Assembly: GCF_019263705.2 (NCBI RefSeq)
Contig: NZ_JADQDK010000001.1
Span: 4,650,001 to 4,714,000 of the forward strand
Direction: 5' to 3'
DNA from: Pseudonocardia abyssalis
GTDB lineage: Bacteria; Actinomycetota; Actinomycetes; Mycobacteriales; Pseudonocardiaceae
Length of the DNA: 64,000 bases
A program made the translations under genes and the position numbers. Shown piece after piece: positions 1 to 64,000 of this stretch. The notes under the pieces were generated by a model. That model saw only the letters and a list, made by a program, of their open reading frames with translations. It made no database searches and had not been told where the DNA came from. Every line of letters begins with the position of its first letter. The stretch's first letter is position 1.

Positions 1-272
1 GCCGGCGCCGCGATGGTCTCGACCCAGTGCGTCAGCCACTCCCCCACCGTCGGGACCCGGCCGACGTTGCGCACCGAACCGGCGTCCCGCTGCCGTTCGA
101 GGTCACGGACGGCCTTCACCGCGTCGGCCCGCGACTTGCGCATGACATGCCGGCGATCGGGCCGGCCGTCGTCCTTCACCCCGACCGTGACGCGGCCGTG
201 CCAGTAGTCGTCAGCGCCCTTGTAGATGCTCGACGCGCCGTTCGGCTCCCGCGACTTCTTCGCCTCGGTCAT
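1..272 (-). CDS. int: Tyrosine site-specific integrase, N-terminal part (cut by window edge)
   Basis: Only the first about 90 residues are inside the window; the catalytic domain lies to the left. The protein begins MTEAKKSREPNG and continues into SSIYKGADDYWHGRVTVG, the arm-binding AP2-like strand pattern seen at the N terminus of phage and AICE integrases. It then reaches the start of the SAM-like core-binding segment (VGEWLTHWVETI). The ATG overlaps the stop of the upstream excisionase gene by 4 bp, so the two are probably co-translated. In this family the enzyme recombines attP with the 3' end of a tRNA gene; the tRNA-Ser(GGA) remnant at 10716-10770 suggests the target. The family call is firm; the catalytic residues cannot be checked here. 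Confidence 0.85.
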   Translation of the reverse strand, partial: MTEAKKSREPNGASSIYKGADDYWHGRVTVGVKDDGRPDRRHVMRKSRADAVKAVRDLERQRDAGSVRNVGRVPTVGEWLTHWVETIAAP

Positions 273-478
273 GCCGCTCCCCCGAGCCTGCGCAGGGTCG
301 AGACGTAGGAGTCCAGGGCGTCGGTCGGGATGCGCCGCAGCCGGCCGATGCGGACGGACTCGACCTCACCGGCCGCAACGAGCGCGTACATGAGCGTGCG
401 GCCGATCCCGAGCCGTTCGGCGGCTTCCTCGACGGTCAGCACGAGCCGGAACGGGCGGGCCTGGTCGGTGGTGATCAC
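269..478 (-). CDS. xis: Excisionase-like MerR/HTH_17 DNA-binding protein
   Basis: A protein of 69 residues with the winged-helix pattern LTVEEAAERLGIGRTLMYAL followed by VRIGRLRRIPTDAL, the standard layout of Xis/AlpA-type recombination directionality factors. The GTG at 478 is chosen because it overlaps the stop of the upstream rep gene (GTGA) and leaves a family-length protein; a longer open frame upstream is only rep read in another frame. The stop overlaps the integrase ATG. Context and fold indicate a role in excision of the element together with the integrase. No catalytic activity is expected. Confidence 0.87.
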   Translation of the reverse strand: MITTDQARPFRLVLTVEEAAERLGIGRTLMYALVAAGEVESVRIGRLRRIPTDALDSYVSTLRRLGGAA

Positions 479-2148
479 GCTGCCTCCTCGGTTGCCGAAC
501 GGTTCTCCGGCGGTGCGCCGGCCAGGAGCTGGGCGGCGTCGTAGTCGGCCTTCCAGCGCTGTCTCTCCGAGATCGCCTGCAGCAGCAGCGCGGGCCGGGT
601 CGGGACGTCGGGATCGCCGGCCTTCGTGGCTTCCCACTCGAACGGCCCGTCATCGACGGCGTAGCCGGGCCGGACGCCGGTGGCGGTGAGCAGTTGCCGA
701 ACGAACGCGGCCCGCTCGCCCGCGTGATCCGCGAGGGTCTTTCCCGACCACTTCCGCGAGACCAGGACCCGGCGCCCGGCGATGCCGAGGTGTTCGGATC
801 GGTGGGCCTTGCCCTTGCACTGCCCCGACGCCATCGACAGCCGTGCGCCCTTGGGCTGCACCCCGTAGATCAACCACACCGGGCACCGCGGCGAGCACGG
901 AGTCACCCGCAGCTCGGCGACGAGGCGACGGTGGTGCTCCCGCTGCCGCTCGGTCGCGTCGTCGTCGAGGCCGGCGGCCCGGGCGACGTCCTTCATCAGG
1001 TACTTGGTCAGGTACCCGATGTGCCGCCCAGCCTCCTCCGTCCCGCCGAGGATCCCCTTCACGTGCACCTGCGCCCCGAACCGCACCACGTGCGACGGCT
1101 CGGTCAGCGTGGCCGGGTCGGTCGCCTCATCCCAGGTGGGCAACGGCTCCCGGGTGTCGGGGTCGACGAACCCCTTCGTCCGGTCGTCCCACCGGGGCAG
1201 GTCCTTGCCCGCGTACTTGACCTCGTCGTGAGCCGGCCAGAACACGCCGTGATCCGTGGCGGCCGCGATCGCCCGCAACTCCGCGCGCGGGATGCTGCCC
1301 CGGATGGCAGCGTGGAAATGCGGCGCGCCCCGGCGCTGGGGCTCGATCGTGCCGAAGTACTGCACGTCCCAGCCGACGCACCGGCGGGTGTTCTGCCAGA
1401 ACCGGTCCAGGATCTTCGGGAAGTGGATCGCGTCCCGAGCTGCCCGGCGGTAGTCGTAGTTCGCCGGGTCCAGCGCGGCCCCGTCCCCGTCCACCCGCCC
1501 GTACGAGTCGAGCGTGAGGGTCAGGAAGGTCGAGGGCCGGTACTTGTCGCCGAACACCTGACCGAGGGTGCGCTTGTCCACCGGCCGGCGCGGCAGGTCG
1601 GGCAAGTCCTGCCGGCGCCGCGTGGACCGCTTCACCGCCGGGCGGTCGGGGCGGTCGAGGGGTTCGAGCCGGCCCGTCACTCCCAGGCGCCGTAGTTCGT
1701 CGTCGACCACGGCTATGGTCTCCCGGATCTCCTCGCACTCCTCCTCGTCAGACGCGGCCCGGGCGTGCTGGTAGGCGACGTGCAGCTCCGCCCGGGCGGC
1801 CATGAGCTGCTTCTGCTCCGAGGTGGGGTCCGGCCGGGCCGGGATCGGCTCGTGCTCGAGGTGCCAGCCCTCCCGGCACTGGGTCATCCGGATCCGTCGG
1901 TTTTTCTCCGCGCACGGCTTGCACACGTCTTCGCGGCGGGCCCCGCAGGGGACGGGAACGACGTCGACCTTCCCGGAGGTGAGGTCTATCCGCCGGAGCG
2001 CAAGCGGGCGGACGCAGACGCCGTGGTCTTCGGCGAGCTTGCGGGCCACGTCCCCGGTGAGGGCCATGAGCGCCTTCTGCGCGCGGGTGAGCTGGTCGTG
2101 GTCTACAAAGCCGGCCGGAGCGGTGGTCGTGGTGTCGGTGGTGGTCAT
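475..2148 (-). CDS. RepSA-like replication initiator (HUH endonuclease)
   Basis: A protein of 557 residues, starting MTTTDTTTTAPAG. It has an N-terminal cysteine-rich segment (CGARREDVCKPC) of zinc-finger type. This is followed by the replication strand LTLTLDSYGRV, the HUH-type motif APHFHAAIRG and a later YLTKYLMKD block, which fits the tyrosine motif of rolling-circle initiators. This is the usual initiator of pSAM2-type AICEs, which nick the double-strand origin and replicate the excised circle. The ATG at 2148 overlaps the stop of the ftsK gene by 4 bp and the gene ends inside the xis start. The origin itself was not located. A longer reading frame towards 2364 lies inside ftsK and is rejected. 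Confidence 0.9.
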   Translation of the reverse strand: MTTTDTTTTAPAGFVDHDQLTRAQKALMALTGDVARKLAEDHGVCVRPLALRRIDLTSGKVDVVPVPCGARREDVCKPCAEKNRRIRMTQCREGWHLEHEPIPARPDPTSEQKQLMAARAELHVAYQHARAASDEEECEEIRETIAVVDDELRRLGVTGRLEPLDRPDRPAVKRSTRRRQDLPDLPRRPVDKRTLGQVFGDKYRPSTFLTLTLDSYGRVDGDGAALDPANYDYRRAARDAIHFPKILDRFWQNTRRCVGWDVQYFGTIEPQRRGAPHFHAAIRGSIPRAELRAIAAATDHGVFWPAHDEVKYAGKDLPRWDDRTKGFVDPDTREPLPTWDEATDPATLTEPSHVVRFGAQVHVKGILGGTEEAGRHIGYLTKYLMKDVARAAGLDDDATERQREHHRRLVAELRVTPCSPRCPVWLIYGVQPKGARLSMASGQCKGKAHRSEHLGIAGRRVLVSRKWSGKTLADHAGERAAFVRQLLTATGVRPGYAVDDGPFEWEATKAGDPDVPTRPALLLQAISERQRWKADYDAAQLLAGAPPENRSATEEAA

Positions 2149-3731
2149 GCGGGGCCTCCGATCGAGTGCAGCGCCGGGACGGACTGGAGGAACGGGCCGG
2201 CCTGGGCCGGGATGGCCAGCCCGGACGGGGTGGTGACGAAACGCTCCAGGTCCTTGATCACGTGATCGGGCACCCATGCGGAGCGGACGCGGAGGGGTTC
2301 GCGGATGCCCTCGCCGAACAGGTAGCCCACGCCCGGCTCGTGCTCCCCGATCCGGTTCGCCCACGCGCCCCGGTCGTAGGCGTGCTCGCCGAGGACCATC
2401 GACACGTGCGACTTGGAAGCGACGCGCAGGCAGATCCGGCGCGGGAACAACTCCCGGACCGGGACGGTGTCCTTCGTCGGCTCCTGCACGTAGCCGCGCA
2501 CCGAGTAACCCAGCGCCCGGCCCTGCGTGGTCAGGACGGCGACGCGTTCCACGATCGCTTCGCGGGTCTTCCTATCGCCGACGTAGCGGACCAGGGCGCC
2601 GATCTCGTCGAACTCGATCAGCTCCAACGGGAACTCCCGGCTGATCGGGACGACCCGCTTGTGGGTGGAGAACCGCTCCTTACGCGCGGTCATGCCGTCG
2701 ATGAGGTCGTCGAGCAGCGCGAGTGCGTCCTTGCTGGTTGAGGCGTAGCGGTGGAACACCCGCCGCCCGTAGGCCAGTTCCATGCCCTTGGGGTCGATGG
2801 CGGAGACCCGGACGAGGCCGTCGCGGATGGCCGGGGCCATGGACACGATCGGCCCCCAGGTGAACGAGTTCTTCCCGGCACCGGTGGAGCCGGCCATCAG
2901 GGTGTGGCTGCCTTCGATCGCCTGGAACCAGTCGGCGCCGTACTCGGTGCGCCCGGACCAGATCCGGCGGAAGTCGATGTGTTCCCCGGCCACGCCGTAG
3001 AGCGCCCCGAGCGGCTGCGACTCGACGATCTGGGCGAGCCGGTCGTGGCGCTGATAGTCGATCGACACCAGGTTCGGGCCGAGTTCGCGAACCTGGCAGC
3101 GGGTCACCCCGCGCGCCACGGCGAGCGATCGGGCGGCGGCGTCGAAGTCCTCCGGGGTCTGCCCCGGGACCAGGCGCACCCGGACCTCGTCCCAGGACCC
3201 GCCGGAACGGACCCCGACCACGCGCGGCACCTCGTCGGCGCGGCCGGTGGTCGTGGGTCGGACCATGGAGCGGCGGAACGGGTTGACCTGGACATGGACG
3301 CCCGGGTCTCGCTCGACGACGGTGAGGCCGCAGGCACGGAGCCAGCGGGGCATCTTGCGTGCGTAGATGGCCCAGCGCAGCCACCAGGCGCGCAGGTGGC
3401 GGCCGACCCACGGCTCGAACGAGTCGTGATCCCACCATCGCCAGCCGAGCAGCCCGGCCGCGATCACTGTGGCCGTGATCAGCAGTGAGGGCCAGCCCAG
3501 GAAGTAACACCAGGCCACGACGAGCGCGGTGCCGACGCTGGTGCGCCAGTGCCGCACGAGCCAGCGCCCGAGCTTCCACACGCCCTTCACCAGCAGCCAG
3601 ACCGTCACGAACACGACCGCCACCGCGGCCAGGGCTTCGAGGAGTTGGGTCAGCCAGCGGCCGAGCTTGTGCAGCGCCCACAGCCCGCCACCAGCGACCA
3701 GGGCGAGCAGGACGAGTTGCGCGGTGGTCAT
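2145..3731 (-). CDS. FtsK/SpoIIIE-type conjugative DNA translocase (Tra)
   Basis: A protein of 528 residues. Residues 1-50 and 67-96 hold hydrophobic membrane segments. The ATPase domain begins near residue 270, with the P-loop GSTGAGKN at 281-288 and a Walker B-like LELIEFDEIGAL ending near 380. In AICEs a single FtsK-like protein moves double-stranded DNA between mycelia, without a relaxase or type IV pilus. The residue after the P-loop lysine is Asn rather than the usual Ser/Thr; AICE Tra proteins often have Gly there, so variation at this spot is tolerated in the family. The start at 3731 shares one base with the upstream stop (TGATG), indicating translational coupling. Confidence 0.92.
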   Translation of the reverse strand: MTTAQLVLLALVAGGGLWALHKLGRWLTQLLEALAAVAVVFVTVWLLVKGVWKLGRWLVRHWRTSVGTALVVAWCYFLGWPSLLITATVIAAGLLGWRWWDHDSFEPWVGRHLRAWWLRWAIYARKMPRWLRACGLTVVERDPGVHVQVNPFRRSMVRPTTTGRADEVPRVVGVRSGGSWDEVRVRLVPGQTPEDFDAAARSLAVARGVTRCQVRELGPNLVSIDYQRHDRLAQIVESQPLGALYGVAGEHIDFRRIWSGRTEYGADWFQAIEGSHTLMAGSTGAGKNSFTWGPIVSMAPAIRDGLVRVSAIDPKGMELAYGRRVFHRYASTSKDALALLDDLIDGMTARKERFSTHKRVVPISREFPLELIEFDEIGALVRYVGDRKTREAIVERVAVLTTQGRALGYSVRGYVQEPTKDTVPVRELFPRRICLRVASKSHVSMVLGEHAYDRGAWANRIGEHEPGVGYLFGEGIREPLRVRSAWVPDHVIKDLERFVTTPSGLAIPAQAGPFLQSVPALHSIGGPA

Positions 3732-4048
3732 CACGCCACCTCCCGAGCAGTAGGGCCGGCCCAACGCTGGTGTGCGGCCTGCCGGGTCACACCGAGTCGG
3801 GAAGCAATCTCGCCCCAGGAGTAGCCAGCGGCCCGGAGGCCGGTGACGGCGTCGCCGATCGCGGCGTCGAGATCGGCCGACAACGCGGCAAGGTCGGGCA
3901 GCGCCTCGACGTCGCCCGCGGCGATCCGCCGCCCAGCCGCGCGGATGATGCGGCGGCCGAACGCGGCGAACTCGGAGTTCTCGACCACCCGCGGGGTGCG
4001 ACCGGCCGTCAAGGTGGCGTTGACGCGGAATCGGGTCCGGGCGTTCAC
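3731..4048 (-). CDS. Small helix-turn-helix protein (sigma region 4-like)
   Basis: A protein of 105 residues starting at GTG 4048 (VNARTRFRVNATL). The C-terminal third contains LRAAGYSWGEIASRLGVTRQAAHQRW, a helix-turn-helix of the sigma-70 region 4 or Trp-repressor kind. The N-terminal part is helical and charged, without a recognisable domain. The gene sits between whiB and ftsK, sharing bases with both, so it belongs to the transfer operon. Proteins of this shape are common in AICEs and usually carry no assigned role. A regulator of the element or an accessory DNA-binding protein is inferred. Confidence 0.8.
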   Translation of the reverse strand: MNARTRFRVNATLTAGRTPRVVENSEFAAFGRRIIRAAGRRIAAGDVEALPDLAALSADLDAAIGDAVTGLRAAGYSWGEIASRLGVTRQAAHQRWAGPTAREVA

Positions 4049-4347
4049 GCGGCCACCGCCCCGGGTCGGATCGACGAGACGCGGCGGCCGGCGAACAGGT
4101 CGGCGCGCTCGTCGGGGGTCAGACCGGCGGCGATGCCCCACCGTCGGGCCGGGTCCTCCCCGGTCATGACGTCAAGCAGGCAGTCGAGCCGGACCGGGCA
4201 GTCCGCGCAGATCTCCCGGGCTGCGGTGACAGCAGGCCCGAACGGGTCGAGGTCGAGGGGGTAGAAGATCTCCGGATCGACGTCGCCGCACTCGGCGTCG
4301 TTGCGCCAGTCCCGGCCGGTTGCGGTGGTTGTGGTCGTGGTGGTCAT
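4045..4347 (-). CDS. WhiB-family iron-sulfur transcription factor, element-borne
   Basis: A protein of 100 residues. It has the four-cysteine WhiB pattern: one Cys in DAEC, then Cys-x2-Cys in ICADC and a fourth Cys five residues later in RLDC. The G[IV]-type turn follows as RRWGIAAGLTPDER. In chromosomal family members the cysteines hold a 4Fe-4S cluster, and the protein binds the primary sigma factor to steer transcription. Here the gene is embedded in the transfer operon of the mobile element: the ATG overlaps the stop of the upstream hypothetical gene, and the end overlaps the next GTG. It may link transfer to redox or nitric-oxide state, which is inference. Confidence 0.92.
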   Translation of the reverse strand: MTTTTTTTATGRDWRNDAECGDVDPEIFYPLDLDPFGPAVTAAREICADCPVRLDCLLDVMTGEDPARRWGIAAGLTPDERADLFAGRRVSSIRPGAVAA

Positions 4348-4763
4348 GCCGTGACCCCCAGCTCGTGCCAGTTCGACAGGGCGCCAGCGGTGTCGGAGGT
4401 CAGTACGCGGTCGGCGCGGGCGCGCCAGTCCGCGGCGGAGTCGCGCCAGAACCGGGCCCGGTCGCGCTCCGTCCCGGCGGAGATGACGACGGCCTTGCCG
4501 TGCAGCGGGTGCAGGCCCGCGCGGTAGGTGAAGCGGGCCAGGACCCGCCACCACGCGGCCCGGCGGGCGCACACCCGGGCCAGGCACAGGGCCCGTTCGG
4601 CGTGCTCGACGTTGCTGCGGTGCGGGAGCGCGGCCGCGGCGTTGTAGGCGTCATCGAGGGCGCCCAACGCCGCGACGATGTGCGCGGGAACCTCGGGGAT
4701 CAGCCGCCCGACGTCCGGGGCGGGGTGCTTGGTGTCGTGGTGTGGATCAGGCGTGGTGCGCAT
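4344..4763 (-). CDS. Hypothetical element protein, 139 residues
   Basis: The product is helical, rich in Ala, Arg and Trp, and has no signal peptide, membrane segment or motif that I recognise. It begins MRTTPDPHHDTKH and ends NWHELGVTA. It is the first gene of the overlapping minus-strand block (4-bp overlap with whiB), separated by 107 bp from the pra-like gene upstream. Two central stretches (HAERALCLARVCARRAAWW and RDRARFWRDSAADW) look like paired amphipathic helices. Coding bias and tight coupling support a real gene. Function unknown. Confidence 0.72.
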   Translation of the reverse strand: MRTTPDPHHDTKHPAPDVGRLIPEVPAHIVAALGALDDAYNAAAALPHRSNVEHAERALCLARVCARRAAWWRVLARFTYRAGLHPLHGKAVVISAGTERDRARFWRDSAADWRARADRVLTSDTAGALSNWHELGVTA

Positions 4764-4870
4764 CTAGGATCGGTGTCCTTCCGGGACTCGGATTCCTTGC
4801 CAGGGGTTGGGGACTAGGGAGATCAGGAGGGGAGCCCGGTTGCCGCCGTGGCTCCCCTCCGCCATGCAGT

Positions 4871-5305
4871 TCAGGCGGCCTCCCCGGAATTCGCGCGGGG
4901 CGCCGGCTTGCCCGAGCCGGCCTGCTGCGGGGCCCGCATCACCGAGGCGCGGAAGCTGTACGCGACGCGGGCCCGGCCGCCGTTCTCGTTGAGGTACGGC
5001 GTGACCGTGAGCCCGTCGAACTCGACCGGGCGGAACGGCATCCCCGGGATCGCCTCCGGCGGGACCGGCTGGTGCGGGGCGGAGATCTTCACCGTGACCG
5101 TCTTGGCGTCCTTGCGAGCGTCGGGGTCCGGGTCGAGCACCGACACCGACCACACCAACAGGCCCGAGTCCTTGTCGGTCGCCTGCACCGGACGCTCCTT
5201 CGTCGAGCGCTCGAAGTCCCGCACCGGCTCGACGTCCCCGACGACGTAGGCGCCGTGCGGGAACACGTCGTTGTGGTTGACCTTGAACTTGCCGTTGATA
5301 GCCAC
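4871..5305 (-). CDS. pra: Pra-like activator of element replication, integration and excision
   Basis: A protein of 144 residues beginning VAINGKFKVNHNDVFPHGAY. The N-terminal block (DVFPHGAYVVGDVEPVRDFE) and the central VTVKISAPHQPVPPEAIPGM match the layout of the Pra family. In pSAM2, Pra switches on replication and excision functions. The GTG at 5305 has a good Shine-Dalgarno (AGGAGA, read from 5311-5316). The C-terminal tail (from about residue 122) is Ala/Gly/Pro-rich and looks disordered. The gene is transcribed towards the rep/int block and away from the regulator at 5428, so the 122-bp gap between them is the obvious control point. Confidence 0.85.
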   Translation of the reverse strand: MAINGKFKVNHNDVFPHGAYVVGDVEPVRDFERSTKERPVQATDKDSGLLVWSVSVLDPDPDARKDAKTVTVKISAPHQPVPPEAIPGMPFRPVEFDGLTVTPYLNENGGRARVAYSFRASVMRAPQQAGSGKPAPRANSGEAA

Positions 5306-5427
5306 TCGGCTCTCCTATGTTTATCCCCCTAAACCGTAAAGCCGGACTGACTCCCGTTCGTTGAGGGGGGGTAAACACAAGGTAGGCGGGTGTCGCGAAC
5401 CTGTCAAGGACCCCTAAACTCATCACG
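5306..5427. promoter_or_regulatory. Divergent control region between pra and the HTH regulator
   Basis: A short, lower-GC gap with repeats. TGTTTATCCCC (5318-5328) and GGGGTAAACA (5368-5377) form an imperfect inverted pair. CCCCTAAAC occurs twice in direct orientation, at 5326-5334 and 5411-5419, the second just before the regulator's GTG. A repressor binding both sites could shut off pra and its own gene. The repeats are seen; the operator role is inferred from pSAM2, where the pra promoter is the repressed switch. Confidence 0.5.
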
Positions 5428-6255
5428 GTGAGTAGCCCTGACGACTTCGACGCGGTCCGGCGCGATCCGGACCCGATCCGTCGTGGACGCAGGGCGACCG
5501 AACTCATGTCGATCTACCAGCAGCGCGCGACAGAACTGGCCCGGCTACGACGCGAGGCCATCGAGGAAGCCCACCAGGGCGGCGGTCTCACCTACACCGA
5601 GATCGCGACGGCGCTCGGGATCACCAAGGGGCGCGTCACGCAGATCAGGTCCGGCGCGCCGGCCCGGGAGCGGGCGTTCTTCGGGGTCGGGCCCGTGCAT
5701 GTCGGGGTCCCGCTGCGCGAGGGCACCGACAGCCGGATGCGCAGCTACGTCGACGCGGCCGACCTGAAGACGCAGGAGGACACCGCGACGCTGCTCGGCA
5801 CGCTCGCCCTCACCGCGGAGCCGTTCACGATCCCGCCGGCCACGACGACCGTGCCGGACGGCGACGCGGTCATCATCTGTGGCCCGAAATCGGCCCCGAT
5901 CGGCGCTGATCTGCTCGACTCCGACCCACGGTTGGGCATGGTCCGCGAGTCGGACCGCTGGTGGATCGAGGACAAGAGGACCGGTGAGCGCTACGGCTCC
6001 CCCCTCTCCGAGAAGCCCCCGGGACACGAGGACATCGGCTACCTCTCCCGACGCGTAGACGAGGGCCGGGTGATCGTGCACATCGCGGGAATCCACAGCC
6101 CCGGCTCACGCGGCGTCGTGCACTACCTCGCCCACCACCTGGCCGAGCTGCATAGCCAGGTCGGCGCCGCATCGTTCAGTCTCGCCGTGCGCTGCCGCCT
6201 CGACGACCTCACCGTCGTCGACAGCGAAGCGTTTGCCGGCCCCCATCGCTGGTGA
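5428..6255 (+). CDS. HTH regulator with large unassigned C-terminal domain
   Basis: A protein of 275 residues, GTG start. Residues 34-75 form a sigma region 4-like helix-turn-helix (LTYTEIATALGITKGRVTQI). Residues 145-265 form a compact alpha/beta region with a glycine-rich turn (VIICGPKSAPIGADLL) and later a short block on an expected strand (VIVHIAGIHSPGSRGVVHYL). The first block resembles a nucleotide- or ligand-binding Rossmann-like start, but I cannot assign it to a named family. The gene is divergent to pra and overlaps the region of the phosphatase start, so regulator and phosphatase probably act together. The best guess is the element's maintenance repressor, with a sensor domain replacing the GntR-type KorSA of pSAM2. 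Confidence 0.75.
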   Translation: MSSPDDFDAVRRDPDPIRRGRRATELMSIYQQRATELARLRREAIEEAHQGGGLTYTEIATALGITKGRVTQIRSGAPARERAFFGVGPVHVGVPLREGTDSRMRSYVDAADLKTQEDTATLLGTLALTAEPFTIPPATTTVPDGDAVIICGPKSAPIGADLLDSDPRLGMVRESDRWWIEDKRTGERYGSPLSEKPPGHEDIGYLSRRVDEGRVIVHIAGIHSPGSRGVVHYLAHHLAELHSQVGAASFSLAVRCRLDDLTVVDSEAFAGPHRW

Positions 6256-6259
6256 CCCG

Positions 6260-7060
6260 GTGAAGGTGCACACAGCCACACTCGCCGGCGGACAGTCCAA
6301 CGCCGACCGCGTCTTCGTCACCGACCATTCGGTGATCGTCCTCGACGGAGCAACAGCATTCGAACCCGTCGACGTCGACCCCGGCACCTACGCCGGAACC
6401 CTCGGCAAAGCCATCGCGGAGCGCGTCGACCAGGCCCCCGACATCGCCACCGCTGTAACGGAGGCGATCCGCGCAACGAGCGCTGCGCTGCATCTCAACA
6501 ACACGGCATCGCCATCGAGCACTGTGACGGTTCTGCGAGCCCGAGACGACCACGCAGACCTCTACGCACTCGGCGACAGCTCGATCTACTACGGCACCGC
6601 GAGGCAATCCGCACAGCTCACCGATACCCGGTTGGCAGCTCTGCCCCTAACCGAGCGCGGACGCTACAAGGCAGCCCTCACAGCAGGGGCCGGCTACAAC
6701 GACGAGCACCGCGAGACCCTGGCCGCACTACAGCGTGCCCAGCGCCTCTATCGCAATGTGCGGGGCGGCTACTGGATCGCCGAGACCAACCCCGACGCCG
6801 CGCGGCAAGGGTTCACCGTCACCCTGCCGGCCGGCCAGATCGAATGGGCCGTTCTCGCCACCGACGGCGCAGCCGACCTGATCTGTCACCACGAGCGGCC
6901 ACGGTGGCCCGAGATCGCCCGCTACGACGACGCAGCCCTGTCGGAACTCCTCGACCGCTTGCACCAGTGGGAAGACGACGCCGATCCGCACGGTCAGCTT
7001 CTGCCCCGATCGAAGCGGCACGACGACAAGACCGTGGCAGCGGTCCCAGCCGTCTTCTAG
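6260..7060 (+). CDS. PP2C-family protein phosphatase-like protein
   Basis: A protein of 266 residues from GTG 6260 (VKVHTATLAGGQSNADR). A TTG nine codons upstream at 6233 is possible but weaker, since it would lie inside the preceding gene. The metal-binding aspartates of PP2C enzymes can be followed: D16 in NADRVFV, D29-G30 in VLDGATAF, LGDSSIYY in the middle, LATDGAADLI and HDDKTVA near the end. This suggests an active Mn/Mg-dependent Ser/Thr phosphatase. No partner kinase is visible in the element. The gene follows the HTH-sensor gene by 4 bp, so the pair is likely one transcript. Confidence 0.85.
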   Translation: MKVHTATLAGGQSNADRVFVTDHSVIVLDGATAFEPVDVDPGTYAGTLGKAIAERVDQAPDIATAVTEAIRATSAALHLNNTASPSSTVTVLRARDDHADLYALGDSSIYYGTARQSAQLTDTRLAALPLTERGRYKAALTAGAGYNDEHRETLAALQRAQRLYRNVRGGYWIAETNPDAARQGFTVTLPAGQIEWAVLATDGAADLICHHERPRWPEIARYDDAALSELLDRLHQWEDDADPHGQLLPRSKRHDDKTVAAVPAVF

Positions 7061-7515
7061 GTCGAGCGCGTCACCGTTCTACGCTGCCGAATCTGTCTCT
7101 ATGGGATCAAGGCGCCGCCTCCGGCGGCGCGCGCGGCCGGCCACGCCGGCCCCGCCACCTCAGCACTCCACCTCCGGCCCGTGCCGAGGTGGCGTGACCG
7201 TCTACCCGGCCCCGCTCCCACCGATAGGACGCAACCTCATCCCCACGAACCAGATCGTCAACGCGACCGACGACGAGCACGACGAGAAGAACCCGGGCGC
7301 TGCCCGGACCCGGCACCGCTCAGAGATCAGGGGGAGCTGCGGTGCGGCGGTGATCTCCTCACGGCGCGCCAGAGGCAGCCAGACCGGCGGCCCGACATGC
7401 AAGCCGGGAAAGAGTGGCCTGCACGCCGAACCACCGGCCCGGCAGGGATGAACCCGCGCCGCGAGGAGATCACCTACTTAGCTACCGAGCTGCTACTCCG
7501 TGCAGGCGCAGATAT
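7061..7515. other. Non-coding stretch between phosphatase and methyltransferase genes
   Basis: No convincing gene. A perfect 8-bp hairpin, GCGCCGCC/GGCGGCGC with a 3-nt loop (7112-7130), lies 50 bp after the phosphatase stop and could end that transcript, although it has no T-run. A short frame of 38 codons (7448-7564, MNPRREEITYLATELL) has no good ribosome site and overlaps the methyltransferase 3' end; I do not call it. Base composition changes from about 70 % GC to clearly lower near 7470, marking the start of the cargo. Confidence 0.5.
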
Positions 7516-9150
7516 CTACTCGCCAACCCCCGCACGACCCATGCGGCGACGGAGCAAAAGGTGACGAGCCGACTGCAGGACCTGCAAGACATCCTTCGGC
7601 AACAACTTCAATTTCTCAACAAGGATTCTATTCGTTTCCTCGACTACGAGTTCGGAGTCTCCGCCGAACTTCCGCGTAAGTGCGTCAAGTACAGGTAGGT
7701 ACTCGGCGGCATTCGCCAGAGGCACTTTTAGTCTGCCGACTTCGGATGGAACAAGTTCCAGAACTCCCCCGCCGAAGCTGCGGCCCTCAATTTCTGCCGT
7801 AAGCAAGGTATAAGAGTTGTGGAAGAGGGCTACCAGGTCTCGCTCGCGTCCTGAGAACTCTGGCCGCATGACTCCCTTATAGATGGTGTCTGTTGTACCA
7901 ACCCCTGCATCATTTACAATCAGGCGCGGGTAAATGTGCGACCTCTTCGACATTAAGAGTTGCCCTATCGGAACAACAGGCACGCGATACCACGGATCCC
8001 GAATACGGCATTTGTAGCGGCCAGGAAGACCGTCCGCCTGTCCCCGAGCGATATACTCCGCAGGCTTCGGAAAGGCTACAACATCGGGGTTGCTCGCCGA
8101 GAAGTCGAGGAGCCATCGCGGCGCCTCACCTTCCGACATTTGCGCGAAGTCCTCATCTCTAAACACCAGCCCCTGCGCATGCCTGATGCGAGGCAACAGC
8201 GGGAGCCTCCAAGGGTGCAGCCTGTACTCATCTAGCGTTGCATCGGTGACCGTAAAGTATTGATTTGCGCCCGTAACCGTCGCGACACCGATACGAGCCA
8301 CGTCACCCAATGAATAGATGGAGGGAATCGACCGCATCGAGTCGAATGCACTTAGCTGCTCTGGTGTAAGCAGGTACCCGGTCCAGGTGGTAGCCGACGT
8401 CTCAACAAGATGTACCCATGTGTTCTGCACCGCGTGATCGCAGACAGTCAACTTTGGTTCACCCTGAGTCTCTCGATGAACTCGCCCACTCAGAACGACA
8501 ACTTCTTGAAGGACTCCGCTAAACGACTTCGGTGGAAACAAATCTACCCGGAGTTCTTGCGAATTGCAGCTTAGCCAAGTTCTGATCATTCGCGCCGAAA
8601 TACCAGTAAAGCATTCGGTGGGGATAATGAAGGCGAAAGCGCCTCCGTTTCGGACCATATTCAGACTCGCCAAAAGTACTGGGATCCATAGATTCGATAC
8701 TCCGGCCAGCGAAACACCGGCCTTCTCGCTAACCTCCTGCGCAGCCAGACGGTCGGACTCGCTGACAAACTGAAATCGAACATAGGGCGGATTCCCTACC
8801 GCAACATCGAACTGCTCAGACACACGGCAGGCCACTTCAAGCACACTGCCCGTAATCGTTTCTCCAGCAACGTCGAGATTTCTGATGGCAGTTGCCGTCT
8901 TGGCAGCTTCACTGGGGGCAATCTCAACGGCGACGACCCTGCTTATCGAAGACGAAGAAGCGTGCGCAGCAAGCCCCCGGATGAATTCGCCATCTCCAGA
9001 GCTGGGCTCCAAAAGCGAAAGGTGCTCCCTGCCCCCGACAAGCTCTTGTATTCGGTCAAAGCACACTTTCACGAGCGCTGGAGGCGAATAGAAACCGCCC
9101 CGCAGCTTTTCCGGACTGACCTCTGCTGCAAGTTTCACGGGTGCCTCCAC
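7516..9150 (-). CDS. N6-adenine DNA methyltransferase (restriction-modification)
   Basis: A protein of 544 residues. Motif X-like GGFYSPP at 18-24, the SAM-binding motif I LEPSSGDGEF at 47-56 and the catalytic NPPY at 120-123 are in the order of gamma-class (TaqI/Eco57I-like) adenine methyltransferases. The about 300 residues after the catalytic domain should contain the target-recognition region. The start is GTG 9150, leaving an 86-bp divergent gap to the nuclease; an internal GTG five codons on is also possible. Codon choice and GC are clearly lower than in the chromosome. It most likely protects DNA against the PLD nuclease next door. Target sequence unknown. Confidence 0.9.
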   Translation of the reverse strand: MEAPVKLAAEVSPEKLRGGFYSPPALVKVCFDRIQELVGGREHLSLLEPSSGDGEFIRGLAAHASSSSISRVVAVEIAPSEAAKTATAIRNLDVAGETITGSVLEVACRVSEQFDVAVGNPPYVRFQFVSESDRLAAQEVSEKAGVSLAGVSNLWIPVLLASLNMVRNGGAFAFIIPTECFTGISARMIRTWLSCNSQELRVDLFPPKSFSGVLQEVVVLSGRVHRETQGEPKLTVCDHAVQNTWVHLVETSATTWTGYLLTPEQLSAFDSMRSIPSIYSLGDVARIGVATVTGANQYFTVTDATLDEYRLHPWRLPLLPRIRHAQGLVFRDEDFAQMSEGEAPRWLLDFSASNPDVVAFPKPAEYIARGQADGLPGRYKCRIRDPWYRVPVVPIGQLLMSKRSHIYPRLIVNDAGVGTTDTIYKGVMRPEFSGRERDLVALFHNSYTLLTAEIEGRSFGGGVLELVPSEVGRLKVPLANAAEYLPVLDALTRKFGGDSELVVEETNRILVEKLKLLPKDVLQVLQSARHLLLRRRMGRAGVGE

Positions 9151-9236
9151 GACGTTCGGCGCTACTGGACACGCTAGAGCTGAGGTCTGACAGTCAGTTC
9201 AACCGAACGCGGCGTGTCGAGGTGACGGTGGGCCGC

Positions 9237-10466
9237 ATGACCCACAGGCTGCCGTCCGTGAAGGTAGTGCTTGCGACCCAGCCGTACGCAGACGGTGTGA
9301 ACCTGGCCAGCTTCTTGCAGCGTGCTGCAGCCAGAGATGATCTGACCAACCTGACCGCCGCAGTAGCTTGGGCGAAGCGCTCTGGGCTCAGCCGTGTGGC
9401 AGACGACCTCCGGAAGATCCGCGCTAGAGGCCAGGTGGAGCTCCTGGTTGGCATCAGTGAGGGGGGCGCCACGAGGCAAGGCCTGGAACTTGCCATGAGC
9501 CTCGCCTCGACTGCTTACGTATTTCACGACCCGACGGGGCGAACGTTTCACCCGAAGGTTTATTACGCGTCCGGTGATGCCAGCGGCATGGCCTACATCG
9601 GATCCAATAACCTCACGGCGGGTGGCTCCTACTACAACTACGAGGCGGGGGTTGAAGTAAGTCTCGACTTTAGCCAGGAAGAAGATCAGGCATTCGCAGA
9701 CGAACTGTTGGCCTATTTTGACAAGCTTCGCACTGACACTGACATCTGCAAAACGCTCGATCCAGATTTGTTGCGCGGACTGCTGGCAGACCCCAGCTAT
9801 CGGATCGGCGATGAAGACGTCCAAAGGCGGACGGCGAGCGTTGGCGACACCGACCAAGTGGCACCTGACGACGTGGACTCGGTCACGGAGGAGGAAACCA
9901 CGGAGGCGCCGATCTTTGGCAGGAGTCGCTGGCCGAAGGTTAAGCCGCCGCAGCAGCCACGCGCCGCAAGGCCATCCGTCAAGACTAGCGATCCCATCAA
10001 GGGCGAAGTAGACCCTGAGCGTCGTGACTTCGCAGATGTGCAACGCCGATGGTTCAAGAAGCTCAGCGCCTCGGACGCGCAGCAGCCGCCGCGACCCGGA
10101 AGCAACGTAACTGGCGCCCTCCGCCTCTCTCAAGCCCGACTCCCGATCGACCACAAGACCTACTTCCGTCAGGACTTCTTCGGCGATCAGATCTGGCGGC
10201 CCGATGAGCGCAGTTCCGGGCTTGAAGTCTGCTTCGTTGAGATGAAGGTCTTTGTCTACGGCCAAGACCTGGGCATCATGCCCTTCCGCATCGACCACAA
10301 AGCAAGCCGCATCGCCGACCAAAACAACGTTCCGACAGTCCTCAAGTGGGGCGGTCTGGGAGAGCGGCTGCGCCGAGAAGACCATAAGGGTGACTTCGTG
10401 ATCATCGAAGTGCTGAACGATGGCTACGTGCTCCGGATCCAGCTTGAGGAACCCTCTGCGCTCTGA
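9237..10466 (+). CDS. PLD-fold restriction endonuclease (BfiI/NgoFVII-like)
   Basis: A protein of 409 residues. The N-terminal half carries one phospholipase-D-type active site: H105-x-K107 in FHPKVYY, then GSNNLTAGG at 122-130. This is the half-site arrangement of metal-independent nucleases such as BfiI, which dimerise to build the full site. Residues 215-285 form a polar linker. The C-terminal part (VLKWGGLGERLRRED ... GYVLRIQL) resembles the B3-like DNA-binding domain of NgoFVII-type enzymes. ATG 9237 is preceded by GAGGTG; an in-frame GTG at 9222 is an alternative. Placement head to head with the methyltransferase supports a restriction-modification pair carried by the element. Confidence 0.82.
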   Translation: MTHRLPSVKVVLATQPYADGVNLASFLQRAAARDDLTNLTAAVAWAKRSGLSRVADDLRKIRARGQVELLVGISEGGATRQGLELAMSLASTAYVFHDPTGRTFHPKVYYASGDASGMAYIGSNNLTAGGSYYNYEAGVEVSLDFSQEEDQAFADELLAYFDKLRTDTDICKTLDPDLLRGLLADPSYRIGDEDVQRRTASVGDTDQVAPDDVDSVTEEETTEAPIFGRSRWPKVKPPQQPRAARPSVKTSDPIKGEVDPERRDFADVQRRWFKKLSASDAQQPPRPGSNVTGALRLSQARLPIDHKTYFRQDFFGDQIWRPDERSSGLEVCFVEMKVFVYGQDLGIMPFRIDHKASRIADQNNVPTVLKWGGLGERLRREDHKGDFVIIEVLNDGYVLRIQLEEPSAL

Positions 10467-10715
10467 GCCGGTGGCCCGCGCCGTCCAAGCCGCGCGCCAA
10501 CGCCGGTTCGGTGCTCGCCGATGAAGGCGCCTGGTCGACTGCAGCGCACCGGGACGGCCGCAGCAGGCGTAGGTGCTCGCAGCGCCTGGACGAACCGCCT
10601 CCGTCTCAGTTCCAGTCTCATTCGTCGTCGTCCAGCCCGGTTCGGGCGAGCCGATATGCGGGCTTTGGTCGCAGGCCCAGACGCCCATGACCCGTCCTGA
10701 ACGGCGGTCACCAGA

Positions 10716-10770
10716 CTTGGAAAGCGTGTTGGGTTCACGCCCTCGGGGGTTCGAATCCCCCATCCTCCGC
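10716..10770 (+). repeat. attR: Right attachment site: 3' part of tRNA-Ser(GGA)
   Basis: The 55 bp run from the anticodon loop (CTTGGAAAG, anticodon GGA) through the long variable arm and the T arm (GGGGGTTCGAATCCCCC) to the acceptor 3' strand CATCCTCCGC. The upstream sequence has no matching GGAGGAT 5' acceptor strand or D arm, so this is not a working tRNA gene. It is the duplicate left when an element integrates into a tRNA 3' end. The core identity segment with the left site should begin near the anticodon stem. Confidence 0.88.
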
Positions 10771-10921
10771 AGGTGGAGCCGGGTGTCTCGCAGGTCGAGG
10801 CGCCCGGTTCCGTCGTTGAGGGGCCGTGAGCGGCCGGTACCGGTCAGTTCGATCACCAGCTCTGGCCGGTGACCGTGCACCCCCGCTAACCTCGGAACCG
10901 GGTCCGCTTCCCGCGACACCC

Positions 10922-10960
10922 CCGGACGAGGTGCGTCGTACCCGGCTCGACGACGACGCA
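10922..10960 (+). promoter_or_regulatory. Guanidine-III (ykkC-III) riboswitch
   Basis: The sequence fits the ykkC-III consensus: CCGGACGAGGTGCGTCGTAC, then the closing CCCGG, then GACGACGCA. CCGG at 10922-10925 can pair with CCGG at 10942-10945, and TGCGTCGT (10932-10939) pairs perfectly with ACGACGCA (10953-10960) to form the pseudoknot of this class. It ends 5 nt before the GGAGG of the SMR gene, so guanidine binding likely frees the ribosome site. The downstream gene is a guanidinium exporter, as expected for this class. Confidence 0.87.
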
Positions 10961-10976
10961 GCACCGGAGGTGTGTC

Positions 10977-11291
10977 ATGGCGTGGATCGTGCTCGTGGTC
11001 TCGGGAGTGCTGGAGACCGTCTGGGCCTCGGCGCTGGCCCGCTCGGCCGGGTTCAGCCGGCTCGTCCCGTCCGTCGTTTTCGGCGTGGCCCTCGTGCTGA
11101 GCATGGCCGGCCTCGCGTTCGCCCTGCGGACGATCCCCGTCGGCACCGGCTACGCGATCTGGGTGGGGATCGGGGCCGTCGGCACCGCGGCGTACGGGAT
11201 GGCGGTGCTCGGTGAGCCCGTCACGACGGCCCGGATCCTGTGCCTGGTCCTCATCGTGGGTGGCGTTGTGGGGTTGAAGTTCGTCCATTAG
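10977..11291 (+). CDS. gdx: SMR-family guanidinium exporter (SugE/Gdx-like)
   Basis: A protein of 104 residues with four membrane helices and the essential proton-coupling Glu at position 13 (VVSGVLETVWAS). The third helix begins VGTGYAIWVGIGAVG, with the GTGYA(I/V)W pattern typical of SMR proteins. Members of the Gdx subgroup export guanidinium in exchange for protons; the guanidine-III riboswitch directly upstream strongly supports this substrate over quaternary ammonium compounds. A clear GGAGG lies 6 nt before the ATG. The protein acts as an antiparallel homodimer, or with a second SMR gene if one exists; none is adjacent. The gene is the first chromosomal gene after the element's right end. 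Confidence 0.93.
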   Translation: MAWIVLVVSGVLETVWASALARSAGFSRLVPSVVFGVALVLSMAGLAFALRTIPVGTGYAIWVGIGAVGTAAYGMAVLGEPVTTARILCLVLIVGGVVGLKFVH

Positions 11292-11424
11292 GCCGAACAT
11301 CGACCCGGGAAGGTCACAAGAACCTCACGGCCGGTGGAACCGCGGTTGGCCGGCCCCCCGACCGGGCACTCCGTCTCCAGCAGGCCGCTACAGCGGCCGC
11401 AGGGGCACACAGGAGGATTTTGAG

Positions 11425-11694
11425 ATGGGCATTCTGGGCTGGATCATCGTCGGTGGTCTGATGGGCGCGCTGGCGAAGGCCATCATGCCGGGCAACGACC
11501 CGGGCGGCATCATCGTGACGATCATCATCGGCATCGTCGGCGGCCTGCTGGGCGGCTTCATCGGCTCCGCGCTGTTCGGCGTCTCCACCGGTGGGTTCTT
11601 CGACATCCGCACCTGGCTGATCGCGCTCGTCGGCGCCCTGCTGCTGCTGGGCATCTACCGCGTGATCGCCGGACGCCGAGCCGTCCGTCACTGA
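11425..11694 (+). CDS. GlsB/YeaQ/YmgE-family small membrane protein
   Basis: A protein of 89 residues with three hydrophobic helices rich in glycine (GWIIVGGLMGALAKAIMPG, GGIIVTIIIGIVGGLLGGF, WLIALVGALLLLGIY). This is the layout of the transglycosylase-associated GlsB/YeaQ family. These proteins are often induced by stress, and their biochemical role is not settled. The ribosome site AGGAGG (11411-11416) is strong. A hairpin terminator follows within 15 bp. A second family member, on the minus strand, lies at 63188-63460. Confidence 0.88.
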   Translation: MGILGWIIVGGLMGALAKAIMPGNDPGGIIVTIIIGIVGGLLGGFIGSALFGVSTGGFFDIRTWLIALVGALLLLGIYRVIAGRRAVRH

Positions 11695-11706
11695 CGTTCC
11701 TCCGAC

Positions 11707-11740
11707 GAAGGCCCCGTCCCCTCCCGGGACGGGGCCTTCG
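11707..11740 (+). terminator. Hairpin terminator after the GlsB-like gene
   Basis: GAAGGCCCCGTCCC and its complement GGGACGGGGCCTTC form a long perfect GC stem with a short loop, 12 bp after the stop. A short T-containing tail follows (TCGTCGTGT). This is typical of actinobacterial intrinsic terminators. Confidence 0.8.
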
Positions 11741-11766
11741 TCGTGTCCGGGGCCCATGACGGCCGG

Positions 11767-12622
11767 GTGATCGTCCGCCTCCTGCTCGCGCCGGCCTGCG
11801 TCGTCGTGCCGACGTGGGTGTTCGCCACGCGCTGGTCCACGGTGCTGAACGACCATCCCGCGTACCCGGTCCTGCTGGTCGCGCTCGTCGTCGTGGGGGC
11901 GGTGCTCGCGCTGCGCGCCCGGCGGCCGCGGGCGTCGGGCCGGTGGCGCACGGTGGGGCGGGTGGCGGCGGCCGTCCTGCTCGTCGCCGTGCTCGGTGCC
12001 GTCGGGTGGCTGCGCCCGTTCGCGGCGACGTCAGGCGATCCGCTCGCCGCCGGCGCCCCCACCACCTGGGAGCTCCGACCGACCGGGCCACCGTCGGACG
12101 TCGGGGTCGTGTTCTACCCGGGCGCCCGCGTCGACACCCGCGCCTACCTCGCACTGCTCCGCCCGCTGGCCGACGACGGGCACCTGGTCGTGGTGGTCAA
12201 GCCGCCGCTGGACATCGCGCTACTCGTCGGTTCTCCCCCGTTCGACGACCACCCGGAGATCGGACGCTGGGGTCGTGGGCGGGCACTCCCTCGGCGGGAC
12301 GGCGGCGTCGATGGTGGACGGCCCGCGCGTCGCCGGTCTGCTGCTCTGGGCCTCCTACCCCGCCGACGACCAGTCCGGGCGTGACGTCCCGACCCTCTCG
12401 GTCTCCGGCGACCGCGACGGCCTCGCCACCCCCGACGACATCTCCGCCACCGCGGCGCGGCTCCCGGCGGGCGCGCGGTCGGTCGTCGTGACCGGCGGTG
12501 TCCACGCCTTCTTCGGCGACTACGGGGAACAGCCCGGCGACGGCGTCGCGGGCGTCGACCGGGCGTCGGCGCAGCGGCAGACCGTGGAGGCGAGCCGCGG
12601 GTTCGTCGACGCGATCCGGTGA
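11767..12622 (+). pseudogene. Alpha/beta hydrolase (hydrolase-5 family) with a 1-nt frameshift
   Basis: From GTG 11767 (VIVRLLLAPACVVV) the frame encodes an N-terminal membrane helix pair, then VGVVFYPGARVDTRAYLALL and VVVVKPPLDIALL. These are the opening blocks of the alpha/beta hydrolase-5 family. After W (codon 12268-12270) the continuation, GGHSLGG with the nucleophile Ser and later TLSVSGDRDGL and GGVHAFFGDYGEQPGDG, is found in the next frame. Removing one G from the GGGG run at 12269-12272 restores a family-length protein. Either the gene is inactivated or the run is a sequencing error; the intact flanking reading frames make a recent or technical event likely. Confidence 0.85.
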
Positions 12623-12707
12623 GGTCGGCCGGGGCCGCGCGGGGCGTCGGTCGGGGCCCGTGACCAGGAACGCCGGGCGTCCGTGAGGACTGCCCGGCGT
12701 CGACTGG

Positions 12708-12792
12708 CGGTGGCGGTGGGATTTGAACCCACGGAGGCTTTCACCTCACACGCTTTCGAGGCGTGCTCCTTCGGCCGCTCGGACACGCCACC
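12708..12792 (-). tRNA. tRNA-Ser(CGA)
   Basis: Read on the minus strand, GGTGGCG pairs with CGCCACC to form the acceptor. The anticodon arm is GCACGCCTCGAAAGCGTG, with anticodon CGA. A long variable arm and a GTGGGTTCAAATCCCAC T arm follow. The length of 85 nt and the long variable arm fit class II tRNA-Ser. CCA is not encoded. Confidence 0.93.
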
Positions 12793-12890
12793 GCCGAGAA
12801 GCTTACAAGAGGGTCGCCGCGGTTCCGCCGACCCCCGGCCGTGAGCGAACCGTGATCGACGCCGACGCCGCCGACGTGCAGAATCCGCCC

Positions 12891-13739
12891 GTGGCCACCC
12901 CGCTCCGGCGCCTGCTCGCCGTCACCGCGCTCCTGCTCGCCGCCGGCTGCGCCCCCGCGGCACCGACGGAGCCCGCCGCGGCCGCGTCCTGCGAGCCCGG
13001 CGCGCTGCCCACCCTGACCGCGGGCACCCTGACGGTCGGCACCGACCAGCCGGTGTACCCGCCGTGGTACCTCGACGACGACCCGACGTCCGGGCAGGGT
13101 TTCGAGAGCGCCGTCGCCTACGCGGTGGCCGAGCAGATCGGGTACGCCCGCGACGCCGTGAGCTGGGTGCGGGTGCCGTTCAACGCCGCCATCGCCCCGG
13201 GCCCGAAGACCTACGACCTCAACCTGACCGAGTTCTCGATCAGCGACGAGCGCCGCCAGGCCGTCGACTTCTCCTCGCCCTACTACGACGTGGCGCAGGC
13301 GGTGATCGCGATCGAGGGCAACGCGTTCGCCGGGGCCACGAGCATCGCGGAGCTCGAGGGCGCGCGGATCGGCGGGCAGGTCGGCACCACGAGCTACCAG
13401 GCGATCGTCGACCAGATCGCCCCCACGACCGAGCCGTCGGTGTTCAACACCAACGACGACGCCAAGCTCGCGCTCACCAACGGCCAGATCGACGCGCTCG
13501 TGCTCGACCTGCCCACCGCGTTCTTCGTCACCTCCGCCGAGCTCGACGGCGGCGTGATCGTCGGGCAGCTCCCCGCGGGCACCGGCACGCCGGAGCAGTT
13601 CGGCGCGGTGCTCGACAAGGACAGCCCGCTGACGGGGTGCGTCTCCGACGCGGTCGACGCGCTGCGCGCCGACGGCACCCTCGACGCGCTGGAGCAGGAG
13701 TGGTTGGCCTCGGCCGGGGCGGCGCCCGAGCTGCGGTGA
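12891..13739 (+). CDS. Amino-acid ABC transporter substrate-binding lipoprotein
   Basis: A protein of 282 residues. A lipoprotein signal (RRLLAVTALLLAAGC) puts the lipidated cysteine at residue 20. The mature part is a family 3 periplasmic binding protein: LTVGTDQPVYPPWYLDD, a FNAAIAPGPKTYDLNLTEFS block and DFSSPYYDVAQAVI, then the second lobe GGQVGTTSYQ. The layout fits polar amino-acid binding. The GTG at 12891 is chosen because it gives a correct signal peptide; earlier codons would add a non-signal extension. The stop overlaps the permease start, and the ATPase follows, so all three form one operon. The precise ligand cannot be read from the sequence. Confidence 0.9.
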   Translation: MATPLRRLLAVTALLLAAGCAPAAPTEPAAAASCEPGALPTLTAGTLTVGTDQPVYPPWYLDDDPTSGQGFESAVAYAVAEQIGYARDAVSWVRVPFNAAIAPGPKTYDLNLTEFSISDERRQAVDFSSPYYDVAQAVIAIEGNAFAGATSIAELEGARIGGQVGTTSYQAIVDQIAPTTEPSVFNTNDDAKLALTNGQIDALVLDLPTAFFVTSAELDGGVIVGQLPAGTGTPEQFGAVLDKDSPLTGCVSDAVDALRADGTLDALEQEWLASAGAAPELR

Positions 13740-14572
13740 CCGTCGAACCGAGCCCGCTCGCGCAGGACCGGGCCGCGTACCGGCGCTCCCGCGCGCGCCG
13801 GTCCACGACCGTCGCGCTGGTCTCGACGGTGGCGTTCGCCGCGGCCCTCGCGTTCGGCCTGGTCAACACGCCGGGCTGGCCGCGGGTGCAGGAGACCTTC
13901 CTCGACCCGCAGGACGCCTGGGCCGCCCTGCCCGCGGTCCTGTCCGGGCTGTGGCTCAACATCCGCGTGCTCGTCGTCGCCGAGCTCGGGATCCTCGTGC
14001 TCGGGCTGCTGATCGCGCTGCTGCGCACGCTGCGCGGGCCGGTGTTCTTCCCCGTGCGCGCACTCGCGATCGGCTACGTCGACCTGTTCCGCGGCGTCCC
14101 GCTGCTCATCGCGCTCTTCCTGATCGGCTTCGGGGTGCCCGGGCTGCGGCTGCAGGGTGTGCCGAACGACGTGGCGGTGCTCGGCACGATCACGCTGATC
14201 CTCGTCTACTCGGCGTACGTCTCCGAGGTCTTCCGCGCGGGCATCGAGTCGGTGCACCCGTCGCAGCGGGCGGCGGCGCGGTCGCTGGGGCTGACGCACC
14301 GGCAGTCGATGCGGCTGGTGATCCTCCCGCAGGCCGTCCGCCGGGTTCTGCCGCCCCTGCTCAACGACTTCGTGGCGCTGCAGAAGGACGTCGGGCTGAT
14401 CTCGGTGCTCGGGGCCGTCGACGCGATCCGGGCGGCCCAGATCCAGTCGGCCCTGCTGTTCAGCTTCACCCCCTACGTCGTGGCCGGACTGCTGTTCGTG
14501 CTGCTGGCGATCCCGACGGGCCGCATCGCCGACGCGGTGGCGGCACGGGCGGCGCGGCGGGAGAACGCATGA
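13736..14572 (+). CDS. Amino-acid ABC transporter permease
   Basis: A protein of 278 residues from a GTG overlapping the previous stop (GTGA). It has five to six membrane helices. The His/Glu/Gln/Arg-opine permease-type signature is seen in YVDLFRGVPLLIALFLIGFG and in the ATPase-contact loop EVFRAGIESVHPSQRAAARS followed by LGLTHRQSMRLVILPQAVR. A long soluble N-terminal tail precedes the first helix. One permease with one ATPase implies a homodimeric transmembrane channel. It imports the ligand captured by the lipoprotein upstream. Confidence 0.92.
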   Translation: MTVEPSPLAQDRAAYRRSRARRSTTVALVSTVAFAAALAFGLVNTPGWPRVQETFLDPQDAWAALPAVLSGLWLNIRVLVVAELGILVLGLLIALLRTLRGPVFFPVRALAIGYVDLFRGVPLLIALFLIGFGVPGLRLQGVPNDVAVLGTITLILVYSAYVSEVFRAGIESVHPSQRAAARSLGLTHRQSMRLVILPQAVRRVLPPLLNDFVALQKDVGLISVLGAVDAIRAAQIQSALLFSFTPYVVAGLLFVLLAIPTGRIADAVAARAARRENA

Positions 14573-15327
14573 CACCGGTGTTGGAGGTGCACGGCCTCGT
14601 CAAGCGCTACGGCGACGCGACGGTCCTCGGCGGCGTCGACCTCACCGTCGGCGAGAACGAGGTGATCACGCTGATCGGGGCGTCGGGCTCCGGGAAGTCG
14701 ACGCTGCTGCGGTGCGTCGACCTGCTCGAGGAGGTCGACGACGGGCGCATCCTGCTCGACGGCGACGACATCTCCGACCCCCGCCGCGGCCCGAAGGCGG
14801 CCGCGGCGGCGCAGCGGCGGATGGCGATCGTGTTCCAGGCGTTCAACCTGTTCCCGCACATGACCGCGCGGCAGAACGTGGCGCTCGCGCCGCGGGTGGT
14901 GCACGGGCTGACCGGCGAGCAGGCGAACGAGCGCGCCGACGAGCTGCTGCACCGCGTCGGGCTGGAGTCCTTCGCCGGCGCCTACCCGGACCGGCTCTCC
15001 GGCGGGCAGCAGCAGCGCGTCGCGATCGCCCGCGCGCTGGCGGTGCGGCCCCGGCTGCTGCTGCTCGACGAGATCACCTCGGCGCTCGACCCCGAGCTCG
15101 TCGGCGAGGTGCTGGCGATCGTCCGCGAACTGGCCCGCACGTCGGTGACGATCCTGATGGCGACCCACGAGATGGGCTTCGCGAAGCAGGTGTCCGACCG
15201 CGTGTGCTTCCTCGACGGCGGCGTGATCCTGGAGTCCGGCCCGCCCGATCAGGTGCTCGGGAAGCCCCGGGAGACGCGCACGCAGGAGTTCCTGGCGCGC
15301 GTCATCGCAGCGGGGCGCCTGATGTGA
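14569..15327 (+). CDS. Amino-acid ABC transporter ATP-binding protein
   Basis: A protein of 252 residues. Walker A GASGSGKST, Q-loop VFQAFNLFPHMTARQNV, ABC signature LSGGQQQRVAIARAL, Walker B LLLLDEITSALDPE and switch ATHEMGF are all intact. The sequence belongs to the GlnQ/HisP-type subfamily. The ATG overlaps the permease stop (ATGA). The last 26 bp overlap the convergent NUDIX gene. It powers the permease at the cytoplasmic face. Confidence 0.95.
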   Translation: MTPVLEVHGLVKRYGDATVLGGVDLTVGENEVITLIGASGSGKSTLLRCVDLLEEVDDGRILLDGDDISDPRRGPKAAAAAQRRMAIVFQAFNLFPHMTARQNVALAPRVVHGLTGEQANERADELLHRVGLESFAGAYPDRLSGGQQQRVAIARALAVRPRLLLLDEITSALDPELVGEVLAIVRELARTSVTILMATHEMGFAKQVSDRVCFLDGGVILESGPPDQVLGKPRETRTQEFLARVIAAGRLM

Positions 15328-15724
15328 TCCCCGCGGCCGCGAGCCCGGCGTCGACGAGTCGGGAGCGGTCGAGGCCCACGACGTCGGCGAGCGGGACCCA
15401 CGCGGCGTGGTCGGAGCTGCCGCCGATCTCGTCGCGCAGCGTGCCGCCGGTGATCTCACCGGTGTAGAGGATCCGGATGGCGTGCACGAGCACGTCCTCC
15501 TGGTCGTCCCAGAGGCGGGAGTCGACGTCGACCAGCTCGCCGAGCAGCACCTCCAGGCCGGTCTCCTCGGCGACCTCGCGGACCGCCGCGTCGCGCGGGT
15601 GCTCGCCGTGGTCGAGCCCGCCGCCGGGCAACGTCCACCGCTCGGAGCGGGTGAACCGCACCATCAGCAGCGAGCCCTCCCGCACGCAGACCACGTACGC
15701 CCCCACCCGCTGCCGCTGCTCCAC
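15302..15724 (-). CDS. NUDIX hydrolase
   Basis: A protein of 140 residues with a complete Nudix box, starting GGGLDHGEHPRDAAVREV and continuing AEETGL (G-x5-E-x7-REV-x-EE-x-GL). It begins MEQRQRVGAYVVCVREGSLL, placing the box in the usual position near residue 35. The protein should cleave a nucleoside diphosphate linked to another group; the substrate cannot be told from the motif. The 3' end overlaps the ABC transporter ATPase gene by 26 bp in convergent orientation, so antisense effects at the two ends are possible. Confidence 0.9.
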   Translation of the reverse strand: MEQRQRVGAYVVCVREGSLLMVRFTRSERWTLPGGGLDHGEHPRDAAVREVAEETGLEVLLGELVDVDSRLWDDQEDVLVHAIRILYTGEITGGTLRDEIGGSSDHAAWVPLADVVGLDRSRLVDAGLAAAGITSGAPLR

Positions 15725-15931
15725 CGCCGCAGGCTAACCGAGAACCCACGGTCGAGATCGACACCAGCGCTCCCCCGACCGACGGTGTACCGGTGCTCGA
15801 CGAGGCCACCTCCGCCGCTCTGCTCACCGACGTCCGGCCCGGCACCCCGGCGGCGGTGGTACGACCGACGCGGTGGTCCCGGCCATCGGGACGGTCTCGG
15901 ACGACCGTTCGTCCGCGGGATCTGCGCCACC

Positions 15932-16066
15932 ACGACTGAACGATCGCTGCTCGTCGGCGAGATCCACCGACGCGGCGACACCTGGCGGATCCGGTCGATC
16001 GGCCGGGGCTACGACGACGAACTGGGCGCGCGGGCCGCACGCCACGGGGTGGACGTCGACCGCGAC
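15932..16066 (+). pseudogene. TerD-like stress protein remnant
   Basis: One frame across this stretch reads ERSLLVGEIHRRGDTWRIRS and then IGRGYDDELGARAARHGVDVD, which is the C-terminal part of TerD/CABP-domain proteins. No start or N-terminal calcium-binding half is present in any frame of the 200 bp upstream, although other frames there retain protein-like pieces (VEIDTSAPPTDGVPVLDE). The remnant runs into the 3' end of tadA. It is interpreted as a decayed gene. Confidence 0.55.
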
Positions 16067-16534
16067 TCAGCGCCGATCGGCGAAGAACGACTCCATCAGC
16101 GCCGCGCACTCCGTCGCCAGCACTCCGCCGACGACCTCGGGTCGGTGGGTGAGGCGGCGGTCGCGCAGGACGTCCCACAGCGAGCCCGCCGCGCCGGTCT
16201 TCGGCTCCCACGCCCCGAACACCACCCGGTCGACGCGCGCGAGCCCCAGTGCGCCCGCGCACATCGTGCAGGGCTCGACCGTCACGGCCAGTGTGCAGCC
16301 CTCCAGCCGCCACTCCCCGCGCACCGCGGCGGCGGCGCGCAGGGCCAGGATCTCCGCGTGGGCGGTGGGGTCGCCGAAGGCCTCGCGGCCGTTGCAGGCG
16401 GCGGCCAGCTCACAGCCGGACTCGTCGACGACGACCGCGCCGATCGGGACGTCCCCGGTGCGCGGCGCGGCGGCGGCGAGCACGAGGGCACGGCGGATCA
16501 ACGCCTCGTCCGAGGCGGAGGCGGCGGCCGTCAC
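16067..16534 (-). CDS. tadA: tRNA-specific adenosine deaminase
   Basis: A protein of 155 residues with the zinc site of cytidine/adenosine deaminases: HAE (in TAHAEILAL) and PCTMC (in VEPCTMCAGAL). The deamination block VPIGAVVVDESG lies near the N terminus. TadA converts the wobble adenosine of tRNA-Arg(ACG) to inosine. The matching substrate gene, tRNA-Arg(ACG), is in this window at 58572-58644. The GTG start overlaps the stop of the upstream partner gene (GTGA), so both are co-translated. Confidence 0.92.
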   Translation of the reverse strand: MTAAASASDEALIRRALVLAAAAPRTGDVPIGAVVVDESGCELAAACNGREAFGDPTAHAEILALRAAAAVRGEWRLEGCTLAVTVEPCTMCAGALGLARVDRVVFGAWEPKTGAAGSLWDVLRDRRLTHRPEVVGGVLATECAALMESFFADRR

Positions 16535-17049
16535 CGCGCGTCGACGACCTCGGCGAGTGCGTCGGCGAACCCGCAGCGGCGGCCGATGGTGGCCAACTGC
16601 TCGTCGGGGTAGAGCTCCAGCTCCCCGGCGAGCATCTCCAGCTCGTCGGCGGGCAGCCCGAAGTCGGCGAGGATCGACAGGTCACCCTCGGGCCACGGGT
16701 CGTCGAGGGCGTCGTCGTCGGGCGGCAGCTCCACGCGCAGCAGGTCGAGCACGTCGGCGGCGACGTCGTAGTCGAGCGCCGCGACGGCGTCGGACAGCAT
16801 CACCGCGATGCCGCCGGGCACCGGGCGGACGAGGACGAAGAACTCGTCGTCGACGTCGAGCAGGCCCACCACCGCACCCTCGACGCGCAGCTCCCGCAGC
16901 TCGGTGATGGCGGCGTCGAGGTCGACGAGGGACTCGGCGGACAGCCGCGTGCACCGCCAGCGACCCTCCTCCCGGATCGCCGCGACGGCGTACCCGGGCA
17001 GGGCCTGTCCGCGCGCGTCCGGACGCGCCTCGACGCTCTGCACCGCCAT
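16531..17049 (-). CDS. tRNA adenosine deaminase-associated protein
   Basis: A protein of 172 residues starting MAVQSVEARPDARG. It is acidic, with the recognisable blocks AVMLSDAVAALDYDVAADVL and GDLSILADFGLPADELEMLA. The family occurs only in actinobacteria, directly upstream of tadA, and is named for that position; a biochemical role is not established. The start is placed at ATG 17049 because the longer frame begins in the intergenic region without a ribosome site. The stop overlaps the tadA GTG by 4 bp. Confidence 0.87.
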   Translation of the reverse strand: MAVQSVEARPDARGQALPGYAVAAIREEGRWRCTRLSAESLVDLDAAITELRELRVEGAVVGLLDVDDEFFVLVRPVPGGIAVMLSDAVAALDYDVAADVLDLLRVELPPDDDALDDPWPEGDLSILADFGLPADELEMLAGELELYPDEQLATIGRRCGFADALAEVVDAR

Positions 17050-17140
17050 GCCCCTACGGTAGGCCCACCCCGGACTGTGGTCCACACCACACCCGGAACT
17101 CCACCCCCTGGTGACCACCCCGTGATGCCAGGATCAGGCC

Positions 17141-18334
17141 ATGCCCGACCTCGCCGCCCAGGCCCGCGCCCTGCAGCCGCGGACGGTGGCGATGCGCCGG
17201 GCGATCCACCGCAGGCCCGAGATCGGGCTGGACCTCCCGCACACCCGCGACACGGTCCTCGACGCGCTCGCCGACCTCCCCCTGCAGGTGCACCTCGGCG
17301 TCGGCGTCGGCTCGGTCGTCGCGGTCCTCGACGGCGCCCGCCCCGGCCCCACCGTGCTGCTGCGCGGCGACATGGACGCGCTGCCGATGGACGAGGACAC
17401 CGGGCTGGAGTTCGCCTCCGAGGTCGACGGCGCGATGCACGCCTGCGGGCACGACACCCACGTCGCGATGCTCGCCTCCGCGGCCCGCCTGCTCGCCGGG
17501 CGACGCGACGAGCTGGCCGGGCGGGTGCTGTTCATGTTCCAGCCGGGCGAGGAGGGCTTCCACGGTGCCCGCCACATGATCGACGAGGGGCTGCTGGACG
17601 CCACCGGTCCCGCCGGGCGCCCGGAGTGGGCCTACGCGCTGCACATCAGCGCCACGATCCCGGCGGGCGAGCTGCACCTGCGGCCGGGGCCGTTGATGGC
17701 GGCGGCCGACACCATCCGGATCACCGTCCGCGGGCGCGGCGGCCACGCCTCCGCCCCCCACGACGCCGCCGACCCCGTGCCGGCCGCGGCCGCGATGATC
17801 GGCGCCCTGCAGACGGCGATCTCCCGCGAGGTCGGCGCGCACGATCCCGCCGTCCTCACGATCGCGCACCTCACCGCGGGCACCACCACCAACGTCATCC
17901 CGGAGACGGCGTTCATGGAGGGCACGATCCGCACGCTGTCCGCACCGGTCCGCGAGCACGTGCGCGAGATCGTCCGCCGGGTCTGCCGCTACACCGCGCT
18001 CGCGCACGGCTGCTCGGCCGACGTCGTCGTGGAGCCGGGGTACCCGGTCACGATCAACGACGCCGGCGCGGTCGACCACCTCACGGCGGTGGGCCGCGAC
18101 GTGCTCGGCCGCGACCGCGTCCTGACGATGCCGACGCCGATCCTGGGGGCCGAGGACTTCTCCTACGTCCTCGAGCAGGTGCCCGGTGCGCTCGCGTTCC
18201 TCGGCGGCTGCCCGCCCGCCGTCGACCTGGCGACGGCCCCGGCCAACCATTCCAACCGCGTGGTGTTCGACGAGTCGGCGATGGCGGCCGGGGTGGCCGT
18301 GTACGCGGGGCTGGCGCTCGACGCGCTGGGCTGA
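17141..18334 (+). CDS. M20-family amidohydrolase (peptidase M20D)
   Basis: A protein of 397 residues. Metal ligands are in place: GDMDALPM, HACGHDTHVAML, FQPGEEGFHGA and the late LGAEDFSYVLE. The dimerisation domain includes GRGGHASAPH. This is the layout of N-acyl amino acid, hippurate and IAA-conjugate amidohydrolases, which release an amino acid from an N-acyl group using two zinc ions. It lies 17 bp upstream of an amidase gene on the same strand, which suggests joint use of amide substrates. The true substrate is unknown. Confidence 0.92.
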   Translation: MPDLAAQARALQPRTVAMRRAIHRRPEIGLDLPHTRDTVLDALADLPLQVHLGVGVGSVVAVLDGARPGPTVLLRGDMDALPMDEDTGLEFASEVDGAMHACGHDTHVAMLASAARLLAGRRDELAGRVLFMFQPGEEGFHGARHMIDEGLLDATGPAGRPEWAYALHISATIPAGELHLRPGPLMAAADTIRITVRGRGGHASAPHDAADPVPAAAAMIGALQTAISREVGAHDPAVLTIAHLTAGTTTNVIPETAFMEGTIRTLSAPVREHVREIVRRVCRYTALAHGCSADVVVEPGYPVTINDAGAVDHLTAVGRDVLGRDRVLTMPTPILGAEDFSYVLEQVPGALAFLGGCPPAVDLATAPANHSNRVVFDESAMAAGVAVYAGLALDALG

Positions 18335-18351
18335 CGCTCCACCATGGTGGG

Positions 18352-19629
18352 GTGATCTCCCTGCCCGAGCTGTCCGCCGCCCTGCGCTCCGGTGCGCTGT
18401 CGCCGGTCGAGCACGTCCGCGACGCGTGCGAGCGCCTCGCCGCCGACACCCACAACGCGGTCGTCCTGCTCGACGCCGACCGCGCGCTCGCCGATGCCGC
18501 CGCCCGGGCCGACGAGCTCGCCCGCGGGGAGTGGCGGGGGCCGCTGCACGGCGTCGCGGTCGGGGTGAAGGACCTGTTCGACGTCGCCGGGCTGCCCACC
18601 CGGGCAGGCTCCGACGTCCTCGCCGACGCCCCGGCGGCCACCGTCGACGCCGCGGCCGTCACGCGGCTGCGGGCGGCGGGGGCGGTGATCGTCGCGAAGC
18701 TGCACACCCACGAGTTCGCCTACGGCCCGACGGGTGACGTCTCAGCGTCCGGTCCCGCGCGCAACCCGCACGACCCCACCCGGATCACCGGTGGCTCGTC
18801 GTCCGGCTCGGCGGCGACGATCGCGGCGGGGCACCTCGCCCTGACCCTGGGCACCGACACCGGGGCGAGCGTGCGCACGCCCGCGGCGCTGTGCGGGGTG
18901 GTCGGGCTCAAGCCGGCGTACGGGCGGCTGCCCGTCGAGGGGGCGTTCCCGCTGTCGGAGACGTGCGACCACGTGGGGCTCCTGACCGCCGACGTCGACG
19001 GCGCCGCACTGGCGTGGGACGCGCTCACCGGGACCGGGACGCCCGCCGTCGCGAAGAAGGTCGGGGTGCTGGTCGACGACTACTGGCAGGCGGTGGACCC
19101 GGGCATCACCACCGCCGTCGAGGCCGCTGTGGCACGGTTGCGGGCCGACGGCGTCGCGGTCGTGGAGATCCGCACCCCGATGATCGACGAGCTGGCGGCG
19201 GCCTACCCCGTCATCGTCGGCGCGGAGGCCTACGCGACGCACGCGCGGTGGTTCACCGACCGGCCCGAGGCATACCAGCCCGCCACCCGCGTGCGCCTGG
19301 AGCCCAACCGCGACCTTCGGGCCCACGTCTACGTCGAGGCGCTGCGGACCCGGAAGCGGTTGGCGGCCGGGTTCCGGGCGGCCGTCGACGGTGTCGACGC
19401 GCTCGTGCTGCCGACCACCCGCCTGCGCGCCACGCCGATCGGGCAGGAGTCCGTCGACGGGACGGCGGTGCGACCGGCGCTGCTGGCCCTGACCCTGCCG
19501 TTCAACCTCACCGGCTGGCCCGCGGTGTCGGTGCCCGGCACGACCGACGGGCTGCCGGCCGGGGTGCAGGTCGTCGGGGTGACGCTGGACGAGCGGGGGG
19601 TGCTGGCGCTGGCGGCCCGGCTCGCCTGA
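18352..19629 (+). CDS. Amidase (amidase-signature family)
   Basis: A protein of 425 residues from GTG 18352 (VISLPELSAALRSG). The Ser-cisSer-Lys triad is visible: Lys in GVAVGVKDLFDVAG, and the two serines in the glycine/serine signature RITGGSSSGSAATIAAG. The length is somewhat below that of GatA (about 490), and the C terminus lacks the long GatA tail, so a stand-alone amidase is more likely than a transamidosome subunit. The gene follows the M20 amidohydrolase closely and precedes tyrA by 33 bp. Confidence 0.9.
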   Translation: MISLPELSAALRSGALSPVEHVRDACERLAADTHNAVVLLDADRALADAAARADELARGEWRGPLHGVAVGVKDLFDVAGLPTRAGSDVLADAPAATVDAAAVTRLRAAGAVIVAKLHTHEFAYGPTGDVSASGPARNPHDPTRITGGSSSGSAATIAAGHLALTLGTDTGASVRTPAALCGVVGLKPAYGRLPVEGAFPLSETCDHVGLLTADVDGAALAWDALTGTGTPAVAKKVGVLVDDYWQAVDPGITTAVEAAVARLRADGVAVVEIRTPMIDELAAAYPVIVGAEAYATHARWFTDRPEAYQPATRVRLEPNRDLRAHVYVEALRTRKRLAAGFRAAVDGVDALVLPTTRLRATPIGQESVDGTAVRPALLALTLPFNLTGWPAVSVPGTTDGLPAGVQVVGVTLDERGVLALAARLA

Positions 19630-19662
19630 CTCGTCCGGGGGATCCGTCGCTACCCTCTGCGC

Positions 19663-20610
19663 GTGACGGAGCGAGCGGTCTGCGTGATCGGTACCGGGTT
19701 GATCGGCGGATCGCTGATGCGGGCCGCGGAGAAGGCCGGCCGGGCGGTGTGGGGCACGAGCGCGTCGGACGCGACGGCGGCGGAGGCCCGGGCCGACGGC
19801 TTCGACGTCACCACCGACACCGACGAGGCGCTGCGCCGCGCCGCCGAGGCCGACGCGCTGGTCGTGCTGGCCGTGCCGCTGCCGGTGCTGCCGTCGGTGC
19901 TCGCGCGGGTCGACGCCGTCGCGCCGACGGTGCGGCTGACCGACGCCGTCAGCGTGAAGGTCGCCGTGGCCGACGCCGTGGCCCGGCACGCGCCGCGCGC
20001 GCGGTTCGTCGGCGGGCATCCGATGGCGGGCACCAGCGAGTCGGGGTGGTCGGCGGGCACGGCGGAGCTGTTCGTCGACGCGGCGTGGGTGGTCGCCGCC
20101 GACGACGGCCTCGACCTCGACGTGTGGCGCGACGTCGCCGAGCTCGCCTGGGCCTGCGGCGCCCGCGTGGTGCCGGCCGCGGCCGACGAGCACGACCTCG
20201 CCGTCGCCCGCGTCTCGCACCTGCCGCACCTGCTCGCCGCGGTGCTCGCCGCCGTCGGCGCCGGGGGCGAGGACGCCCTGCCCCTGGCCCTGGCGGCCGG
20301 GTCGTTCGCCGACGGCACCCGCGTCGCGGGCACGCGTCCGGAGCTCGTGCTGGCGATGTGCGAGGGCAACCGCGACGCCCTGCTCGGCGCCGTCGACGAC
20401 GCGCTGGGCCGGCTCGGGGCGATGCGCGGCGCGCTGGCGTCCACCGGCGGGCTCACGGCCACGGTGTTCGCCGGGCACGCCGCCCGCGAGCGCTGGGCGG
20501 CCGCGCGCACCCCGAAGGGCGTCAAGGCGAGCCTGACCACCCGCGCCCCGCTCGCCGCGCTGCGCACGATCGGCCGCCGCGGCTCGGTCGTCACGGGCTG
20601 GAAGGCCTGA
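19663..20610 (+). CDS. tyrA: Prephenate dehydrogenase
   Basis: A protein of 315 residues. The N-terminal dinucleotide-binding fold begins VCVIGTGLIGGSL. The substrate-binding block VGGHPMAGTSESGW, with the catalytic His, and the helical dimer domain (ARVSHLPHLLAAVLAA) match bacterial TyrA. It oxidises and decarboxylates prephenate to 4-hydroxyphenylpyruvate in tyrosine synthesis. No chorismate mutase or ACT domain is fused. Placement near the tadA pair is common in actinobacteria. The GTG start at 19663 has no close alternative. Confidence 0.92.
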   Translation: MTERAVCVIGTGLIGGSLMRAAEKAGRAVWGTSASDATAAEARADGFDVTTDTDEALRRAAEADALVVLAVPLPVLPSVLARVDAVAPTVRLTDAVSVKVAVADAVARHAPRARFVGGHPMAGTSESGWSAGTAELFVDAAWVVAADDGLDLDVWRDVAELAWACGARVVPAAADEHDLAVARVSHLPHLLAAVLAAVGAGGEDALPLALAAGSFADGTRVAGTRPELVLAMCEGNRDALLGAVDDALGRLGAMRGALASTGGLTATVFAGHAARERWAAARTPKGVKASLTTRAPLAALRTIGRRGSVVTGWKA

Positions 20611-20714
20611 CCGGCGAGTTTGCCGTTCCCTCCCGGCGAGTTTGCCGATCCCACCCGGCGAGTCTGCCGTTCCGGCCCGGCGAGTTCGCCGGCGGCGCGT
20701 GCGTGATCGGCAAA
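20611..20714. repeat. Four 22-bp tandem repeats plus an inverted partner
   Basis: Units start at 20611, 20633, 20655 and 20677, with an exact 22-bp period and the core CCGGCGAGTTTGCCGNTCC. The fourth unit diverges after GCCG. GATCGGCAAA (20705-20714) is the exact inverse of TTTGCCGATC in unit 2 (20641-20650), and CCGAAAACTCGC at 20730-20741 is a weaker inverted match to the unit start. The array fills the gap between the convergent ends of tyrA and the gene at 20744. It could act as a two-way transcription end or a REP-like element. Confidence 0.75.
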
Positions 20715-20743
20715 GAACCCGGGCGCCTGCCGAAAACTCGCGG

Positions 20744-21331
20744 TCAGGCGGTGGCGGGTGGCGGGGACAGGCGGGTGGCGACGCCGGGGTAGTGCTGCAC
20801 GACCCCGTCGGCGTCGACCGTCAGCTCGGCGCTGAAGTCGTCCCACCGGAAGCCGATGCAGGCCGCGCCGGAGTCGTCGAGGACGGAGCCGGTGCTGTAG
20901 ACCTGCTCCACCTCCTGCACCTCCAGCTCGGGCAGCGTCACGAACACCATCGGCAGCGTGTGCTCGGCGGCCTCGGTGTGCAGGCCCAGTCGCCGGATCG
21001 GCACCGTGTTGAACATCGGGCTGTGCGCCAGGTCGACGTCGACGGCCCCGCCGAACTCCGCGCGCGTGCCGCCCGAACCCGTGTCGAGGAGCCAGAACCC
21101 GTCCTCGGTGCGGTTCATCGTGAGGTGCCGCTCGCGCTGAGCCGTGGCGGTCGTCAGCGACACCCGTTCGACGGTGCCCCCGTCGGTCACCACGAGGCGG
21201 TAGGAGGCGGTGAAGTCCCCGTCGGGGCCCGTCCGGACCAATCGGCCCAGTGCACGGAAACCGCCGCCCGCCCCGAGCAGTAGCCGGGTGCCTTCGAGCC
21301 CTTGGCCGTCCTCGGCCTGCCAGGTCAGCAT
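20744..21331 (-). CDS. Putative glycolipid-binding domain protein
   Basis: A protein of 195 residues starting MLTWQAEDGQGLEGTRLLLG. The pattern, with LVVTDGGTVERVSLTTATAQ, then GFWLLDTGSGG, and late FRWDDFSAELTVDADGVVQHYPGVATRL, matches the putative glycolipid-binding (PF06475-type) family, which forms a beta-barrel-like sheet. No signal peptide is seen, so it is probably cytoplasmic. The ATG at 21331 is preferred; upstream codons (VTT) could extend it by three residues. Function is not established for the family. Confidence 0.78.
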   Translation of the reverse strand: MLTWQAEDGQGLEGTRLLLGAGGGFRALGRLVRTGPDGDFTASYRLVVTDGGTVERVSLTTATAQRERHLTMNRTEDGFWLLDTGSGGTRAEFGGAVDVDLAHSPMFNTVPIRRLGLHTEAAEHTLPMVFVTLPELEVQEVEQVYSTGSVLDDSGAACIGFRWDDFSAELTVDADGVVQHYPGVATRLSPPPATA

Positions 21332-21359
21332 GGTCGTCACCCGGACCACCGTAGTTGCC

Positions 21360-21379
21360 GGGGGCACGACCGTGCCCCC
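21360..21379. promoter_or_regulatory. 20-bp inverted repeat upstream of the glycolipid-binding gene
   Basis: GGGGGCACGACCGTGCCCCC is a 9-bp inverted repeat with a 2-bp centre, 28 bp upstream of the minus-strand start at 21331. The short centre is more like an operator than a terminator. No regulator gene is adjacent, so the binding protein is unknown. Confidence 0.4.
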
Positions 21380-21490
21380 TCCGGGTGAGGGGGCGGGTCA
21401 CATCTGCGTTGCACTGGCGGGGTGCCCCCTTCTCGAGCGTCCGGCGTCATCCTGCCCCGGGGCCGGTGATCACACCAGCCGCACCGCTGA

Positions 21491-22399
21491 TCAGGTGCCC
21501 CGCACGGCGTCGGCGGGGGCCAGGTCGTCGCGGATCCCCCGCAGGACCGGACGCCGCAGCCGGCCCGCGTCCGTCCAACCGACGTGGTCGACGTCGACGA
21601 CGACCGCCGGCTCGCACCAGCGGGCACCGGTCGCGTCGACGGGTTCGGGCCGCTCGGCGAACGGCGGCGACGGCGCCGCGACGGGGGTCAGCCGCTCCGC
21701 GAGCACCCGCCGCAGTGCCGGATCAGCGCCGACCCGCCCGGCGTAGGCCAGCCCGTCACGGTTGAGCACCCCGAGCAGCAGCGACCCGATGTCGGATCCG
21801 TCGAGGTGCCAGCCCCCGACCAGGCACGCCTGCGTGCGCCGGTGCGTCACCGTCACCCAGCCCGGGCTGCGCTCCCCCGGCCGGTACGGCGCGTCGCCCC
21901 GCTTCGCGACGACGCCCTCCATCCCGCGCTGCTCGGTGGCCGCGAGCAGGGCGGGGCCGTCTGCGTAGGTCGGAGACAGGGAGAGGGTGGCCGCCGCGTC
22001 GGCGTCGAGGCGCTCCAGGGTGGCGCGCCGCTCGTCGAAGGGGCGGTCGAGCAGGGGCACGCCGTAGAGGCGCAGGACGTCGAACGCCATGAACGTGACG
22101 GGCCGCGCGCGGGCGGCGCGCTCCTCGATCGGGTGCCCCATGCGGTCGGCGAGCCGGTCGGGGCTGGGCACTCCGTCCTCCAGCAGCACGACCTCCCCGT
22201 CGAGCAGGACGTCGGGGGCCAGCGCGAGGAGGTCGGCGAGCTCGGGGAAGTGGCCGGTGACGTCGCGGCCACCCCGGTCGTGCAGCGTCAGCACCCCGTC
22301 GACGACGTCGGCGAGCAGGCGCATGCCGTCCCACTTCACCTCGTAGACCCACCCCGGGCCGGTCGGAAGGGCTCCAGGGGTGGCGAGCATGGGCTGCAC
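21491..22399 (-). CDS. ATP-dependent DNA ligase (LigC/LigD ligase-domain type)
   Basis: A protein of 302 residues from GTG 22399 (VQPMLATPG). The nucleotidyl-transfer lysine lies in YEVKWDGMR (K22). Downstream motifs are LDGEVV, FMAFDVLRLYGVPLLD, GMEGVVAKR and a short OB-fold with RTQACLVGGW and GSLLLGVLNRDGLAYAGRVG. The length corresponds to a stand-alone ligase domain without the primase and phosphoesterase domains of LigD. Head-to-head placement with ku indicates non-homologous end joining. The two start codons are 18 bp apart, so promoters must lie within the opposite coding sequences, or mRNAs are leaderless. Confidence 0.9.
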   Translation of the reverse strand: MQPMLATPGALPTGPGWVYEVKWDGMRLLADVVDGVLTLHDRGGRDVTGHFPELADLLALAPDVLLDGEVVLLEDGVPSPDRLADRMGHPIEERAARARPVTFMAFDVLRLYGVPLLDRPFDERRATLERLDADAAATLSLSPTYADGPALLAATEQRGMEGVVAKRGDAPYRPGERSPGWVTVTHRRTQACLVGGWHLDGSDIGSLLLGVLNRDGLAYAGRVGADPALRRVLAERLTPVAAPSPPFAERPEPVDATGARWCEPAVVVDVDHVGWTDAGRLRRPVLRGIRDDLAPADAVRGT

Positions 22400-22417
22400 C
22401 CGGCCATGCTGACATCC

Positions 22418-23341
22418 ATGCGGGCGATGTGGAGCGGTGCCGTGTCCTTCGGGCTGGTGAGCGTGCCCGTGAAGGCGTACGCGGCCACCACCAACCACGA
22501 CATCCGGTTCCACCAGGTGCACGGCGCCGACGGGGGCCGGATCAAGTACAAGCGCACCTGCTCCCTCGACGGCGAGGAGGTCGAGTACGCCGACATCGTC
22601 AAGGGCTACGAGACCGAGGACGGCGAGCTGATCACGCTCACCGAGGAGGACATCGACTCGCTGCCGACGGCCACCGGCCACGAGATCGACGTCATCGAGT
22701 TCGTCCCGGCCGACCAGATCGACCCCCTGCTGTTCGAGAAGTCCTACTACCTCGAACCCGACGCGAAGGCGGCCAAGCCCTACGCGCTGCTGCGCGAGGC
22801 GCTGATCGACACCGACCGGATGGCCGTCGTGAAGGTCGCGCTGCGGCAGCGGGAGAGCATCGCGCTGCTGCGGGTGCGCGGCAAGGCGATCGTGCTGCAG
22901 ACGATGCTGTGGCCCGACGAGGTGCGCGAGCCCGAGTTCGACATCCTCGACAACGAGGTGGAGCTGCGCCCGCAGGAGCTGCAGATGGCGGCGTCGCTGG
23001 TGGAGAGCCTGGGTGCCGACTTCGACCCGTCGGACTTCCACGACGAGTACCGCGACGCCGTGGTGGCGATGATCGAGCAGAAGCGCTCCACCGGGGAGAC
23101 CCGCCCGGCTCCGGTCGTGGAGAAGGCCGACGACGGTGACTCGATGACCGACCTGCTCACCGCGCTGCAGCGCAGCGTCGAGGCCGCCCGGGCCGGGAAG
23201 CCGGCCGAGGAGAAGGCGGAGCAGGACGAGCCCGCGGAGAAGCCGAAGCCCGCGCGCAAGGCACCCGCGCGCAAGTCGGCGGCCAAGAAGAAGGACGACG
23301 ACGAGGACGCCGCGCCCAAGCGGACCCGCAAGCCGGCCTGA
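22418..23341 (+). CDS. ku: Ku protein (non-homologous end joining)
   Basis: A protein of 307 residues starting MRAMWSGAVSFGLVSVPVK, the hallmark N terminus of bacterial Ku. The core ring domain continues with FHQVHGADGGRIKYKRTC and ALRQRESIALLRVRGKAIVL. After residue 245 comes a Lys/Ala/Pro-rich tail (KPARKAPARKSAAKKK) typical of actinobacterial Ku, which adds non-specific DNA binding. A second in-frame ATG four codons upstream (22406) is possible. Ku binds DNA ends and recruits the ligase; the divergent gene supplies one candidate. Confidence 0.95.
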   Translation: MRAMWSGAVSFGLVSVPVKAYAATTNHDIRFHQVHGADGGRIKYKRTCSLDGEEVEYADIVKGYETEDGELITLTEEDIDSLPTATGHEIDVIEFVPADQIDPLLFEKSYYLEPDAKAAKPYALLREALIDTDRMAVVKVALRQRESIALLRVRGKAIVLQTMLWPDEVREPEFDILDNEVELRPQELQMAASLVESLGADFDPSDFHDEYRDAVVAMIEQKRSTGETRPAPVVEKADDGDSMTDLLTALQRSVEAARAGKPAEEKAEQDEPAEKPKPARKAPARKSAAKKKDDDEDAAPKRTRKPA

Positions 23342-23355
23342 CGCCGCGCACGGGG

Positions 23356-24723
23356 TCAGGGGCCGAGCTGGTTGCCCGAGGGCACCTCGTCGTTCGCCAG
23401 GGTCTCGAACAGCGCCGACGCGCGGTCACGGTCCCAGTTCACGGCACCGTCGCGCACCGGGACCGTCGTCGTGACGCCGCCGTCGGACACCCCGCGCATG
23501 GCCAGGCCGAAGAACGCCAGGTTCCAGACGTGCGCCCCGTCGTCGACGGTGATGGCGCTGGACAGGCCGGTGGCGAGCGGGACGATCCGGAACGGGTTGA
23601 GCAGCGTGGCCGGGCTGGTGACCTTCTGCAGCAGCGCCGAGATGAACGCGCGCTGGCGCTCCACGCGGCCGAAGTCGGACGACGCCGTGGCGCGGGTGCG
23701 GACGTAGCCCAGCGCGGTGGCCTGGTCCAGGGTCTGGCAGCCGGCCTCGATGTCGAGGGCCGCCTTGGGGTCGGTGATGGCCTCGGGGACGCAGAGGTCG
23801 ACGCCGCCGACCGCGTCGACGACGTTGACGAAGCCGGTGAAGCCGATCTGCACGTAGTGGTCGATGTGCAGGCCGGTGGCGCCCTCGATCGTGCGCGTGA
23901 GCAGCTCGGGACCGGTACCCGCCGCGTCGCGCTCGCCGCGGCCGTACGCTGAGTTGATCTTGTGGCGGCCGTGGCCGGGGATGTCGACCATCGAGTCTCG
24001 CGGGATGCTGACCAGCGTGGACGGCCCGCCGCCGGTGTGCAGCAACATGATCGTGTCGGTGAGCTCGGACTCCGGGTCACCGGTGGCGAGTTCGGCGCGC
24101 TGCTCCGGGGTGAGGTCGGCGCGGCTGTCGGAGCCGACGATCAGGTAGTTGGTGCCCTGCGAGGAGTTGGCGCTGTCGGCGGGCAGGGCGGAGACGCGGT
24201 CGAGCGACACGTCGATGTACACGGCGAAGCCGACGATCAGCACCAGCGCGACGATCAGGCCGGTCTTGATCCGACGGCCCCAGTCCGGGCGCCGACCGCC
24301 CGGCCGCGGACCCGACGGGCGCCGCGGCGGCGGGCCGGACGGACGCCGGTCCGACGGCCGGGCCGGGCGGCGCGGCGCGTCCCGTCCGGGCGGCAGCACC
24401 GAGGTGGGGTCGGGCGGACGGCCGCCACCCGCCACCGTCGGCCGGTGACCCTGCTGCGGGGCGGTCGGCTGGGCGTAGCGCGGCAGCGACGGGGGCGGCA
24501 GCGGAGGGGAAGGCGACGGGGGCCGGGCGACGCCGGGCTCCGGCGGGGGCGGCGGCCACGACGGCGGCAGCGGGCGTCCGCCGGGCGGCGACTGCCCGCC
24601 CGACCCCCACCCACCCGGCCTGCGCGGCTCCCCCGGGTTCGGCCCGCCCGAGGACGCGGACGGCCGCCGGGACTGCTGCCCCCAGCCGGGCGTGCCGCGC
24701 TTCGGCGGTCGTCCGTCGTTCAT
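23356..24723 (-). CDS. LytR-CpsA-Psr (LCP) family cell-wall ligase
   Basis: A protein of 455 residues starting MNDGRPPKRGTPGWG. Residues 1-165 are a low-complexity Pro/Gly/Arg cytoplasmic region. One membrane helix (IKTGLIVALVLIVGFAVYID) follows. The extracellular LCP domain carries TNYLIVGSDSRADL, the polyprenyl-phosphate-binding arginines in STLVSIPRDSMVDIPGHG and the late DFGRVERQRAFISALLQK. Family members transfer glycopolymers from lipid carriers to peptidoglycan. The long proline-rich tail is unusual in amount but common in type among Pseudonocardia-like LCP proteins. Confidence 0.92.
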   Translation of the reverse strand: MNDGRPPKRGTPGWGQQSRRPSASSGGPNPGEPRRPGGWGSGGQSPPGGRPLPPSWPPPPPEPGVARPPSPSPPLPPPSLPRYAQPTAPQQGHRPTVAGGGRPPDPTSVLPPGRDAPRRPARPSDRRPSGPPPRRPSGPRPGGRRPDWGRRIKTGLIVALVLIVGFAVYIDVSLDRVSALPADSANSSQGTNYLIVGSDSRADLTPEQRAELATGDPESELTDTIMLLHTGGGPSTLVSIPRDSMVDIPGHGRHKINSAYGRGERDAAGTGPELLTRTIEGATGLHIDHYVQIGFTGFVNVVDAVGGVDLCVPEAITDPKAALDIEAGCQTLDQATALGYVRTRATASSDFGRVERQRAFISALLQKVTSPATLLNPFRIVPLATGLSSAITVDDGAHVWNLAFFGLAMRGVSDGGVTTTVPVRDGAVNWDRDRASALFETLANDEVPSGNQLGP

Positions 24724-24807
24724 CCGTCCACCCTTCCTCACCGGGCGGTCAGGGTACGCGCGCGGCCTCATCCGCTCGGACGAACGAGACCCCCGCGCGG
24801 TTCCCGG

Positions 24808-25329
24808 TCAGTCGTTGAGCAGCGGCTCACCCTCGAAGACGCCGAGGTCCTCGCGGTAGAACTCGATGCCGACACCGTTGGGGTCGCGGATGTAGAGGCT
24901 GTTGTCGATGCCCCGGTCCGGCCCGATGTACTCGACGCCCGCCTCGTCCAGCCGGGTGCGCACGGCCGCGAACTCCTCGGCCGAGGTCGACAGCGCGATG
25001 TGCTGCACGGCGCCGATCGTCTCGGAGAAGTCGGGGTGGTCGTGGCCGGGGAAGTCGAAGAAGCCGAGCAGGTTGCGGTTGCCGATGTCGAAGAAGAAGT
25101 GGCTCGATCCGCTGTAGTCGCGATTCTCCACCAGCTCCACCAGCGGGAACCCCAGCAGGTCCTGGTAGAAGCGGATCGTCGCCTCGACGTCCTTGCAGAT
25201 CAGCGCGGCGTGGTGGACGCCCTTCACCGTCGACGCGGGCCGCTCGGCGAGCGGTCGCAGGTACTTGTCCTTGAGCTCGGCGCGGCGGGCGCGGACGGCT
25301 TCGAGCTCGGCACCTTCGGGCTGCGGCAT
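24808..25329 (-). CDS. VOC (glyoxalase/dioxygenase superfamily) protein
   Basis: A protein of 173 residues. After an about 35-residue helical lead, one VOC module pair is visible: VKGVHHAALICKDVEATIRF with FYQDLLGFPLVELVE, and VQHIALSTSAEEFAAVRTRL with YIRDPNGVGIEFYRE. The metal positions (His in VHHAA, His in VQHIA, Glu in IEFYRE) are kept, so a metal-dependent lyase, isomerase or ring-cleavage role is possible. The substrate is not deducible. It is divergent from the hypothetical gene at 25412, with an 82-bp shared gap. Confidence 0.87.
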   Translation of the reverse strand: MPQPEGAELEAVRARRAELKDKYLRPLAERPASTVKGVHHAALICKDVEATIRFYQDLLGFPLVELVENRDYSGSSHFFFDIGNRNLLGFFDFPGHDHPDFSETIGAVQHIALSTSAEEFAAVRTRLDEAGVEYIGPDRGIDNSLYIRDPNGVGIEFYREDLGVFEGEPLLND

Positions 25330-25411
25330 GAGATCTCCCTGGTCGGTCGGAACGTGCCCCGCACAACGGTAGTTGTGTCTGCAACATTCCGCGAGGGGGT
25401 ACACCGGGAGC

Positions 25412-26044
25412 ATGGACGATCGCTTCGACGGGTTCATCGCCGGACTCGGCACCGCCTCCGGGCTGCGGGCGGTCGTCGGGCACTGGCCGCGCTCGCCGCT
25501 CGGGGCGTTCACCGACGTGATGGTCGAGCGGCCCGACGGCCACCGCGTGCTGCTGGCCCCGTCCGACGCCGTCGCGGAGTTCGTCTCGGCCACGTACACC
25601 TTCGACGAGGTGCGCGTGGGCCCGGTGACCGCCCGGACCGACGGCGTGCGGTGGACCGTCGACGCCGCCCCGCTGGCGCTGGAGTTCACGACCGGCACCC
25701 GGCCGCTGCTCGGGCTGTTGCTGCGCGCGGTGCCCCGCCGTCTCGCCGTGGCGCCGGCGTGGATCGCGGTGACCGACGTCGTGGCGCGGCGCCTGCTGCC
25801 CGGCGTCCGCACGCGGGGTTCGGCGGGCGGGGGCCGGGAGGAGTTCTACGCGGCGCTCGACCTGCACCTCGTCACCGATGCCGTCGTGCGGTGGGAGGGC
25901 GCGGACCAGGGCGCGCTCGCCCCGGTCGACCCGCCGGTGCGGTTCGGCTTCGGCTCGACACCCCGCTCCCCCGCCCTGACGCGGGTGACGACGATCGTCA
26001 GATCCAGCGGGGCGGGGTCGGGAGGTCACCGTCGAGGGTCGTGA
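25412..26044 (+). CDS. Hypothetical protein, 210 residues
   Basis: It begins MDDRFDGFIAGLGTASGLR and has a beta-rich middle (VGPVTARTDGVRWTVDAAPL) followed by two hydrophobic stretches (LLGLLLRAVPRRLAVAPAWI). It contains no motif that I can assign. Coding bias supports a real gene. The last 47 bp overlap the 3' end of the convergent MDMPI gene. It may be a conserved actinobacterial protein of unknown role, and it shares its upstream gap with the VOC gene. Confidence 0.65.
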   Translation: MDDRFDGFIAGLGTASGLRAVVGHWPRSPLGAFTDVMVERPDGHRVLLAPSDAVAEFVSATYTFDEVRVGPVTARTDGVRWTVDAAPLALEFTTGTRPLLGLLLRAVPRRLAVAPAWIAVTDVVARRLLPGVRTRGSAGGGREEFYAALDLHLVTDAVVRWEGADQGALAPVDPPVRFGFGSTPRSPALTRVTTIVRSSGAGSGGHRRGS

Positions 26045-26714
26045 GGGGGCTGCCGTCGCCCCGGCCCGTGAGCCAGGCCAGCAGCGACGCGGCGGGGCCG
26101 TGGACCTGGAGCGTCGCGCCCTCGGGGCCCAGCGGCCAGGCGCGGTCGCGGTCGGTGGCCGTCAGCGTCGCCTGCGGGCAGCCGTCCTTGCCGGACAGGA
26201 CGCCGGTGACGTCGACGATCAGGGTGTCGACGACCTCGGGCGGCAGGTCGGACACGGTGGCCCCGGACGCCAGGTCGACCGCGTGCAGCCACACCTCGCG
26301 CACCCGCATCCACGGCACCTCCGCGGCCGGGATCGCACGGCCGAGCGCGCTGCGCACCTGCGACTGCCAGGTCGTGTCGTCGAGCGCGGAGAGGGCGACG
26401 TCGAGTGCGTCGGCGGTGCCGGACAGCTCGCGGCGCAGCCGGTCGGCAGGGAACCGCGACGACGACTCGATCTCCGCGGCGCGCTGCTCCGCGTCGGCGT
26501 ACATCGGGGTCTCGACGCCGGTGCGCGCCCAGTCGGCGAGGCGGGTCAGCGCCTCCGCGTTGCGGGCGACGTGCGCGACGACGTGCGCACGGGTCCAGCC
26601 CGGCAGCCCGCTGGGGGCGCGCAGGGCGTCGTCGGGCAGGGCGTCGACGAGCTGCACCAGGAACTCGGTGCCGGCACCCATCCACGGCAGCGTCGCCGTC
26701 ACCTCGCGTCTCAC
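25998..26714 (-). CDS. Mycothiol-dependent maleylpyruvate isomerase family protein
   Basis: A protein of 238 residues, GTG start. The DinB-like four-helix domain has the metal-binding histidine block GWTRAHVVAHVARNAEAL at the N terminus and the second site REVWLHAVDL near residue 165. The C-terminal domain includes GPAASLLAWLTGRG, the end block of MDMPI-family proteins. Members use mycothiol to isomerise or transfer; the substrate is uncertain because the family is broad. The GTG overlaps the stop (GTGA) of a remnant frame upstream that looks like the end of an acyl-CoA ligase. Confidence 0.87.
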   Translation of the reverse strand: MRREVTATLPWMGAGTEFLVQLVDALPDDALRAPSGLPGWTRAHVVAHVARNAEALTRLADWARTGVETPMYADAEQRAAEIESSSRFPADRLRRELSGTADALDVALSALDDTTWQSQVRSALGRAIPAAEVPWMRVREVWLHAVDLASGATVSDLPPEVVDTLIVDVTGVLSGKDGCPQATLTATDRDRAWPLGPEGATLQVHGPAASLLAWLTGRGDGSPLTTLDGDLPTPPRWI

Positions 26715-26866
26715 GATTCTCCCAGCCGCCCCCGCAGGGCCTTCTCGTCGATCTCGCCGACCGTCGTGACGGACAGCCTGTCCACCGGTTCCGGCCGTCC
26801 CGGCCGGGTCAACCGTGCCACATCCGACAGGACGTCGTGGATCTCACCCGGCGCGACGGGAGAGCA
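26711..26866 (-). pseudogene. C-terminal remnant of an adenylate-forming (acyl-CoA) ligase
   Basis: One minus-strand frame ends PEPVDRLSVTTVGEIDEKAL with RGRLGES before a TGA that overlaps the MDMPI start. The VGxIDxKALR block is the conserved C-terminal end of acyl-CoA and aryl-acid ligases, with the catalytic Lys of VGK replaced by Glu. Upstream the frame is VAPGEIHDVLSDVARLTRPG and then loses all similarity before the paaX gene. No ligase body is present, so this is a deletion remnant. Confidence 0.5.
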
Positions 26867-26911
26867 GCCCCACGACGATCCGTCGACGGCCGTCCACTGC
26901 CGCCCACACTC

Positions 26912-27724
26912 TCAGGACGCCCGGCGCAGCCCGTCCGCCACCTCGTCGACGAACCCCTCGGCCTCGGAGCGCAGCAGCCCGTGCGCCTCGAGGAACACCT
27001 CGTGCGCGGCCCGGCCCGACCAGCCGGCCGGCAGCAGCTCGGGCGGGAGGTCCGGATCGCGGAAGGGGAACCGCCGGTAGTCGTGCATCAGCCGCATCCG
27101 CTCGACGAGCGCGTCCCGACCGAGCAGCTCCCCCGCCCGGTAGCGGGTCAGCCGCGGCCGGTACTCCGCGAGCAGGGCGGCGTAGTCGCGGTCGAGCGCG
27201 GCGAGGTCCCACGACCGGTCGGCCATGCCCCGATCGGCGCCCGCGCCCTCCGATCGGGCGTGGAATGCGTCGAGGCGCACCGCCGAGTGCTCGGCGAAAC
27301 CGGCCTTGACCTGTGCGATGCGATCATGGGGACTGAGCCAGACCGACGCCGAGAGCGGTCCGAACCCGAGCCACGCCAGCTTCTTGCGCAGCTGCTCGCG
27401 CAGCGCCCGCTCGGTCTCCGGGACCGAGTAGATGACCATGTGCCACTGCCCGTCCCACGGCCCGGCCGCCCGATCGAAGATCCGCGCCCGGCCCTCGTCG
27501 AGCAGCGCCCACGCCGCGTCGGTGAGCAGGTAGGTGGTCTCCCGGCCGTCGCGACGGCTCTCCAGCCAGCCCTCCTTGCGCAGCCGCGTGACGACCACCC
27601 GCACCGTGGCCTCCGGGACGTCGAAGCACGCCATCAGCGCCGTGAGCGTGCGCAGCCGGACTGCGCCGCCGCGGTAGCGGAGATAGTCGCCGAACAGGTC
27701 GAACACCAGCGATCGCGCCTTCAC
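26912..27724 (-). CDS. PaaX-family transcriptional regulator
   Basis: A protein of 270 residues from GTG 27724 (VKARSLVFDLFGDYLRYR). The N-terminal winged helix (LRTLTALMACFDVPEATVRV and VVTRLRKEGWL) is followed by the PaaX central domain, with WHMVIYSVPETERALREQLR and FGPLSASVWLSPHDR. The C-terminal domain contains FRDPDLPPELLPAGWSGRAA, a recognisable PaaX block. The prototype represses phenylacetate degradation on sensing phenylacetyl-CoA; other members control unrelated genes. Here the divergent alpha/beta hydrolase is the likely target. Confidence 0.9.
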   Translation of the reverse strand: MKARSLVFDLFGDYLRYRGGAVRLRTLTALMACFDVPEATVRVVVTRLRKEGWLESRRDGRETTYLLTDAAWALLDEGRARIFDRAAGPWDGQWHMVIYSVPETERALREQLRKKLAWLGFGPLSASVWLSPHDRIAQVKAGFAEHSAVRLDAFHARSEGAGADRGMADRSWDLAALDRDYAALLAEYRPRLTRYRAGELLGRDALVERMRLMHDYRRFPFRDPDLPPELLPAGWSGRAAHEVFLEAHGLLRSEAEGFVDEVADGLRRAS

Positions 27725-27750
27725 CGGTTGCCGCCTCCCGCGCCGTTTCG

Positions 27751-27799
27751 TTGACGACCGTTGTCGGGGCGCCCCATGATGGCGCCCGCCCCCTTCCGC
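27751..27799 (+). promoter_or_regulatory. Putative promoter and inverted repeat between paaX-like gene and hydrolase
   Basis: TTGACG (27751-27756) and CATGAT (27775-27780) are 18 bp apart and could be -35 and -10 boxes for the hydrolase. GGCGCC repeated around CCATGAT (about 27768-27786) forms an inverted repeat over the -10 region, a plausible regulator site. Evidence is by eye only. Confidence 0.4.
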
Positions 27800-27815
27800 C
27801 GGTCCCTGGGAGAAC

Positions 27816-28538
27816 ATGATGGCCGAGACGTTCGTCCTGATCACCGGCGCCTGGCACGGCGGATGGGCGTGGCGCCCCGTCGCCGAGCACCTCCGCGCCG
27901 CAGGGCACTCCGTCCACACCCCCACCCTGCCGGGTCTCGCCGACGGCGACGACCCCACCGCGCTGCACCTGTCCGATGTCGTCGACTTCGTCGTGGACTA
28001 CGTCGAGCGCAACGACCTCACCGACGTCACCCTCGTCGGCCACAGCTGGGGCGGCTACCCGATCACCGGGGCCGCGCCGCGCCTGACCGACCGCCTCAAG
28101 AAGGTCGTCTACTGGAGCGCGTTCGTGCCCGCGGCCGGCAGGAGCCTCTACGACGAGGTGCCCCCGCCCTACCAGGAGCTGTTCGCCGGGGTCGCCGGTG
28201 CGTCGGGGAACAACACCGTCGTCCTGCCGTTCGAGGTGTTCGCCGGCGGGTTCATCGGCGACGCCCCGGAGCCCGTCCAGAAGCTCGTGTACGACCTGCT
28301 GGTGCCGCATCCGATGCAGTACTTCACCGAGACCGTCGAGCCCATCGACCCGGCGACCCTCGGGGTGCCCGTCGCCTACGTGGTCAGCGTCGACGACGTG
28401 GCCCTGCCGCCCGGCGAGTACGGCTGGGTACCGCGCTTCCCCGAGCGCCTGGGCGTGACGGCGACCGAGGCCCCCGGCAGCCACGAGGCCCTGTTCACCC
28501 AGCCCGCGGGCCTGGCGGAGGCCCTGCTCAAGGCCTGA
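27816..28538 (+). CDS. Alpha/beta hydrolase of the esterase/hydroxynitrile lyase (MES/HNL) type
   Basis: A protein of 240 residues, beginning MMAETFVLITGAWHGGWAWR. The oxyanion block GAWHGGWAW, nucleophile elbow LVGHSWGG and the late GSHEALFTQPAGLAEALL with the catalytic His match the salicylate-esterase/hydroxynitrile lyase group. The usual acid in VVSVDDVALPP is present. GGGAGA lies 3 nt before the first of two adjacent ATGs. The gene is divergent from paaX and convergent with tetR, overlapping its 3' end by 11 bp. Confidence 0.87.
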   Translation: MMAETFVLITGAWHGGWAWRPVAEHLRAAGHSVHTPTLPGLADGDDPTALHLSDVVDFVVDYVERNDLTDVTLVGHSWGGYPITGAAPRLTDRLKKVVYWSAFVPAAGRSLYDEVPPPYQELFAGVAGASGNNTVVLPFEVFAGGFIGDAPEPVQKLVYDLLVPHPMQYFTETVEPIDPATLGVPVAYVVSVDDVALPPGEYGWVPRFPERLGVTATEAPGSHEALFTQPAGLAEALLKA

Positions 28539-29121
28539 CCCCGCCGCCGGCCAGGCCGCGGAGGGCGTCGTCGACGACCGACGCGGCCCAGTCCGGCCCG
28601 CCGGGGATCCCGGCCAGATGATCGGCGTAGAGCACTCCGATGATCAGGCTCGTGGCCCGCTCGACGTCGAGGTCCGCGCGGAGGTCCCCTCTCTCGACGC
28701 CGTCGCGGAGCACCCGTACGAAGAAGGCCCGCCGGGGCAGGAGCGTGCTCTCGCGGACCAGCGCGAGCAACTCCCCCGATCGCGGCTCGGCCGCGAGGCA
28801 GGTTCCCACGATGCTCATCCCGCCGACCTCGTCGTACTGCCTGCGCATCTCGTGCAGCAGCGCGACGAGGTCGGTCGTCGTGTCACCGGTGAGCTCCGGG
28901 ACGTGGTCGACCTGCAGGTGCGTGAGCGCAGCCCCGATCAGCGCCGACTTGCCCGGCCAGCGCGAGTAGACCGTGACCTTGGAGACGCCGGCCTCGGCCG
29001 CCACCCGGTCCATCGACGTGCCCGCGACGCCCTCGAGCGCCAGGACCTTGATCGTCGCCTCGAGCACGGCGATGTCGATCGCCGGATCCTTCGTGCGCCC
29101 GCGACGCCCCACCCCTGCCAC
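28528..29121 (-). CDS. TetR/AcrR-family repressor
   Basis: A protein of 197 residues from GTG 29121. The N-terminal HTH (IDIAVLEATIKVLALEGVAG, then TSMDRVAAEAGVSKVTVYSR) is of TetR type. The C-terminal domain resembles TetR_C_16-like folds (GTCLAAEPRSGELLALVRES). The gene is divergent from the P450-MFS operon, and a perfect 18-bp palindrome sits in the promoter between them. The simplest reading is repression of the P450 and transporter genes until a ligand, perhaps the P450 substrate, binds the repressor. Confidence 0.9.
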   Translation of the reverse strand: MAGVGRRGRTKDPAIDIAVLEATIKVLALEGVAGTSMDRVAAEAGVSKVTVYSRWPGKSALIGAALTHLQVDHVPELTGDTTTDLVALLHEMRRQYDEVGGMSIVGTCLAAEPRSGELLALVRESTLLPRRAFFVRVLRDGVERGDLRADLDVERATSLIIGVLYADHLAGIPGGPDWAASVVDDALRGLAGGGVRP

Positions 29122-29154
29122 CCCACGAGCGTAGGCCGCACCCGGACGTGACCC

Positions 29155-29202
29155 TTGACACCTCGGTGCCCCTCGGCTTAATTTCTGAACTGTACAGTTC
29201 AG
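29155..29202 (+). promoter_or_regulatory. P450 operon promoter with TetR-type operator
   Basis: A consensus TTGACA (-35, 29155-29160) and TTAATT (-10, 29178-29183) are separated by 17 bp, unusually good for this genome. CTGAACTGTACAGTTCAG (29185-29202) is a perfect 18-bp palindrome immediately after the -10 box, so a bound dimer would block initiation. The next ATG is at 29223. Confidence 0.85.
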
Positions 29203-29222
29203 TTCAGTTGAAAGGGAGCGCG

Positions 29223-30383
29223 ATGCCGACCAGCCCGCCAACGGTGCGGTTCGACCCGCTCGACCAGGACATGCGGTTCCACGACTTCGGGGTCTACGAC
29301 GAGATCCGGGCCGTCGGCGGCGTCGCCTGGTCACCCGAGCGGGGCGGCTTCTGGGCGGTCGTCGACCATGCGCTGGCCAGGCAGATCGCCTCCGACCACG
29401 GCCGGTTCGGCTCGGCGGCGGGCGTCCGGATCCCGCCGAACGGCACACCGCCCACCTTCGCGCTGGAGTACGACCGTCCCGAGCACAACGGGCACCGGAA
29501 GATCCTCACCGCGGCGGTCGGCCCGCGCGTGGCCCCCGGCCTGGACGCGATGGTCCGCGGCCACGCCCGCACCCTGCTCGCGGCGGATCGTGACGGGCGG
29601 GTCGACCTCGGCACGGACTACGCGTTCCGCCTGTCGCTCGACGTGATGTTCGAGCTCATCGGCGCACCCGAGCACCTCAAGGACGAGGTCGAACTGCTGG
29701 CCGAGGCCCTGTTCCTCTACCGGACCCCGCTACCCGACGGCCGCGACGCCGCCGCCCGGCTGCGGGAGATCCTGCAGGAGATGGTCGCGAGCCGGACCGC
29801 GGAGCCGCGCGACGACTGGCTCAGCGCCGTGGTCGCGCGCGGCCGCGACACCGAGCACCCGCTGAGCGAGCAGGAGGTGCACGGCGCGATCGTCGCCCTC
29901 CTCGTCGGCGGCCACCACTCCACGGCCCGGGCCACGGCCTGTCTGCTCGCGCACATCGTCACGCACCCCGATCTGCAGGAGAAGCTGCGCGCGTCGCCCG
30001 AACGGATCCCCGAGGCCGTGGAGGAGGCCGTGCGGATGTGGACGCCGCTGCGCTGGTTCGCGCGCACCGCGGCCGAGGACGTCGCACTCGACGAGGTGAC
30101 GGTCCGGGCCGGCGAACGGGTGCTGCTGCTCTACGCGGGCGCCAACCGCGACCCGCGCCGGTTCGCGGAGCCCGACGAGTTCGTGCTCGGTCAGTCCCAG
30201 CCCAACAGCCACCTCGCCTTCGGCTGGGGGATCCACCGCTGCGTCGGGATGCCGCTGGCCCAGCTCGAGGTGCGCGTGGCCGTCGAGGAGCTGTTCGCGG
30301 TCTCCGACTGGGTCTCGCCGCACGACGACATCACGTGGACCTCCTCCACCGAACCCCGCCGGATCCCCTGCGCGCTGCGCTGA
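29223..30383 (+). CDS. Cytochrome P450
   Basis: A protein of 386 residues. The haem-binding block is FGWGIHRCVGMPLAQLE with the ligand C340, the K-helix EAVR lies at 268-271, and the I-helix is LLVGGHHSTARAT around 229-234. In most bacterial P450s this I-helix stretch reads A/G-G-x-D/E-T-T; here the acid is replaced by His and the first Thr by Ser, so oxygen activation may differ. The short length is normal for soluble bacterial P450s. It follows the TetR-controlled promoter and precedes an MFS transporter, which may import the substrate or export the product. No ferredoxin gene is nearby. Confidence 0.93.
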   Translation: MPTSPPTVRFDPLDQDMRFHDFGVYDEIRAVGGVAWSPERGGFWAVVDHALARQIASDHGRFGSAAGVRIPPNGTPPTFALEYDRPEHNGHRKILTAAVGPRVAPGLDAMVRGHARTLLAADRDGRVDLGTDYAFRLSLDVMFELIGAPEHLKDEVELLAEALFLYRTPLPDGRDAAARLREILQEMVASRTAEPRDDWLSAVVARGRDTEHPLSEQEVHGAIVALLVGGHHSTARATACLLAHIVTHPDLQEKLRASPERIPEAVEEAVRMWTPLRWFARTAAEDVALDEVTVRAGERVLLLYAGANRDPRRFAEPDEFVLGQSQPNSHLAFGWGIHRCVGMPLAQLEVRVAVEELFAVSDWVSPHDDITWTSSTEPRRIPCALR

Positions 30384-30435
30384 CCTCCCCGTACCGCACC
30401 CGTACGTCCCGAACTCGACGACGAGAGGCACAGCC

Positions 30436-31743
30436 ATGTCCGAATCCGTCCTCCACTCCGCACCGGACGTGACCGCGCCGTCCGGCCGGGCCCGCACCCG
30501 GGCCGTCGTCGCGGTCGCGGTCGGCAACCTGCTGGAGTGGTACGACTTCGCGGTCTATGCGGGAATGGCCGCGTTGCTGGCCACGCTGTTCTTCCCCTCG
30601 GACGACCCGATCGCGTCGCTGCTGGCCTCGTTCTCCGTGTTCGCGGTGGGCTTCGCGCTGCGGCCGGTCGGCGCGATCGTGTTCGGGCGCATGGCCGATC
30701 GGCACGGGCGGCGACCGACCCTGCTCGTCGTGATCACGCTGATGGGCGTCGCCACCGTGCTCATCGGCGTGATGCCGACCTACGCGACCGCCGGGGTCTG
30801 GGGAGCGGTCCTGCTCGTCCTCGCCCGATCCGCGCAGGGGCTCTCGGTCGGCGGCGAGTTCAGCGCGTCCACCGCGTTCCTCGTCGAGTTCGCGCCGGCC
30901 GACCGACGCGGGTTCTACGGGTCGCTCGCCTACCTCACGGCATGCCTCGGCTCCTTCCTCGGGCTAGGCGTCGTCACCGTGGTCCGGTCGCTGTCGAGCC
31001 CGGACTTCCTGGTGACGTGGGGCTGGCGCATCCCGTTCCTGCTGAGCTTCCCGCTGCTCGCGATCGGCCTCTACATCCGCCTGAAGGTCGAGGAGTCCCC
31101 CGCGTTCGCGCGGACGGCGGCGGGACCGGACGTCTCCCCGGTCACCGAGTCGGTCCGCTCCCAGAAGCGCGGGATGGCGGTCCTGTTCGGCATCACCATC
31201 GGGTTCGCCGTCGGCTCGTACACGGTGCTCGCGTTCGTGCTCGGCTACCTGACGACCGTGCTGGGGTACCCGCCCGCCGACGCCGCGGCAGCCGTGCTCA
31301 TCAGCACGCTGATCGGCTCGCTCACCATCCCGCTGTTCGGGCACCTGTCCGACCGGATCGGCCGCCGTCCGGTGCTGGTCGCCGGGTGCGTCGGTCTGGC
31401 TGCCGCCGCGTTCCCGGCGTACGCCCTGATGGGGCTCGGGGGGATCGTCGCGGCCGTCGGCGGTCAGCTCCTGATCTGGGTGTTCATGGCCATGCTCTGC
31501 GGCGCCTGCCCCGCGGCGTTCTCCGAGCTGTTCCCGACGCGGCTGCGCACCACCGCCGTCGGCGTCTCCTACTCGTTCGCGCTCGCCCTGTTCGGCGGCA
31601 CCACCCCGCTGGTCTCGACCTGGCTGGTCGGGGCCACCGGCAGCACTCTGGCTCCGGCCTGGTTCCTGCTCGTGACGGCGGCGGTGAGCGCGGCGGCGGC
31701 GCTCCGCCTGCGCGAGACCGCCCGCGAGGCCCTCCCGGCCTGA
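30436..31743 (+). CDS. MFS transporter, metabolite:H+ symporter (ProP/ShiA-like) type
   Basis: A protein of 435 residues with twelve predicted membrane helices. The opening AVGNLLEWYDFAVYAGMAAL is typical of the metabolite:H+ symporter group. The loop 2-3 motif GRMADRHGRRPTLL and the mirror loop GHLSDRIGRRPVLV are intact. Known members carry proline/betaine, shikimate, citrate or dicarboxylates. Its position 52 bp after the P450 gene, and a hairpin after its stop, make it the last gene of the TetR-controlled operon; uptake of the P450 substrate is a fair guess. Confidence 0.9.
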   Translation: MSESVLHSAPDVTAPSGRARTRAVVAVAVGNLLEWYDFAVYAGMAALLATLFFPSDDPIASLLASFSVFAVGFALRPVGAIVFGRMADRHGRRPTLLVVITLMGVATVLIGVMPTYATAGVWGAVLLVLARSAQGLSVGGEFSASTAFLVEFAPADRRGFYGSLAYLTACLGSFLGLGVVTVVRSLSSPDFLVTWGWRIPFLLSFPLLAIGLYIRLKVEESPAFARTAAGPDVSPVTESVRSQKRGMAVLFGITIGFAVGSYTVLAFVLGYLTTVLGYPPADAAAAVLISTLIGSLTIPLFGHLSDRIGRRPVLVAGCVGLAAAAFPAYALMGLGGIVAAVGGQLLIWVFMAMLCGACPAAFSELFPTRLRTTAVGVSYSFALALFGGTTPLVSTWLVGATGSTLAPAWFLLVTAAVSAAAALRLRETAREALPA

Positions 31744-31753
31744 CCCCCGCACC

Positions 31754-31800
31754 GCGAAGGGCCCCCTCGTCCGCACGGAGTGGACGGGAGGGCCCTTCGT
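31754..31800 (+). terminator. Hairpin terminator after the MFS gene
   Basis: CGAAGGGCCC (31754-) and GGGCCCTTCG form a 10-bp stem that extends, with mismatches, through CTCGTCC/GGACGGGAG. It starts 11 bp after the stop. Confidence 0.75.
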
Positions 31801-31879
31801 CGTCCCGGCGCCGGGGACCCCGGTCGGCAGGGCGCCGGGCGGGGCCCGCCGGGGCAGGCCCCTGCTCGATCCGGTGGGA

Positions 31880-32377
31880 TCAGCCGCCGTCGGACGAGCG
31901 GAGGTCACCACCGACGTTCGGCGGGAACCGCAGCGGCGGGAGACCGGTCAGCGGCGCCTGGGGCTGGTTGCCGACCTCCGCGGGGATCGGAGCGCCCTGG
32001 ACGGGGTTGCCCAGGGTCATCGTGTTGAGCGTGACGCGGAACGCGGTGCCGCCCAGGTGTCGTTGCGGAGCAGGGTGTCGTGGGGCCAGCGGTACTGGTT
32101 GCCGCCGCCCTGGTCGTCGTAGACGCAGCCCTGGTGGACGTACTCGCCGTCGCGGTAGGCGCTGGTGTGGCAGATCCCGATCGGGTCGGCCGCCCAGATT
32201 CCCGTGTCCTCCAGCCGCGGCGCCCGCGGGGGCTCCGCGTACAGCAGCGCCGGGCCGGGCGTCGCCGGGTCCTCGTTCGCCGCGGGCTGGGCCAGCCCGG
32301 GGATCGCCGCCACCGTCGCCGTCAGCACCACACCCCGTGGCCAGCACCGCGACCCCGGATCCGATCCGCCTTCTCAT
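31880..32377 (-). pseudogene. Secreted protein of unknown function, two frameshifts
   Basis: Piecing frames together gives a signal peptide (MRRRIGSGVAVLATG, then VVLTATVAAIPGLAQPA), a middle part with two cysteines (GIWAADPIGICHTSAYRDGE and VHQGCVYDDQGGGNQYRWPH) and an end TAFRVTLNTMTLGNPVQGAP to DLRSSDGG. The first shift is one extra base near 32332; the second is near 32058, after NDTW. No single frame holds all pieces. I do not recognise the family with confidence. Decay or sequencing error both fit; the neighbouring genes are also broken, which favours decay. Confidence 0.6.
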
Positions 32378-32588
32378 TCCCCGACACCCCCGGTCCGCAC
32401 CGGCCCCGACGACGGCGTGACCCGTTCAACGCGCGACCGGGGCCGGTAGAGACGAAAGTTCGTGCAGCGTCGCCCGGACGTAACTCTCACGAGGTCCTTC
32501 ACCGGACCCGTCGGGGCTGGGGGGATCGGCCGCGGCACCGGGATCGGGGGATCCGGCCCGTCCCTGCCCCCGACGCGGAGGCGCCCGC

Positions 32589-35500
32589 ATGGCGCGTGAC
32601 GAGCACGATCCCGGAGTGCTCGACCGCCCGCGGGTGGTCGAGCTGCTGCGGGTCGCGGCGCGGCGGCGGGTGACCCTCGTCGTCGCTGGCGGGGGGTTCG
32701 GCAAGACCACGGCCCTGCGCGACGCCACCGCCCTGCGTGACGCCCCGGCGGACGGCCGGCTGGCCCTGCGCCAGGCCGACCGCTCCGTCGAGGTGCTGGC
32801 CCCGCGGCTGGCCGCGGCGCTCGGCGTCCCCGCCCCGCCCGGGCTGTCGGTGCGCGGTGGCGCGATGGGGGCGGAGGACCGCCGCGCACTCGCCGAGAGC
32901 CAGGCCGGGCTGCTGTGCGAGGCCGTCGAGGCGACGGCGGGTCGCACGCTCGGGCACCGCGCTGCTGCACGCGCTGTGCCTGCAGGCCCCGCCGGAGCTG
33001 CACGTCGTGCTGTGCGGGCGGCGGTTGCCGCGGCTGAGGCTGGGGCGGCTGCGCGGGCGCGGCGAGGTGACCGAGGTGACGGCGGCCGATCTCGCCTTCA
33101 CCCCGGACGAGACGGCCGCGCTGCTCGTCGCCCGCTTCGGCCCGGGCGCCGCCGACCTGGCCGGGCCGCTCCGCTCGCTGACGGCGGGGTGGGCCGCGGC
33201 CCTCGCGCTCGCGGTCGAGCGACTGGAACGGCTCGACCCCGGGAGCCGCCCGGCCGCGCTGGAGCGGTGGGAGCGGTACCGCGGGGCGAGCTGGCGCGCC
33301 TTCGCGGCCGACCTGGTGGCCGCCGAGCCCCCGACCACACGACGGCTCCTCGCGGTGGCCGCCACGACCGGCACCGTCGACGCCGGGCTGGCCCGCGGGC
33401 TCGGCGTGCAAGTCACCGAGGACGACGTGGAGGAGATGCAGGACCGCGGCCTGCTGGTGCCGGTCGGCGGGGCCGCGGGATCGGCGCGCGAGGGTCGCGT
33501 CGTCTCCCCCGTGCTCGCGTCGGCGGCCCGCGCGCAGCTCGACCCGGGCTCCTCGGCCGCCGTCCGCCGCGACGCGGCGGCCTGGTTGGAGGCCCACGAC
33601 CGACTGGAGGAGGCGCTGGAGTGCAGCGCGGGCGCCCCGCCGGACTCGACGCGGGCCCTGCTCGCGCGCTGCGGGTACGCGCTGGTCGGGCGCGGGTACG
33701 GCGGGCGACTGGCCGAGGTGCTGGGAACCGTCGGCACCGGCGGTGACCCCGGGCTGGAGGGCACGCTCGGTGCGGCGCTGCAGGCCGCGGGCGACTGGGA
33801 CGGCGCGCTGGAGGTCTACGCGCGACTGTACCGTGCGACGGGCGACGCCCGCCTGCCGCCGCAGGTCGCGTGGCGCTTCGGCGCGCTGCTCTACCTGCGC
33901 GGCGGGGCCACGGCAGCTCTCGGGGTGCTCGCCGCCGACGACCCGGACCCGCTGGTCTCGGCGTGGCTGAGCGCGACCCTGTGGAGCAGCGGTGACCTCG
34001 ACGGGGCGGCGGTCGCCGCCGAGCGGGCCGTCGCCGGAGCCGGTGACGACCCGCTGGCCCGCACCGCCGCGCACGTCGCCGCCGCACTGGTGGCCGCAGG
34101 TCGGGGCGACCGGGAGCGCAACGCCGCGGAGTACCGACTCGCGCTCGCCGCGGGCGCGGTGGCGGGCGACTCGGCGCAGCTCGCCCGCATCCACGCCAAC
34201 CTCAGCTCGCGTGCGGTCGAGGAGGGCGACTACGGCGGGGCGGTCGAGCACGCCGACCAGGCCCTGCGCGCCGGGGCCGGGCACCGCTTCTTCGCCGCGC
34301 TCGCGCTGAGCAACAAGGCCGAGGCCCTGCTCCGGACGGGCCGCCTCGTCGAGGCCGGCGCCGCCCTCGACGAGGCCGTCGGGACCTACGCGTGGCTCGG
34401 GTCGCTGCGGGAGTGCGTGCCCCGGGCGCTGCTCGGGGCGCTGTACGTGGAGCGCGGCGACCTCGTCCGTGCGCGGGTCTGCCTGGACCAGGCCCTCCGG
34501 CTCGCCGAGCGCGCCCACGACGTCCACGCCCGGGTCGGTGCGCTCACCGCGCTCGCGCCGATCCTCGCCCTCGACGACGTGGCGGCAGCGCGCGCGCTCG
34601 TCGTCGACGCGGTGGAGGGGGCAAGCAGCCTGGAGCTGCCGCGTGCGCTGTGCGCCGGGGCGCACGTCGAACTGCTCGGTGGCGACGGGCCCGCGGCCGT
34701 CGCGCTGGCCCGCCGGGCCGAGGCCGAGGCGCGGCGCACCCACGACCGCGCCGCGATCGCCGAGGCCCTGGAGCTCCCGGGGGCCGCCGCGGACCCGCCG
34801 GACCTGCGACTGCTGCGGGACGCCGGGGCGGTGTGGGAGGTCGTCGGCAACCCGATCGCGCAGTGCCGCACCCGGCTCGTGCTCGCGCTGCTGCGCGGCG
34901 ACGAGGAGCAGGTGGACGACCTGCGCCGGGACCTGTCCGCGATCGGCGCGAGCCCGGACGTCGGCGTCCCGGCGCTGATCGCCGCCCGGCTCCCGTCCGC
35001 CGGGCGCCCGGCCGCGGTCCGGATCACCACGCTGGGGCGGTTCCAGGTGGTGCGCGCGGGCCGACCCGTCGCGGTGTCGGACTGGCGGTCGCGCAAGGCC
35101 CGGGACCTGCTGAAGATCCTCATCGCCCACCACGGCCACCCCGTCACCCGCGACGCGGCCGCGGACGCGCTGTGGCCGGGCGAGCCGGGGGCCGGCGTGG
35201 CCAACCGGTTGTCGGTGGCGCTGAGCGTGCTGCGCCGCGTCCTCGACCCGGGGGCGGGTCCTGCCGGGGGACCACTACCTGGACACCGACCACCGCTCGC
35301 TCGCGGTGCGCACCGACCGCGTCGAGGTCGACGTCGTCGCGTTCGACGCGCTCGCGCGCGACGGGATCGCGCTCGTCGCCGACGGGGACCCGGTCGCGGC
35401 GGAGGAGTCGCTGCGTCGCGCCGACCGGCTCTACGCGGGCGACTTCCTGGAGGAGGACCGCTTCGAGGACTGGGCCGTCGACCGGCGCGAGGTGGCGCGC

Positions 35501-35770
35501 GCGACCGCGCAGACCGTGTCGTGGCTGCTCGCCCGCCTCGCCGCGGACCGCGGTGACGAGGAGACGGCCGGGCACCGCCTGTGGCGGCTGCTCGAGCGCG
35601 ACCCCTACGACGAGGACGCCTGGCAGGCCGCACTGGGCACGGAGCTGCGGTTGGGCCGGCTCGGGCGGGCCCGCCGGCTCTACGCCGGGTACGTGCGGAG
35701 GATGGGCGAGCTGGGTGTCGCACCGCTGCCTCTCGCCGACGCCCGGAACAGGCGACTGACCTCGTTCACA
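32589..35770 (+). pseudogene. Large STAND-type ATPase regulator with OmpR-like/BTAD (SARP) C terminus, broken
   Basis: The start (MARDEHDPGVLDRPRVVELL) is followed by a Walker A LVVAGGGFGKTT. At about 32948 the frame runs from TAGRTLG straight into TALLHALCLQAPPELHVVLC in a different frame; the intervening Walker B strand (usually LVLDD) is missing. A long TPR-like helical region follows. Then comes the DNA-binding domain RITTLGRFQVVRAGRPVAVS with KARDLLKILIAHHG, and after a second shift near 35262 the BTAD part VRTDRVEVDVVAFDAL to GRARRLYAGYVRRMGELG. Intact homologues are about 1000-residue activators of the MalT/SARP kind. With the loss of Walker B and two frame breaks it is very likely dead. 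Confidence 0.85.
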
Positions 35771-35817
35771 GGTCACCTTCAGACCGTCGGAAGGGCCGGG
35801 GGCGGAGCCTCGCGCGC

Positions 35818-36003
35818 ATGCCCACGTTCGTCCTGCGCCTGCAGACCCCCGAGCCCCCGCGCGCGGCGTCCGTCCCGCTGCGCGGCGTCGTCGACGAGGT
35901 CGCGACCGGTGCATCGAGCACGTTCGCCTGCGCCGCCGAGCTCGTCGCCCTGCTCACCGCGGCCCTACGCGCGGGCCCGGCTCCCGGACCGGCCGAGCGA
36001 TGA
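35818..36003 (+). CDS. Small hypothetical protein upstream of a sigma-factor gene
   Basis: A protein of 61 residues starting MPTFVLRLQTPEPPRAASVP, with a conserved-looking core LRGVVDEVATGASSTFACAA then ELVALLTAALRAG. The stop overlaps the ATG of the sigma-like frame (ATGA), the usual sign of translational coupling. Small proteins with the pattern FVVRL...GVVEVVATG...F.. ELLALL occur beside such sigma factors and large STAND regulators in related genomes as far as I recall; no function is known. Confidence 0.6.
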   Translation: MPTFVLRLQTPEPPRAASVPLRGVVDEVATGASSTFACAAELVALLTAALRAGPAPGPAER

Positions 36004-36320
36004 CCGCGGAGGAGCCCGCCGACCTGCTCCGCCGCATCTCCGGGGGCTGCCCAGGAGCCTGGGACGACCTGATCCGGCGCTACGCGTCGCTGGTCAGGGC
36101 CCGCACCACGGCGTACCGGCTGCAGGAGGCCGACGCCCACGACGTCGCCCAGACCACCTGGCTGCGCCTGGCCGAGAACCTCGACCGGATCCGCACCCCC
36201 GAGCACCTGGCCGGCTGGCTCGCCGCCGTCGCCGCCCACGAGTGCCAGCGGGTGGCCCGGGAGCGCACCCGGGTGGTCGTCGCCGACACCCCGACGCTCC
36301 CGGCCCCGGAGTGGGAGGCC
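36000..36320 (+). pseudogene. Truncated sigma-70 family factor (region 2 only)
   Basis: The frame starts MTAEEPADLLRRISGGCPGA and holds a good sigma region 2 (WDDLIRRYASLVRARTTAYR, then LQEADAHDVAQTTWLRLAEN and TPEHLAGWLAAVAAHECQR). After ERTRVVVADTPTLPAPEWEA the similarity ends and no region 4 helix-turn-helix is found in any frame. The frame stays open until 37046, but only by reading the kinase gene in a wrong frame. The 3' half has probably been deleted. Confidence 0.7.
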
Positions 36321-36445
36321 GCTCGTCGTCGGTGGCCGCCGGGACCTGACCCGATCGGGCGACCCCGCCCGACCGGACCGCGACGGCGGTCGCCGGTACC
36401 GTCGGTGCCCGCCGCGCATCCGGTCGCGGCACGGCGGGAGGACTC

Positions 36446-37729
36446 GTGCAGCCAGGATCGGACCCCACCCGGCGCATCCCGGACCCGACGCGCCGGTTCG
36501 ACGGGGCGGCCTCCGAAGGGGCGGCCTCCGACGGGGCGGCGACCGAGCGGATCGCCCCGGCCGGCGGCCCGGGCGCGGTGCTCGGCGGGCGCTACCGCCT
36601 CGAGGGCCTGCTCGGCGCGGGCGGCATGGCCGACGTCCACCGAGCCGAGGACCTGCGCCTGCACCGCCCGGTCGCGGTCAAGATCTTCCGGCCGGGCACC
36701 GACCCCGACGGCGAGCGCCGCTTCGCCGAGGAGGCACGGACGCTGGCCGGGCTGCGCCATCCCGGACTCGTCGCCGTGCACGACTACGCCGTCGAGCGGG
36801 GCCGGGCGTACCTCGTCATGGAGCTGGTCGACGGTCCGACGCTGGCCCAGGAGCTCACCCGCGAGCCCTACGACGCCGAGTCGGCCGCCCGCGTCGGGCT
36901 GGAGCTCGCGCAGGTGCTCGCCTACGTCCACGGAGAGGGCGTGGTGCACCGCGACATCAAGCCGTCCAACGTCCTCGTCGACCACGACGGCCGGATGCGG
37001 CTGGCCGACTTCGGCATCGCCCGGCTCGTCGGGAGCTCCGGGATGACCTCGGCCGACCTCGACGTCGGCACCGTCGCCTACCTCGCCCCCGAGCAGGTCC
37101 GCGGCGAGCCGGTCGGCCCGCCCGCCGACGTCTACGCACTCGGCCTCCTGCTGCTGGAGGCGATCCGCGGGCGCCGCGTCTACGACGGCGACGACTGGGC
37201 CGCGGCCGAGCAGCGCCTCGACCGCAGGCCCCCGATCCCGAACGACCTGCCCGAACCCCTGCGCGGCACCCTGCGCGCGATGACCGATCCCGACCCCCGT
37301 CGCCGTCCCGACGCCCGGCAGGTGGCGGCCCGCCTCAGCGCACCCGCCGTCGAGCCGGAACCGGAGCGCCGGAGCTCGCGCGGGCTGCTGATCGGGCTCG
37401 GCCTGCTGGCGGTGCTCGCGGTGGTCGTCTTCGCGCTCACCCGCGGCGGCGACGATCAGACCGACGTGTCGGCCCAGCCCGCGACGTCGACGGTCGAGAC
37501 GACGGAGGCGGCGCCGACCGAGGACGCCGCGGAACCGACGACGGACGCGGGAGAGGGCAGCGGCGTCTCGATCCCCGACATCCCGACCGCGATCCCCGAC
37601 CTGCCCGACATCGACATCCCCACCGACATCCCGGACATCCCGGACCTCCCGGAGGTCCCCGAGGGCGCCGTCGACGACGCCCGCAACGCGTGGGAGCAGT
37701 TCACCGACTGGCTGGGGCAGTTCTTCTAG
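36446..37729 (+). CDS. Transmembrane Ser/Thr protein kinase (PknB-like)
   Basis: A protein of 427 residues. The glycine loop LLGAGGMADVHRA is at 55-67, the ATP lysine in VAVKIF at 79, the catalytic HRDIKPSN at 168-175, DFG at 188-190 and APEQ at 215-218, so an active kinase is expected. One membrane helix (residues 313-332) follows. The outside part has Thr/Glu-rich sequence and then a run of IPD/LPD units (IPDIPTAIPDLPDIDIPTDI continuing to DLPEVPEG), with no PASTA domain. GGGAGG precedes the GTG start. The stop overlaps that of the convergent cupin gene. Confidence 0.93.
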   Translation: MQPGSDPTRRIPDPTRRFDGAASEGAASDGAATERIAPAGGPGAVLGGRYRLEGLLGAGGMADVHRAEDLRLHRPVAVKIFRPGTDPDGERRFAEEARTLAGLRHPGLVAVHDYAVERGRAYLVMELVDGPTLAQELTREPYDAESAARVGLELAQVLAYVHGEGVVHRDIKPSNVLVDHDGRMRLADFGIARLVGSSGMTSADLDVGTVAYLAPEQVRGEPVGPPADVYALGLLLLEAIRGRRVYDGDDWAAAEQRLDRRPPIPNDLPEPLRGTLRAMTDPDPRRRPDARQVAARLSAPAVEPEPERRSSRGLLIGLGLLAVLAVVVFALTRGGDDQTDVSAQPATSTVETTEAAPTEDAAEPTTDAGEGSGVSIPDIPTAIPDLPDIDIPTDIPDIPDLPEVPEGAVDDARNAWEQFTDWLGQFF

Positions 37730-38196
37730 GCCCCTTCGACGGTGCCGGGGGCCAGGAAGTCCACGTCGTGCAGCGCGGAGAGGCGGACGACCTCCTCCGG
37801 GTCGGTCAGGTCGTGCAGCCGGTCGAACAGCTGCGCGAGCCGCCCGGCGGGGCTGACCCAGAACAACGCGCGGGAGTTCGCGTCGCTGCGGTTGTAGTAG
37901 GCGTGCGGCAGCCCCTTGGGCATGCGGACGGTGTCGCCCGGCCCCGCCTTCTCCCACTGCCCGTCGAGGTAGAGCGTGAACACGCCCTCCAGCACGTAGA
38001 TGTGCTCGTCCTGGGTGGTGTGGACGTGCGGCGGCACACCGGTGCCGGGCGGGTCGAGCGTCTCGAACGCGAAGCTCGTCTCGCTCGCGGCCTTGAGCGA
38101 GTAGGTGTGGCCCAGCACGTTCCACACCCGGTTGCCCTGGCCCGCGAGGGTGATTCCGGCGGGCAGCGGTCCGAGCACGATCTCGTCAGCGGTCAT
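37726..38196 (-). CDS. Cupin-domain protein
   Basis: A protein of 156 residues with one cupin barrel: motif 1 PPHVHTTQDEHIYVLEG gives three metal ligands (H, H, E/H), and motif 2 is GDTVRMPKGLPHAYYNRS. The end is LFDRLHDLTDPEEVVRLSAL. The fold can hold a metal for a dioxygenase or isomerase, or serve as a sensor; the substrate is unknown. The gene is nine bp downstream of the CBS gene on the same strand, suggesting a two-gene operon. Confidence 0.87.
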   Translation of the reverse strand: MTADEIVLGPLPAGITLAGQGNRVWNVLGHTYSLKAASETSFAFETLDPPGTGVPPHVHTTQDEHIYVLEGVFTLYLDGQWEKAGPGDTVRMPKGLPHAYYNRSDANSRALFWVSPAGRLAQLFDRLHDLTDPEEVVRLSALHDVDFLAPGTVEGA

Positions 38197-38205
38197 GGGG
38201 TCGGA

Positions 38206-39045
38206 TCAGACCAGATCGCCCCGGCTCAGTACACCCACCAGCACCCCGCCGTCGACGACGGGCACCATCCGCAGCCCGCGTTCGGCCACCAGCGCGACGG
38301 CCTCGCCGACGGTGGCGTCGACCGGCAGCGTGACGGGCGTCCGGGTCATCACGGCGCTGACCGTGCGCCCGGCGCGACCGGCGAGCCGGTCGCCGAGCAG
38401 GTCGGCCTCGCTGACGACCCCCATCAGCCGCGCGTCCGCGTCGACCACCGGGAGCGCGGTGAACCGCCGGGCCAGCAGCAGCTCGACGGCCACCTCGACG
38501 GGCTCGGTGGGGAGCACCGTCACCGGGTCGCGCGTCATGACCTCCCGCACCGCCGTCGTGGCGACGGCGGCCGGCCGCTCCCGGCCGGGGCGGGCGAGCC
38601 CGACCAGCACCTCGTCGGCGGCGTCGTCACGCCCGGTGACCCGGCGCACCAGTGCCCCGAACCGGCCCTCCGGCTTCCACTGCCGCAGCAGGTCGCTGCG
38701 GGTGACGACCCCGACGAGCGTGCCGCGCTCCACGATCGGCATGACCCGCAGCTCGCCGTGCGACCGCATCCGCTGCGCCACGACCGACGGGCTCGCGGTC
38801 GGCGGCATGGCGAGCACGTCGGGGTTCATGACGTCGTCGACGGGGTCGGCGTCGGTGCCACCGGTCTCGCGGTGGCGCAGCACGTCGAGCAGGCTGACGA
38901 CGCCGACGAGCCGGTGCCGCGCATTCACCACCGGCAGCGCGCTGAACCCGAAGCGCTGCATCCGCTCCACCGCCGCCGAGACGGCCGCGTCCGACCGGAC
39001 CGTGACCACCCGCTTGCTCATGACGTCCTGGACCCGTCGCGCCAT
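38206..39045 (-). CDS. Protein with four CBS domains
   Basis: A protein of 279 residues made of four CBS repeats. They are marked by VQDVMSKRVVTVRSDAAVSA, VDDVMNPDVLAMPPTASPSV, VREVMTRDPVTVLPTEPVEV and VSAVMTRTPVTLPVDATVGE, each followed by a LPVV/MPIV strand and a GVVS/GVVT turn. Two Bateman modules of this sort bind adenosine nucleotides such as AMP, ATP or SAM. No enzyme domain is attached, so it probably acts as a sensor on a partner protein. ATG 39045 is used; the codon before it is GTG. Confidence 0.92.
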   Translation of the reverse strand: MARRVQDVMSKRVVTVRSDAAVSAAVERMQRFGFSALPVVNARHRLVGVVSLLDVLRHRETGGTDADPVDDVMNPDVLAMPPTASPSVVAQRMRSHGELRVMPIVERGTLVGVVTRSDLLRQWKPEGRFGALVRRVTGRDDAADEVLVGLARPGRERPAAVATTAVREVMTRDPVTVLPTEPVEVAVELLLARRFTALPVVDADARLMGVVSEADLLGDRLAGRAGRTVSAVMTRTPVTLPVDATVGEAVALVAERGLRMVPVVDGGVLVGVLSRGDLV

Positions 39046-39079
39046 CACCCCACCGTAGGTGCGTCACTAGACTCCGGCC

Positions 39080-40654
39080 ATGCCTGGCACCGTGGGTGAG
39101 CCGGTGACGATATCGGTCGCCGAGCTGGTCGGGATGCTCTCGCTCGCGGCCGACCTCGGCCTGGGCCAGCCGATGGAGCACCTCGCCCGGTCCTGCCTGA
39201 TCGCCACCCGGTTCGCCGGGCGGATCGGCCTGAGCGACGACGACATCGCGACGACCTACTCCCTCGCGCTGCTCGCGTGGGTCGGCTGCACCGCCGACTC
39301 GCACGAGACCTCGGCCCGCTTCGGCGACGACATCGCGCTGCGCGCAGGCGTCTACGACGTCGAGATCGGCAGCCCCCCGATGCTCGGCTACCTCGTGCGG
39401 CGGGCGGGGTCGCACGGGTCGGTGCTGCACCGCGCGCGCGTGGCTGGCGGGCTGATCGCCACGATGGGCCGGGTCGTGCAGGATTCGCTGGTGGCCCACT
39501 GCCAGGTCACCGGGCAGCTCGCGACCCGGCTCGGGATGTCCGAGCGGCTGTGCCGCTGCATCGGTCAGACGTTCACGCGCTGGGACGGGCGCGGGTCCCC
39601 CACGGGCGTCCGGGGTACGGAGATCGACGTGGCGACCCGGATCGTGCGGCTGGCCGACGTCGTCGAGGTCCACCACCGCACCGGCGGGGTCGACGCCGCG
39701 CTCGACGTCACGCGTCGCCGCCGGGGTTCCACGCTCGACCCCGACATCGTCGACGCGTTCGTCCGGCACGGCCGCGACCTGCTCGACGGCCTGCCGGCGG
39801 AGTCGAGCTGGTCGGAGCTGCTCGCCGCCGACCCGGCCCCGCGGCCACTGAGCGGCACGTCCCTCGATGCCGGCCTGGAGGCCGTCGCCGACTTCGTCGA
39901 CCTCAAGTCGCCGTACTTCGCCGGCCGCTCCCGCGGCGTCGCCGACCTGGCCGCCGCGGCCGCGCGCCGCACCGGGATGCCCCCCGGCGAGGTGGTCGTC
40001 GTGCGTCGCGCGGGCCTGCTGCACGGGCTGGGCCGATCCGGGGTGCCCAACACGATCTGGGACAAGCCCGGGCCGCTCACCGACGTCGAGCGCGAGCGCG
40101 TGGAGCTGCACTCGTACTACACCGACCGGATGCTGCGGCGCGTCCCCGCACTCGGCCACGCCGCGGCCGTCGCGGCGATGGCGCACGAGCGGCTCGACGG
40201 CTCCGGCTACCACCGCGGGCTCACCGCCACCTCGATCCCGTCGACCGCGCGCCTGCTCGGCGCCGCGGGCAGCTACCACGCGATGATCGAGGTCCGCCCC
40301 CACCGCGCCGCGCTGACCCCACCGGCCGCGGCCGCCGCGCTGCGCGGGGAGGCCGCGGCCGGGCGGCTCGACCCCGCCGCGGTCGAGGCCGTACTGGGCA
40401 GCGCGGGCCACCACACGCGTCGCCCCTCGGCCGGACCCCGCGGGCTCACCGCCCGCGAGATGCAGGTGCTGGAGCTTCTCGCCAGAGCGGCCACCACCCG
40501 TCGGATCGGCGAGGAGCTGGGGATCTCACCGAAGACCGCGGGCAACCACATCGAGCGCATCTACTCCAAGATCGGCACGAGCACCCGCGCCGGTGCCGCG
40601 CTGTTCGCGATGCAGCACGGCCTGCTCGCGACCCTGGAGCCCCTGGACGGGTAG
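39080..40654 (+). CDS. HD-domain/LuxR regulator with a degenerate HD site
   Basis: A protein of 524 residues. Two HD-like helical domains (about 12-240 and 260-420) are followed by a LuxR DNA-binding domain at the C terminus (LTAREMQVLELLARAATTRR, then ISPKTAGNHIERIYSKIG). In the second HD-GYP-like domain the block reads AGLLHGLGRSGVPNTIWDKP: H315 is kept but the metal-binding Asp is Gly316, and the later GYP is GYH (DGSGYHRGL). Phosphodiesterase activity is therefore doubtful and a sensing role is more likely. It is divergent from the CBS-cupin pair with only 34 bp between starts. Confidence 0.85.
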   Translation: MPGTVGEPVTISVAELVGMLSLAADLGLGQPMEHLARSCLIATRFAGRIGLSDDDIATTYSLALLAWVGCTADSHETSARFGDDIALRAGVYDVEIGSPPMLGYLVRRAGSHGSVLHRARVAGGLIATMGRVVQDSLVAHCQVTGQLATRLGMSERLCRCIGQTFTRWDGRGSPTGVRGTEIDVATRIVRLADVVEVHHRTGGVDAALDVTRRRRGSTLDPDIVDAFVRHGRDLLDGLPAESSWSELLAADPAPRPLSGTSLDAGLEAVADFVDLKSPYFAGRSRGVADLAAAAARRTGMPPGEVVVVRRAGLLHGLGRSGVPNTIWDKPGPLTDVERERVELHSYYTDRMLRRVPALGHAAAVAAMAHERLDGSGYHRGLTATSIPSTARLLGAAGSYHAMIEVRPHRAALTPPAAAAALRGEAAAGRLDPAAVEAVLGSAGHHTRRPSAGPRGLTAREMQVLELLARAATTRRIGEELGISPKTAGNHIERIYSKIGTSTRAGAALFAMQHGLLATLEPLDG

Positions 40655-40702
40655 GGACAACTCCTCATGACGGCGGGACGGCACGTCCCTAGCGTCGCCG
40701 TC

Positions 40703-41065
40703 ATGAGCAACCGAGCCGTCATCAACCTGACCACCGGGCTGGAGGACGCCGAGCGGGTGACCGTGGCCTTCCTGACCGCTGTGGCCGCCGCCGAGTCCGG
40801 CCGCCCCACGATGATGTTCCTGACGAAGGAGGCCGCCCGCCTCGCCGTGCCCGGCGTCGCCGTCGCGACCGCGTGCGAGGGCTGCCCGCCGCTGACCGAG
40901 TTGATCGACCGCTACGAGCGGGCGGGCGGCCGCTACCTCGTCTGCCCGATCTGCGTGCACGCCAAGAAGCTGGACACCGCGTTCATCGCGGGCGCGGAGA
41001 TGGGCGGCACGGTGCCGCTGTGGGAGTGGATCGGCGAGGAGGCCGCCACCACGTTCAGCTTCTGA
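40703..41065 (+). CDS. DsrE-family protein
   Basis: A protein of 120 residues from ATG 40703 (MSNRAVINLTTGLEDAERVT). The fold pattern includes VAFLTAVAAAESGRPTMMFL, a strand-helix pair, and two Cys pairs: CEGCPPLTELI and CPICVHAKKL. DsrE/TusD-like proteins carry persulfide sulfur on a cysteine; the closely spaced cysteines make such a role possible. It follows the LuxR gene by 48 bp and may be co-transcribed. Confidence 0.83.
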   Translation: MSNRAVINLTTGLEDAERVTVAFLTAVAAAESGRPTMMFLTKEAARLAVPGVAVATACEGCPPLTELIDRYERAGGRYLVCPICVHAKKLDTAFIAGAEMGGTVPLWEWIGEEAATTFSF

Positions 41066-41101
41066 GGAACTCTGTCGGACCTCTCGGGCAGAATCGAGCG
41101 G

Positions 41102-42127
41102 GTGAGCGACACCACGGCGCAGGACCTCGACCTGGCCCGCGCCCGCGAGGGCGACGACGCCGCGTTCACCCGGCTCGTCGCGCCGCTGCGCCGGGAGCTG
41201 CACGCGCACTGCTACCGGATGCTCGGCTCCACCCACGACGCCGACGACGCCCTGCAGGACGCGCTCGTGCGCGCCTGGCGGGGGCTCGCCCGGTTCGAGG
41301 GCCGGGCGTCGTTGCGGTCCTGGCTCTACACCGTCGCCACCCGCACCTGCCTCACCGCGGCGGAGCGGCGGGGAAGGCGGGCGCTGCCCGTCGACCTCGG
41401 CTCGTCCAGCGACCGCGCCGTGCGCGGTGACGCGCCGCTGCACGAGGTGGCCTGGCTCGGCCCCTACCCCGACGGCGACCTGACCGGCGGTCCCGCCGGG
41501 CCGCACGCGCGCTACGAGCAGCGAGAGGCCGTGGAGCTGGCGTTCGTCGCCGCCCTGCAGCACCTGCCGGGCAACCAGCGGGCGGCGCTGCTGCTCTTCG
41601 AGGTGCTCGGGTTCTCCGCGGCCGAGATCGCCGCCGTCATGGACACCTCCACGGCGTCGGTCAACAGCGCGCTGCAGCGGGCCCGGAAGATCGTCGCCGA
41701 GAAGGTGCCGGACCGCAGCCAGCAGAAGACCCTGCGCGACCTCGACGACGGGCGCATGCACCGCATCGTCGCCGACTACTCCGCCGCGCTCGAACGCGGC
41801 GACACCGACGCGCTGGTCGCGCTGCTGACCGAGGACGTCACGTGGTCGATGCCGCCGCTGCCGCACTGGTACCGCGGCATCGAGGCCGTCACCGATTTCG
41901 CGGTGGCCGTGCCGCTGGGCGCCTGCGGGGCGTGGCGACGGATCCCCACCGGGGCCAACGGCCAGCCGGCCACCGGTTCCTACCTCTGGGACGACGCCGC
42001 GGGGAGGTTCCAGGCGTTCGCGATCGACGTGCTGACGCTGCGCGGCGAGCAGATCGTGGAGATCACCACGTTCATCGGCCCGGAGCACTTCACGGTGTTC
42101 GGGCTGCCGCCCACGCTCGGGCGCTGA
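41102..42127 (+). CDS. ECF-type sigma factor with SnoaL-like C-terminal domain (SigG/TIGR02960 kind)
   Basis: A protein of 341 residues, GTG start. Sigma region 2 (CYRMLGSTHDADDALQDALV) and region 4 (LPGNQRAALLLFEVLGFSAA, then EIAAVMDTSTASVNSALQRA) are complete. Residues 215-340 form a SnoaL-like domain (YSAALERGDTDALVALLTED, then WSMPPLPHWYRGIEAV) that in such factors tunes activity in place of an anti-sigma protein. No anti-sigma gene is adjacent. It is convergent with the nucleotidyltransferase gene, 3 bp apart. Confidence 0.92.
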   Translation: MSDTTAQDLDLARAREGDDAAFTRLVAPLRRELHAHCYRMLGSTHDADDALQDALVRAWRGLARFEGRASLRSWLYTVATRTCLTAAERRGRRALPVDLGSSSDRAVRGDAPLHEVAWLGPYPDGDLTGGPAGPHARYEQREAVELAFVAALQHLPGNQRAALLLFEVLGFSAAEIAAVMDTSTASVNSALQRARKIVAEKVPDRSQQKTLRDLDDGRMHRIVADYSAALERGDTDALVALLTEDVTWSMPPLPHWYRGIEAVTDFAVAVPLGACGAWRRIPTGANGQPATGSYLWDDAAGRFQAFAIDVLTLRGEQIVEITTFIGPEHFTVFGLPPTLGR

Positions 42128-42130
42128 GCG

Positions 42131-42904
42131 TCAGTCCTTCTCCCACAGCGCCCACGGCCGGTCGCCCGCGAGGTAGGCGCGCTCCAGGGCGGAGCGCTCC
42201 TTGTTCGTGTCGGCCGGCGCCCAGAACCCGCGGTGGCGGTGGGCGAGCAGCCTGCCCTCCTTGGCGAGCGCGGCGCAGGCGTCGTCCATGAGGTCGCCGC
42301 CCTCGGGCAGGTAGTCGAAGATCTCCGGGCGGAGCACGAAGAACCCGCCGTTCTCCCACAGCGGCATCCGGTGCAGCGGGGTGACGCCGGAGACCCGGTC
42401 GTCCGCCCCGAGGTCGACGCAGTGGAACGAGGCCTGCGGCGTGACGGCGAGCAGCGTGGCGACGGCGTCGGTGGCCGCGAACTCGTCGACCATCGCGTCG
42501 AGGTCGAGGTCGGTGAGGACGTCGGCGTAGTTGGCCAGGAACATCTCCTCCCCCTCGACGTGCCCGCGCACGCGGCGCAGCCGCTCGCCGATCGGCGAGC
42601 CCTCCCCGGTCTGCACGAACGTGATCGTCCAGTCCTGGATGTCGGAGCCCAGCAGCTCCACCTGGCCGCCGCGCATGACGAAGTCGTTGGACGCCGTCTC
42701 GGAGTAGCCGAGGAAGAAGTCCTTGATGTACTGGGCGCCGTAGCCGAGGCACAGCACGAAGTCGGTGTGGCCGAAGTGCGCGTAGTAGCGCATGACGTGC
42801 CAGATCAGCGGTCGAGGTCCGACCGGATACATCGGCTTCGGGACGTCGGACACGCCATCACGCATACGGGTGCCGTAACCACCGCAGAAGAGCACGACCT
42901 TCAT
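42131..42904 (-). CDS. Sugar-phosphate nucleotidyltransferase (glucose-1-phosphate cytidylyltransferase-like)
   Basis: A protein of 257 residues. The nucleotide-binding loop VVLFCGGYGTRMRDG and the sugar-phosphate block VPKPMYPVGPRPLIWHVMRY are those of RfbF/GlmU-type transferases, with the GGYGTR variant typical of cytidylyltransferases. Later blocks include WTITFVQTGEGSPIGERLRR and MPLWENGGFFVLRPEIFDYL. It should activate a hexose-1-phosphate for surface polysaccharide or glycolipid synthesis. No other sugar pathway gene lies nearby, so its pathway is open. Confidence 0.9.
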   Translation of the reverse strand: MKVVLFCGGYGTRMRDGVSDVPKPMYPVGPRPLIWHVMRYYAHFGHTDFVLCLGYGAQYIKDFFLGYSETASNDFVMRGGQVELLGSDIQDWTITFVQTGEGSPIGERLRRVRGHVEGEEMFLANYADVLTDLDLDAMVDEFAATDAVATLLAVTPQASFHCVDLGADDRVSGVTPLHRMPLWENGGFFVLRPEIFDYLPEGGDLMDDACAALAKEGRLLAHRHRGFWAPADTNKERSALERAYLAGDRPWALWEKD

Positions 42905-43060
42905 CAGAACACCTCGATAACGGACATACCACGTACTCTACGTGTGCGTGAGAGTTGCGCACCCCCCCTTCGTCTGGTGATCCATCCGTCCGAACCGACC
43001 GGGCCGGGAGGCCGAACTCCGCTGTTCGCCACCGGTCGGGCGATGGGGCACAGTCGTGGG

Positions 43061-44095
43061 GTGTCCGGTGCCCGCGTCGTCCTCGCCGTCGACGGCAACT
43101 CGCTCGTGCACCGCTGCTTCCACTCCCAGGCGCGCACCGGGTTCCGCTCGGCCGACGGGCGTCCGCGGTGGGCGGTGCGCGGGTTGCTCTCCCAGCTCGT
43201 CGCGGCCGTCGACCGGATCGGGCCCGACCACGTCGTCGTCGGCTTCGACGACCCCGCCGCGAGCGTGCGGCGGGAACGCTGGCCGCAGTACAAGGCGCAC
43301 CGCACGGAGAAGCTGGCCACGCTCGTCGAGCAGCTCGACGCCGCGGGCGAGGTCCTGCGCACGCTGGGGATCTCCGTCGTCGTCCCGACCGGGTGGGAGG
43401 CCGACGACGTTCTCGCCTCCGTCGCCCGCCAGGCCCCCGCGGCGGGCGCGACGACCGTCGTCATGACCTCGGACCGCGACGCCTTCGGTCTCATCGACGC
43501 CCACACGCGCGTGTTGCGGATCATCAACGGCGGCGTCGACGCGTCCCCGGTGCTCACCCCCGAGCGGCTGGTGACCCTGCTCGGCGTGCGGCCCGAGCAG
43601 TACCCCGACTTCGCCGCACTGCGCGGGGACCCGTCGGACAACCTGCCCGGCGTGCGCGGGGTCGGCCCGCGCACCGCCGCCAAGCTGCTCACGGCGCTCG
43701 GGTGCGCGGAGGCGGCGTTCGACGACCTCGACGCGGGTGGCACCCGTGTCGCCGACACCGTCGGGCCCGCGGTGGCCGCGCGCCTGGCCACGCCGCAGGC
43801 GCGGGCGGCGTGGGCCCTGAACCGGCAGGTCATGATGATGCGCGACGACGTCGCCGTCGACCTCGACGCCGGTCGCCTCCCGCTCCCCGGCGACGCCGTG
43901 CGCGCCGCGTTCGCCGAGCAGGACCTGCCGTGGACCGCCGCCACCGCCCTGCGGGCCCTGGCCCACGACGACTCCGCTCCCCCGCCGCCCGCGCGGACCG
44001 ACCTGGAGACCGGCTGGTCACCCGGTGCGTCCCGCCGGCAGCGCCGCCCGGCGCTGCCGCGGACACCCGTCGTCGACCAGCTGTCCCTGTTCTGA
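43061..44095 (+). CDS. 5'-3' exonuclease (PolA N-terminal domain type) with clamp-binding tail
   Basis: A protein of 344 residues from GTG 43061; an ATG six codons upstream (43043) is possible. Metal-binding acids of the FEN/PolA family are in VLAVDGNS, VVGFDDP, WEADDVLAS, TSDRDAFGLI and ALRGDPSDNLPGVRGVGPRT, the last also being the helix-hairpin-helix. It removes RNA primers or 5' flaps. The final five residues QLSLF match the beta-sliding-clamp binding motif, so recruitment to the replication clamp is likely. The polymerase domain is absent; a separate full polA is expected elsewhere. Confidence 0.92.
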   Translation: MSGARVVLAVDGNSLVHRCFHSQARTGFRSADGRPRWAVRGLLSQLVAAVDRIGPDHVVVGFDDPAASVRRERWPQYKAHRTEKLATLVEQLDAAGEVLRTLGISVVVPTGWEADDVLASVARQAPAAGATTVVMTSDRDAFGLIDAHTRVLRIINGGVDASPVLTPERLVTLLGVRPEQYPDFAALRGDPSDNLPGVRGVGPRTAAKLLTALGCAEAAFDDLDAGGTRVADTVGPAVAARLATPQARAAWALNRQVMMMRDDVAVDLDAGRLPLPGDAVRAAFAEQDLPWTAATALRALAHDDSAPPPPARTDLETGWSPGASRRQRRPALPRTPVVDQLSLF

Positions 44096-44184
44096 AGGTG
44101 AGCCCCGTCTCGAACGCGTGAGGAATCGGACGGAGTGGGCACCCTACTACCGAGTACACCCACTTACCCCGAGAGGAACCCGTC

Positions 44185-45078
44185 ATGGCCGACCGTCACG
44201 TCGTACCCGCAGAGACCGGCTGGCAGGTCGAGAAGCCCGACGCCAAGCGCCCGAGCGCGAAGGCCCCCACGCAGGCCGAAGCCGTCACCCGCGCCGTCGA
44301 GATCGTCGCGAACGACGGCGGCGGCGAGGTCGTGGTGCACGGCACGGACGGCGCGGTCCGCGAGACCCGGACGATCGCCTCCGGCACCGAGGACACCGCG
44401 ACGCAGGCCGCGGCCACCACGGCCGTCGCCACCGCGGAGGGTGCAGCGGTCACCGCCGGCAAGGCCGCCGACGCGGTCGGCGCCACCACCGGGAAGGTGG
44501 CGGACGAGGCGAAGGGCGCGGCGAAGAAGACCCGGCGCACGACGAAGGCCACCGCGGACCGGACCGCCGACAGGGCGTCCGCCGCCGCCGGTGACGTCGC
44601 CGACGAGCTCGCCGACGCCGTCAACGGGCGCAAGAAGGCCGGCACCGCCGCCCGCCGCTCCGCCGACACGGTCAGCGCCGCCGCGGAGAAGGTCGGCAAG
44701 GACGTGTCCTCCGCCGCCTCCGACGTCGCCGACGACGTGAACGCCGCGGGCACCCGCGCCCGCGCCGCGGTCGACCGCACCGCCCGCGAGGCCGGGGACG
44801 CCGTCGTCGACGGTGCCGACCGCGCCGCCGTCGTCGGTGAGGACGCCGGCGAGCGCCTCCAGGACGCCTCGCACCGCGCGGGCACCTTCATCCACTCGTT
44901 CACCGAGCGGGTCGCGTCGCCGATCGACAACGCGGCCCGTGCCCTGAACCCGGTGCGCATCGCCGGTCGCACCGCGGGCGTCGTGATCGCCGGAGCGCTG
45001 CACGTCGGCTCCGTCGTCACCACGCGCGGCACCCGGCAGGCCCGCCGCACCGCGCGCCTGGTCACCGGCCGCCGCTGA
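44185..45078 (+). CDS. DUF2188-domain protein with long Ala-rich helical tail
   Basis: A protein of 297 residues. Residues 1-75 form a DUF2188-like domain (RHVVPAETGWQVEKPDAKRP, then AVTRAVEIVANDGGGEVVVH). Residues 80-250 are repeats rich in Ala, Asp, Val and Thr that should form long amphipathic helices (SADTVSAAAEKVGKDVSSAA). A hydrophobic segment (GRTAGVVIAGALHVGSVV) near residue 265 may anchor the end in the membrane. The helices recall stress or desiccation-protection proteins. ACCCCGAGAGGAA upstream supplies the ribosome site. Confidence 0.72.
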   Translation: MADRHVVPAETGWQVEKPDAKRPSAKAPTQAEAVTRAVEIVANDGGGEVVVHGTDGAVRETRTIASGTEDTATQAAATTAVATAEGAAVTAGKAADAVGATTGKVADEAKGAAKKTRRTTKATADRTADRASAAAGDVADELADAVNGRKKAGTAARRSADTVSAAAEKVGKDVSSAASDVADDVNAAGTRARAAVDRTAREAGDAVVDGADRAAVVGEDAGERLQDASHRAGTFIHSFTERVASPIDNAARALNPVRIAGRTAGVVIAGALHVGSVVTTRGTRQARRTARLVTGRR

Positions 45079-45091
45079 TCCCCCGGCACCT

Positions 45092-45128
45092 CGGAGCCGT
45101 ACCGCTGATCCCCGGCGGCACGGCTCCG
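45092..45128 (+). terminator. Stem-loop after the DUF2188 gene
   Basis: CGGAGCCGT and ACGGCTCCG form a perfect 9-bp stem with a 19-nt loop, 13 bp after the stop. CCGCTGATCCCC is also repeated directly (45072 and 45102). Confidence 0.55.
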
Positions 45129-45148
45129 ACGCGTGCCAGGCTGTTCCC

Positions 45149-45521
45149 GTGCCGGTCGGTCGCTCGGCGGAGCTCGAAACCATCACCTCCTTGCTCGCCG
45201 ACGCCCGAGGTGCTCGTCTCCGTCGTGGCCGACGGCGGGCTCGGCGGCGGGTCACTCGGCGTGCCGCCGGCCGGGATGGCGGGCGGCTTCGCGATCTCCG
45301 GCCGCGGGCCGCGGTGGGCCCGGGTGGCCGTCGCGCCGGTGGCACTGGTCGGGTGGCCGCTGTTCGCGCCGCTGATCGACCCCGGGCTGGTGGTCACCAC
45401 CCCGCGCGGGGCGTGGGTCGCGGTCCTGTTCGGGTCCTCGCTCGCCGTGCTCGTCGCGTGCTGCTCGATCCCGCACCGGGCGGTCGCCGTCAGCCGGCCA
45501 GGACCTCCCGCAGCCGCGTGA
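45149..45521 (+). pseudogene. Junction of two gene remnants (ATPase-regulator start, membrane-protein end)
   Basis: The first 22 codons read VPVGRSAELETITSLLADARG, the N-terminal block of large LuxR/AAA regulators (usually followed by a P-loop, absent here). A second frame then gives a 103-residue hydrophobic protein (VSVVADGGLGGGSLGVPPAG, two or three helices, ending RAVAVSRPG) whose own start is not convincing. Its last 32 bp overlap the convergent hydrolase gene. I read this as a deletion joint; the second part could still be a small real membrane protein. Confidence 0.45.
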
Positions 45522-46290
45522 CGAACGCGGCCGGGTCGTCGACGAATCCGATGTGCCCGCCGGGGAACATCGTCGGCTCGACGCCCAGCTCCGCGGCGAG
45601 TGCGCGGGACGTGCGGTCGCAGACCTCCCCGGCGGAGTCCGACCCGATCCCGACGACGACGCGGACCGGCGTCGCCCGCAGCGCGTCGAGGTCGGGGAGC
45701 CAGTTGCTGCTGCCGGTCATCTCGTGCAGGAACCAGCGGCGCTCGTCGGCGACCGCCTGCGGCTCGCGGGCCACCATCACCTCCGCGGGGACCGGGATCC
45801 GCGCGGACTCCAGGAACAGCGTCCACGCCCCGAGCGCGTCGCCCACTCGGTAGCGCTCCACCATCGCGTCGGTCTCGGCGCGCAGGGCGTCGCGGTCGTC
45901 GAGCAGACCCTGCAGCGGCGCCTCGTGCACCACGACGGTGTGCACGAGGTCGGGATGCGACTGCGCGAGGGCCAGCGCGGTGACCGCTCCCCCGCTGGAC
46001 CCGACGACGACCGCCCGTCCGGCGTCGAGGTGCGTGATCAACCGCGCGACGTCGTCGGCCCGCAGCTCCGGGGTGGAGTCCTGCCCCGGGTCGTCGAGCG
46101 GGCTGCGGTGGATGCCGCGCGGGTCGGTCGTCAGCACCGTGTGGTCGACGGCGAGGAGGTCGGCCGCGGCCATGAACGCGGCGGCGTCCATCGGCGCGCC
46201 GATCAGTACCACGAGCGGCCCGGAGCCGCGCACCTCGAAGTACAGCTCGGCGTCGTCGACGCGGTGGGTGGTGGCGAGGGTGTCCGGCAT
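45490..46290 (-). CDS. Alpha/beta hydrolase
   Basis: A protein of 266 residues starting MPDTLATTHRVDDAELYFEV. The hydrolase blocks are LVVLIGAPMDAAAFMAAADL, DPRGIHRSP, the nucleophile elbow VVVGSSGGAVTALALA (Ser in GSSGG) and the closing MFPGGHIGFVDDPAAFVTRL with the catalytic His. The N-terminal part and elbow fit the general fold 1 (esterase/epoxide hydrolase-like) family. No substrate can be named. The next gene upstream, a quinone oxidoreductase, has the same direction and lies 69 bp away. Confidence 0.88.
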   Translation of the reverse strand: MPDTLATTHRVDDAELYFEVRGSGPLVVLIGAPMDAAAFMAAADLLAVDHTVLTTDPRGIHRSPLDDPGQDSTPELRADDVARLITHLDAGRAVVVGSSGGAVTALALAQSHPDLVHTVVVHEAPLQGLLDDRDALRAETDAMVERYRVGDALGAWTLFLESARIPVPAEVMVAREPQAVADERRWFLHEMTGSSNWLPDLDALRATPVRVVVGIGSDSAGEVCDRTSRALAAELGVEPTMFPGGHIGFVDDPAAFVTRLREVLAG

Positions 46291-46359
46291 CGGGTTCTCC
46301 TGGCGTCGCGGATCGGGTCGCGGAACAGACCCGCGCCGGCGCCCGGAATCATCGCCGTC

Positions 46360-47334
46360 TCACGACACCGTCACGACGACCTTCCCGCGCGCGTGCCCCT
46401 GCTCGACGTAGCGCAGCCCCTCCGCGACGTCGACCAGCGGGTACGTCCGGTCGATCACCGGCCGCAGCAGCCCGTCGGCGACGAGCGCCCCGAGCGCGGG
46501 CAGGTCGGCGGGCTTCGGGGTGGAGGCCAGGAACCGGATCCGGTGCCGGACGAACGGGTCGGTCACCGCCGCGCGCAGCACCGTTCCGACCGCCCCGAGG
46601 AACGCACCCGGCGCACCACCCGCACAGAGCACCAGCGTGCCGTCCGGGACGAGGACCCGGCGCAGCGCGGGGATCGGGTGGTTGCCCGCGAGGTCCACGA
46701 CGACGTCGTACCGCTCGGGGCGGCCGGTCACGTCGTCGGCGGTGTGGTCGACGACAGCGGCCGCGCCGAGCGAACGCACCAGGTCGAGGTTGCGGGTGCT
46801 GCAGACGCCGGTGACCTCCGCCCCCAGCGCGACGGCGATCTGCACCGCGAACGTACCGACGCCGCCGGACGCCCCGTTGACGAGCACCCGGGTCCCGGGC
46901 GTCACCGCACCGACGTCCCGGATCGCGTGCAACGCGGTGATCCCGGCCGTCGGCATCGCCGCGGCCTGCTCGGCGGACAGGCCGGGCGGCACGGGCGCGA
47001 GCAGTGCGGCCGGCGCCGCGGCGTACTCGGCGAATGCGCCGCGGCCGCTGCCGTGGACCTCGTCGCCCTCGCGGAGGCCGGTGACCCCCGCACCGACACC
47101 CACCACCCGTCCCGCGACGTCCGACCCGGCGATCCGCCCCCGCGGCCGCCGCAGCCCGATCCCGCCGAGCCGCGCGACCAGCGGGTCGCCGCGCAGCACA
47201 TGCCAGTCGGCCGGGTTGAGTGCCGCCGCCCGCACCCGGATCAGCACCTCGCCCGGCCCCACGTGGGGCACGTCGGCGTCGATCAGCTCCAGCACCTCCG
47301 GTGGTCCGAACCGTTCCTGCACGATCGCCTTCAT
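46360..47334 (-). CDS. NAD(P)-dependent quinone oxidoreductase-like alcohol dehydrogenase (MDR)
   Basis: A protein of 324 residues starting MKAIVQERFGPPEVLELIDA. The medium-chain dehydrogenase blocks are present: VRAAALNPADWHVLRG, IAGSDVAGRVVGVGAGVTGL, and the nucleotide-binding VLVNGASGGVGTFAVQIAVA. Zinc ligands are missing, which marks the quinone oxidoreductase branch. Substrates in this group are quinones or enones. The end RGKVVVTVS is typical of the family. Confidence 0.9.
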   Translation of the reverse strand: MKAIVQERFGPPEVLELIDADVPHVGPGEVLIRVRAAALNPADWHVLRGDPLVARLGGIGLRRPRGRIAGSDVAGRVVGVGAGVTGLREGDEVHGSGRGAFAEYAAAPAALLAPVPPGLSAEQAAAMPTAGITALHAIRDVGAVTPGTRVLVNGASGGVGTFAVQIAVALGAEVTGVCSTRNLDLVRSLGAAAVVDHTADDVTGRPERYDVVVDLAGNHPIPALRRVLVPDGTLVLCAGGAPGAFLGAVGTVLRAAVTDPFVRHRIRFLASTPKPADLPALGALVADGLLRPVIDRTYPLVDVAEGLRYVEQGHARGKVVVTVS

Positions 47335-47413
47335 CCCGGCCTCCCCGCGGTGTCGCATCGAGGATGGGCCGGGGCGGCGGGCCGGACATCGGGGACATCC
47401 CGGAGACGGACCC

Positions 47414-47983
47414 CTACGGCGTCCAGCCGAGGTCGCGGATGTAGCAGCTCCCGCACATCGACTCGTACCCCACGTCCCCCTCGATGGCGACCTGGTCACC
47501 GGACTGCGTGAACCGCCCGTCGACCGTGCGCGCGTTGAGGATCGCCTTGCGCCCGCACCGGCAGATCGTCTTGAGCTCCTCGATGGAGTGCGCGAGCTCC
47601 ATCAGCCGGATGCTGCCGGGAAAGCCGCGCGTGCGGAAATCGCTGCGCAGGCCGTAGGCGATGACCGGCACGCCGTCCTCCACGGCGAGCCGGAAAAGGT
47701 CGTCGACCTGCTCGGGGGAGAGGAACTGGGCCTCGTCGACGAGCACGCAGTCGATCTCGCGGGCCGCGAGGATCCGCTCCCGCACCGGGACGTCCGGCCC
47801 CGCGACGAGGTCGACCTCCCGGTCGACCCCGATCCGCGACAGCACGGCCGGGCTCTTGGTGTCGACCGCCGGCTTGACGATGAGGACGCGCTGCCCGCGC
47901 TCCTCGTAGTTGTGCGCCACCTGGATCAGCGCCGTCGACTTGCCGGAGTTCATCGCGCCGTAGCGGAAGTACAGCTTGGCCAC
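47414..47983 (-). CDS. tdk: Thymidine kinase
   Basis: A protein of 189 residues. The P-loop GAMNSGKSTALI, Walker B-like VLVDEAQFL, and a zinc ribbon with CRCGRKAILNARTVDGRF and the late CGSC place it in type II thymidine kinases. It salvages thymidine to dTMP in the cytosol. GTG 47983 is the only sensible start (VAKLYFRYGAMNSGK). The stop is followed by the oxidoreductase start after 79 bp on the same strand. Length is normal for the family. Confidence 0.95.
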   Translation of the reverse strand: MAKLYFRYGAMNSGKSTALIQVAHNYEERGQRVLIVKPAVDTKSPAVLSRIGVDREVDLVAGPDVPVRERILAAREIDCVLVDEAQFLSPEQVDDLFRLAVEDGVPVIAYGLRSDFRTRGFPGSIRLMELAHSIEELKTICRCGRKAILNARTVDGRFTQSGDQVAIEGDVGYESMCGSCYIRDLGWTP

Positions 47984-47994
47984 GGCTCACGATC

Positions 47995-48150
47995 TCACGG
48001 GCGGCAGGCGAATCCCTGGTAGCCCTGGGCCGCCACGTGGGCGCAGGCCTGCCGGTGGGCGTCGAACCCGCCGACCCACATCATGCGCTTGCGAGCCTTG
48101 CCCTCGATGTTGCCGCCGGTGTACCGGGACGCCACCTCCGGGTAGAGGGC
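47995..48150 (-). pseudogene. C-terminal remnant of a flavin-dependent (Baeyer-Villiger-type) monooxygenase
   Basis: The minus-strand frame ends SRYTGGNIEGKARKRMMWVG, then GFDAHRQACAHVAAQGYQGF and ACRP before the stop. The pattern W/RY..GANIPGK.R....YVGG...YR..C..VA..GY.GF is the end of cyclohexanone-type monooxygenases. Upstream the frame loses similarity and no flavin-binding part is present. This is the last tenth of a lost gene. Confidence 0.65.
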
Positions 48151-48153
48151 CGG

Positions 48154-48560
48154 ATGACCCGTGACCGCCTCATCGACGCGGCCTGCACTGCACTGCCCGG
48201 ACCAGGAGTCGGTCTTCACCGCCGCGTTCGCGCACCGGACGGGTCGGGTCGCGCACCGGCCCACGGCGGCCCCGGCCCGATCCGCGAGTGGCTGGACCGG
48301 GCGATGGGGTGGCGGGACGGCAGCGCCGCGTTCCAGCCGGTGGTCCGCGAGGCCCAGTCCCCCGACGCCCGCTTCGCCGTCGCGCGGCTCGTCCGGTTCC
48401 CGCCGGAGCAGCACGACCGGGTGCGGCGCAAGATCGTCCTGCTGATGCTCCAGCTCGACGTCGCCTGGTACCGGTGGCACGTCACCGGCACCTACGCGGT
48501 CGACCGCGACGAGCTCGGCGCGCTGTGGTGCAGCACGCTGGGCGTGTCGACCGGCCGATC
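48154..48560 (+). pseudogene. Decayed reading frames of unknown origin
   Basis: Two protein-like pieces lie in different frames: DQESVFTAAFAHRTGRVAHR (about 48203-48262) and REWLDRAMGWRDGSAAFQPV with RRKIVLLMLQLDVAWYRWHV and DRDELGALWCSTLGVST (about 48280-48550). No start joins them. I do not recognise the family. With the monooxygenase remnant this makes a 570-bp decayed patch. Confidence 0.4.
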
Positions 48561-48564
48561 CCCG

Positions 48565-49464
48565 TCAGGGGGCGAGGTGTTCGACGAACCAGTCCCGGGC
48601 CGGCCCGCTGGAGACGTCGAACCCGTCGACGTAGGCGTCGAAGTGCCCGCCGGGCAGGATGCTGAGCTTCTTCGGCTCGTGGGCCAGGTCGAACGCGGCG
48701 ATCGCCAGTTCCGACGGGGTGAGGTGGTCGCCGAGCGCCGGCATGAGCAGCAGCGGCGTCGGGCTGATGTAGGGCAGGTAGGTGACCGGCTCGTACTCGG
48801 TGAACAGCTCCACGCTGCGCAGCGTCACCTCGTTGCGCCACGACGGCGCGCGCGTCTTGCCGGTCTCGGTGAACCACGTGTACGAGTCGGCCGTGGGCAG
48901 CGCGGAGGGGGCCAGCGGGTCGGCGTCGACGACGGGCACCATCGCGGGCGGGTCGCCGTGGAAGCGCGCGAGGCGGTCGTTGTCGAACATCTCGCGGAAC
49001 CCGGCGAGGAAGTCGGCCCGGACCAGCGCCCGCACGTTGTCGTGCCCGCTGACCAGCGGGACCTGGCTGACGACGGCCTTCACCCGGCGGTCGATCGCCG
49101 CGACGACCAGCACATGCCCGCCGGAGTAGCTGCTGCCCCACACCCCGATGCGCGACGCGTCGGTCTCGGCCAGGGTCCCCGCGTAGGTGATCGCGTGGCG
49201 GTAGTCGCGGATCTGCGCCCAGGGGTCGATCTCCTGGCGCGGCTCGCCGTCGCTGGCGCCGAAGTTGCGGTTGTCGTAGACCAGCGCGTTGAGACCCGCG
49301 GCCGCGAACACCTCGGCGAACGCGTCGAGGTACATCTCCTTCACCGCGGAGAACCCGTGCGCCATCACCACCGTCGGTGCCGGACCGGAGGCGCCCTCGG
49401 CCGTGTAGAACCAGCCGCGCAGGGTCACGCCCTCGGCGTCGAACTCGACATCGCGACGAGCCAT
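48565..49464 (-). CDS. Alpha/beta hydrolase (X-Pro dipeptidyl-peptidase/DltD-like esterase fold)
   Basis: A protein of 299 residues starting MARRDVEFDAEGVTLRGWFY. The blocks are PTVVMAHGFSAVKEMYLDAF, the YDNRNFGASDGEPRQEIDPW strand-loop, the nucleophile in IGVWGSSYSGGHVLVVAA and the late acid and His LSILPGGHFDAYVDGF. This matches the group of alpha/beta hydrolases related to YcjY-type proteins. GGAGGA (49471-49476, read in reverse) is a good ribosome site. The divergence of substrates in this family prevents a closer call. It follows the AraC gene by 31 bp on the same strand, so AraC may control it. Confidence 0.88.
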   Translation of the reverse strand: MARRDVEFDAEGVTLRGWFYTAEGASGPAPTVVMAHGFSAVKEMYLDAFAEVFAAAGLNALVYDNRNFGASDGEPRQEIDPWAQIRDYRHAITYAGTLAETDASRIGVWGSSYSGGHVLVVAAIDRRVKAVVSQVPLVSGHDNVRALVRADFLAGFREMFDNDRLARFHGDPPAMVPVVDADPLAPSALPTADSYTWFTETGKTRAPSWRNEVTLRSVELFTEYEPVTYLPYISPTPLLLMPALGDHLTPSELAIAAFDLAHEPKKLSILPGGHFDAYVDGFDVSSGPARDWFVEHLAP

Positions 49465-49495
49465 CTCGGATCCTCCTGGGGTCGCGGTGACCGGG

Positions 49496-50521
49496 TCAGT
49501 CCCGGTCTGCTGTGACCCCAGTCTCATCCGTGCGGACGCCGCCGCGTTGCACGGCCGCGCCAGGCCGTTGTACGTGCGCGCCACCCCGGTAGTCGCTCGG
49601 CGAGCGCCCGTAGCGGGCCTTGAACGTGCGGCTGAAGTGGCTGATGTCGGAGAAGCCCCACCGGTGCGCGATCACCGAGATGGGCCGGTCGGTCTTCGTC
49701 AGGTCGTCGCGGGCCCGGGCGAGGCGGCGCACCCGGATCACCTCGCCGACCGTCTGCCCGGTGGCGTTGAAGACCCGGTTGACGGTGCGGATCGAGACGC
49801 CGTGGGCACTCGCGATCGACGTCGGCGTCACGGCGTCGAGCAGGTGCTGCTCGATGAACCGGTCCATCGACGCGCGCAGCGCGGGCCGGGCCGTGCTCGT
49901 CGACGGGACGTCGCCGTCGGCTCGCAGCGCCCCGATGAACAGCTCCAGCGTCGCGTTGCGGGCGGCCGCCACCGCGGACGGCGGCAGGTCGGGCAGGGCC
50001 ATGCTCAGCGTGTCGAGGTAGGTCGTGAGCAGCCGCGTCGCGGGCGACCGCCCGTCGAGCCGGATGCCGCCGGTCACCCACGTCCGCCCGCTGACCTCGT
50101 CGAGCGCCGCCCGCGGGATCAGCAGGCTCCGTTTCGACAGCGGCTCCCACACCGCGAACCGCGCCGGCTTCGTGCTGTCCCACGCCACGACGTCACCGGG
50201 CTTCAGCTCCGCCTCGACGCCGCACTGGCTGACGGTCTCGCGGCCCGCCCGGGTGATGAGGACGGTCACGAACTCGCCGTCGGTGTCGGCGACCTGCCTG
50301 CGCTGCCGCGTGCCCGAGCAGGGCCCGCACGCGCAGTCGACGAGCGCGAGGTCGTCGATCCACCAGCGGCGGATCCGGGCGTCGAAAGCGGGCGCGTCGG
50401 GCACCGACACCGTCCACGGCAGGTGGGTCGCCGACAGCATCTCCCGCCACTGCGACGCCCGGTCCCCCGGACCCGTCGCCCAGGCCTCGTGCCCGCGCGC
50501 CGTCCCGTGCTCGCGCGCCAT
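49496..50521 (-). CDS. AraC-family transcriptional regulator
   Basis: A protein of 341 residues from ATG 50521. The N-terminal AraC-binding-like domain contains VVAWDSTKPARFAVWEPLSK and a cysteine-rich insert, DCACGPCSGTR near residue 65, that is not typical for the family. The C-terminal double HTH includes SIASAHGVSIRTVNRVFNAT and ISVIAHRWGFSDISHFSRTF followed by KARYGRSPSDYR. The protein is of the NitR/OruR-like kind (AraC-binding-like domain plus HTH_18). Neighbours point to control of the hydrolase at 48565 and possibly the BKACE gene upstream. Confidence 0.9.
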   Translation of the reverse strand: MAREHGTARGHEAWATGPGDRASQWREMLSATHLPWTVSVPDAPAFDARIRRWWIDDLALVDCACGPCSGTRQRRQVADTDGEFVTVLITRAGRETVSQCGVEAELKPGDVVAWDSTKPARFAVWEPLSKRSLLIPRAALDEVSGRTWVTGGIRLDGRSPATRLLTTYLDTLSMALPDLPPSAVAAARNATLELFIGALRADGDVPSTSTARPALRASMDRFIEQHLLDAVTPTSIASAHGVSIRTVNRVFNATGQTVGEVIRVRRLARARDDLTKTDRPISVIAHRWGFSDISHFSRTFKARYGRSPSDYRGGAHVQRPGAAVQRGGVRTDETGVTADRD

Positions 50522-50615
50522 GGCCACCTCCGCCCGATGACGCCGTCGATCGGTCAGGCCGACGGTAGGCCCGGCGACGCACCGCCGACACCGTCATCCG
50601 CGTGAACCGTCCGGA

Positions 50616-51488
50616 TCAGCCGGCGCGGACCTCGGCCGCGGTCGCGAGGCCACCGCCCGCGTCGGCGATCAGCCGCGCGGCCCGCTCGACGAGTTCGCGG
50701 TTGCCGGTCGGGCAGCCCAGCGGCGCGTCCTCCAGCCCGACCCGGACGTGCCCGCCCGCCCGCACCGCCGCACCGATCAGCGGCTCGATCTCCACGCCGA
50801 GCCCCGCGACCATCCACGGCGCACCGGGCGCTTCGTCGCGCAGCAGCCGCAGGTAGGTCTGCAGCGCCCACTCCCGCGGTGGGAGCCCGAAGGTGAACTG
50901 CTCGGTGAACATGAACCGGTAGACCGGCTGCGGCACCCCCGGCGACGCGCGGTGCAGTGCCGCGCCGAGCCGCAGGAAGCCGGGCTCGTAGATCGCGTAC
51001 GACGGCGTCATGCGGTGCCCGGCGGCCAGGGCGAGGCCGTAGCGGACGTGCGACTCCGGGTTGGCGTAGACGAAGCCCTCCCGCCCCTGCGCGACGTCGT
51101 CGGCGAGGGAGATGTTGACCGACCCCGGGTCCACCACCGACCACTCGATCAGCCCGGCCTCCAGCAGCTTCTCGACGGCGGCGAACCGGGCGGCGGGCGA
51201 GAGCGGCTCCGCGGCGTCACCGCTGCCGGCGAACGGGATCGTCGGGCAGCAGACGACGTCCACGCGGGCCCGGATCCGTTCGATGATCGGCGCGTAGATC
51301 TCGTAGTCGTCGCGCTGGCGGCCGGTGCGCTCGTCGTAGGCGTGGAAGTGGACGACCGCCGCGCCCGCCGCCGCCGCGTCCAGTGCGTCCGCGACGATCT
51401 CGTCGGCGGTCACGGGGATGCCGGGCTGCCGGTCCCGACCCCACGGACCGTTGAGCGCTGCTTCGAGCCAGACCGTCATGGCCGCCAT
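50616..51488 (-). CDS. BKACE-family beta-keto acid cleavage enzyme (DUF849)
   Basis: A protein of 290 residues starting MAAMTVWLEAALNGPWG. The zinc-binding histidines are in VVHFHAYDERTGRQ, and other marks are VVCCPTIPFAGSGDAAEPLS, WSVVDPGSVNIS and the end block VRVGLEDAPLG. The family condenses a 3-keto acid with acetyl-CoA to acetoacetate plus a CoA ester; Kce (3-keto-5-aminohexanoate) is the model. Which keto acid is used depends on pocket residues that I cannot judge. GGAGG lies 8 nt before ATG 51488. Confidence 0.9.
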   Translation of the reverse strand: MAAMTVWLEAALNGPWGRDRQPGIPVTADEIVADALDAAAAGAAVVHFHAYDERTGRQRDDYEIYAPIIERIRARVDVVCCPTIPFAGSGDAAEPLSPAARFAAVEKLLEAGLIEWSVVDPGSVNISLADDVAQGREGFVYANPESHVRYGLALAAGHRMTPSYAIYEPGFLRLGAALHRASPGVPQPVYRFMFTEQFTFGLPPREWALQTYLRLLRDEAPGAPWMVAGLGVEIEPLIGAAVRAGGHVRVGLEDAPLGCPTGNRELVERAARLIADAGGGLATAAEVRAG

Positions 51489-51524
51489 TCTCGAGGCCTC
51501 CGGACCGTCCAGCACAACACCCTC

Positions 51525-51558
51525 TTGCACTGAAGAAAATCTACAGTTACCGTTACAG
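51525..51558 (+). promoter_or_regulatory. Putative hsp20 promoter with short repeats
   Basis: TTGCAC (51525-51530) and TACCGT (51548-51553) are 17 bp apart. CTACAGTTACCGTTACAG covers the -10 region and holds GTTAC twice, 6 bp apart. The stretch is conspicuously A/T-rich for this genome. The MerR-type gene downstream is a candidate binder. No HAIR-type (CTTGAGT) repeat is seen. Confidence 0.4.
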
Positions 51559-51636
51559 CTATCCGGAGGTCGTCGGACCAGCCGATCCCCTCCGGAGCAT
51601 CGCCGCCCGTTGCCGACAGGAGAGGAGTGACCCGCG

Positions 51637-52077
51637 ATGCTCATGCGCACCGACCCGTTCCGAGAGCTGGACAGACTCACCCAGCAGGCGTTCACCACGA
51701 ACCCCGGAACCTGGACCCGGCCCACCGCGATGCCGATGGACGCCTACCGCGACGGTGAACAGTTCGTCGTCTGCTTCGACCTCCCCGGGGTCGAACCCGA
51801 GGCGATCGAACTCGACGTGGAGCGCAACGTGCTGACGGTGAAGGCCGAGCGCCGCCCACGGATCACCGGCGAGCACGTGGAGATGCAGGTGGCCGAGCGG
51901 CCACTGGGCGTCTTCTCCCGGCAGCTGTTCCTGGGCGACACCCTCGATGTCGAGCACATCGACGCCGGCTACGAGGCCGGGGTTCTCACCTTGCGCATCC
52001 CCATCGCCGAGCGGGCGAAGCCGCGCAGGATCAGCATCAGGAACAGCGACGACGGGCACCGGAAGATCGACGCCTGA
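51637..52077 (+). CDS. Hsp20/alpha-crystallin small heat-shock protein
   Basis: A protein of 146 residues starting [20 protein letters not shown]. The alpha-crystallin domain runs from [20 protein letters not shown] to [20 protein letters not shown], including the [14 protein letters not shown] strand and the family G-V-L motif AGVLTLRIP. It acts as an ATP-independent chaperone. AGGAGAGG lies upstream of the ATG. The convergent MerR gene ends 82 bp downstream. Confidence 0.94.
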
Positions 52078-52159
52078 GACCCGTCACCCGAGGTCAGGAG
52101 GTGTTCCGCCACCAGCACATCATCACGAGCGCAACCCACGATGCGGGGCCGTGTCGACC

Positions 52160-52489
52160 TCATCCCCCCGGGTCGACGCGGCCCCGCCGCTCGTCGGCCT
52201 CCAGCGTGGTGATGCGAGCCCGGGCCGTGTCGAGCTCATCCTGCAGCCCCACGATCCGGGCCGCGGCGTCCAGCGTCATGCCCTCGTCGAACAGCGTCCG
52301 CACCCGCGCGGCGAGATCGAGCTGGCGTCGTGAGTACCGACGGTGGCCCCCGTCGGAGCGCTGCGGCGTGAGCACGCCTGCGGCGTCGAGGCTGCGCAGG
52401 AATGCCGGCTGCACCTCCAGCAGCTCAGCGGCCTGGCCCATCGCGTAGGCCGGGTAGTCCTCGTCGTCAAGCCGACTGGTACCCGCCAC
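52160..52489 (-). CDS. MerR-family regulator (HspR-like)
   Basis: A protein of 109 residues from GTG 52489. The winged helix is YAMGQAAELLEVQPAFLRSL, with RSDGGHRRYSRRQLDLAARV, and a coiled-coil follows (DELDTARARITTLEADE). The N-terminal YPAYAMGQAAELLEVQPAFL is close to heat-shock MerR proteins. Adjacent to hsp20, it probably controls that gene; a stem-loop with 10-bp arms (52540-52574) lies in its upstream gap. No ligand cysteines are present, so metal sensing is not expected. Confidence 0.85.
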   Translation of the reverse strand: MAGTSRLDDEDYPAYAMGQAAELLEVQPAFLRSLDAAGVLTPQRSDGGHRRYSRRQLDLAARVRTLFDEGMTLDAAARIVGLQDELDTARARITTLEADERRGRVDPGG

Positions 52490-53400
52490 CGGCCACCCCT
52501 TTCCTCACCTCGACTCCGATCAGGACGGCGACACAGCAGGACGCGGGGTCCGACTGAGAGCCGAACCCCGCGTCGATGGGATCTTCACTGATCAAGAAGT
52601 TCGGGGGCTGTCCTGATGAGCATCCTCCGCGCGTCTCGAACCATCGCCGTCCCTGTGGCGCCTCTGACCTCCTGAGAAATCCTAAACCCGTCGATGCAGA
52701 TCCTGTCAAGCCCGGGCGGCAGACTGCTGCGACATCCCCCGCACTGCACCGCGACACCGGCACGACTGGAGAACCTCACAGGGGACGCCCGCGACCTCAC
52801 CGGCTCGCCCGATCCGGACCGCTCGGAGGGCCGGGCCCGCAGCCCTCGCCGCAGGGCGAATCACGACCGGCCCGGTCCGGCTGCAGATCGGCGCGGACCT
52901 CTTCCCGGCCCGTGCTTCCCGCACATGGCCGCACCCCGGCTCACCGGCCGGCCTGCATCCCGATCTCGCCGGAGGGGCGCGGCGCACGCCGACATCGGTC
53001 CGGGTGAGGTGCCGTGGACGGTCCTCCCCGTCCCCGGCGACGCGCTCTGCACACTGCACGAGTACGAGACCGGACCGATCGCGGCACTCCCTCTCGACAG
53101 CGCCGCCCGGACCGCGTCGTGCGCGGCGGCGGCACCGCACCCGCCTCCGGTCCGACCACCACTGAGTCTTGTGCGCCGACACTCCGACCACGAGTGCCAC
53201 ATCCTGCCCCCGGCAGCATCCGCCCGCCCTCCCGACGAGGCCTGATGGCGCGGCGACCGCGCAGCCCGGTTCGCAGATCACGAACGGCATCGACGCCCAG
53301 AGAAGTCGAACATCAGCGCCTTCACGCCGGACATGTCGCTCGGCTGGGTCACGCGGTGGCCTCCATCGGTGTGCGGTCGGAACTGGCGGGTCGCCACCGG
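52490..53400. other. About 0.9 kb without a convincing gene
   Basis: Several open frames cross this stretch, but none has a good start, ribosome site or recognisable domain. The only clear structure is a perfect stem of GACGCGGGGT (52540-52549) and ACCCCGCGTC (52565-52574) with a 15-nt loop. The longest frame (52694-53245, +) is Pro/Arg-rich in a way typical of non-coding high-GC DNA. It could be a decayed gene or a long leader for the neighbouring units. Confidence 0.5.
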
Positions 53401-53997
53401 CTACGGCTCGGCCGCCGCGAACATGTGCTGCATCCAGTACTCGAGGACCTTCGTGCTCGAGTCGCCGTCGTCAGGGCGGAGGACCCCGGTGATCGCGAGG
53501 CCGCGAAGGAAGATCAGCAAGGTCTCGAAGGCCGTCCTCGCCTGCGTCGGATCGACGCCATCCACGGCTTTCTCGAAGATCTCGCGCAGCGCCCGGCCCA
53601 GCTGGCGCTCGGGCGGCAGCAGCGCCGCACGCAGCTCGGGGTCGGTCCTGGCACTGACCCACAGCTCCAGCGCAGCCAGGAACGGCGGGCCCGACATCGC
53701 TGTGCGGATCGCCGCGACGACATGCGGGAGCGCGTCCGGTCCGGGCTCGATCTCCGCGGCAGCCGAGCGGAGCAGGACAAGGCGCTCGTCCGCGATGTGG
53801 TGGATCGCGGCTACCAGCAGGTCGGCCTTCGACGCGAAGTGATGGGTGAACGCGCCGCGTGACAGCTGCACGCGGTCCTGGATGCGCTGCGTCGTGGTGC
53901 CGGCGTAGCCGTACTCGACCAGGCAGGCGATCGCCGCTTCGAGCAGAAGCTGACGTGTCTGCTCGCGTTGCTGCTTACGGGTCAGAGTCGCTGCCAC
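53401..53997 (-). CDS. TetR-family repressor of the CoA-dependent catabolic operon
   Basis: A protein of 198 residues from GTG 53997 (VAATLTRKQQREQTR); an upstream GTG (54042) would add residues over the operator. The HTH reads LLLEAAIACLVEYGYAGTTT and then IQDRVQLSRGAFTHHFASKA. The C-terminal domain resembles the TetR_C_6-like group (LPHVVAAIRTAMSGPPFLAA). It is divergent from the crotonase-ligase-SDR operon, and a near-perfect 16-bp palindrome lies between. Acyl-CoA esters are common inducers of such repressors. Confidence 0.88.
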   Translation of the reverse strand: MAATLTRKQQREQTRQLLLEAAIACLVEYGYAGTTTQRIQDRVQLSRGAFTHHFASKADLLVAAIHHIADERLVLLRSAAAEIEPGPDALPHVVAAIRTAMSGPPFLAALELWVSARTDPELRAALLPPERQLGRALREIFEKAVDGVDPTQARTAFETLLIFLRGLAITGVLRPDDGDSSTKVLEYWMQHMFAAAEP

Positions 53998-54043
53998 AGC
54001 CAGCAGGTTACGACGCTCCCTCGCCCTTGTCACCCGTTTCACC

Positions 54044-54059
54044 GACCGACTAGTCTGTC
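54044..54059. promoter_or_regulatory. Putative TetR operator
   Basis: GACCGACTAGTCTGTC is a 16-bp palindrome with one mismatch (GACCGACT/AGTCGGTC). It sits 46 bp from the repressor start and 148 bp from the crotonase start. The pattern GACCGACT..AGTCGGTC resembles known operators of actinobacterial TetR regulators of lipid and steroid pathways. Confidence 0.7.
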
Positions 54060-54207
54060 AACGAATCAGGTGCGATTGCCTACGAACCTGCCGACACGAG
54101 CTGACGCAGCGACCCTGCGGTCCGTCGCCTCCCGGCCCCGTCGTGCCTGACGTTCACCATCTCCGAGCCGCCCGGCTGACCGGAGCCTGGATCCTTCGAG
54201 GAGCAGC

Positions 54208-55134
54208 ATGTCGACGCAGGAGTCGAGCCGCGAGTACGTCGAGCCCGAGCACGCCGTGCTCTACGAGGTCCGCGACCGCAAGGCCTATCTGACGCTCAAC
54301 CGGCCGGAGCGGCTCAACGCGATCACGCACGAGATGGGACGCGAGATCGCGGCCGCGGTAGCGCGCGCGAACGAGGACCCGGCGGTCCACGTGATCATCC
54401 TGCAAGGGGCAGGCCGGGCGTTCTGCTCCGGCTACGACCTGTACCGCTATGCCGAGGACGGGGTCGATACGCAGCCGCCGGTGTGGGATCCGATCCAGGA
54501 CTTCCAGATGATGAAGGCCAACACCGACAACTTCTTCAGCCTGTGGCGTTCGCTCAAGCCGACGATCGCGAAGGTCCATGGCTACGCCGTCGCCGGCGGA
54601 AGCGACATCGCGTTGTCGTGCGACCTGGTCGTGATGGCCGAGGACGCGAAGATCGGCTACATGCCTGCCCGCGTATGGGGCTGCCCGACCACCGCGATGT
54701 GGGTCTACCGGCTCGGCGCGGAGAAGGCCAAGCGGATGCTCCTGACCGGCGACAAGATCGACGGCCGCACCGCCGTCGACTGGGGACTTGTCATAGACGC
54801 CGTCCCCGCCGCCGACCTCGACTCCGCCGTCGAAGCACTCGCCGACCGCATCGCCGGCTCCCCGATCAACCAGCTCGTGATGCAGAAGATGATGGTCAAC
54901 CAGGCCTACGACAACATGGGCCTGCACAGCACACAGGTCATCGCCACCCTGTTCGACGGGATCACCCGCCACTCCCCCGAGGGCCGCTGGTTCCAGGACT
55001 TCTCCGCCGAGCACGGTTTCGCCGAGGCCGTCGACTGGCGCGACTCCGGCCGCTGGATCCCCAACGGCGGCGGCCCCGTGCCGACCGCCGAGGAGATCGC
55101 GGCAGGCAGGAACAGCGCGGGCACGAGCCACTAG
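54208..55134 (+). CDS. Enoyl-CoA hydratase/isomerase (crotonase) family protein
   Basis: A protein of 308 residues. The oxyanion-hole blocks GAGRAFCSGYDLYRY and AKVHGYAVAGGSDIALSCDL fit the crotonase fold, with later ARVWGCPTTAMWVYRLGAEK. A C-terminal extension from residue 255 (DFSAEHGFAEAVDWRDSGRW) is longer than in standard hydratases. The gene leads the operon followed by an acyl-CoA ligase (32 bp later) and two SDRs, suggesting breakdown of a CoA-activated acid. The reaction (hydration, isomerisation or hydrolysis) cannot be chosen from sequence alone. Confidence 0.9.
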   Translation: MSTQESSREYVEPEHAVLYEVRDRKAYLTLNRPERLNAITHEMGREIAAAVARANEDPAVHVIILQGAGRAFCSGYDLYRYAEDGVDTQPPVWDPIQDFQMMKANTDNFFSLWRSLKPTIAKVHGYAVAGGSDIALSCDLVVMAEDAKIGYMPARVWGCPTTAMWVYRLGAEKAKRMLLTGDKIDGRTAVDWGLVIDAVPAADLDSAVEALADRIAGSPINQLVMQKMMVNQAYDNMGLHSTQVIATLFDGITRHSPEGRWFQDFSAEHGFAEAVDWRDSGRWIPNGGGPVPTAEEIAAGRNSAGTSH

Positions 55135-55166
55135 CGGACCGACATCGTCAGGCAAGGAGGCATGAC

Positions 55167-56780
55167 ATGACCGGAAGTTCGTACCTGCCCGCTCAGACCG
55201 ACGCGAAGATCCTCGACATCACCGTAGGTGACCTCCTCCGCGAGGTCGCCGCCGCCGAGCCGGACCGCCACGCACTCATCGCCTGCGCGCCCGGCCGGAC
55301 GCCACGCATCTGGACCTACCGGGCCCTGCTCGACGACGCCGAGCGCGCGGCCCAGTGGCTCCTGACGAAGTTCCGGCCCGGCGAGCACATCACCGTGTGG
55401 GCGCCCAACGTCCCGGACTGGATCCTGCTCCAGTACGGAGCCGCACTCGCCGGGCTCGTCCTTGTCACGGCCAACCCCGCGCTCCGCGCGGGCGAGCTCG
55501 AGTACGTCCTGCGACAGTCAAAGTCGGTCGGGATCGCCTACAGCGACTCATTCCGCGGCACGGACATGGCGGCGATCGCGGACGAGGTCCGGGGCCATGT
55601 GCCCGAGGTCCGTGAAGCAATCCGTTTCGACACCTGGTACTCGGACCTGCCGAACTGCTTCGGGGCCGACCAGGAGCTGCCGATCGTGGCGCCCACCGCG
55701 GCGGCGCAGCTGCAGTACACCTCCGGCACGACCGGGTTCCCCAAGGGCGCGCTGCTGCACCACCGCGGCCTCATCACCTCGGCCGCATACGTCCACGAGC
55801 GGGCCCAGTTCCCTCGTCACGGGGTCTGGGTGACCGCACTACCGCTGTTCCACACCGCGGCCTGCGCGATGTCGGTCCTCGGCACCGCGGTCAGCCGCGG
55901 AACCATCGTGGTGTGCCAGCTGTTCGACCCGACCCTCGTCCTGACGGCGCTGCAGGAGTACCGCGCCGACCTGTACGCCGGCGTGCCGGCGATGATGATC
56001 GCCTTGCTCGCGCACCCGGACTTCGAGAGCTTCGACCTCTCCTCGCTCTCCGTCGCCATCTCCGGCGGCGACGCCGTCCCGCCCGAGCTCGTCCGCGAGG
56101 TGGAACAGCGCTTCGGCGCGCGCTTCTCCACCGTCTACGGGCAGACCGAGCTCAGCCCGATCATCACCCAGACCAGCCCGGACGACACGATCGACGACAA
56201 GTGCGGCACCGTCGGCAGGCCACTGCCCAACGTCGAGATCAGCGTCGTGGCGCCCGGAACCACCGACCCCGTCGCCATCGGCGAGCAGGGCGAGATCTGC
56301 GCGCGCGGCTACCAGGCCATGCTCGGGTACTTCGACATGCCCGAGCAGACCGCCCAGACGATCGACGCCACGGGCTGGCTCCACACCGGCGATCTGGGCG
56401 TGCTCGACGAGCGCGGCTACCTGCGCGTCACCGGCCGGATCAAGGACATGATCATCCGAGGCGGGGAGAACATCTACCCTCGCGAGATCGAGGCAGTGCT
56501 CACCGATCACCCGGCGGTGGCCGGCGCCATCGTCGTCGGCGTCCCCGACGCGCAGTGGGGCGAGATCGTCGCCGCGATCATCGAACCGAGCGACGCCGCG
56601 AACCCGCCGACGGCGAAGGAGCTGCACGACATCGTCCGCAGTCGGCTCGCCCCGGCCAAGACCCCCCGGGACTGGTACCTGAGCGGACAGATGCCCGTCA
56701 ACGCGATGGGCAAGCTGCAGAAGTTCGTCCTGCGTGAGCAGATCACCGCCGAGCGGCTCGACCGGCTGCCGGAGAAATGA
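55167..56780 (+). CDS. Acyl-CoA ligase (FadD/DitJ-like)
   Basis: A protein of 537 residues from ATG 55167 with AAGGAGG 6 nt upstream. The AMP-binding signature YTSGTTGFPKGALL, the adenine-binding VYGQTELSPI, and the hinge GRIKDMIIRGGENIYPREIE are intact; the catalytic lysine is in MGKLQKF near the C terminus. The last block QKFVLREQITAERLDRLPEK is normal. It activates a free acid to its CoA ester for the neighbouring crotonase and SDRs. The acid is not known; medium-chain, cyclic or terpenoid acids are possible. Confidence 0.92.
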   Translation: MTGSSYLPAQTDAKILDITVGDLLREVAAAEPDRHALIACAPGRTPRIWTYRALLDDAERAAQWLLTKFRPGEHITVWAPNVPDWILLQYGAALAGLVLVTANPALRAGELEYVLRQSKSVGIAYSDSFRGTDMAAIADEVRGHVPEVREAIRFDTWYSDLPNCFGADQELPIVAPTAAAQLQYTSGTTGFPKGALLHHRGLITSAAYVHERAQFPRHGVWVTALPLFHTAACAMSVLGTAVSRGTIVVCQLFDPTLVLTALQEYRADLYAGVPAMMIALLAHPDFESFDLSSLSVAISGGDAVPPELVREVEQRFGARFSTVYGQTELSPIITQTSPDDTIDDKCGTVGRPLPNVEISVVAPGTTDPVAIGEQGEICARGYQAMLGYFDMPEQTAQTIDATGWLHTGDLGVLDERGYLRVTGRIKDMIIRGGENIYPREIEAVLTDHPAVAGAIVVGVPDAQWGEIVAAIIEPSDAANPPTAKELHDIVRSRLAPAKTPRDWYLSGQMPVNAMGKLQKFVLREQITAERLDRLPEK

Positions 56781-57562
56781 CGATGAGTCTCGACCTCGAT
56801 GGCGCGGGCGTGGTCATCACCGGCGGTGGCGCGGGGATCGGCGCTGCTCTCGCGCGGGCCTTCGCCGCTCGCGGGGCCCGCGTTGTCGTCGGCGATCTCG
56901 ACGAGCGGGCAGCCACCGCCGTCGCGGAGCAGGTCGGCGGGCTCGCGGTCGGTGGCGATGCCGCCACTGCGGACGGTATCGACCGGCTGCTGGACGCCGC
57001 GCACGCCCGTCTCGGCACGATCGACCTCTACTGCGCCAATGCCGGCATCGCACCCCACGGCGGACCGGACGCGCCCGAGCAGCTCTGGAGCGCGGCGTGG
57101 GAGGTCAACGTGATGGCGCATGTCCGCGCGGCGCAGCGGCTGCTCCCTAGCTGGCTCGATCGCGGCCAAGGCCGGTTCCTCGCGACCGTCTCTGCCGCCG
57201 GCCTGCTGACGATGCTCGGCTCGGCCCCGTACTCCGTCAGCAAGCACGCTGCTCTCGCGTTCGCCGAATGGCTCTCGGCGACCTACCGGCACCGCGGGAT
57301 CACCGTCCAGGCGCTGTGCCCGCAGGGCGTGCGAACCGACATGCTCGCAAACGCCGAACCCGATGAGCAGCTGATCATGAACGAGGGCGCGATCGAGCCG
57401 GAGACTGTCGCCGAGCTCGTCGTCGACGCGCTCGGCGACGACCGCTTCCTGATCCTGCCGCACCCCGAGGTGGCCGAGTTCTATCGCAGCCGTGCCTCCG
57501 ACACCGACCGCTGGATCGGTGGCATGAACAGGCTGCAGCAGAAGATCGAACGCGCCACCTGA
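56777..57562 (+). CDS. Short-chain dehydrogenase/reductase (SDR), first copy
   Basis: A protein of 261 residues; the ATG overlaps the ligase stop (ATGA). The cofactor site ITGGGAGIGAALARAFAARG and acidic D in VVVGDLDE point to NAD(H). NAG is CANAGIAPH; the catalytic tyrosine is in YSVSKHAALAFAEWL, with Ser in TVSAAG. The C-terminal part lacks the usual dimer block of 3-oxoacyl reductases. It likely oxidises a hydroxyacyl-CoA in the same pathway. Confidence 0.9.
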   Translation: MTMSLDLDGAGVVITGGGAGIGAALARAFAARGARVVVGDLDERAATAVAEQVGGLAVGGDAATADGIDRLLDAAHARLGTIDLYCANAGIAPHGGPDAPEQLWSAAWEVNVMAHVRAAQRLLPSWLDRGQGRFLATVSAAGLLTMLGSAPYSVSKHAALAFAEWLSATYRHRGITVQALCPQGVRTDMLANAEPDEQLIMNEGAIEPETVAELVVDALGDDRFLILPHPEVAEFYRSRASDTDRWIGGMNRLQQKIERAT

Positions 57563-57609
57563 GCTCCGGCGATCGCCCCATCATCGATCCCCGACCCCGA
57601 GGACACTTC

Positions 57610-58383
57610 GTGCCCAGCACCTTGTTCGACCTCTCCGGCAACACCGCCGTCGTCACTGGCGGCACCAGCGGCATCGGCATCATGGTGGCCCGCGGTCTGC
57701 TCGACGCCGGCGCGAAGGTCGTCATCAGCTCACGCAAGCCGGACGGTTGCGCGGCCGCCGTGCGAGAGCTCGCCGATGTCGGCGACGTCCACGCGATCCC
57801 CGCCGACCTCAGCAGCGAGGCCGAGTGCGTCCGCCTGGCCGACGAGGTCGCCCGGCAGAGCGGCGGCACCCACATCCTCGTCAACAACGCGGGAGCGAAC
57901 TGGGCCGCGCCGCTCGCGGAGTTCCCTGCCGCCGCGTGGGACAAGGTGCTCGACCTGAACTTGAAGTCGCCGTTCTTCCTCACGCGGGCCTTCCTGCCTG
58001 CGCTGGAAGAGACCGCCACCGGTGACGACCCAGCCCGCGTCATCAACGTCGGCTCGATCGACGGGCTGCACGTCCCGCACATGAGCACCTACGCGTACTC
58101 GTCGAGCAAGGCCGCGCTGCACCACCTCACGCGCGTCCTCGCTGCCGAGCTCGGACCGCGGGGGATCACGGTCAACGCGGTGGCGCCCGGTCCGTTCGCC
58201 TCCGAGATGATGGCTGCGACCCTCGACACGGACGGCGACCGGATCGCCGCGATGTCTCCTCTCGGGCGTATCGGACGCCCGGACGACATGGCCGGCGTCG
58301 TCACCTACCTAGCCTCACGCGCTGGCGCGTACGTGACGGGGGCGGTCATTCCTGTGGACGGCGGAATCTCTACAACGCTCTAG
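57610..58383 (+). CDS. Short-chain dehydrogenase/reductase (SDR), second copy
   Basis: A protein of 257 residues, GTG start 47 bp after the first SDR. VVTGGTSGIGIMVARGLLDA, NNAGANWAAP, Ser in NVGSIDGLH and the catalytic YAYSSSKAALHHLTRVLA are complete; the C-terminal VTGAVIPVDGGISTTL is typical of FabG-type enzymes. Basic Arg in SSRKPDG after the second strand suggests NADP(H). With the first copy it gives the operon both an NAD and an NADP enzyme. Confidence 0.9.
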   Translation: MPSTLFDLSGNTAVVTGGTSGIGIMVARGLLDAGAKVVISSRKPDGCAAAVRELADVGDVHAIPADLSSEAECVRLADEVARQSGGTHILVNNAGANWAAPLAEFPAAAWDKVLDLNLKSPFFLTRAFLPALEETATGDDPARVINVGSIDGLHVPHMSTYAYSSSKAALHHLTRVLAAELGPRGITVNAVAPGPFASEMMAATLDTDGDRIAAMSPLGRIGRPDDMAGVVTYLASRAGAYVTGAVIPVDGGISTTL

Positions 58384-58527
58384 GAACTTCAGCTTGTCGG
58401 TGACGGTCGCCATACTCAGTGACTGTGGCTGCGCAGCTCCGGTTTCCAGCGTGGGTGGTTCCTCCGCCTCATGCCGTGGAGGAGTGTTCGCGGGTCGTTG
58501 ATCGCCGCATGGAGCTCGGAAAACGAT

Positions 58528-58560
58528 CAGGCCCTGACCGTTGATGCTGGTCAGGGCCTG
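58528..58560. terminator. Perfect 12-bp hairpin terminator
   Basis: CAGGCCCTGACC (58528-58539) and GGTCAGGGCCTG (58549-58560) form a perfect stem with a 9-nt loop, between the SDR operon and the minus-strand tRNA-Arg. It can serve transcripts from both sides. Confidence 0.8.
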
Positions 58561-58571
58561 TGTCGTGGTGG

Positions 58572-58644
58572 TGCGCCCGAAGGGATTCGAACCCCTAACC
58601 TTCTGATCCGTAGTCAGATGCTCTATCCGTTGAGCTACGGGCGC
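58572..58644 (-). tRNA. tRNA-Arg(ACG)
   Basis: Minus strand: acceptor GCGCCCG/CGGGCGC, anticodon loop CTACGGA with anticodon ACG, T arm AGGGGTTCGAATCCCTT. Length is 73 nt without CCA; CCA appears to be encoded (58569-58571). This is the substrate of the TadA enzyme encoded at 16067. Confidence 0.95.
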
Positions 58645-58706
58645 CCTGTGTTGCGTGTGCTTGTCTTCAGTTGTGAACCTCGGCAGCCTAACAGGCCACG
58701 TCGGAG

Positions 58707-58796
58707 CGGAGGCTCCGGGATTTGAACCCGGGATGGGGGGTTACCCCAAACCGCATTAGCAGTGCGGCGCCATAGACCAGACTAGGCGAAGCCTCC
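58707..58796 (-). tRNA. tRNA-Ser(GCT)
   Basis: Minus strand: acceptor GGAGGCT/AGCCTCC, anticodon arm CGCACTGCTAATGCGG with anticodon GCT, a long variable arm (GGGGTAACCCCC) and T arm CCGGGTTCAAATCCCGG. About 90 nt, class II. Confidence 0.95.
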
Positions 58797-58840
58797 CGAA
58801 GCCGTACCTGGGCAACCTTACTAGATCCCCTCGCAGCCCT

Positions 58841-60799
58841 TCACGACCCCCCGGGCGCGAGCGCGAGGAAGGGGGTCAGGGCGTCGGGGTTCTGCAGCGC
58901 GCCCCTGCTCACGGCCTTGTCCGGGGCGACGCCGGCGAGGATCTTCTTGACGGGCACCTCGCACTTCTTGCCGTTGAGCGTGCGCGGGATCGCGTCGACG
59001 AGGACGAACCGGTCGGGCACGTGCCGCGGCGAGAGCTCCGTGCGCAGGGCCTTGCGCAGGTCGGGCTCGACGTCCTCCAGCGACGCCCCGGGCGCCAGCA
59101 CCAGGAAGCACAGCAGGGCGCCCTCGTCCTTGGCCCCGAGCTCAGTGGTGTCGATGACGAGGGCGTCCGCGACGGACTCGAACGCCTCGACGACGGCGTA
59201 GAAGTCGGCGGTGCCCATGCGGACGCCACCGCGGTTGAGGGTGGAGTCGCTGCGACCGTAGATGACGTAGGAGCCGCGGGGGGTGCGGCGGACCCAGTCG
59301 CCGTGACGCCACACGCCGGGGAACTCGTCGAAGTAGGCCTCCCGCAGCCGTGAGCCGTCGGGGTCGTTCCAGAACATCACCGGCATCGACGGCGTGGGCT
59401 GCGTGATGACCAGCTCGCCCACCTCGTCGACGAGCTCCTGACCCTTCTCGTCGTAGGCGACGACGGCTGCACCCAGTGCGGCGCAGGAGATCTCGCCCAT
59501 CCAGACGGGCACGTTCGGGGCGGAGCCGACGAAGGCCGCGCACACGTCGGTGCCGCCGGAGACCGAGCAGATCTGGATGTGCTCGCCGACCGCGTCACCG
59601 ACCCAGCGGAACCCGTCCTCGGACAGCGGCGCCCCTGTCGACCCGATGGCGCGCAGGGCGGAGAGGTCGAACTGGTCGCGCGGGCGCAGGCCGGCCTTGA
59701 GCGAGGCCTGGATGTAGGGGGCGGACACCCCGAAGTACGTGACGCCGTGCCGCTCCGCGAGCTTCCACAGCGCGCCGAGGTCGGGATGGCCGGGGTTGCC
59801 GTCGTAGAGCACCACGGTGGAGCCGACGAGGAGCCCGCCGATGAGCAGGTTCCACATCATCCAGCCGGTGGTGGTGAACCAGAAGAACCGCTCGCCCGGC
59901 CCGAGCTCCATCTGCAGCCCGAGCGCCTTCATGTGCTCCAGCACGATGCCGCCGTGCCCGTGCACGATGCCCTTGGGCAGGCCGGTCGTGCCCGAGGAGT
60001 AGAGCACCCACAGCGGGTGGTCGAACGGCACCGGCTCGAACTCCAGCGGCGCCTGCTCGCCGGTGAACTCCGCCCACGGCGTGGTGCCGTCGAGGGTCTC
60101 GCCGAGGTACGGGATCAGCACGGTCTCGCGGACGGTCGTGAGCTGCGCCTGCAGCGCTGTGACGGTCTTGCGGACGTCGTAGCGCTTGCCCCCGTAGACG
60201 TAGCCGTCGACGGCGACGAGCACGACCGGCTCGATCTGCGCGAAGCGGTCGTGGACGGCGCGGGCACCGAAGTCGGGAGAGCACGACGACCAGATCGCCC
60301 CGAGGCTCGCGGCCGCCAGGAACGCGACCAGCGTCTCGGTGGAGTTCGGGGCCAGCGCGACGACCCGGTCCCCCACTCCGACGCCCGCGCGCACCAGGCC
60401 GGCGCGGGCGCGCCCGACGGCGTCACGCAGCTCGGCGTGGGTGACCGTACGTTCCAGGCCGTCCTCCCGGGCGAACAGGACGGCGACGTCGTCGTCCTCG
60501 CGGCCGGGGCCGGGCGTCAGCGCGTGCTCGGCGTAGTTCAGCGTGGAGCCGGGGAACCACTCCGCGCCGGGCATCTCGCGCGAGCCGAGCACCGCCGTGG
60601 GCTGCGTCCGGAACCGCACCCCGAGGAACTCCGCGACCGCGGACCAGAACCCGTCCAGGTCCTCGGTGGACCAGCGCTGCAGCGCGGCGTAGTCGGACGC
60701 CTCGACGCCCCGATGCTCGCCCAGCCACGCGGTGAAGGCGGCGAGCGGTCCGGAGTGGTCGGCGTCGGGAGCCCACAGGACGGCGGGGGTCTCGGACAT
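58841..60799 (-). CDS. Acetoacetate-CoA ligase
   Basis: A protein of 652 residues starting MSETPAVLWAPDADHSGPLA. The N-terminal acetyl-CoA-synthetase-like block is followed by the AMP-binding motif YSSGTTGLPKGIVHGHGG, FFWFTTTGWMMWN (a mark of acetoacetyl-CoA synthetases), SGGTDVCAAFVGSAPNVPVW and the hinge GRSDSTLNRGGVRMG. The catalytic lysine lies in LNGKKCEVPVKKIL. It makes acetoacetyl-CoA from acetoacetate and ATP. Length matches the family. The BKACE gene at 50616 yields acetoacetate, so the two could be linked in metabolism. Confidence 0.93.
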   Translation of the reverse strand: MSETPAVLWAPDADHSGPLAAFTAWLGEHRGVEASDYAALQRWSTEDLDGFWSAVAEFLGVRFRTQPTAVLGSREMPGAEWFPGSTLNYAEHALTPGPGREDDDVAVLFAREDGLERTVTHAELRDAVGRARAGLVRAGVGVGDRVVALAPNSTETLVAFLAAASLGAIWSSCSPDFGARAVHDRFAQIEPVVLVAVDGYVYGGKRYDVRKTVTALQAQLTTVRETVLIPYLGETLDGTTPWAEFTGEQAPLEFEPVPFDHPLWVLYSSGTTGLPKGIVHGHGGIVLEHMKALGLQMELGPGERFFWFTTTGWMMWNLLIGGLLVGSTVVLYDGNPGHPDLGALWKLAERHGVTYFGVSAPYIQASLKAGLRPRDQFDLSALRAIGSTGAPLSEDGFRWVGDAVGEHIQICSVSGGTDVCAAFVGSAPNVPVWMGEISCAALGAAVVAYDEKGQELVDEVGELVITQPTPSMPVMFWNDPDGSRLREAYFDEFPGVWRHGDWVRRTPRGSYVIYGRSDSTLNRGGVRMGTADFYAVVEAFESVADALVIDTTELGAKDEGALLCFLVLAPGASLEDVEPDLRKALRTELSPRHVPDRFVLVDAIPRTLNGKKCEVPVKKILAGVAPDKAVSRGALQNPDALTPFLALAPGGS

Positions 60800-60897
60800 G
60801 GCGCCAGCATGCAATCCGCGGCGCCCGCGCGCCAGGGAGGAGCGCACACATCACCGCGGGGCGGCATGTGGCGCGGACCCGTGGCCCGCGAGGACGG

Positions 60898-61596
60898 TCA
60901 GCGCAGGTGGCTGTCGAACCAGTTCAGCGTGCGCTGCCAGGCGTCCGCGGCGGAGTCGGGATCGGCGTCGAAGCGGTAGCCCGTGCGCGGGTAGACCACC
61001 AGGTCGGTGGCCTGCTCCGACTTCGCGGCGGCGTTGCGCAGCTGCTCGATCTCCGGGTCCCGTTCGCCCGCGGTGTCCTCGCCGTAGATGCCGAGCCACG
61101 GGCAGGTGAGGCCCGGGGCCGCGTCGACGAGTGCGGGGAGGCCGCTGGACGGCGTCTCCACGATCCCCTCCCCCGCGACGGTGACGGCCGCACCGAGCGT
61201 GCGCTTCGCCGCCACCAGCAGGGCGACGGAGCCGCCCAGGTCGAACCCGATGACGCCCATCCGGTCGGAGGAGATGTCGTGGTCGGCGAGCCAGCCGAAC
61301 GCGGTGTCGGTGTCGGCCATGACCTGTTCGCCCTCGAGGCGGTCGACCTGTTCCTGCACCTGGCCGTCGTCGCCGTCCACCTCGTCGGCGCCGTCGCGGT
61401 GGTACAGATGGGGGGCCACGGTGAGCCATCCGTCGGCGGCCAGGCCGCTGACCAGGCCTCTCACGGTGTCCGTGACACCGCGCGCCTCGTGGAGCACGAC
61501 GATCCCCCCGCGGACCGAGCTGACCGGCTCGGCGACGGTGAGCCGCAACGCGCTTCCGTCGACCAGGGGTACGGTCTCCGTGCGGATGTCGGTCAT
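60898..61596 (-). CDS. Dienelactone-hydrolase-like protein with changed catalytic residues
   Basis: A protein of 232 residues starting MTDIRTETVPLVDGSALRLT. The fold blocks GGIVVLHEARGVTDTVRGLV (with the Glu near 37) and PWLGIYGEDTAGERDPEIEQ match dienelactone hydrolases. The nucleophile elbow, normally GFCFGG, reads GVIGFDLGG with Asp at 119, and the usual His block (GAGHAF) reads TGYRFDAD. Cys and His of the Cys-Asp-His triad are thus both replaced, so ordinary lactonase chemistry is unlikely. It may be a binding protein or an enzyme with altered mechanism. Confidence 0.85.
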   Translation of the reverse strand: MTDIRTETVPLVDGSALRLTVAEPVSSVRGGIVVLHEARGVTDTVRGLVSGLAADGWLTVAPHLYHRDGADEVDGDDGQVQEQVDRLEGEQVMADTDTAFGWLADHDISSDRMGVIGFDLGGSVALLVAAKRTLGAAVTVAGEGIVETPSSGLPALVDAAPGLTCPWLGIYGEDTAGERDPEIEQLRNAAAKSEQATDLVVYPRTGYRFDADPDSAADAWQRTLNWFDSHLR

Positions 61597-61656
61597 GCCT
61601 CTACCCTGGCACGACACCCCCGGTCCGGGCGGACCGGGCGGCTTATGGTGATCCTT

Positions 61657-62709
61657 GTGACCACGATCCGTGCCGACCTCGCCGGCCTTCCCGCCTACGT
61701 CCCCGGCCGCACGATCCCGGGTGCGATCAAGCTCGCGAGCAACGAGGTCCCGCACCCGCCGACGGCCCCCGTTCTCGCGGCGATCGCCGAGGCCGCCGCG
61801 GCCGGCAACCGGTACCCCGACCTCGCGACGGTCGGTCTCACGGCGCGCATCGCGCAGGCCCTCGGCGTCGGGCCGGAGCGGATCGCCACCGGGTGCGGCT
61901 CCGTGAGCATCTGCCAGCAGCTGGTGCAGGCCACCTGCCTGCACCCGGAGGACGAGGTGGTGTTCGCCTGGCGCTCGTTCGAGGCGTACCCGATCGTCAC
62001 GCAGATCGGGGGGGCGACGGCCCGCACCGTCCCGCTCACCGACGACTTCCGCCACGACCTCGACGCCATGGCCGCCGCCGTCGGGCCGCGCACGCGGCTG
62101 GTGATGGTGTGCAGCCCCAACAACCCGACGGGCACCGTCGTCACCCGGGCGGAGCTGGCGGCCTTCCTCACCGCGGTCGGCCCGGACGTGGTCGTCGCGT
62201 TCGACGAGGCCTACCGCGAGTACGTCACCGACCCGGACGCCGCCGACGGCCTGTCCCTGATCGACGCCCACCCCAACCTCGTCGTCCTGCGCACCTTCTC
62301 CAAGGCCTACCGGCTCGCGGCGCTGCGGGTCGGCTACGCGGTCGCCTCCCCCGAGGTCGCCACCGCACTGCGGAAGGTGTGCGCGCCGTTCAGCGTCAGC
62401 TCGGTGGCGCAGGCCGGCGCGATCGCCGCCCTCGACCATGCCGACGAACTGCTGGCGGCGTGCGCCGAGGTCGTCACCGAACGGGTGCGCGTGCGCGACG
62501 CCCTGCTCGCCGCCGGTTTCACGGTGCCGCCGACCCAGGCCAACTTCGTGTGGCTCGCCCTCGGTGACCGCACGGCCGACTTCGCCGCCCACTGCCTGGA
62601 CCACAAGGTCGTGGTGCGCCCGTTCCATCCCGACGGCGTGCGGGTCACGGTCTCGACACCGGCCGAGAACGATGCGTTCCTCGATGCGGCGATCACGTTC
62701 CCGCGGTGA
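61657..62709 (+). CDS. Histidinol-phosphate/aromatic aminotransferase (HisC-like)
   Basis: A protein of 350 residues from GTG 61657 (VTTIRADLAGLPAYVPGR); an ATG four codons upstream is an alternative. PLP-binding features: SPNNPTGTVV, AFDEAYREYV and the lysine in TFSKAYRLAALRVGY; the phosphate arginine is in the late VRPFHPDGVRVTVST. In actinobacteria this branch is often the aromatic aminotransferase (Pat/HisC2), which would complement tyrA at 19663. It is divergent from the hydrolase gene with a 60-bp gap. Substrate preference cannot be settled by eye. Confidence 0.88.
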   Translation: MTTIRADLAGLPAYVPGRTIPGAIKLASNEVPHPPTAPVLAAIAEAAAAGNRYPDLATVGLTARIAQALGVGPERIATGCGSVSICQQLVQATCLHPEDEVVFAWRSFEAYPIVTQIGGATARTVPLTDDFRHDLDAMAAAVGPRTRLVMVCSPNNPTGTVVTRAELAAFLTAVGPDVVVAFDEAYREYVTDPDAADGLSLIDAHPNLVVLRTFSKAYRLAALRVGYAVASPEVATALRKVCAPFSVSSVAQAGAIAALDHADELLAACAEVVTERVRVRDALLAAGFTVPPTQANFVWLALGDRTADFAAHCLDHKVVVRPFHPDGVRVTVSTPAENDAFLDAAITFPR

Positions 62710-62733
62710 GCTGATCTGCGGTTCAATGGGGTC

Positions 62734-63129
62734 ATGAGCTCCTACCCACCGCCCGGATCGTCCTGGCCGCAGGGTTCCGGCTCGGGCGAGCTCGTCCCGT
62801 CCGAGGACCGGAACTGGGCGGTCGGTGCCCACATCGGCAGCTTCGTCGCCGCCTACGTCGCGCTCGGCCTGATCGCCCCGCTGATCGTGCTGCTGGTGCG
62901 CGGCGGGCAGTCGCCGTTCGTGCGGCGGCAGGCCGTGGAGTCGCTCAACTTCCAGCTCAACGCACTGGTCATCATCGCGGTCGGGTGGCTGCTGGCGATC
63001 GTGCTGATCGGGTTCGCGATCCTGGCCGTCTACGGCGTCTTCTACGTCATCTGCGTCGTGCTGGCGACGATCAAGGCGTCGCAGGGCGAGGACTTCCGCT
63101 ACCCCCTCACCGTTCGCCTGATCAGCTGA
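62734..63129 (+). CDS. DUF4870-type membrane protein
   Basis: A protein of 131 residues with a Pro/Ser-rich N terminus (MSSYPPPGSSWPQG). The DUF4870 pattern follows: EDRNWAVGAHIGSFVAAYVA, PLIVLLVRGGQSPFVRRQAV, then ESLNFQLNALVIIAVGWLLA and one more helix. About three membrane helices. It is a small integral membrane protein of unknown role. A strong hairpin follows 11 bp after its stop. The HisC gene precedes by 24 bp, so the two may share a transcript. Confidence 0.87.
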   Translation: MSSYPPPGSSWPQGSGSGELVPSEDRNWAVGAHIGSFVAAYVALGLIAPLIVLLVRGGQSPFVRRQAVESLNFQLNALVIIAVGWLLAIVLIGFAILAVYGVFYVICVVLATIKASQGEDFRYPLTVRLIS

Positions 63130-63140
63130 TCCCGGACACA

Positions 63141-63176
63141 CGAACGGCCCGGTCCCTCGGGGGACCGGGCCGTTCG
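63141..63176. terminator. Hairpin terminator between convergent genes
   Basis: CGAACGGCCCGGTCCC and GGGACCGGGCCGTTCG form a 16-bp perfect stem with a 4-nt loop, between the DUF4870 gene and the convergent GlsB-like gene. It should serve both directions. Confidence 0.88.
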
Positions 63177-63187
63177 CCGTGCGGATG

Positions 63188-63460
63188 TCAGCTGCGGACG
63201 CCGCGCTTGCCGTAGATCCCGGCGACGGCCGTGACACCGACCGCGGCCACGATGATCTGGATGATCAGCTCGAGCCAGTCGATGCCGTTGGTGTCGGCGA
63301 TGCCGAACAGACGGGCGATGTACGTGCCGATGAAGGCGGCCACGATGCCGACCAGGATGGTCAGCCAGATCGGGATGTTCTGCTTGCCCGGCGCCACCAG
63401 CCGGCCGACGAAGCCGAGGATCGCGCCGATGATGATGGCCTGGATGATGTTGATGATCAC
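63188..63460 (-). CDS. GlsB/YeaQ/YmgE-family small membrane protein, second copy
   Basis: A protein of 90 residues from GTG 63460 (VIINIIQAIIIGAILGFVGR), with GGAGA 4 nt upstream. Three hydrophobic helices: the first as given, IPIWLTILVGIVAAFIGTYI, and LELIIQIIVAAVGVTAVAGI. Related in layout to the protein at 11425, though only distantly in sequence. Role unknown, often stress-linked in the family. Confidence 0.87.
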   Translation of the reverse strand: MIINIIQAIIIGAILGFVGRLVAPGKQNIPIWLTILVGIVAAFIGTYIARLFGIADTNGIDWLELIIQIIVAAVGVTAVAGIYGKRGVRS

Positions 63461-63613
63461 GTGTTCTCCCGACGGATGTGAGCGAGCCGGCAATCTCTGC
63501 TCGTGTCCGCATTGGATAGCACCACCGGCCCCGCTGCGGCCCGCCGAAAGGCAGACACGACCGAAGCGTTATCGGAACGACGTCACCCGTTCAGCCGAAC
63601 GTTGCTCGACACC

Positions 63614-64000
63614 TCAGGGCTCCAGCACGTACCCCGCACCGCGGACCGTGCGGATCCGCTCCGGTCCGATCTTGCGGCGCAGGTAGGAGATGTAGACCTG
63701 CACGAGGTTGGCCGACGCCGGCTCCGACCACACCTCGCGCGCCAACCGGTCGGGCGACACGACCTGCCCCGGGTCGGCGAGCATCGCCATCAGCAGGGCG
63801 AACTCGGTGGGCGAGAGAGAGACCATCTGACCGTCGACGGTGACGTCCCCGAACTCGGTGTCGACGACGAGCTCCCCGTGCCGGAGCACCGCGTGGTCGA
63901 GCGCCGGGCCCAGCCGCAGCCGCAGGCGGATGCGCGCGGCGAGCTCGTCGACGGCGAAGGGCCGCAGCACGTAGTCGTCGCGGTCGCCGCGGAGCTGGTG
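63614..64000 (-). CDS. OmpR-family response regulator, C-terminal part (cut by window edge)
   Basis: About 128 residues are inside the window; the N-terminal part of the receiver lies to the right. The visible end of the receiver reads DDYVLRPFAVDELAARIRLR, where the conserved Lys of the KPF motif is Arg. The winged-helix output domain follows (VSLSPTEFALLMAMLADPGQ, then VYISYLRRKIGPERIRTVRG and AGYVLEP). It binds DNA and activates or represses target genes on phosphorylation. A partner sensor kinase is expected outside the window. Confidence 0.9.
   Translation of the reverse strand, partial: HQLRGDRDDYVLRPFAVDELAARIRLRLRLGPALDHAVLRHGELVVDTEFGDVTVDGQMVSLSPTEFALLMAMLADPGQVVSPDRLAREVWSEPASANLVQVYISYLRRKIGPERIRTVRGAGYVLEP

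Follow-up and report, generated by a model that had tools for sequence, protein, structure and literature searches.

We have identified a pair of genes, one for an HTH protein and the other for a PP2C-type phosphatase, in an integrative element of Pseudonocardia abyssalis, and give about an even chance to the idea that the element is governed by this pair as its master switch, in which the repressor would be phosphorylated by host kinases and PP2C would reverse the phosphorylation. At the level of sequence and prediction, the pairing of the genes, the palindromes, the conserved residues of PP2C, and the predicted folds can be considered as established. The assignment of the HTH protein as the KorSA-equivalent repressor of both divergent promoters has good support, and the control of its activity by host Ser/Thr phosphorylation, with PP2C undoing it, has moderate support.

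The pair lies in a 64,000-nucleotide stretch (hereafter called the window) and is part of a pSAM2-type AICE (Table 1), for which a tyrosine integrase, a Xis-like protein, RepSA, an FtsK-like transfer protein, and tRNA att repeats were all found. The tRNA-Ser(GGA) gene with which attR pairs is located at G000:C1:4648905-4648990 of the 6.3-Mb host genome, to the left of the window, and the element is thus estimated to be ~11.8 kb. The product of the gene divergent from the HTH gene is at most a remote SCO3933/Pra relative, as judged from 22.1 bits (E 1.3e-4) against NF051478, which does not reach the cut-off of 80. The stretch of the element from the PP2C gene to attR also contains an Eco57I-type methyltransferase gene (7516-9150, minus strand) and a weakly PLD/NgoFVII-like gene (9141-10466, plus strand; nuclease Pfam scores under the cut-offs), and the two (7516-10466) are probably a restriction-modification cargo. 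The initial annotation had noted no kinase in the element; indeed, a genome-wide profile search for PF00069, the family to which this statement applies, gave no match between the att repeats, whereas the host genome has 24 matches, 23 of which are above the cut-off.

Table 1. Features of the P. abyssalis element in window coordinates
Feature	Position	Strand	Remark
Tyrosine integrase gene, start	1..272	-	remainder left of the window (L105:7056-8273)
Xis-like HTH_17 protein	269..637	-	
RepSA replication initiator	475..2364	-	ORF as listed; comparisons used 478-2154
FtsK/TraSA-type transfer protein	2145..3764	-	
WhiB-family gene	4045..4587	-	ORF as listed; part present in relatives within 4048-4362
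Divergent pra-like gene, 144 aa, remotely SCO3933/Pra-like	4871..5305	-	22 bits; position as in SCO3932/SCO3933 (PMC8584621)
Palindrome 1, GTTTATCCCCCTAAAC	5319..5334	.	13 bp ahead of the pra-like gene start
Palindrome 2, GTTGAGGGGGGGTAAAC, imperfect	5360..5376	.	
Palindrome 3, GTCAAGGACCCCTAAAC, imperfect	5403..5419	.	8 bp ahead of the HTH start codon
Putative HTH repressor-sensor gene, 275 aa	5428..6255	+	HTH at ~38-78 and alpha/beta domain at ~79-265
PP2C-type Ser/Thr phosphatase gene (predicted), 266 aa	6260..7060	+	start GTG at 6260
attR, 60-bp exact repeat of the 3' part of tRNA-Ser(GGA)	10716..10775	+	

Both genes of the pair, for which the initial annotation had proposed an HTH protein followed by PP2C, were confirmed at 5428-6255 and 6260-7060 on the plus strand. 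The HTH at residues ~38-78 is described as Sigma70_r4/ParB/KorA-like, and its match with Sigma70_r4 (23.5 bits) is slightly below the cut-off (24.1). The alpha/beta domain that had been left unassigned is real, as residues ~79-265 were predicted with confidence (mean pLDDT, 94.4), and a fold search with the model of the HTH protein revealed a GH67N/GH20b/BcsB-type accessory fold, the relatives of which belong to carbohydrate enzymes and BcsB; this known fold does not imply any unrelated enzymatic function. A search of BFVD with the same model gave no match at E <= 0.001. Among 103 members of the family, which matched 69 Pfam families, the 25 most-matched families are nearly all HTH models and contain neither a GH67N/GH20b/BcsB-type profile nor GntR/UTRA; STAT1_TAZ2bind, DUF6115, and CYNS_N were matched weakly in 2-3 of the 103 members each (E >= 0.055). 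A weak match with the KORA profile was obtained in 71 of the 103 members at E up to 1 (best, 0.0022), and the HTH protein in the window gave no KORA match at E <= 1. The latter protein also has no match with the GntR winged helix or UTRA in Pfam and hence lies outside the GntR/HutC class of KorSA. At the start of the recognition helix, residue 66 is Ser or Thr in all of the 109 proteins compared and is a possible candidate for the phosphosite, yet this is also a common helix cap; given that Ser/Thr at this position is retained in the Nocardia HTH proteins with no PP2C, the residue may be structural instead.

As listed, the ORF of PP2C (6233-7060) overlaps the HTH gene. In 11 aligned homologues from the protein collection, the start equals 6260 of the window (MKVHTA-like; two codons later in one case), and PP2C therefore most likely starts at 6260, 5 nt past the HTH stop. 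The protein matched PF13672 (PP2C_2) with 24.9 bits (cut-off, 24.0), and its model is confident (mean pLDDT, 96.1) with PP2Cs as the top PDB structure matches in Foldseek, namely human PPM1K (E 5.9e-10) and mycobacterial PstP (E 3.6e-9); a sequence search of PDB with this single protein gave no match. Furthermore, with numbering from 6260, D16, D29-G30, D106, D202-G203, and D255 are the same in all of the 65 PP2Cs that we chose for alignment, and, in line with the early claim that the metal aspartates are kept, the metal-binding ones would be among these residues by analogy with PP2C motifs. The profile, the fold, and the conserved aspartates thus place the protein in PP2C (PPM), and its activity is a prediction. 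In three records of Streptomyces plasmids, the PP2C match falls on a gene that carries a UTRA annotation, and among these genes are the 443-codon ones at L002:6728-8059 and L142:4010-5341. The L002 product is a PP2C-UTRA fusion, in which a PP2C part (identified by a custom profile without a Pfam match) precedes a UTRA domain (Pfam; residues 302-426), and such a predicted fusion connects the phosphatase with a domain for ligand sensing. In both L002 and L142, the 443-codon gene is followed by a gene for an ATP-binding protein, which is AAA_33/zeta-toxin-like in L002. Also, a Streptomyces plasmid (L145:2998-6281) has a PP2C-family gene with a protein kinase gene 431 bp on.

Homologues of the HTH protein amounted to 923 in protein databases at E <= 0.001 (the best 120 of 923 being listed), 61 loci in genome contigs (five being short HTH-only matches), and 22 plasmid records; some plasmid-like or phage-like contigs also carry the HTH gene, with 7 such loci in viral contigs. 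The distribution is patchy in Pseudonocardia, where 26 of 62 genomes have a homologue at E <= 0.001 with partial matches counted, and the protein is uncommon phylum-wide (7 of 296 genomes at E <= 1e-15, own host included). Of 81 unique HTH genes, for which matches under about 650 bp had been dropped beforehand, 79 were testable, and 70 of these have PP2C directly downstream on the same strand with a gap of 3-44 nt from the last aligned HTH codon. PP2C is also beside the HTH gene on the same strand in 21 of the 22 plasmid records (coordinates compared by hand), the exception being one Streptosporangium plasmid. The co-occurrence in other elements, which had been set as a test of the initial annotation, was hence found, and the adjacency at 70 of 79 loci indicates that the pair is not a chance neighborhood. 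The nine loci without downstream PP2C are L038 and eight in Nocardia. At L038:7651-8856, the PP2C similarity is split, and its middle part, which overlaps the start of the HTH gene, is on the opposite strand; either the DNA has been inverted here or the contig is misassembled. No PP2C remnants were detected at the eight Nocardia loci by tblastn at E <= 0.01. Seven of the Nocardia solo genes (L042-L046, L049, and L051) were noticed near a CutA-like gene, as read from translations; these seven, some of which keep the palindrome, look like a domesticated regulator of the element. Considering L038, the eight Nocardia loci, and the Streptosporangium plasmid, the HTH protein can persist without PP2C.

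Over 14 loci, the HTH protein is correlated with PP2C (rho 0.889) and with the pra-like protein (rho 0.868) and, less so, with rep (0.58) and ftsK (0.18); the range among the pra-like, HTH, and PP2C proteins is 0.82-0.89. Because rho of the pra-like protein is nearly equal, the co-inheritance reflects a cassette and does not prove interaction, and adjacency alone could explain it; direct co-evolution of HTH and PP2C was therefore dismissed as indistinguishable from cassette linkage. We also rejected a known defense system, as PADLOC gave no match at E <= 1 with either protein, and a phage origin, as the HTH protein had no match in 50,697 phage records. The PP2C of L141 matches one unannotated phage record.

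Side-by-side comparison of upstream regions revealed the three palindromes between the divergent genes. In its strict form, GTTTA-N5-7-TAAAC, the motif occurs as a single copy in the 6.3-Mb host genome, at 5319 of the window. The counts cover 80 unique loci, not including that of the window, for which 200 bp or more of upstream sequence was available; the strict motif had 48 copies in 17.2 kb of upstream regions versus 0 in 1,008,474 bp of flanks and was present at 40 of the loci. The loose motif was present at 60 of 80 loci (at least two copies at 46 and three at 19), with 125 copies upstream versus 79 in the flanks, and the commonest spacing was 43 bp. Twenty of the 80 loci, L004 among them, were without even the loose motif, and five of the eight PP2C-less Nocardia loci retained the motif. 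L070 and L072 share another recognition helix (TRARVGQ) and have an upstream palindrome, GCAAG-N5-CTTGC, at a similar place; among the plasmid/viral loci with other helices, a palindrome was resolved for these two and not for L003-L006, L069, L071, and L073-L075.

In pSAM2, KorSA represses its own promoter and pra, and Pra activates repSA, xis, and int (PMC8584621). In Streptomyces coelicolor, SCO3932 is divergent from the pra homologue SCO3933 and binds two sites in their common intergenic region, where the palindromes are positioned in our element, and SCO3932 is also reported to activate secondary-metabolite promoters (PMC8584621). The element shares the core of RepSA, TraSA/FtsK-like protein, and integrase with pSAM2, and a repressor gene is located likewise. 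Given this match in geometry, the HTH protein is likely to repress the pra-like gene and to regulate its own. KorSA and SCO3932 are, however, GntR/HutC proteins (PMC8584621), whereas an unrelated HTH and GH67N-like protein with a PP2C partner is found here.

A pair of plasmids provides our best evidence that the HTH protein would act as a KorSA-like repressor and that the phosphatase would belong to this function: the Micromonospora maris plasmid (L004, HTH-PP2C) and a Verrucosispora plasmid (GntR-PP2C) have a common 4-kb divergent block with 84% DNA identity that ends within the intergenic region. The HTH and GntR regulators had no BLASTP match with each other, and the PP2Cs are 35% identical, compared with 61-91% for five neighboring proteins. 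The GntR version has TCTGTATGCAGAC twice (found by eye), and the intergenic region of L004 has only degenerate GTTTA look-alikes, failing even the loose motif. In terms of gene content, the HTH gene has apparently been exchanged for a GntR gene between these two related plasmids. The initial annotation had put the pair in the repressor slot, where pSAM2 has a GntR-type protein, and the divergent pra-like gene, the conserved palindromes in between, and this apparent exchange agree with that placement. The order of GntR and PP2C is, according to annotation, also found on plasmids of Amycolatopsis japonica and Kitasatospora as well as that of Verrucosispora; L137 has a GntR gene, PP2C (no Pfam match; identified by custom profiles), and then a Nudix gene.

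In a tree of 137 PP2Cs built by a quick method, the label of following an HTH gene required 7 changes against a mean of 42.1 when the labels were shuffled 500 times (0 of 500 as low), and the HTH-linked PP2Cs formed two parts of 30 and 54 rows. The eight GntR-linked PP2Cs required 6 changes against a shuffled mean of 7.9 (3 of 500 as low) and were scattered amid chromosomal PP2Cs, which suggests repeated recruitment rather than one kept partner. With near-copies counted, 102 of 157 PP2C places are after an HTH gene, 10 are after a GntR gene, and 45 are after neither, so that similarity to PP2C is not sufficient to define the system; the label of following a GntR gene comes from a four-sequence profile and is backed for L137 (Pfam) and for L139, L140, and L141 (annotation) only. 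At 27 of the 45 places, the upstream frames were inspected by eye, and several read as ordinary chromosomal genes and others as non-coding frames. At L162 and L165, a PP2C that belongs to the wider family (at ~1500) is preceded by a frame that reads MarR-like; a MarR-type regulator with PP2C is perhaps a third kind of regulator-PP2C pair.

We thus propose that the HTH protein would occupy operators of the GTTTA-N5-7-TAAAC type in the region that separates its gene from the pra-like gene and shut off both divergent promoters, by which the pra-like gene would be silent and the HTH gene autoregulated. With the pra-like gene off, the element would stay integrated, as Pra activates repSA-xis-int in pSAM2. 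Host Ser/Thr kinases would then phosphorylate the HTH repressor and alter its activity, and PP2C, presumably co-transcribed with the repressor gene, would take the phosphate off; the balance between the host kinases and the phosphatase of the element would set quiescence versus replication, excision, and transfer. PP2C most simply opposes host kinases, since 23 PF00069 kinases are in the host and none in the element, and the GH67N/BcsB-like domain might serve as an oligomerization or ligand/partner-binding part. The palindromes, the pairing at most of the loci, the apparent exchange with GntR, the PP2C-UTRA fusion, the conserved residues of PP2C, the clustering of the HTH-linked PP2Cs, the kinases of the host, and the KorSA/Pra precedent count for the master switch; counting against it are the HTH loci without PP2C, the scattered GntR-linked PP2Cs, the score of the pra-like protein under the cut-off, and the 20 of 80 loci, including L004, with no motif.

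As the target of PP2C, we prefer the repressor itself. Alternatively, though we regard this as rather unlikely, the repressor might be autonomous with a ligand bound to its C-terminal domain, and PP2C might act on host phosphoproteins or on another protein of the element so as to damp host kinase signaling or kinase-based defense upon induction. The association of PP2C with two unrelated types of repressor, one of which (GntR/UTRA) already has a ligand domain, would be consistent with such an autonomous repressor, and so would the scattered GntR-linked PP2Cs and the motif kept at PP2C-less Nocardia loci. In the exchange pair, nonetheless, PP2C differs along with the regulator far more than the neighbors do, and the strong clustering of the HTH-linked PP2Cs fits better with a repressor-linked role, though a host target would also be compatible with both observations.

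It is improbable that the HTH protein is not a repressor but an activator or a sigma-like factor: the HTH is Sigma70_r4-like, and the records of many plasmid homologues name them sigma-70 family proteins, but Pfam and NCBIfam scans of the protein in the window gave only a region-4-like HTH and did not detect sigma region 2, and the palindromes near both start codons as well as the apparent exchange with GntR fit repression. Even less probable is dephosphorylation of a small molecule by PP2C, with the GH67N/BcsB-like domain sensing that molecule. The carbohydrate enzymes and BcsB as fold relatives of the domain, together with the Nudix gene (L137) or the ATP-binding-protein gene (L002 and L142) after PP2C, could be explained in this way; the nearest structures to PP2C are, however, protein phosphatases, and GntR repressors without that domain also have PP2Cs.

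The plasmid RK2 also has repressors, KorA (TrfB) and KorB (PMC2680271, PMC11790492). The operators of KorA, GTTTAGCTAAAC, and KorB, TTTAGCCGCTAAA, as printed in PMC2680271, have the half-site GTTTA/TTTAG in common with our palindromes (PMC2680271, PMC11790492), but the gap between GTTTA and TAAAC is 2 bp in the KorA operator (PMC2680271) and 5-7 bp here. The C-terminal domain of KorA differs from that of the HTH protein. To our knowledge, no phosphatase belongs to the KorA/KorB system of RK2. In ICEBs1, RapI-PhrI and ImmR-ImmA provide a precedent for a second protein setting the state of the repressor, as would be the case here, although ICEBs1 uses Rap proteins and a protease in place of PP2C. 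Bacterial PP2Cs like PstP resemble our PP2C in the predicted fold and the conserved aspartates; unlike those, the PP2C here neighbors a repressor gene in a mobile element that has no PF00069 kinase of its own. Pra, GntR, XRE, and WhiB are given as AICE regulators in PMC3218068, and the word phosphatase is absent from the main texts of PMC3218068 and PMC8584621. Among the matches listed in open-licence PMC, furthermore, none dealt with PP2C in AICE or another integrative element by its title or the start of its abstract. Taken as a KorSA-like circuit, the switch would be new in the architecture of its repressor and in having a phosphatase.

As far as we know, inducers of AICEs and many actinobacterial plasmids mostly remain obscure. 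More generally, and as a tentative proposal, many actinobacterial AICEs and conjugative plasmids might read host Ser/Thr-kinase signals through an exchangeable repressor (GH67N-like HTH or GntR) and PP2C, by which replication and transfer would follow host phosphorylation. Ser/Thr kinases are numerous in the hosts, with 23 above the cut-off in this genome. Actinobacterial hosts often have only one annotated Ser/Thr phosphatase (PMC6554272), and a phosphatase of the element's own beside its repressor would be a direct and testable link between host signaling and horizontal gene transfer, with the palindromic motif allowing the regulated genes to be read from sequence. If this is true, the element may sense the phosphorylation state of its host before copying and moving.
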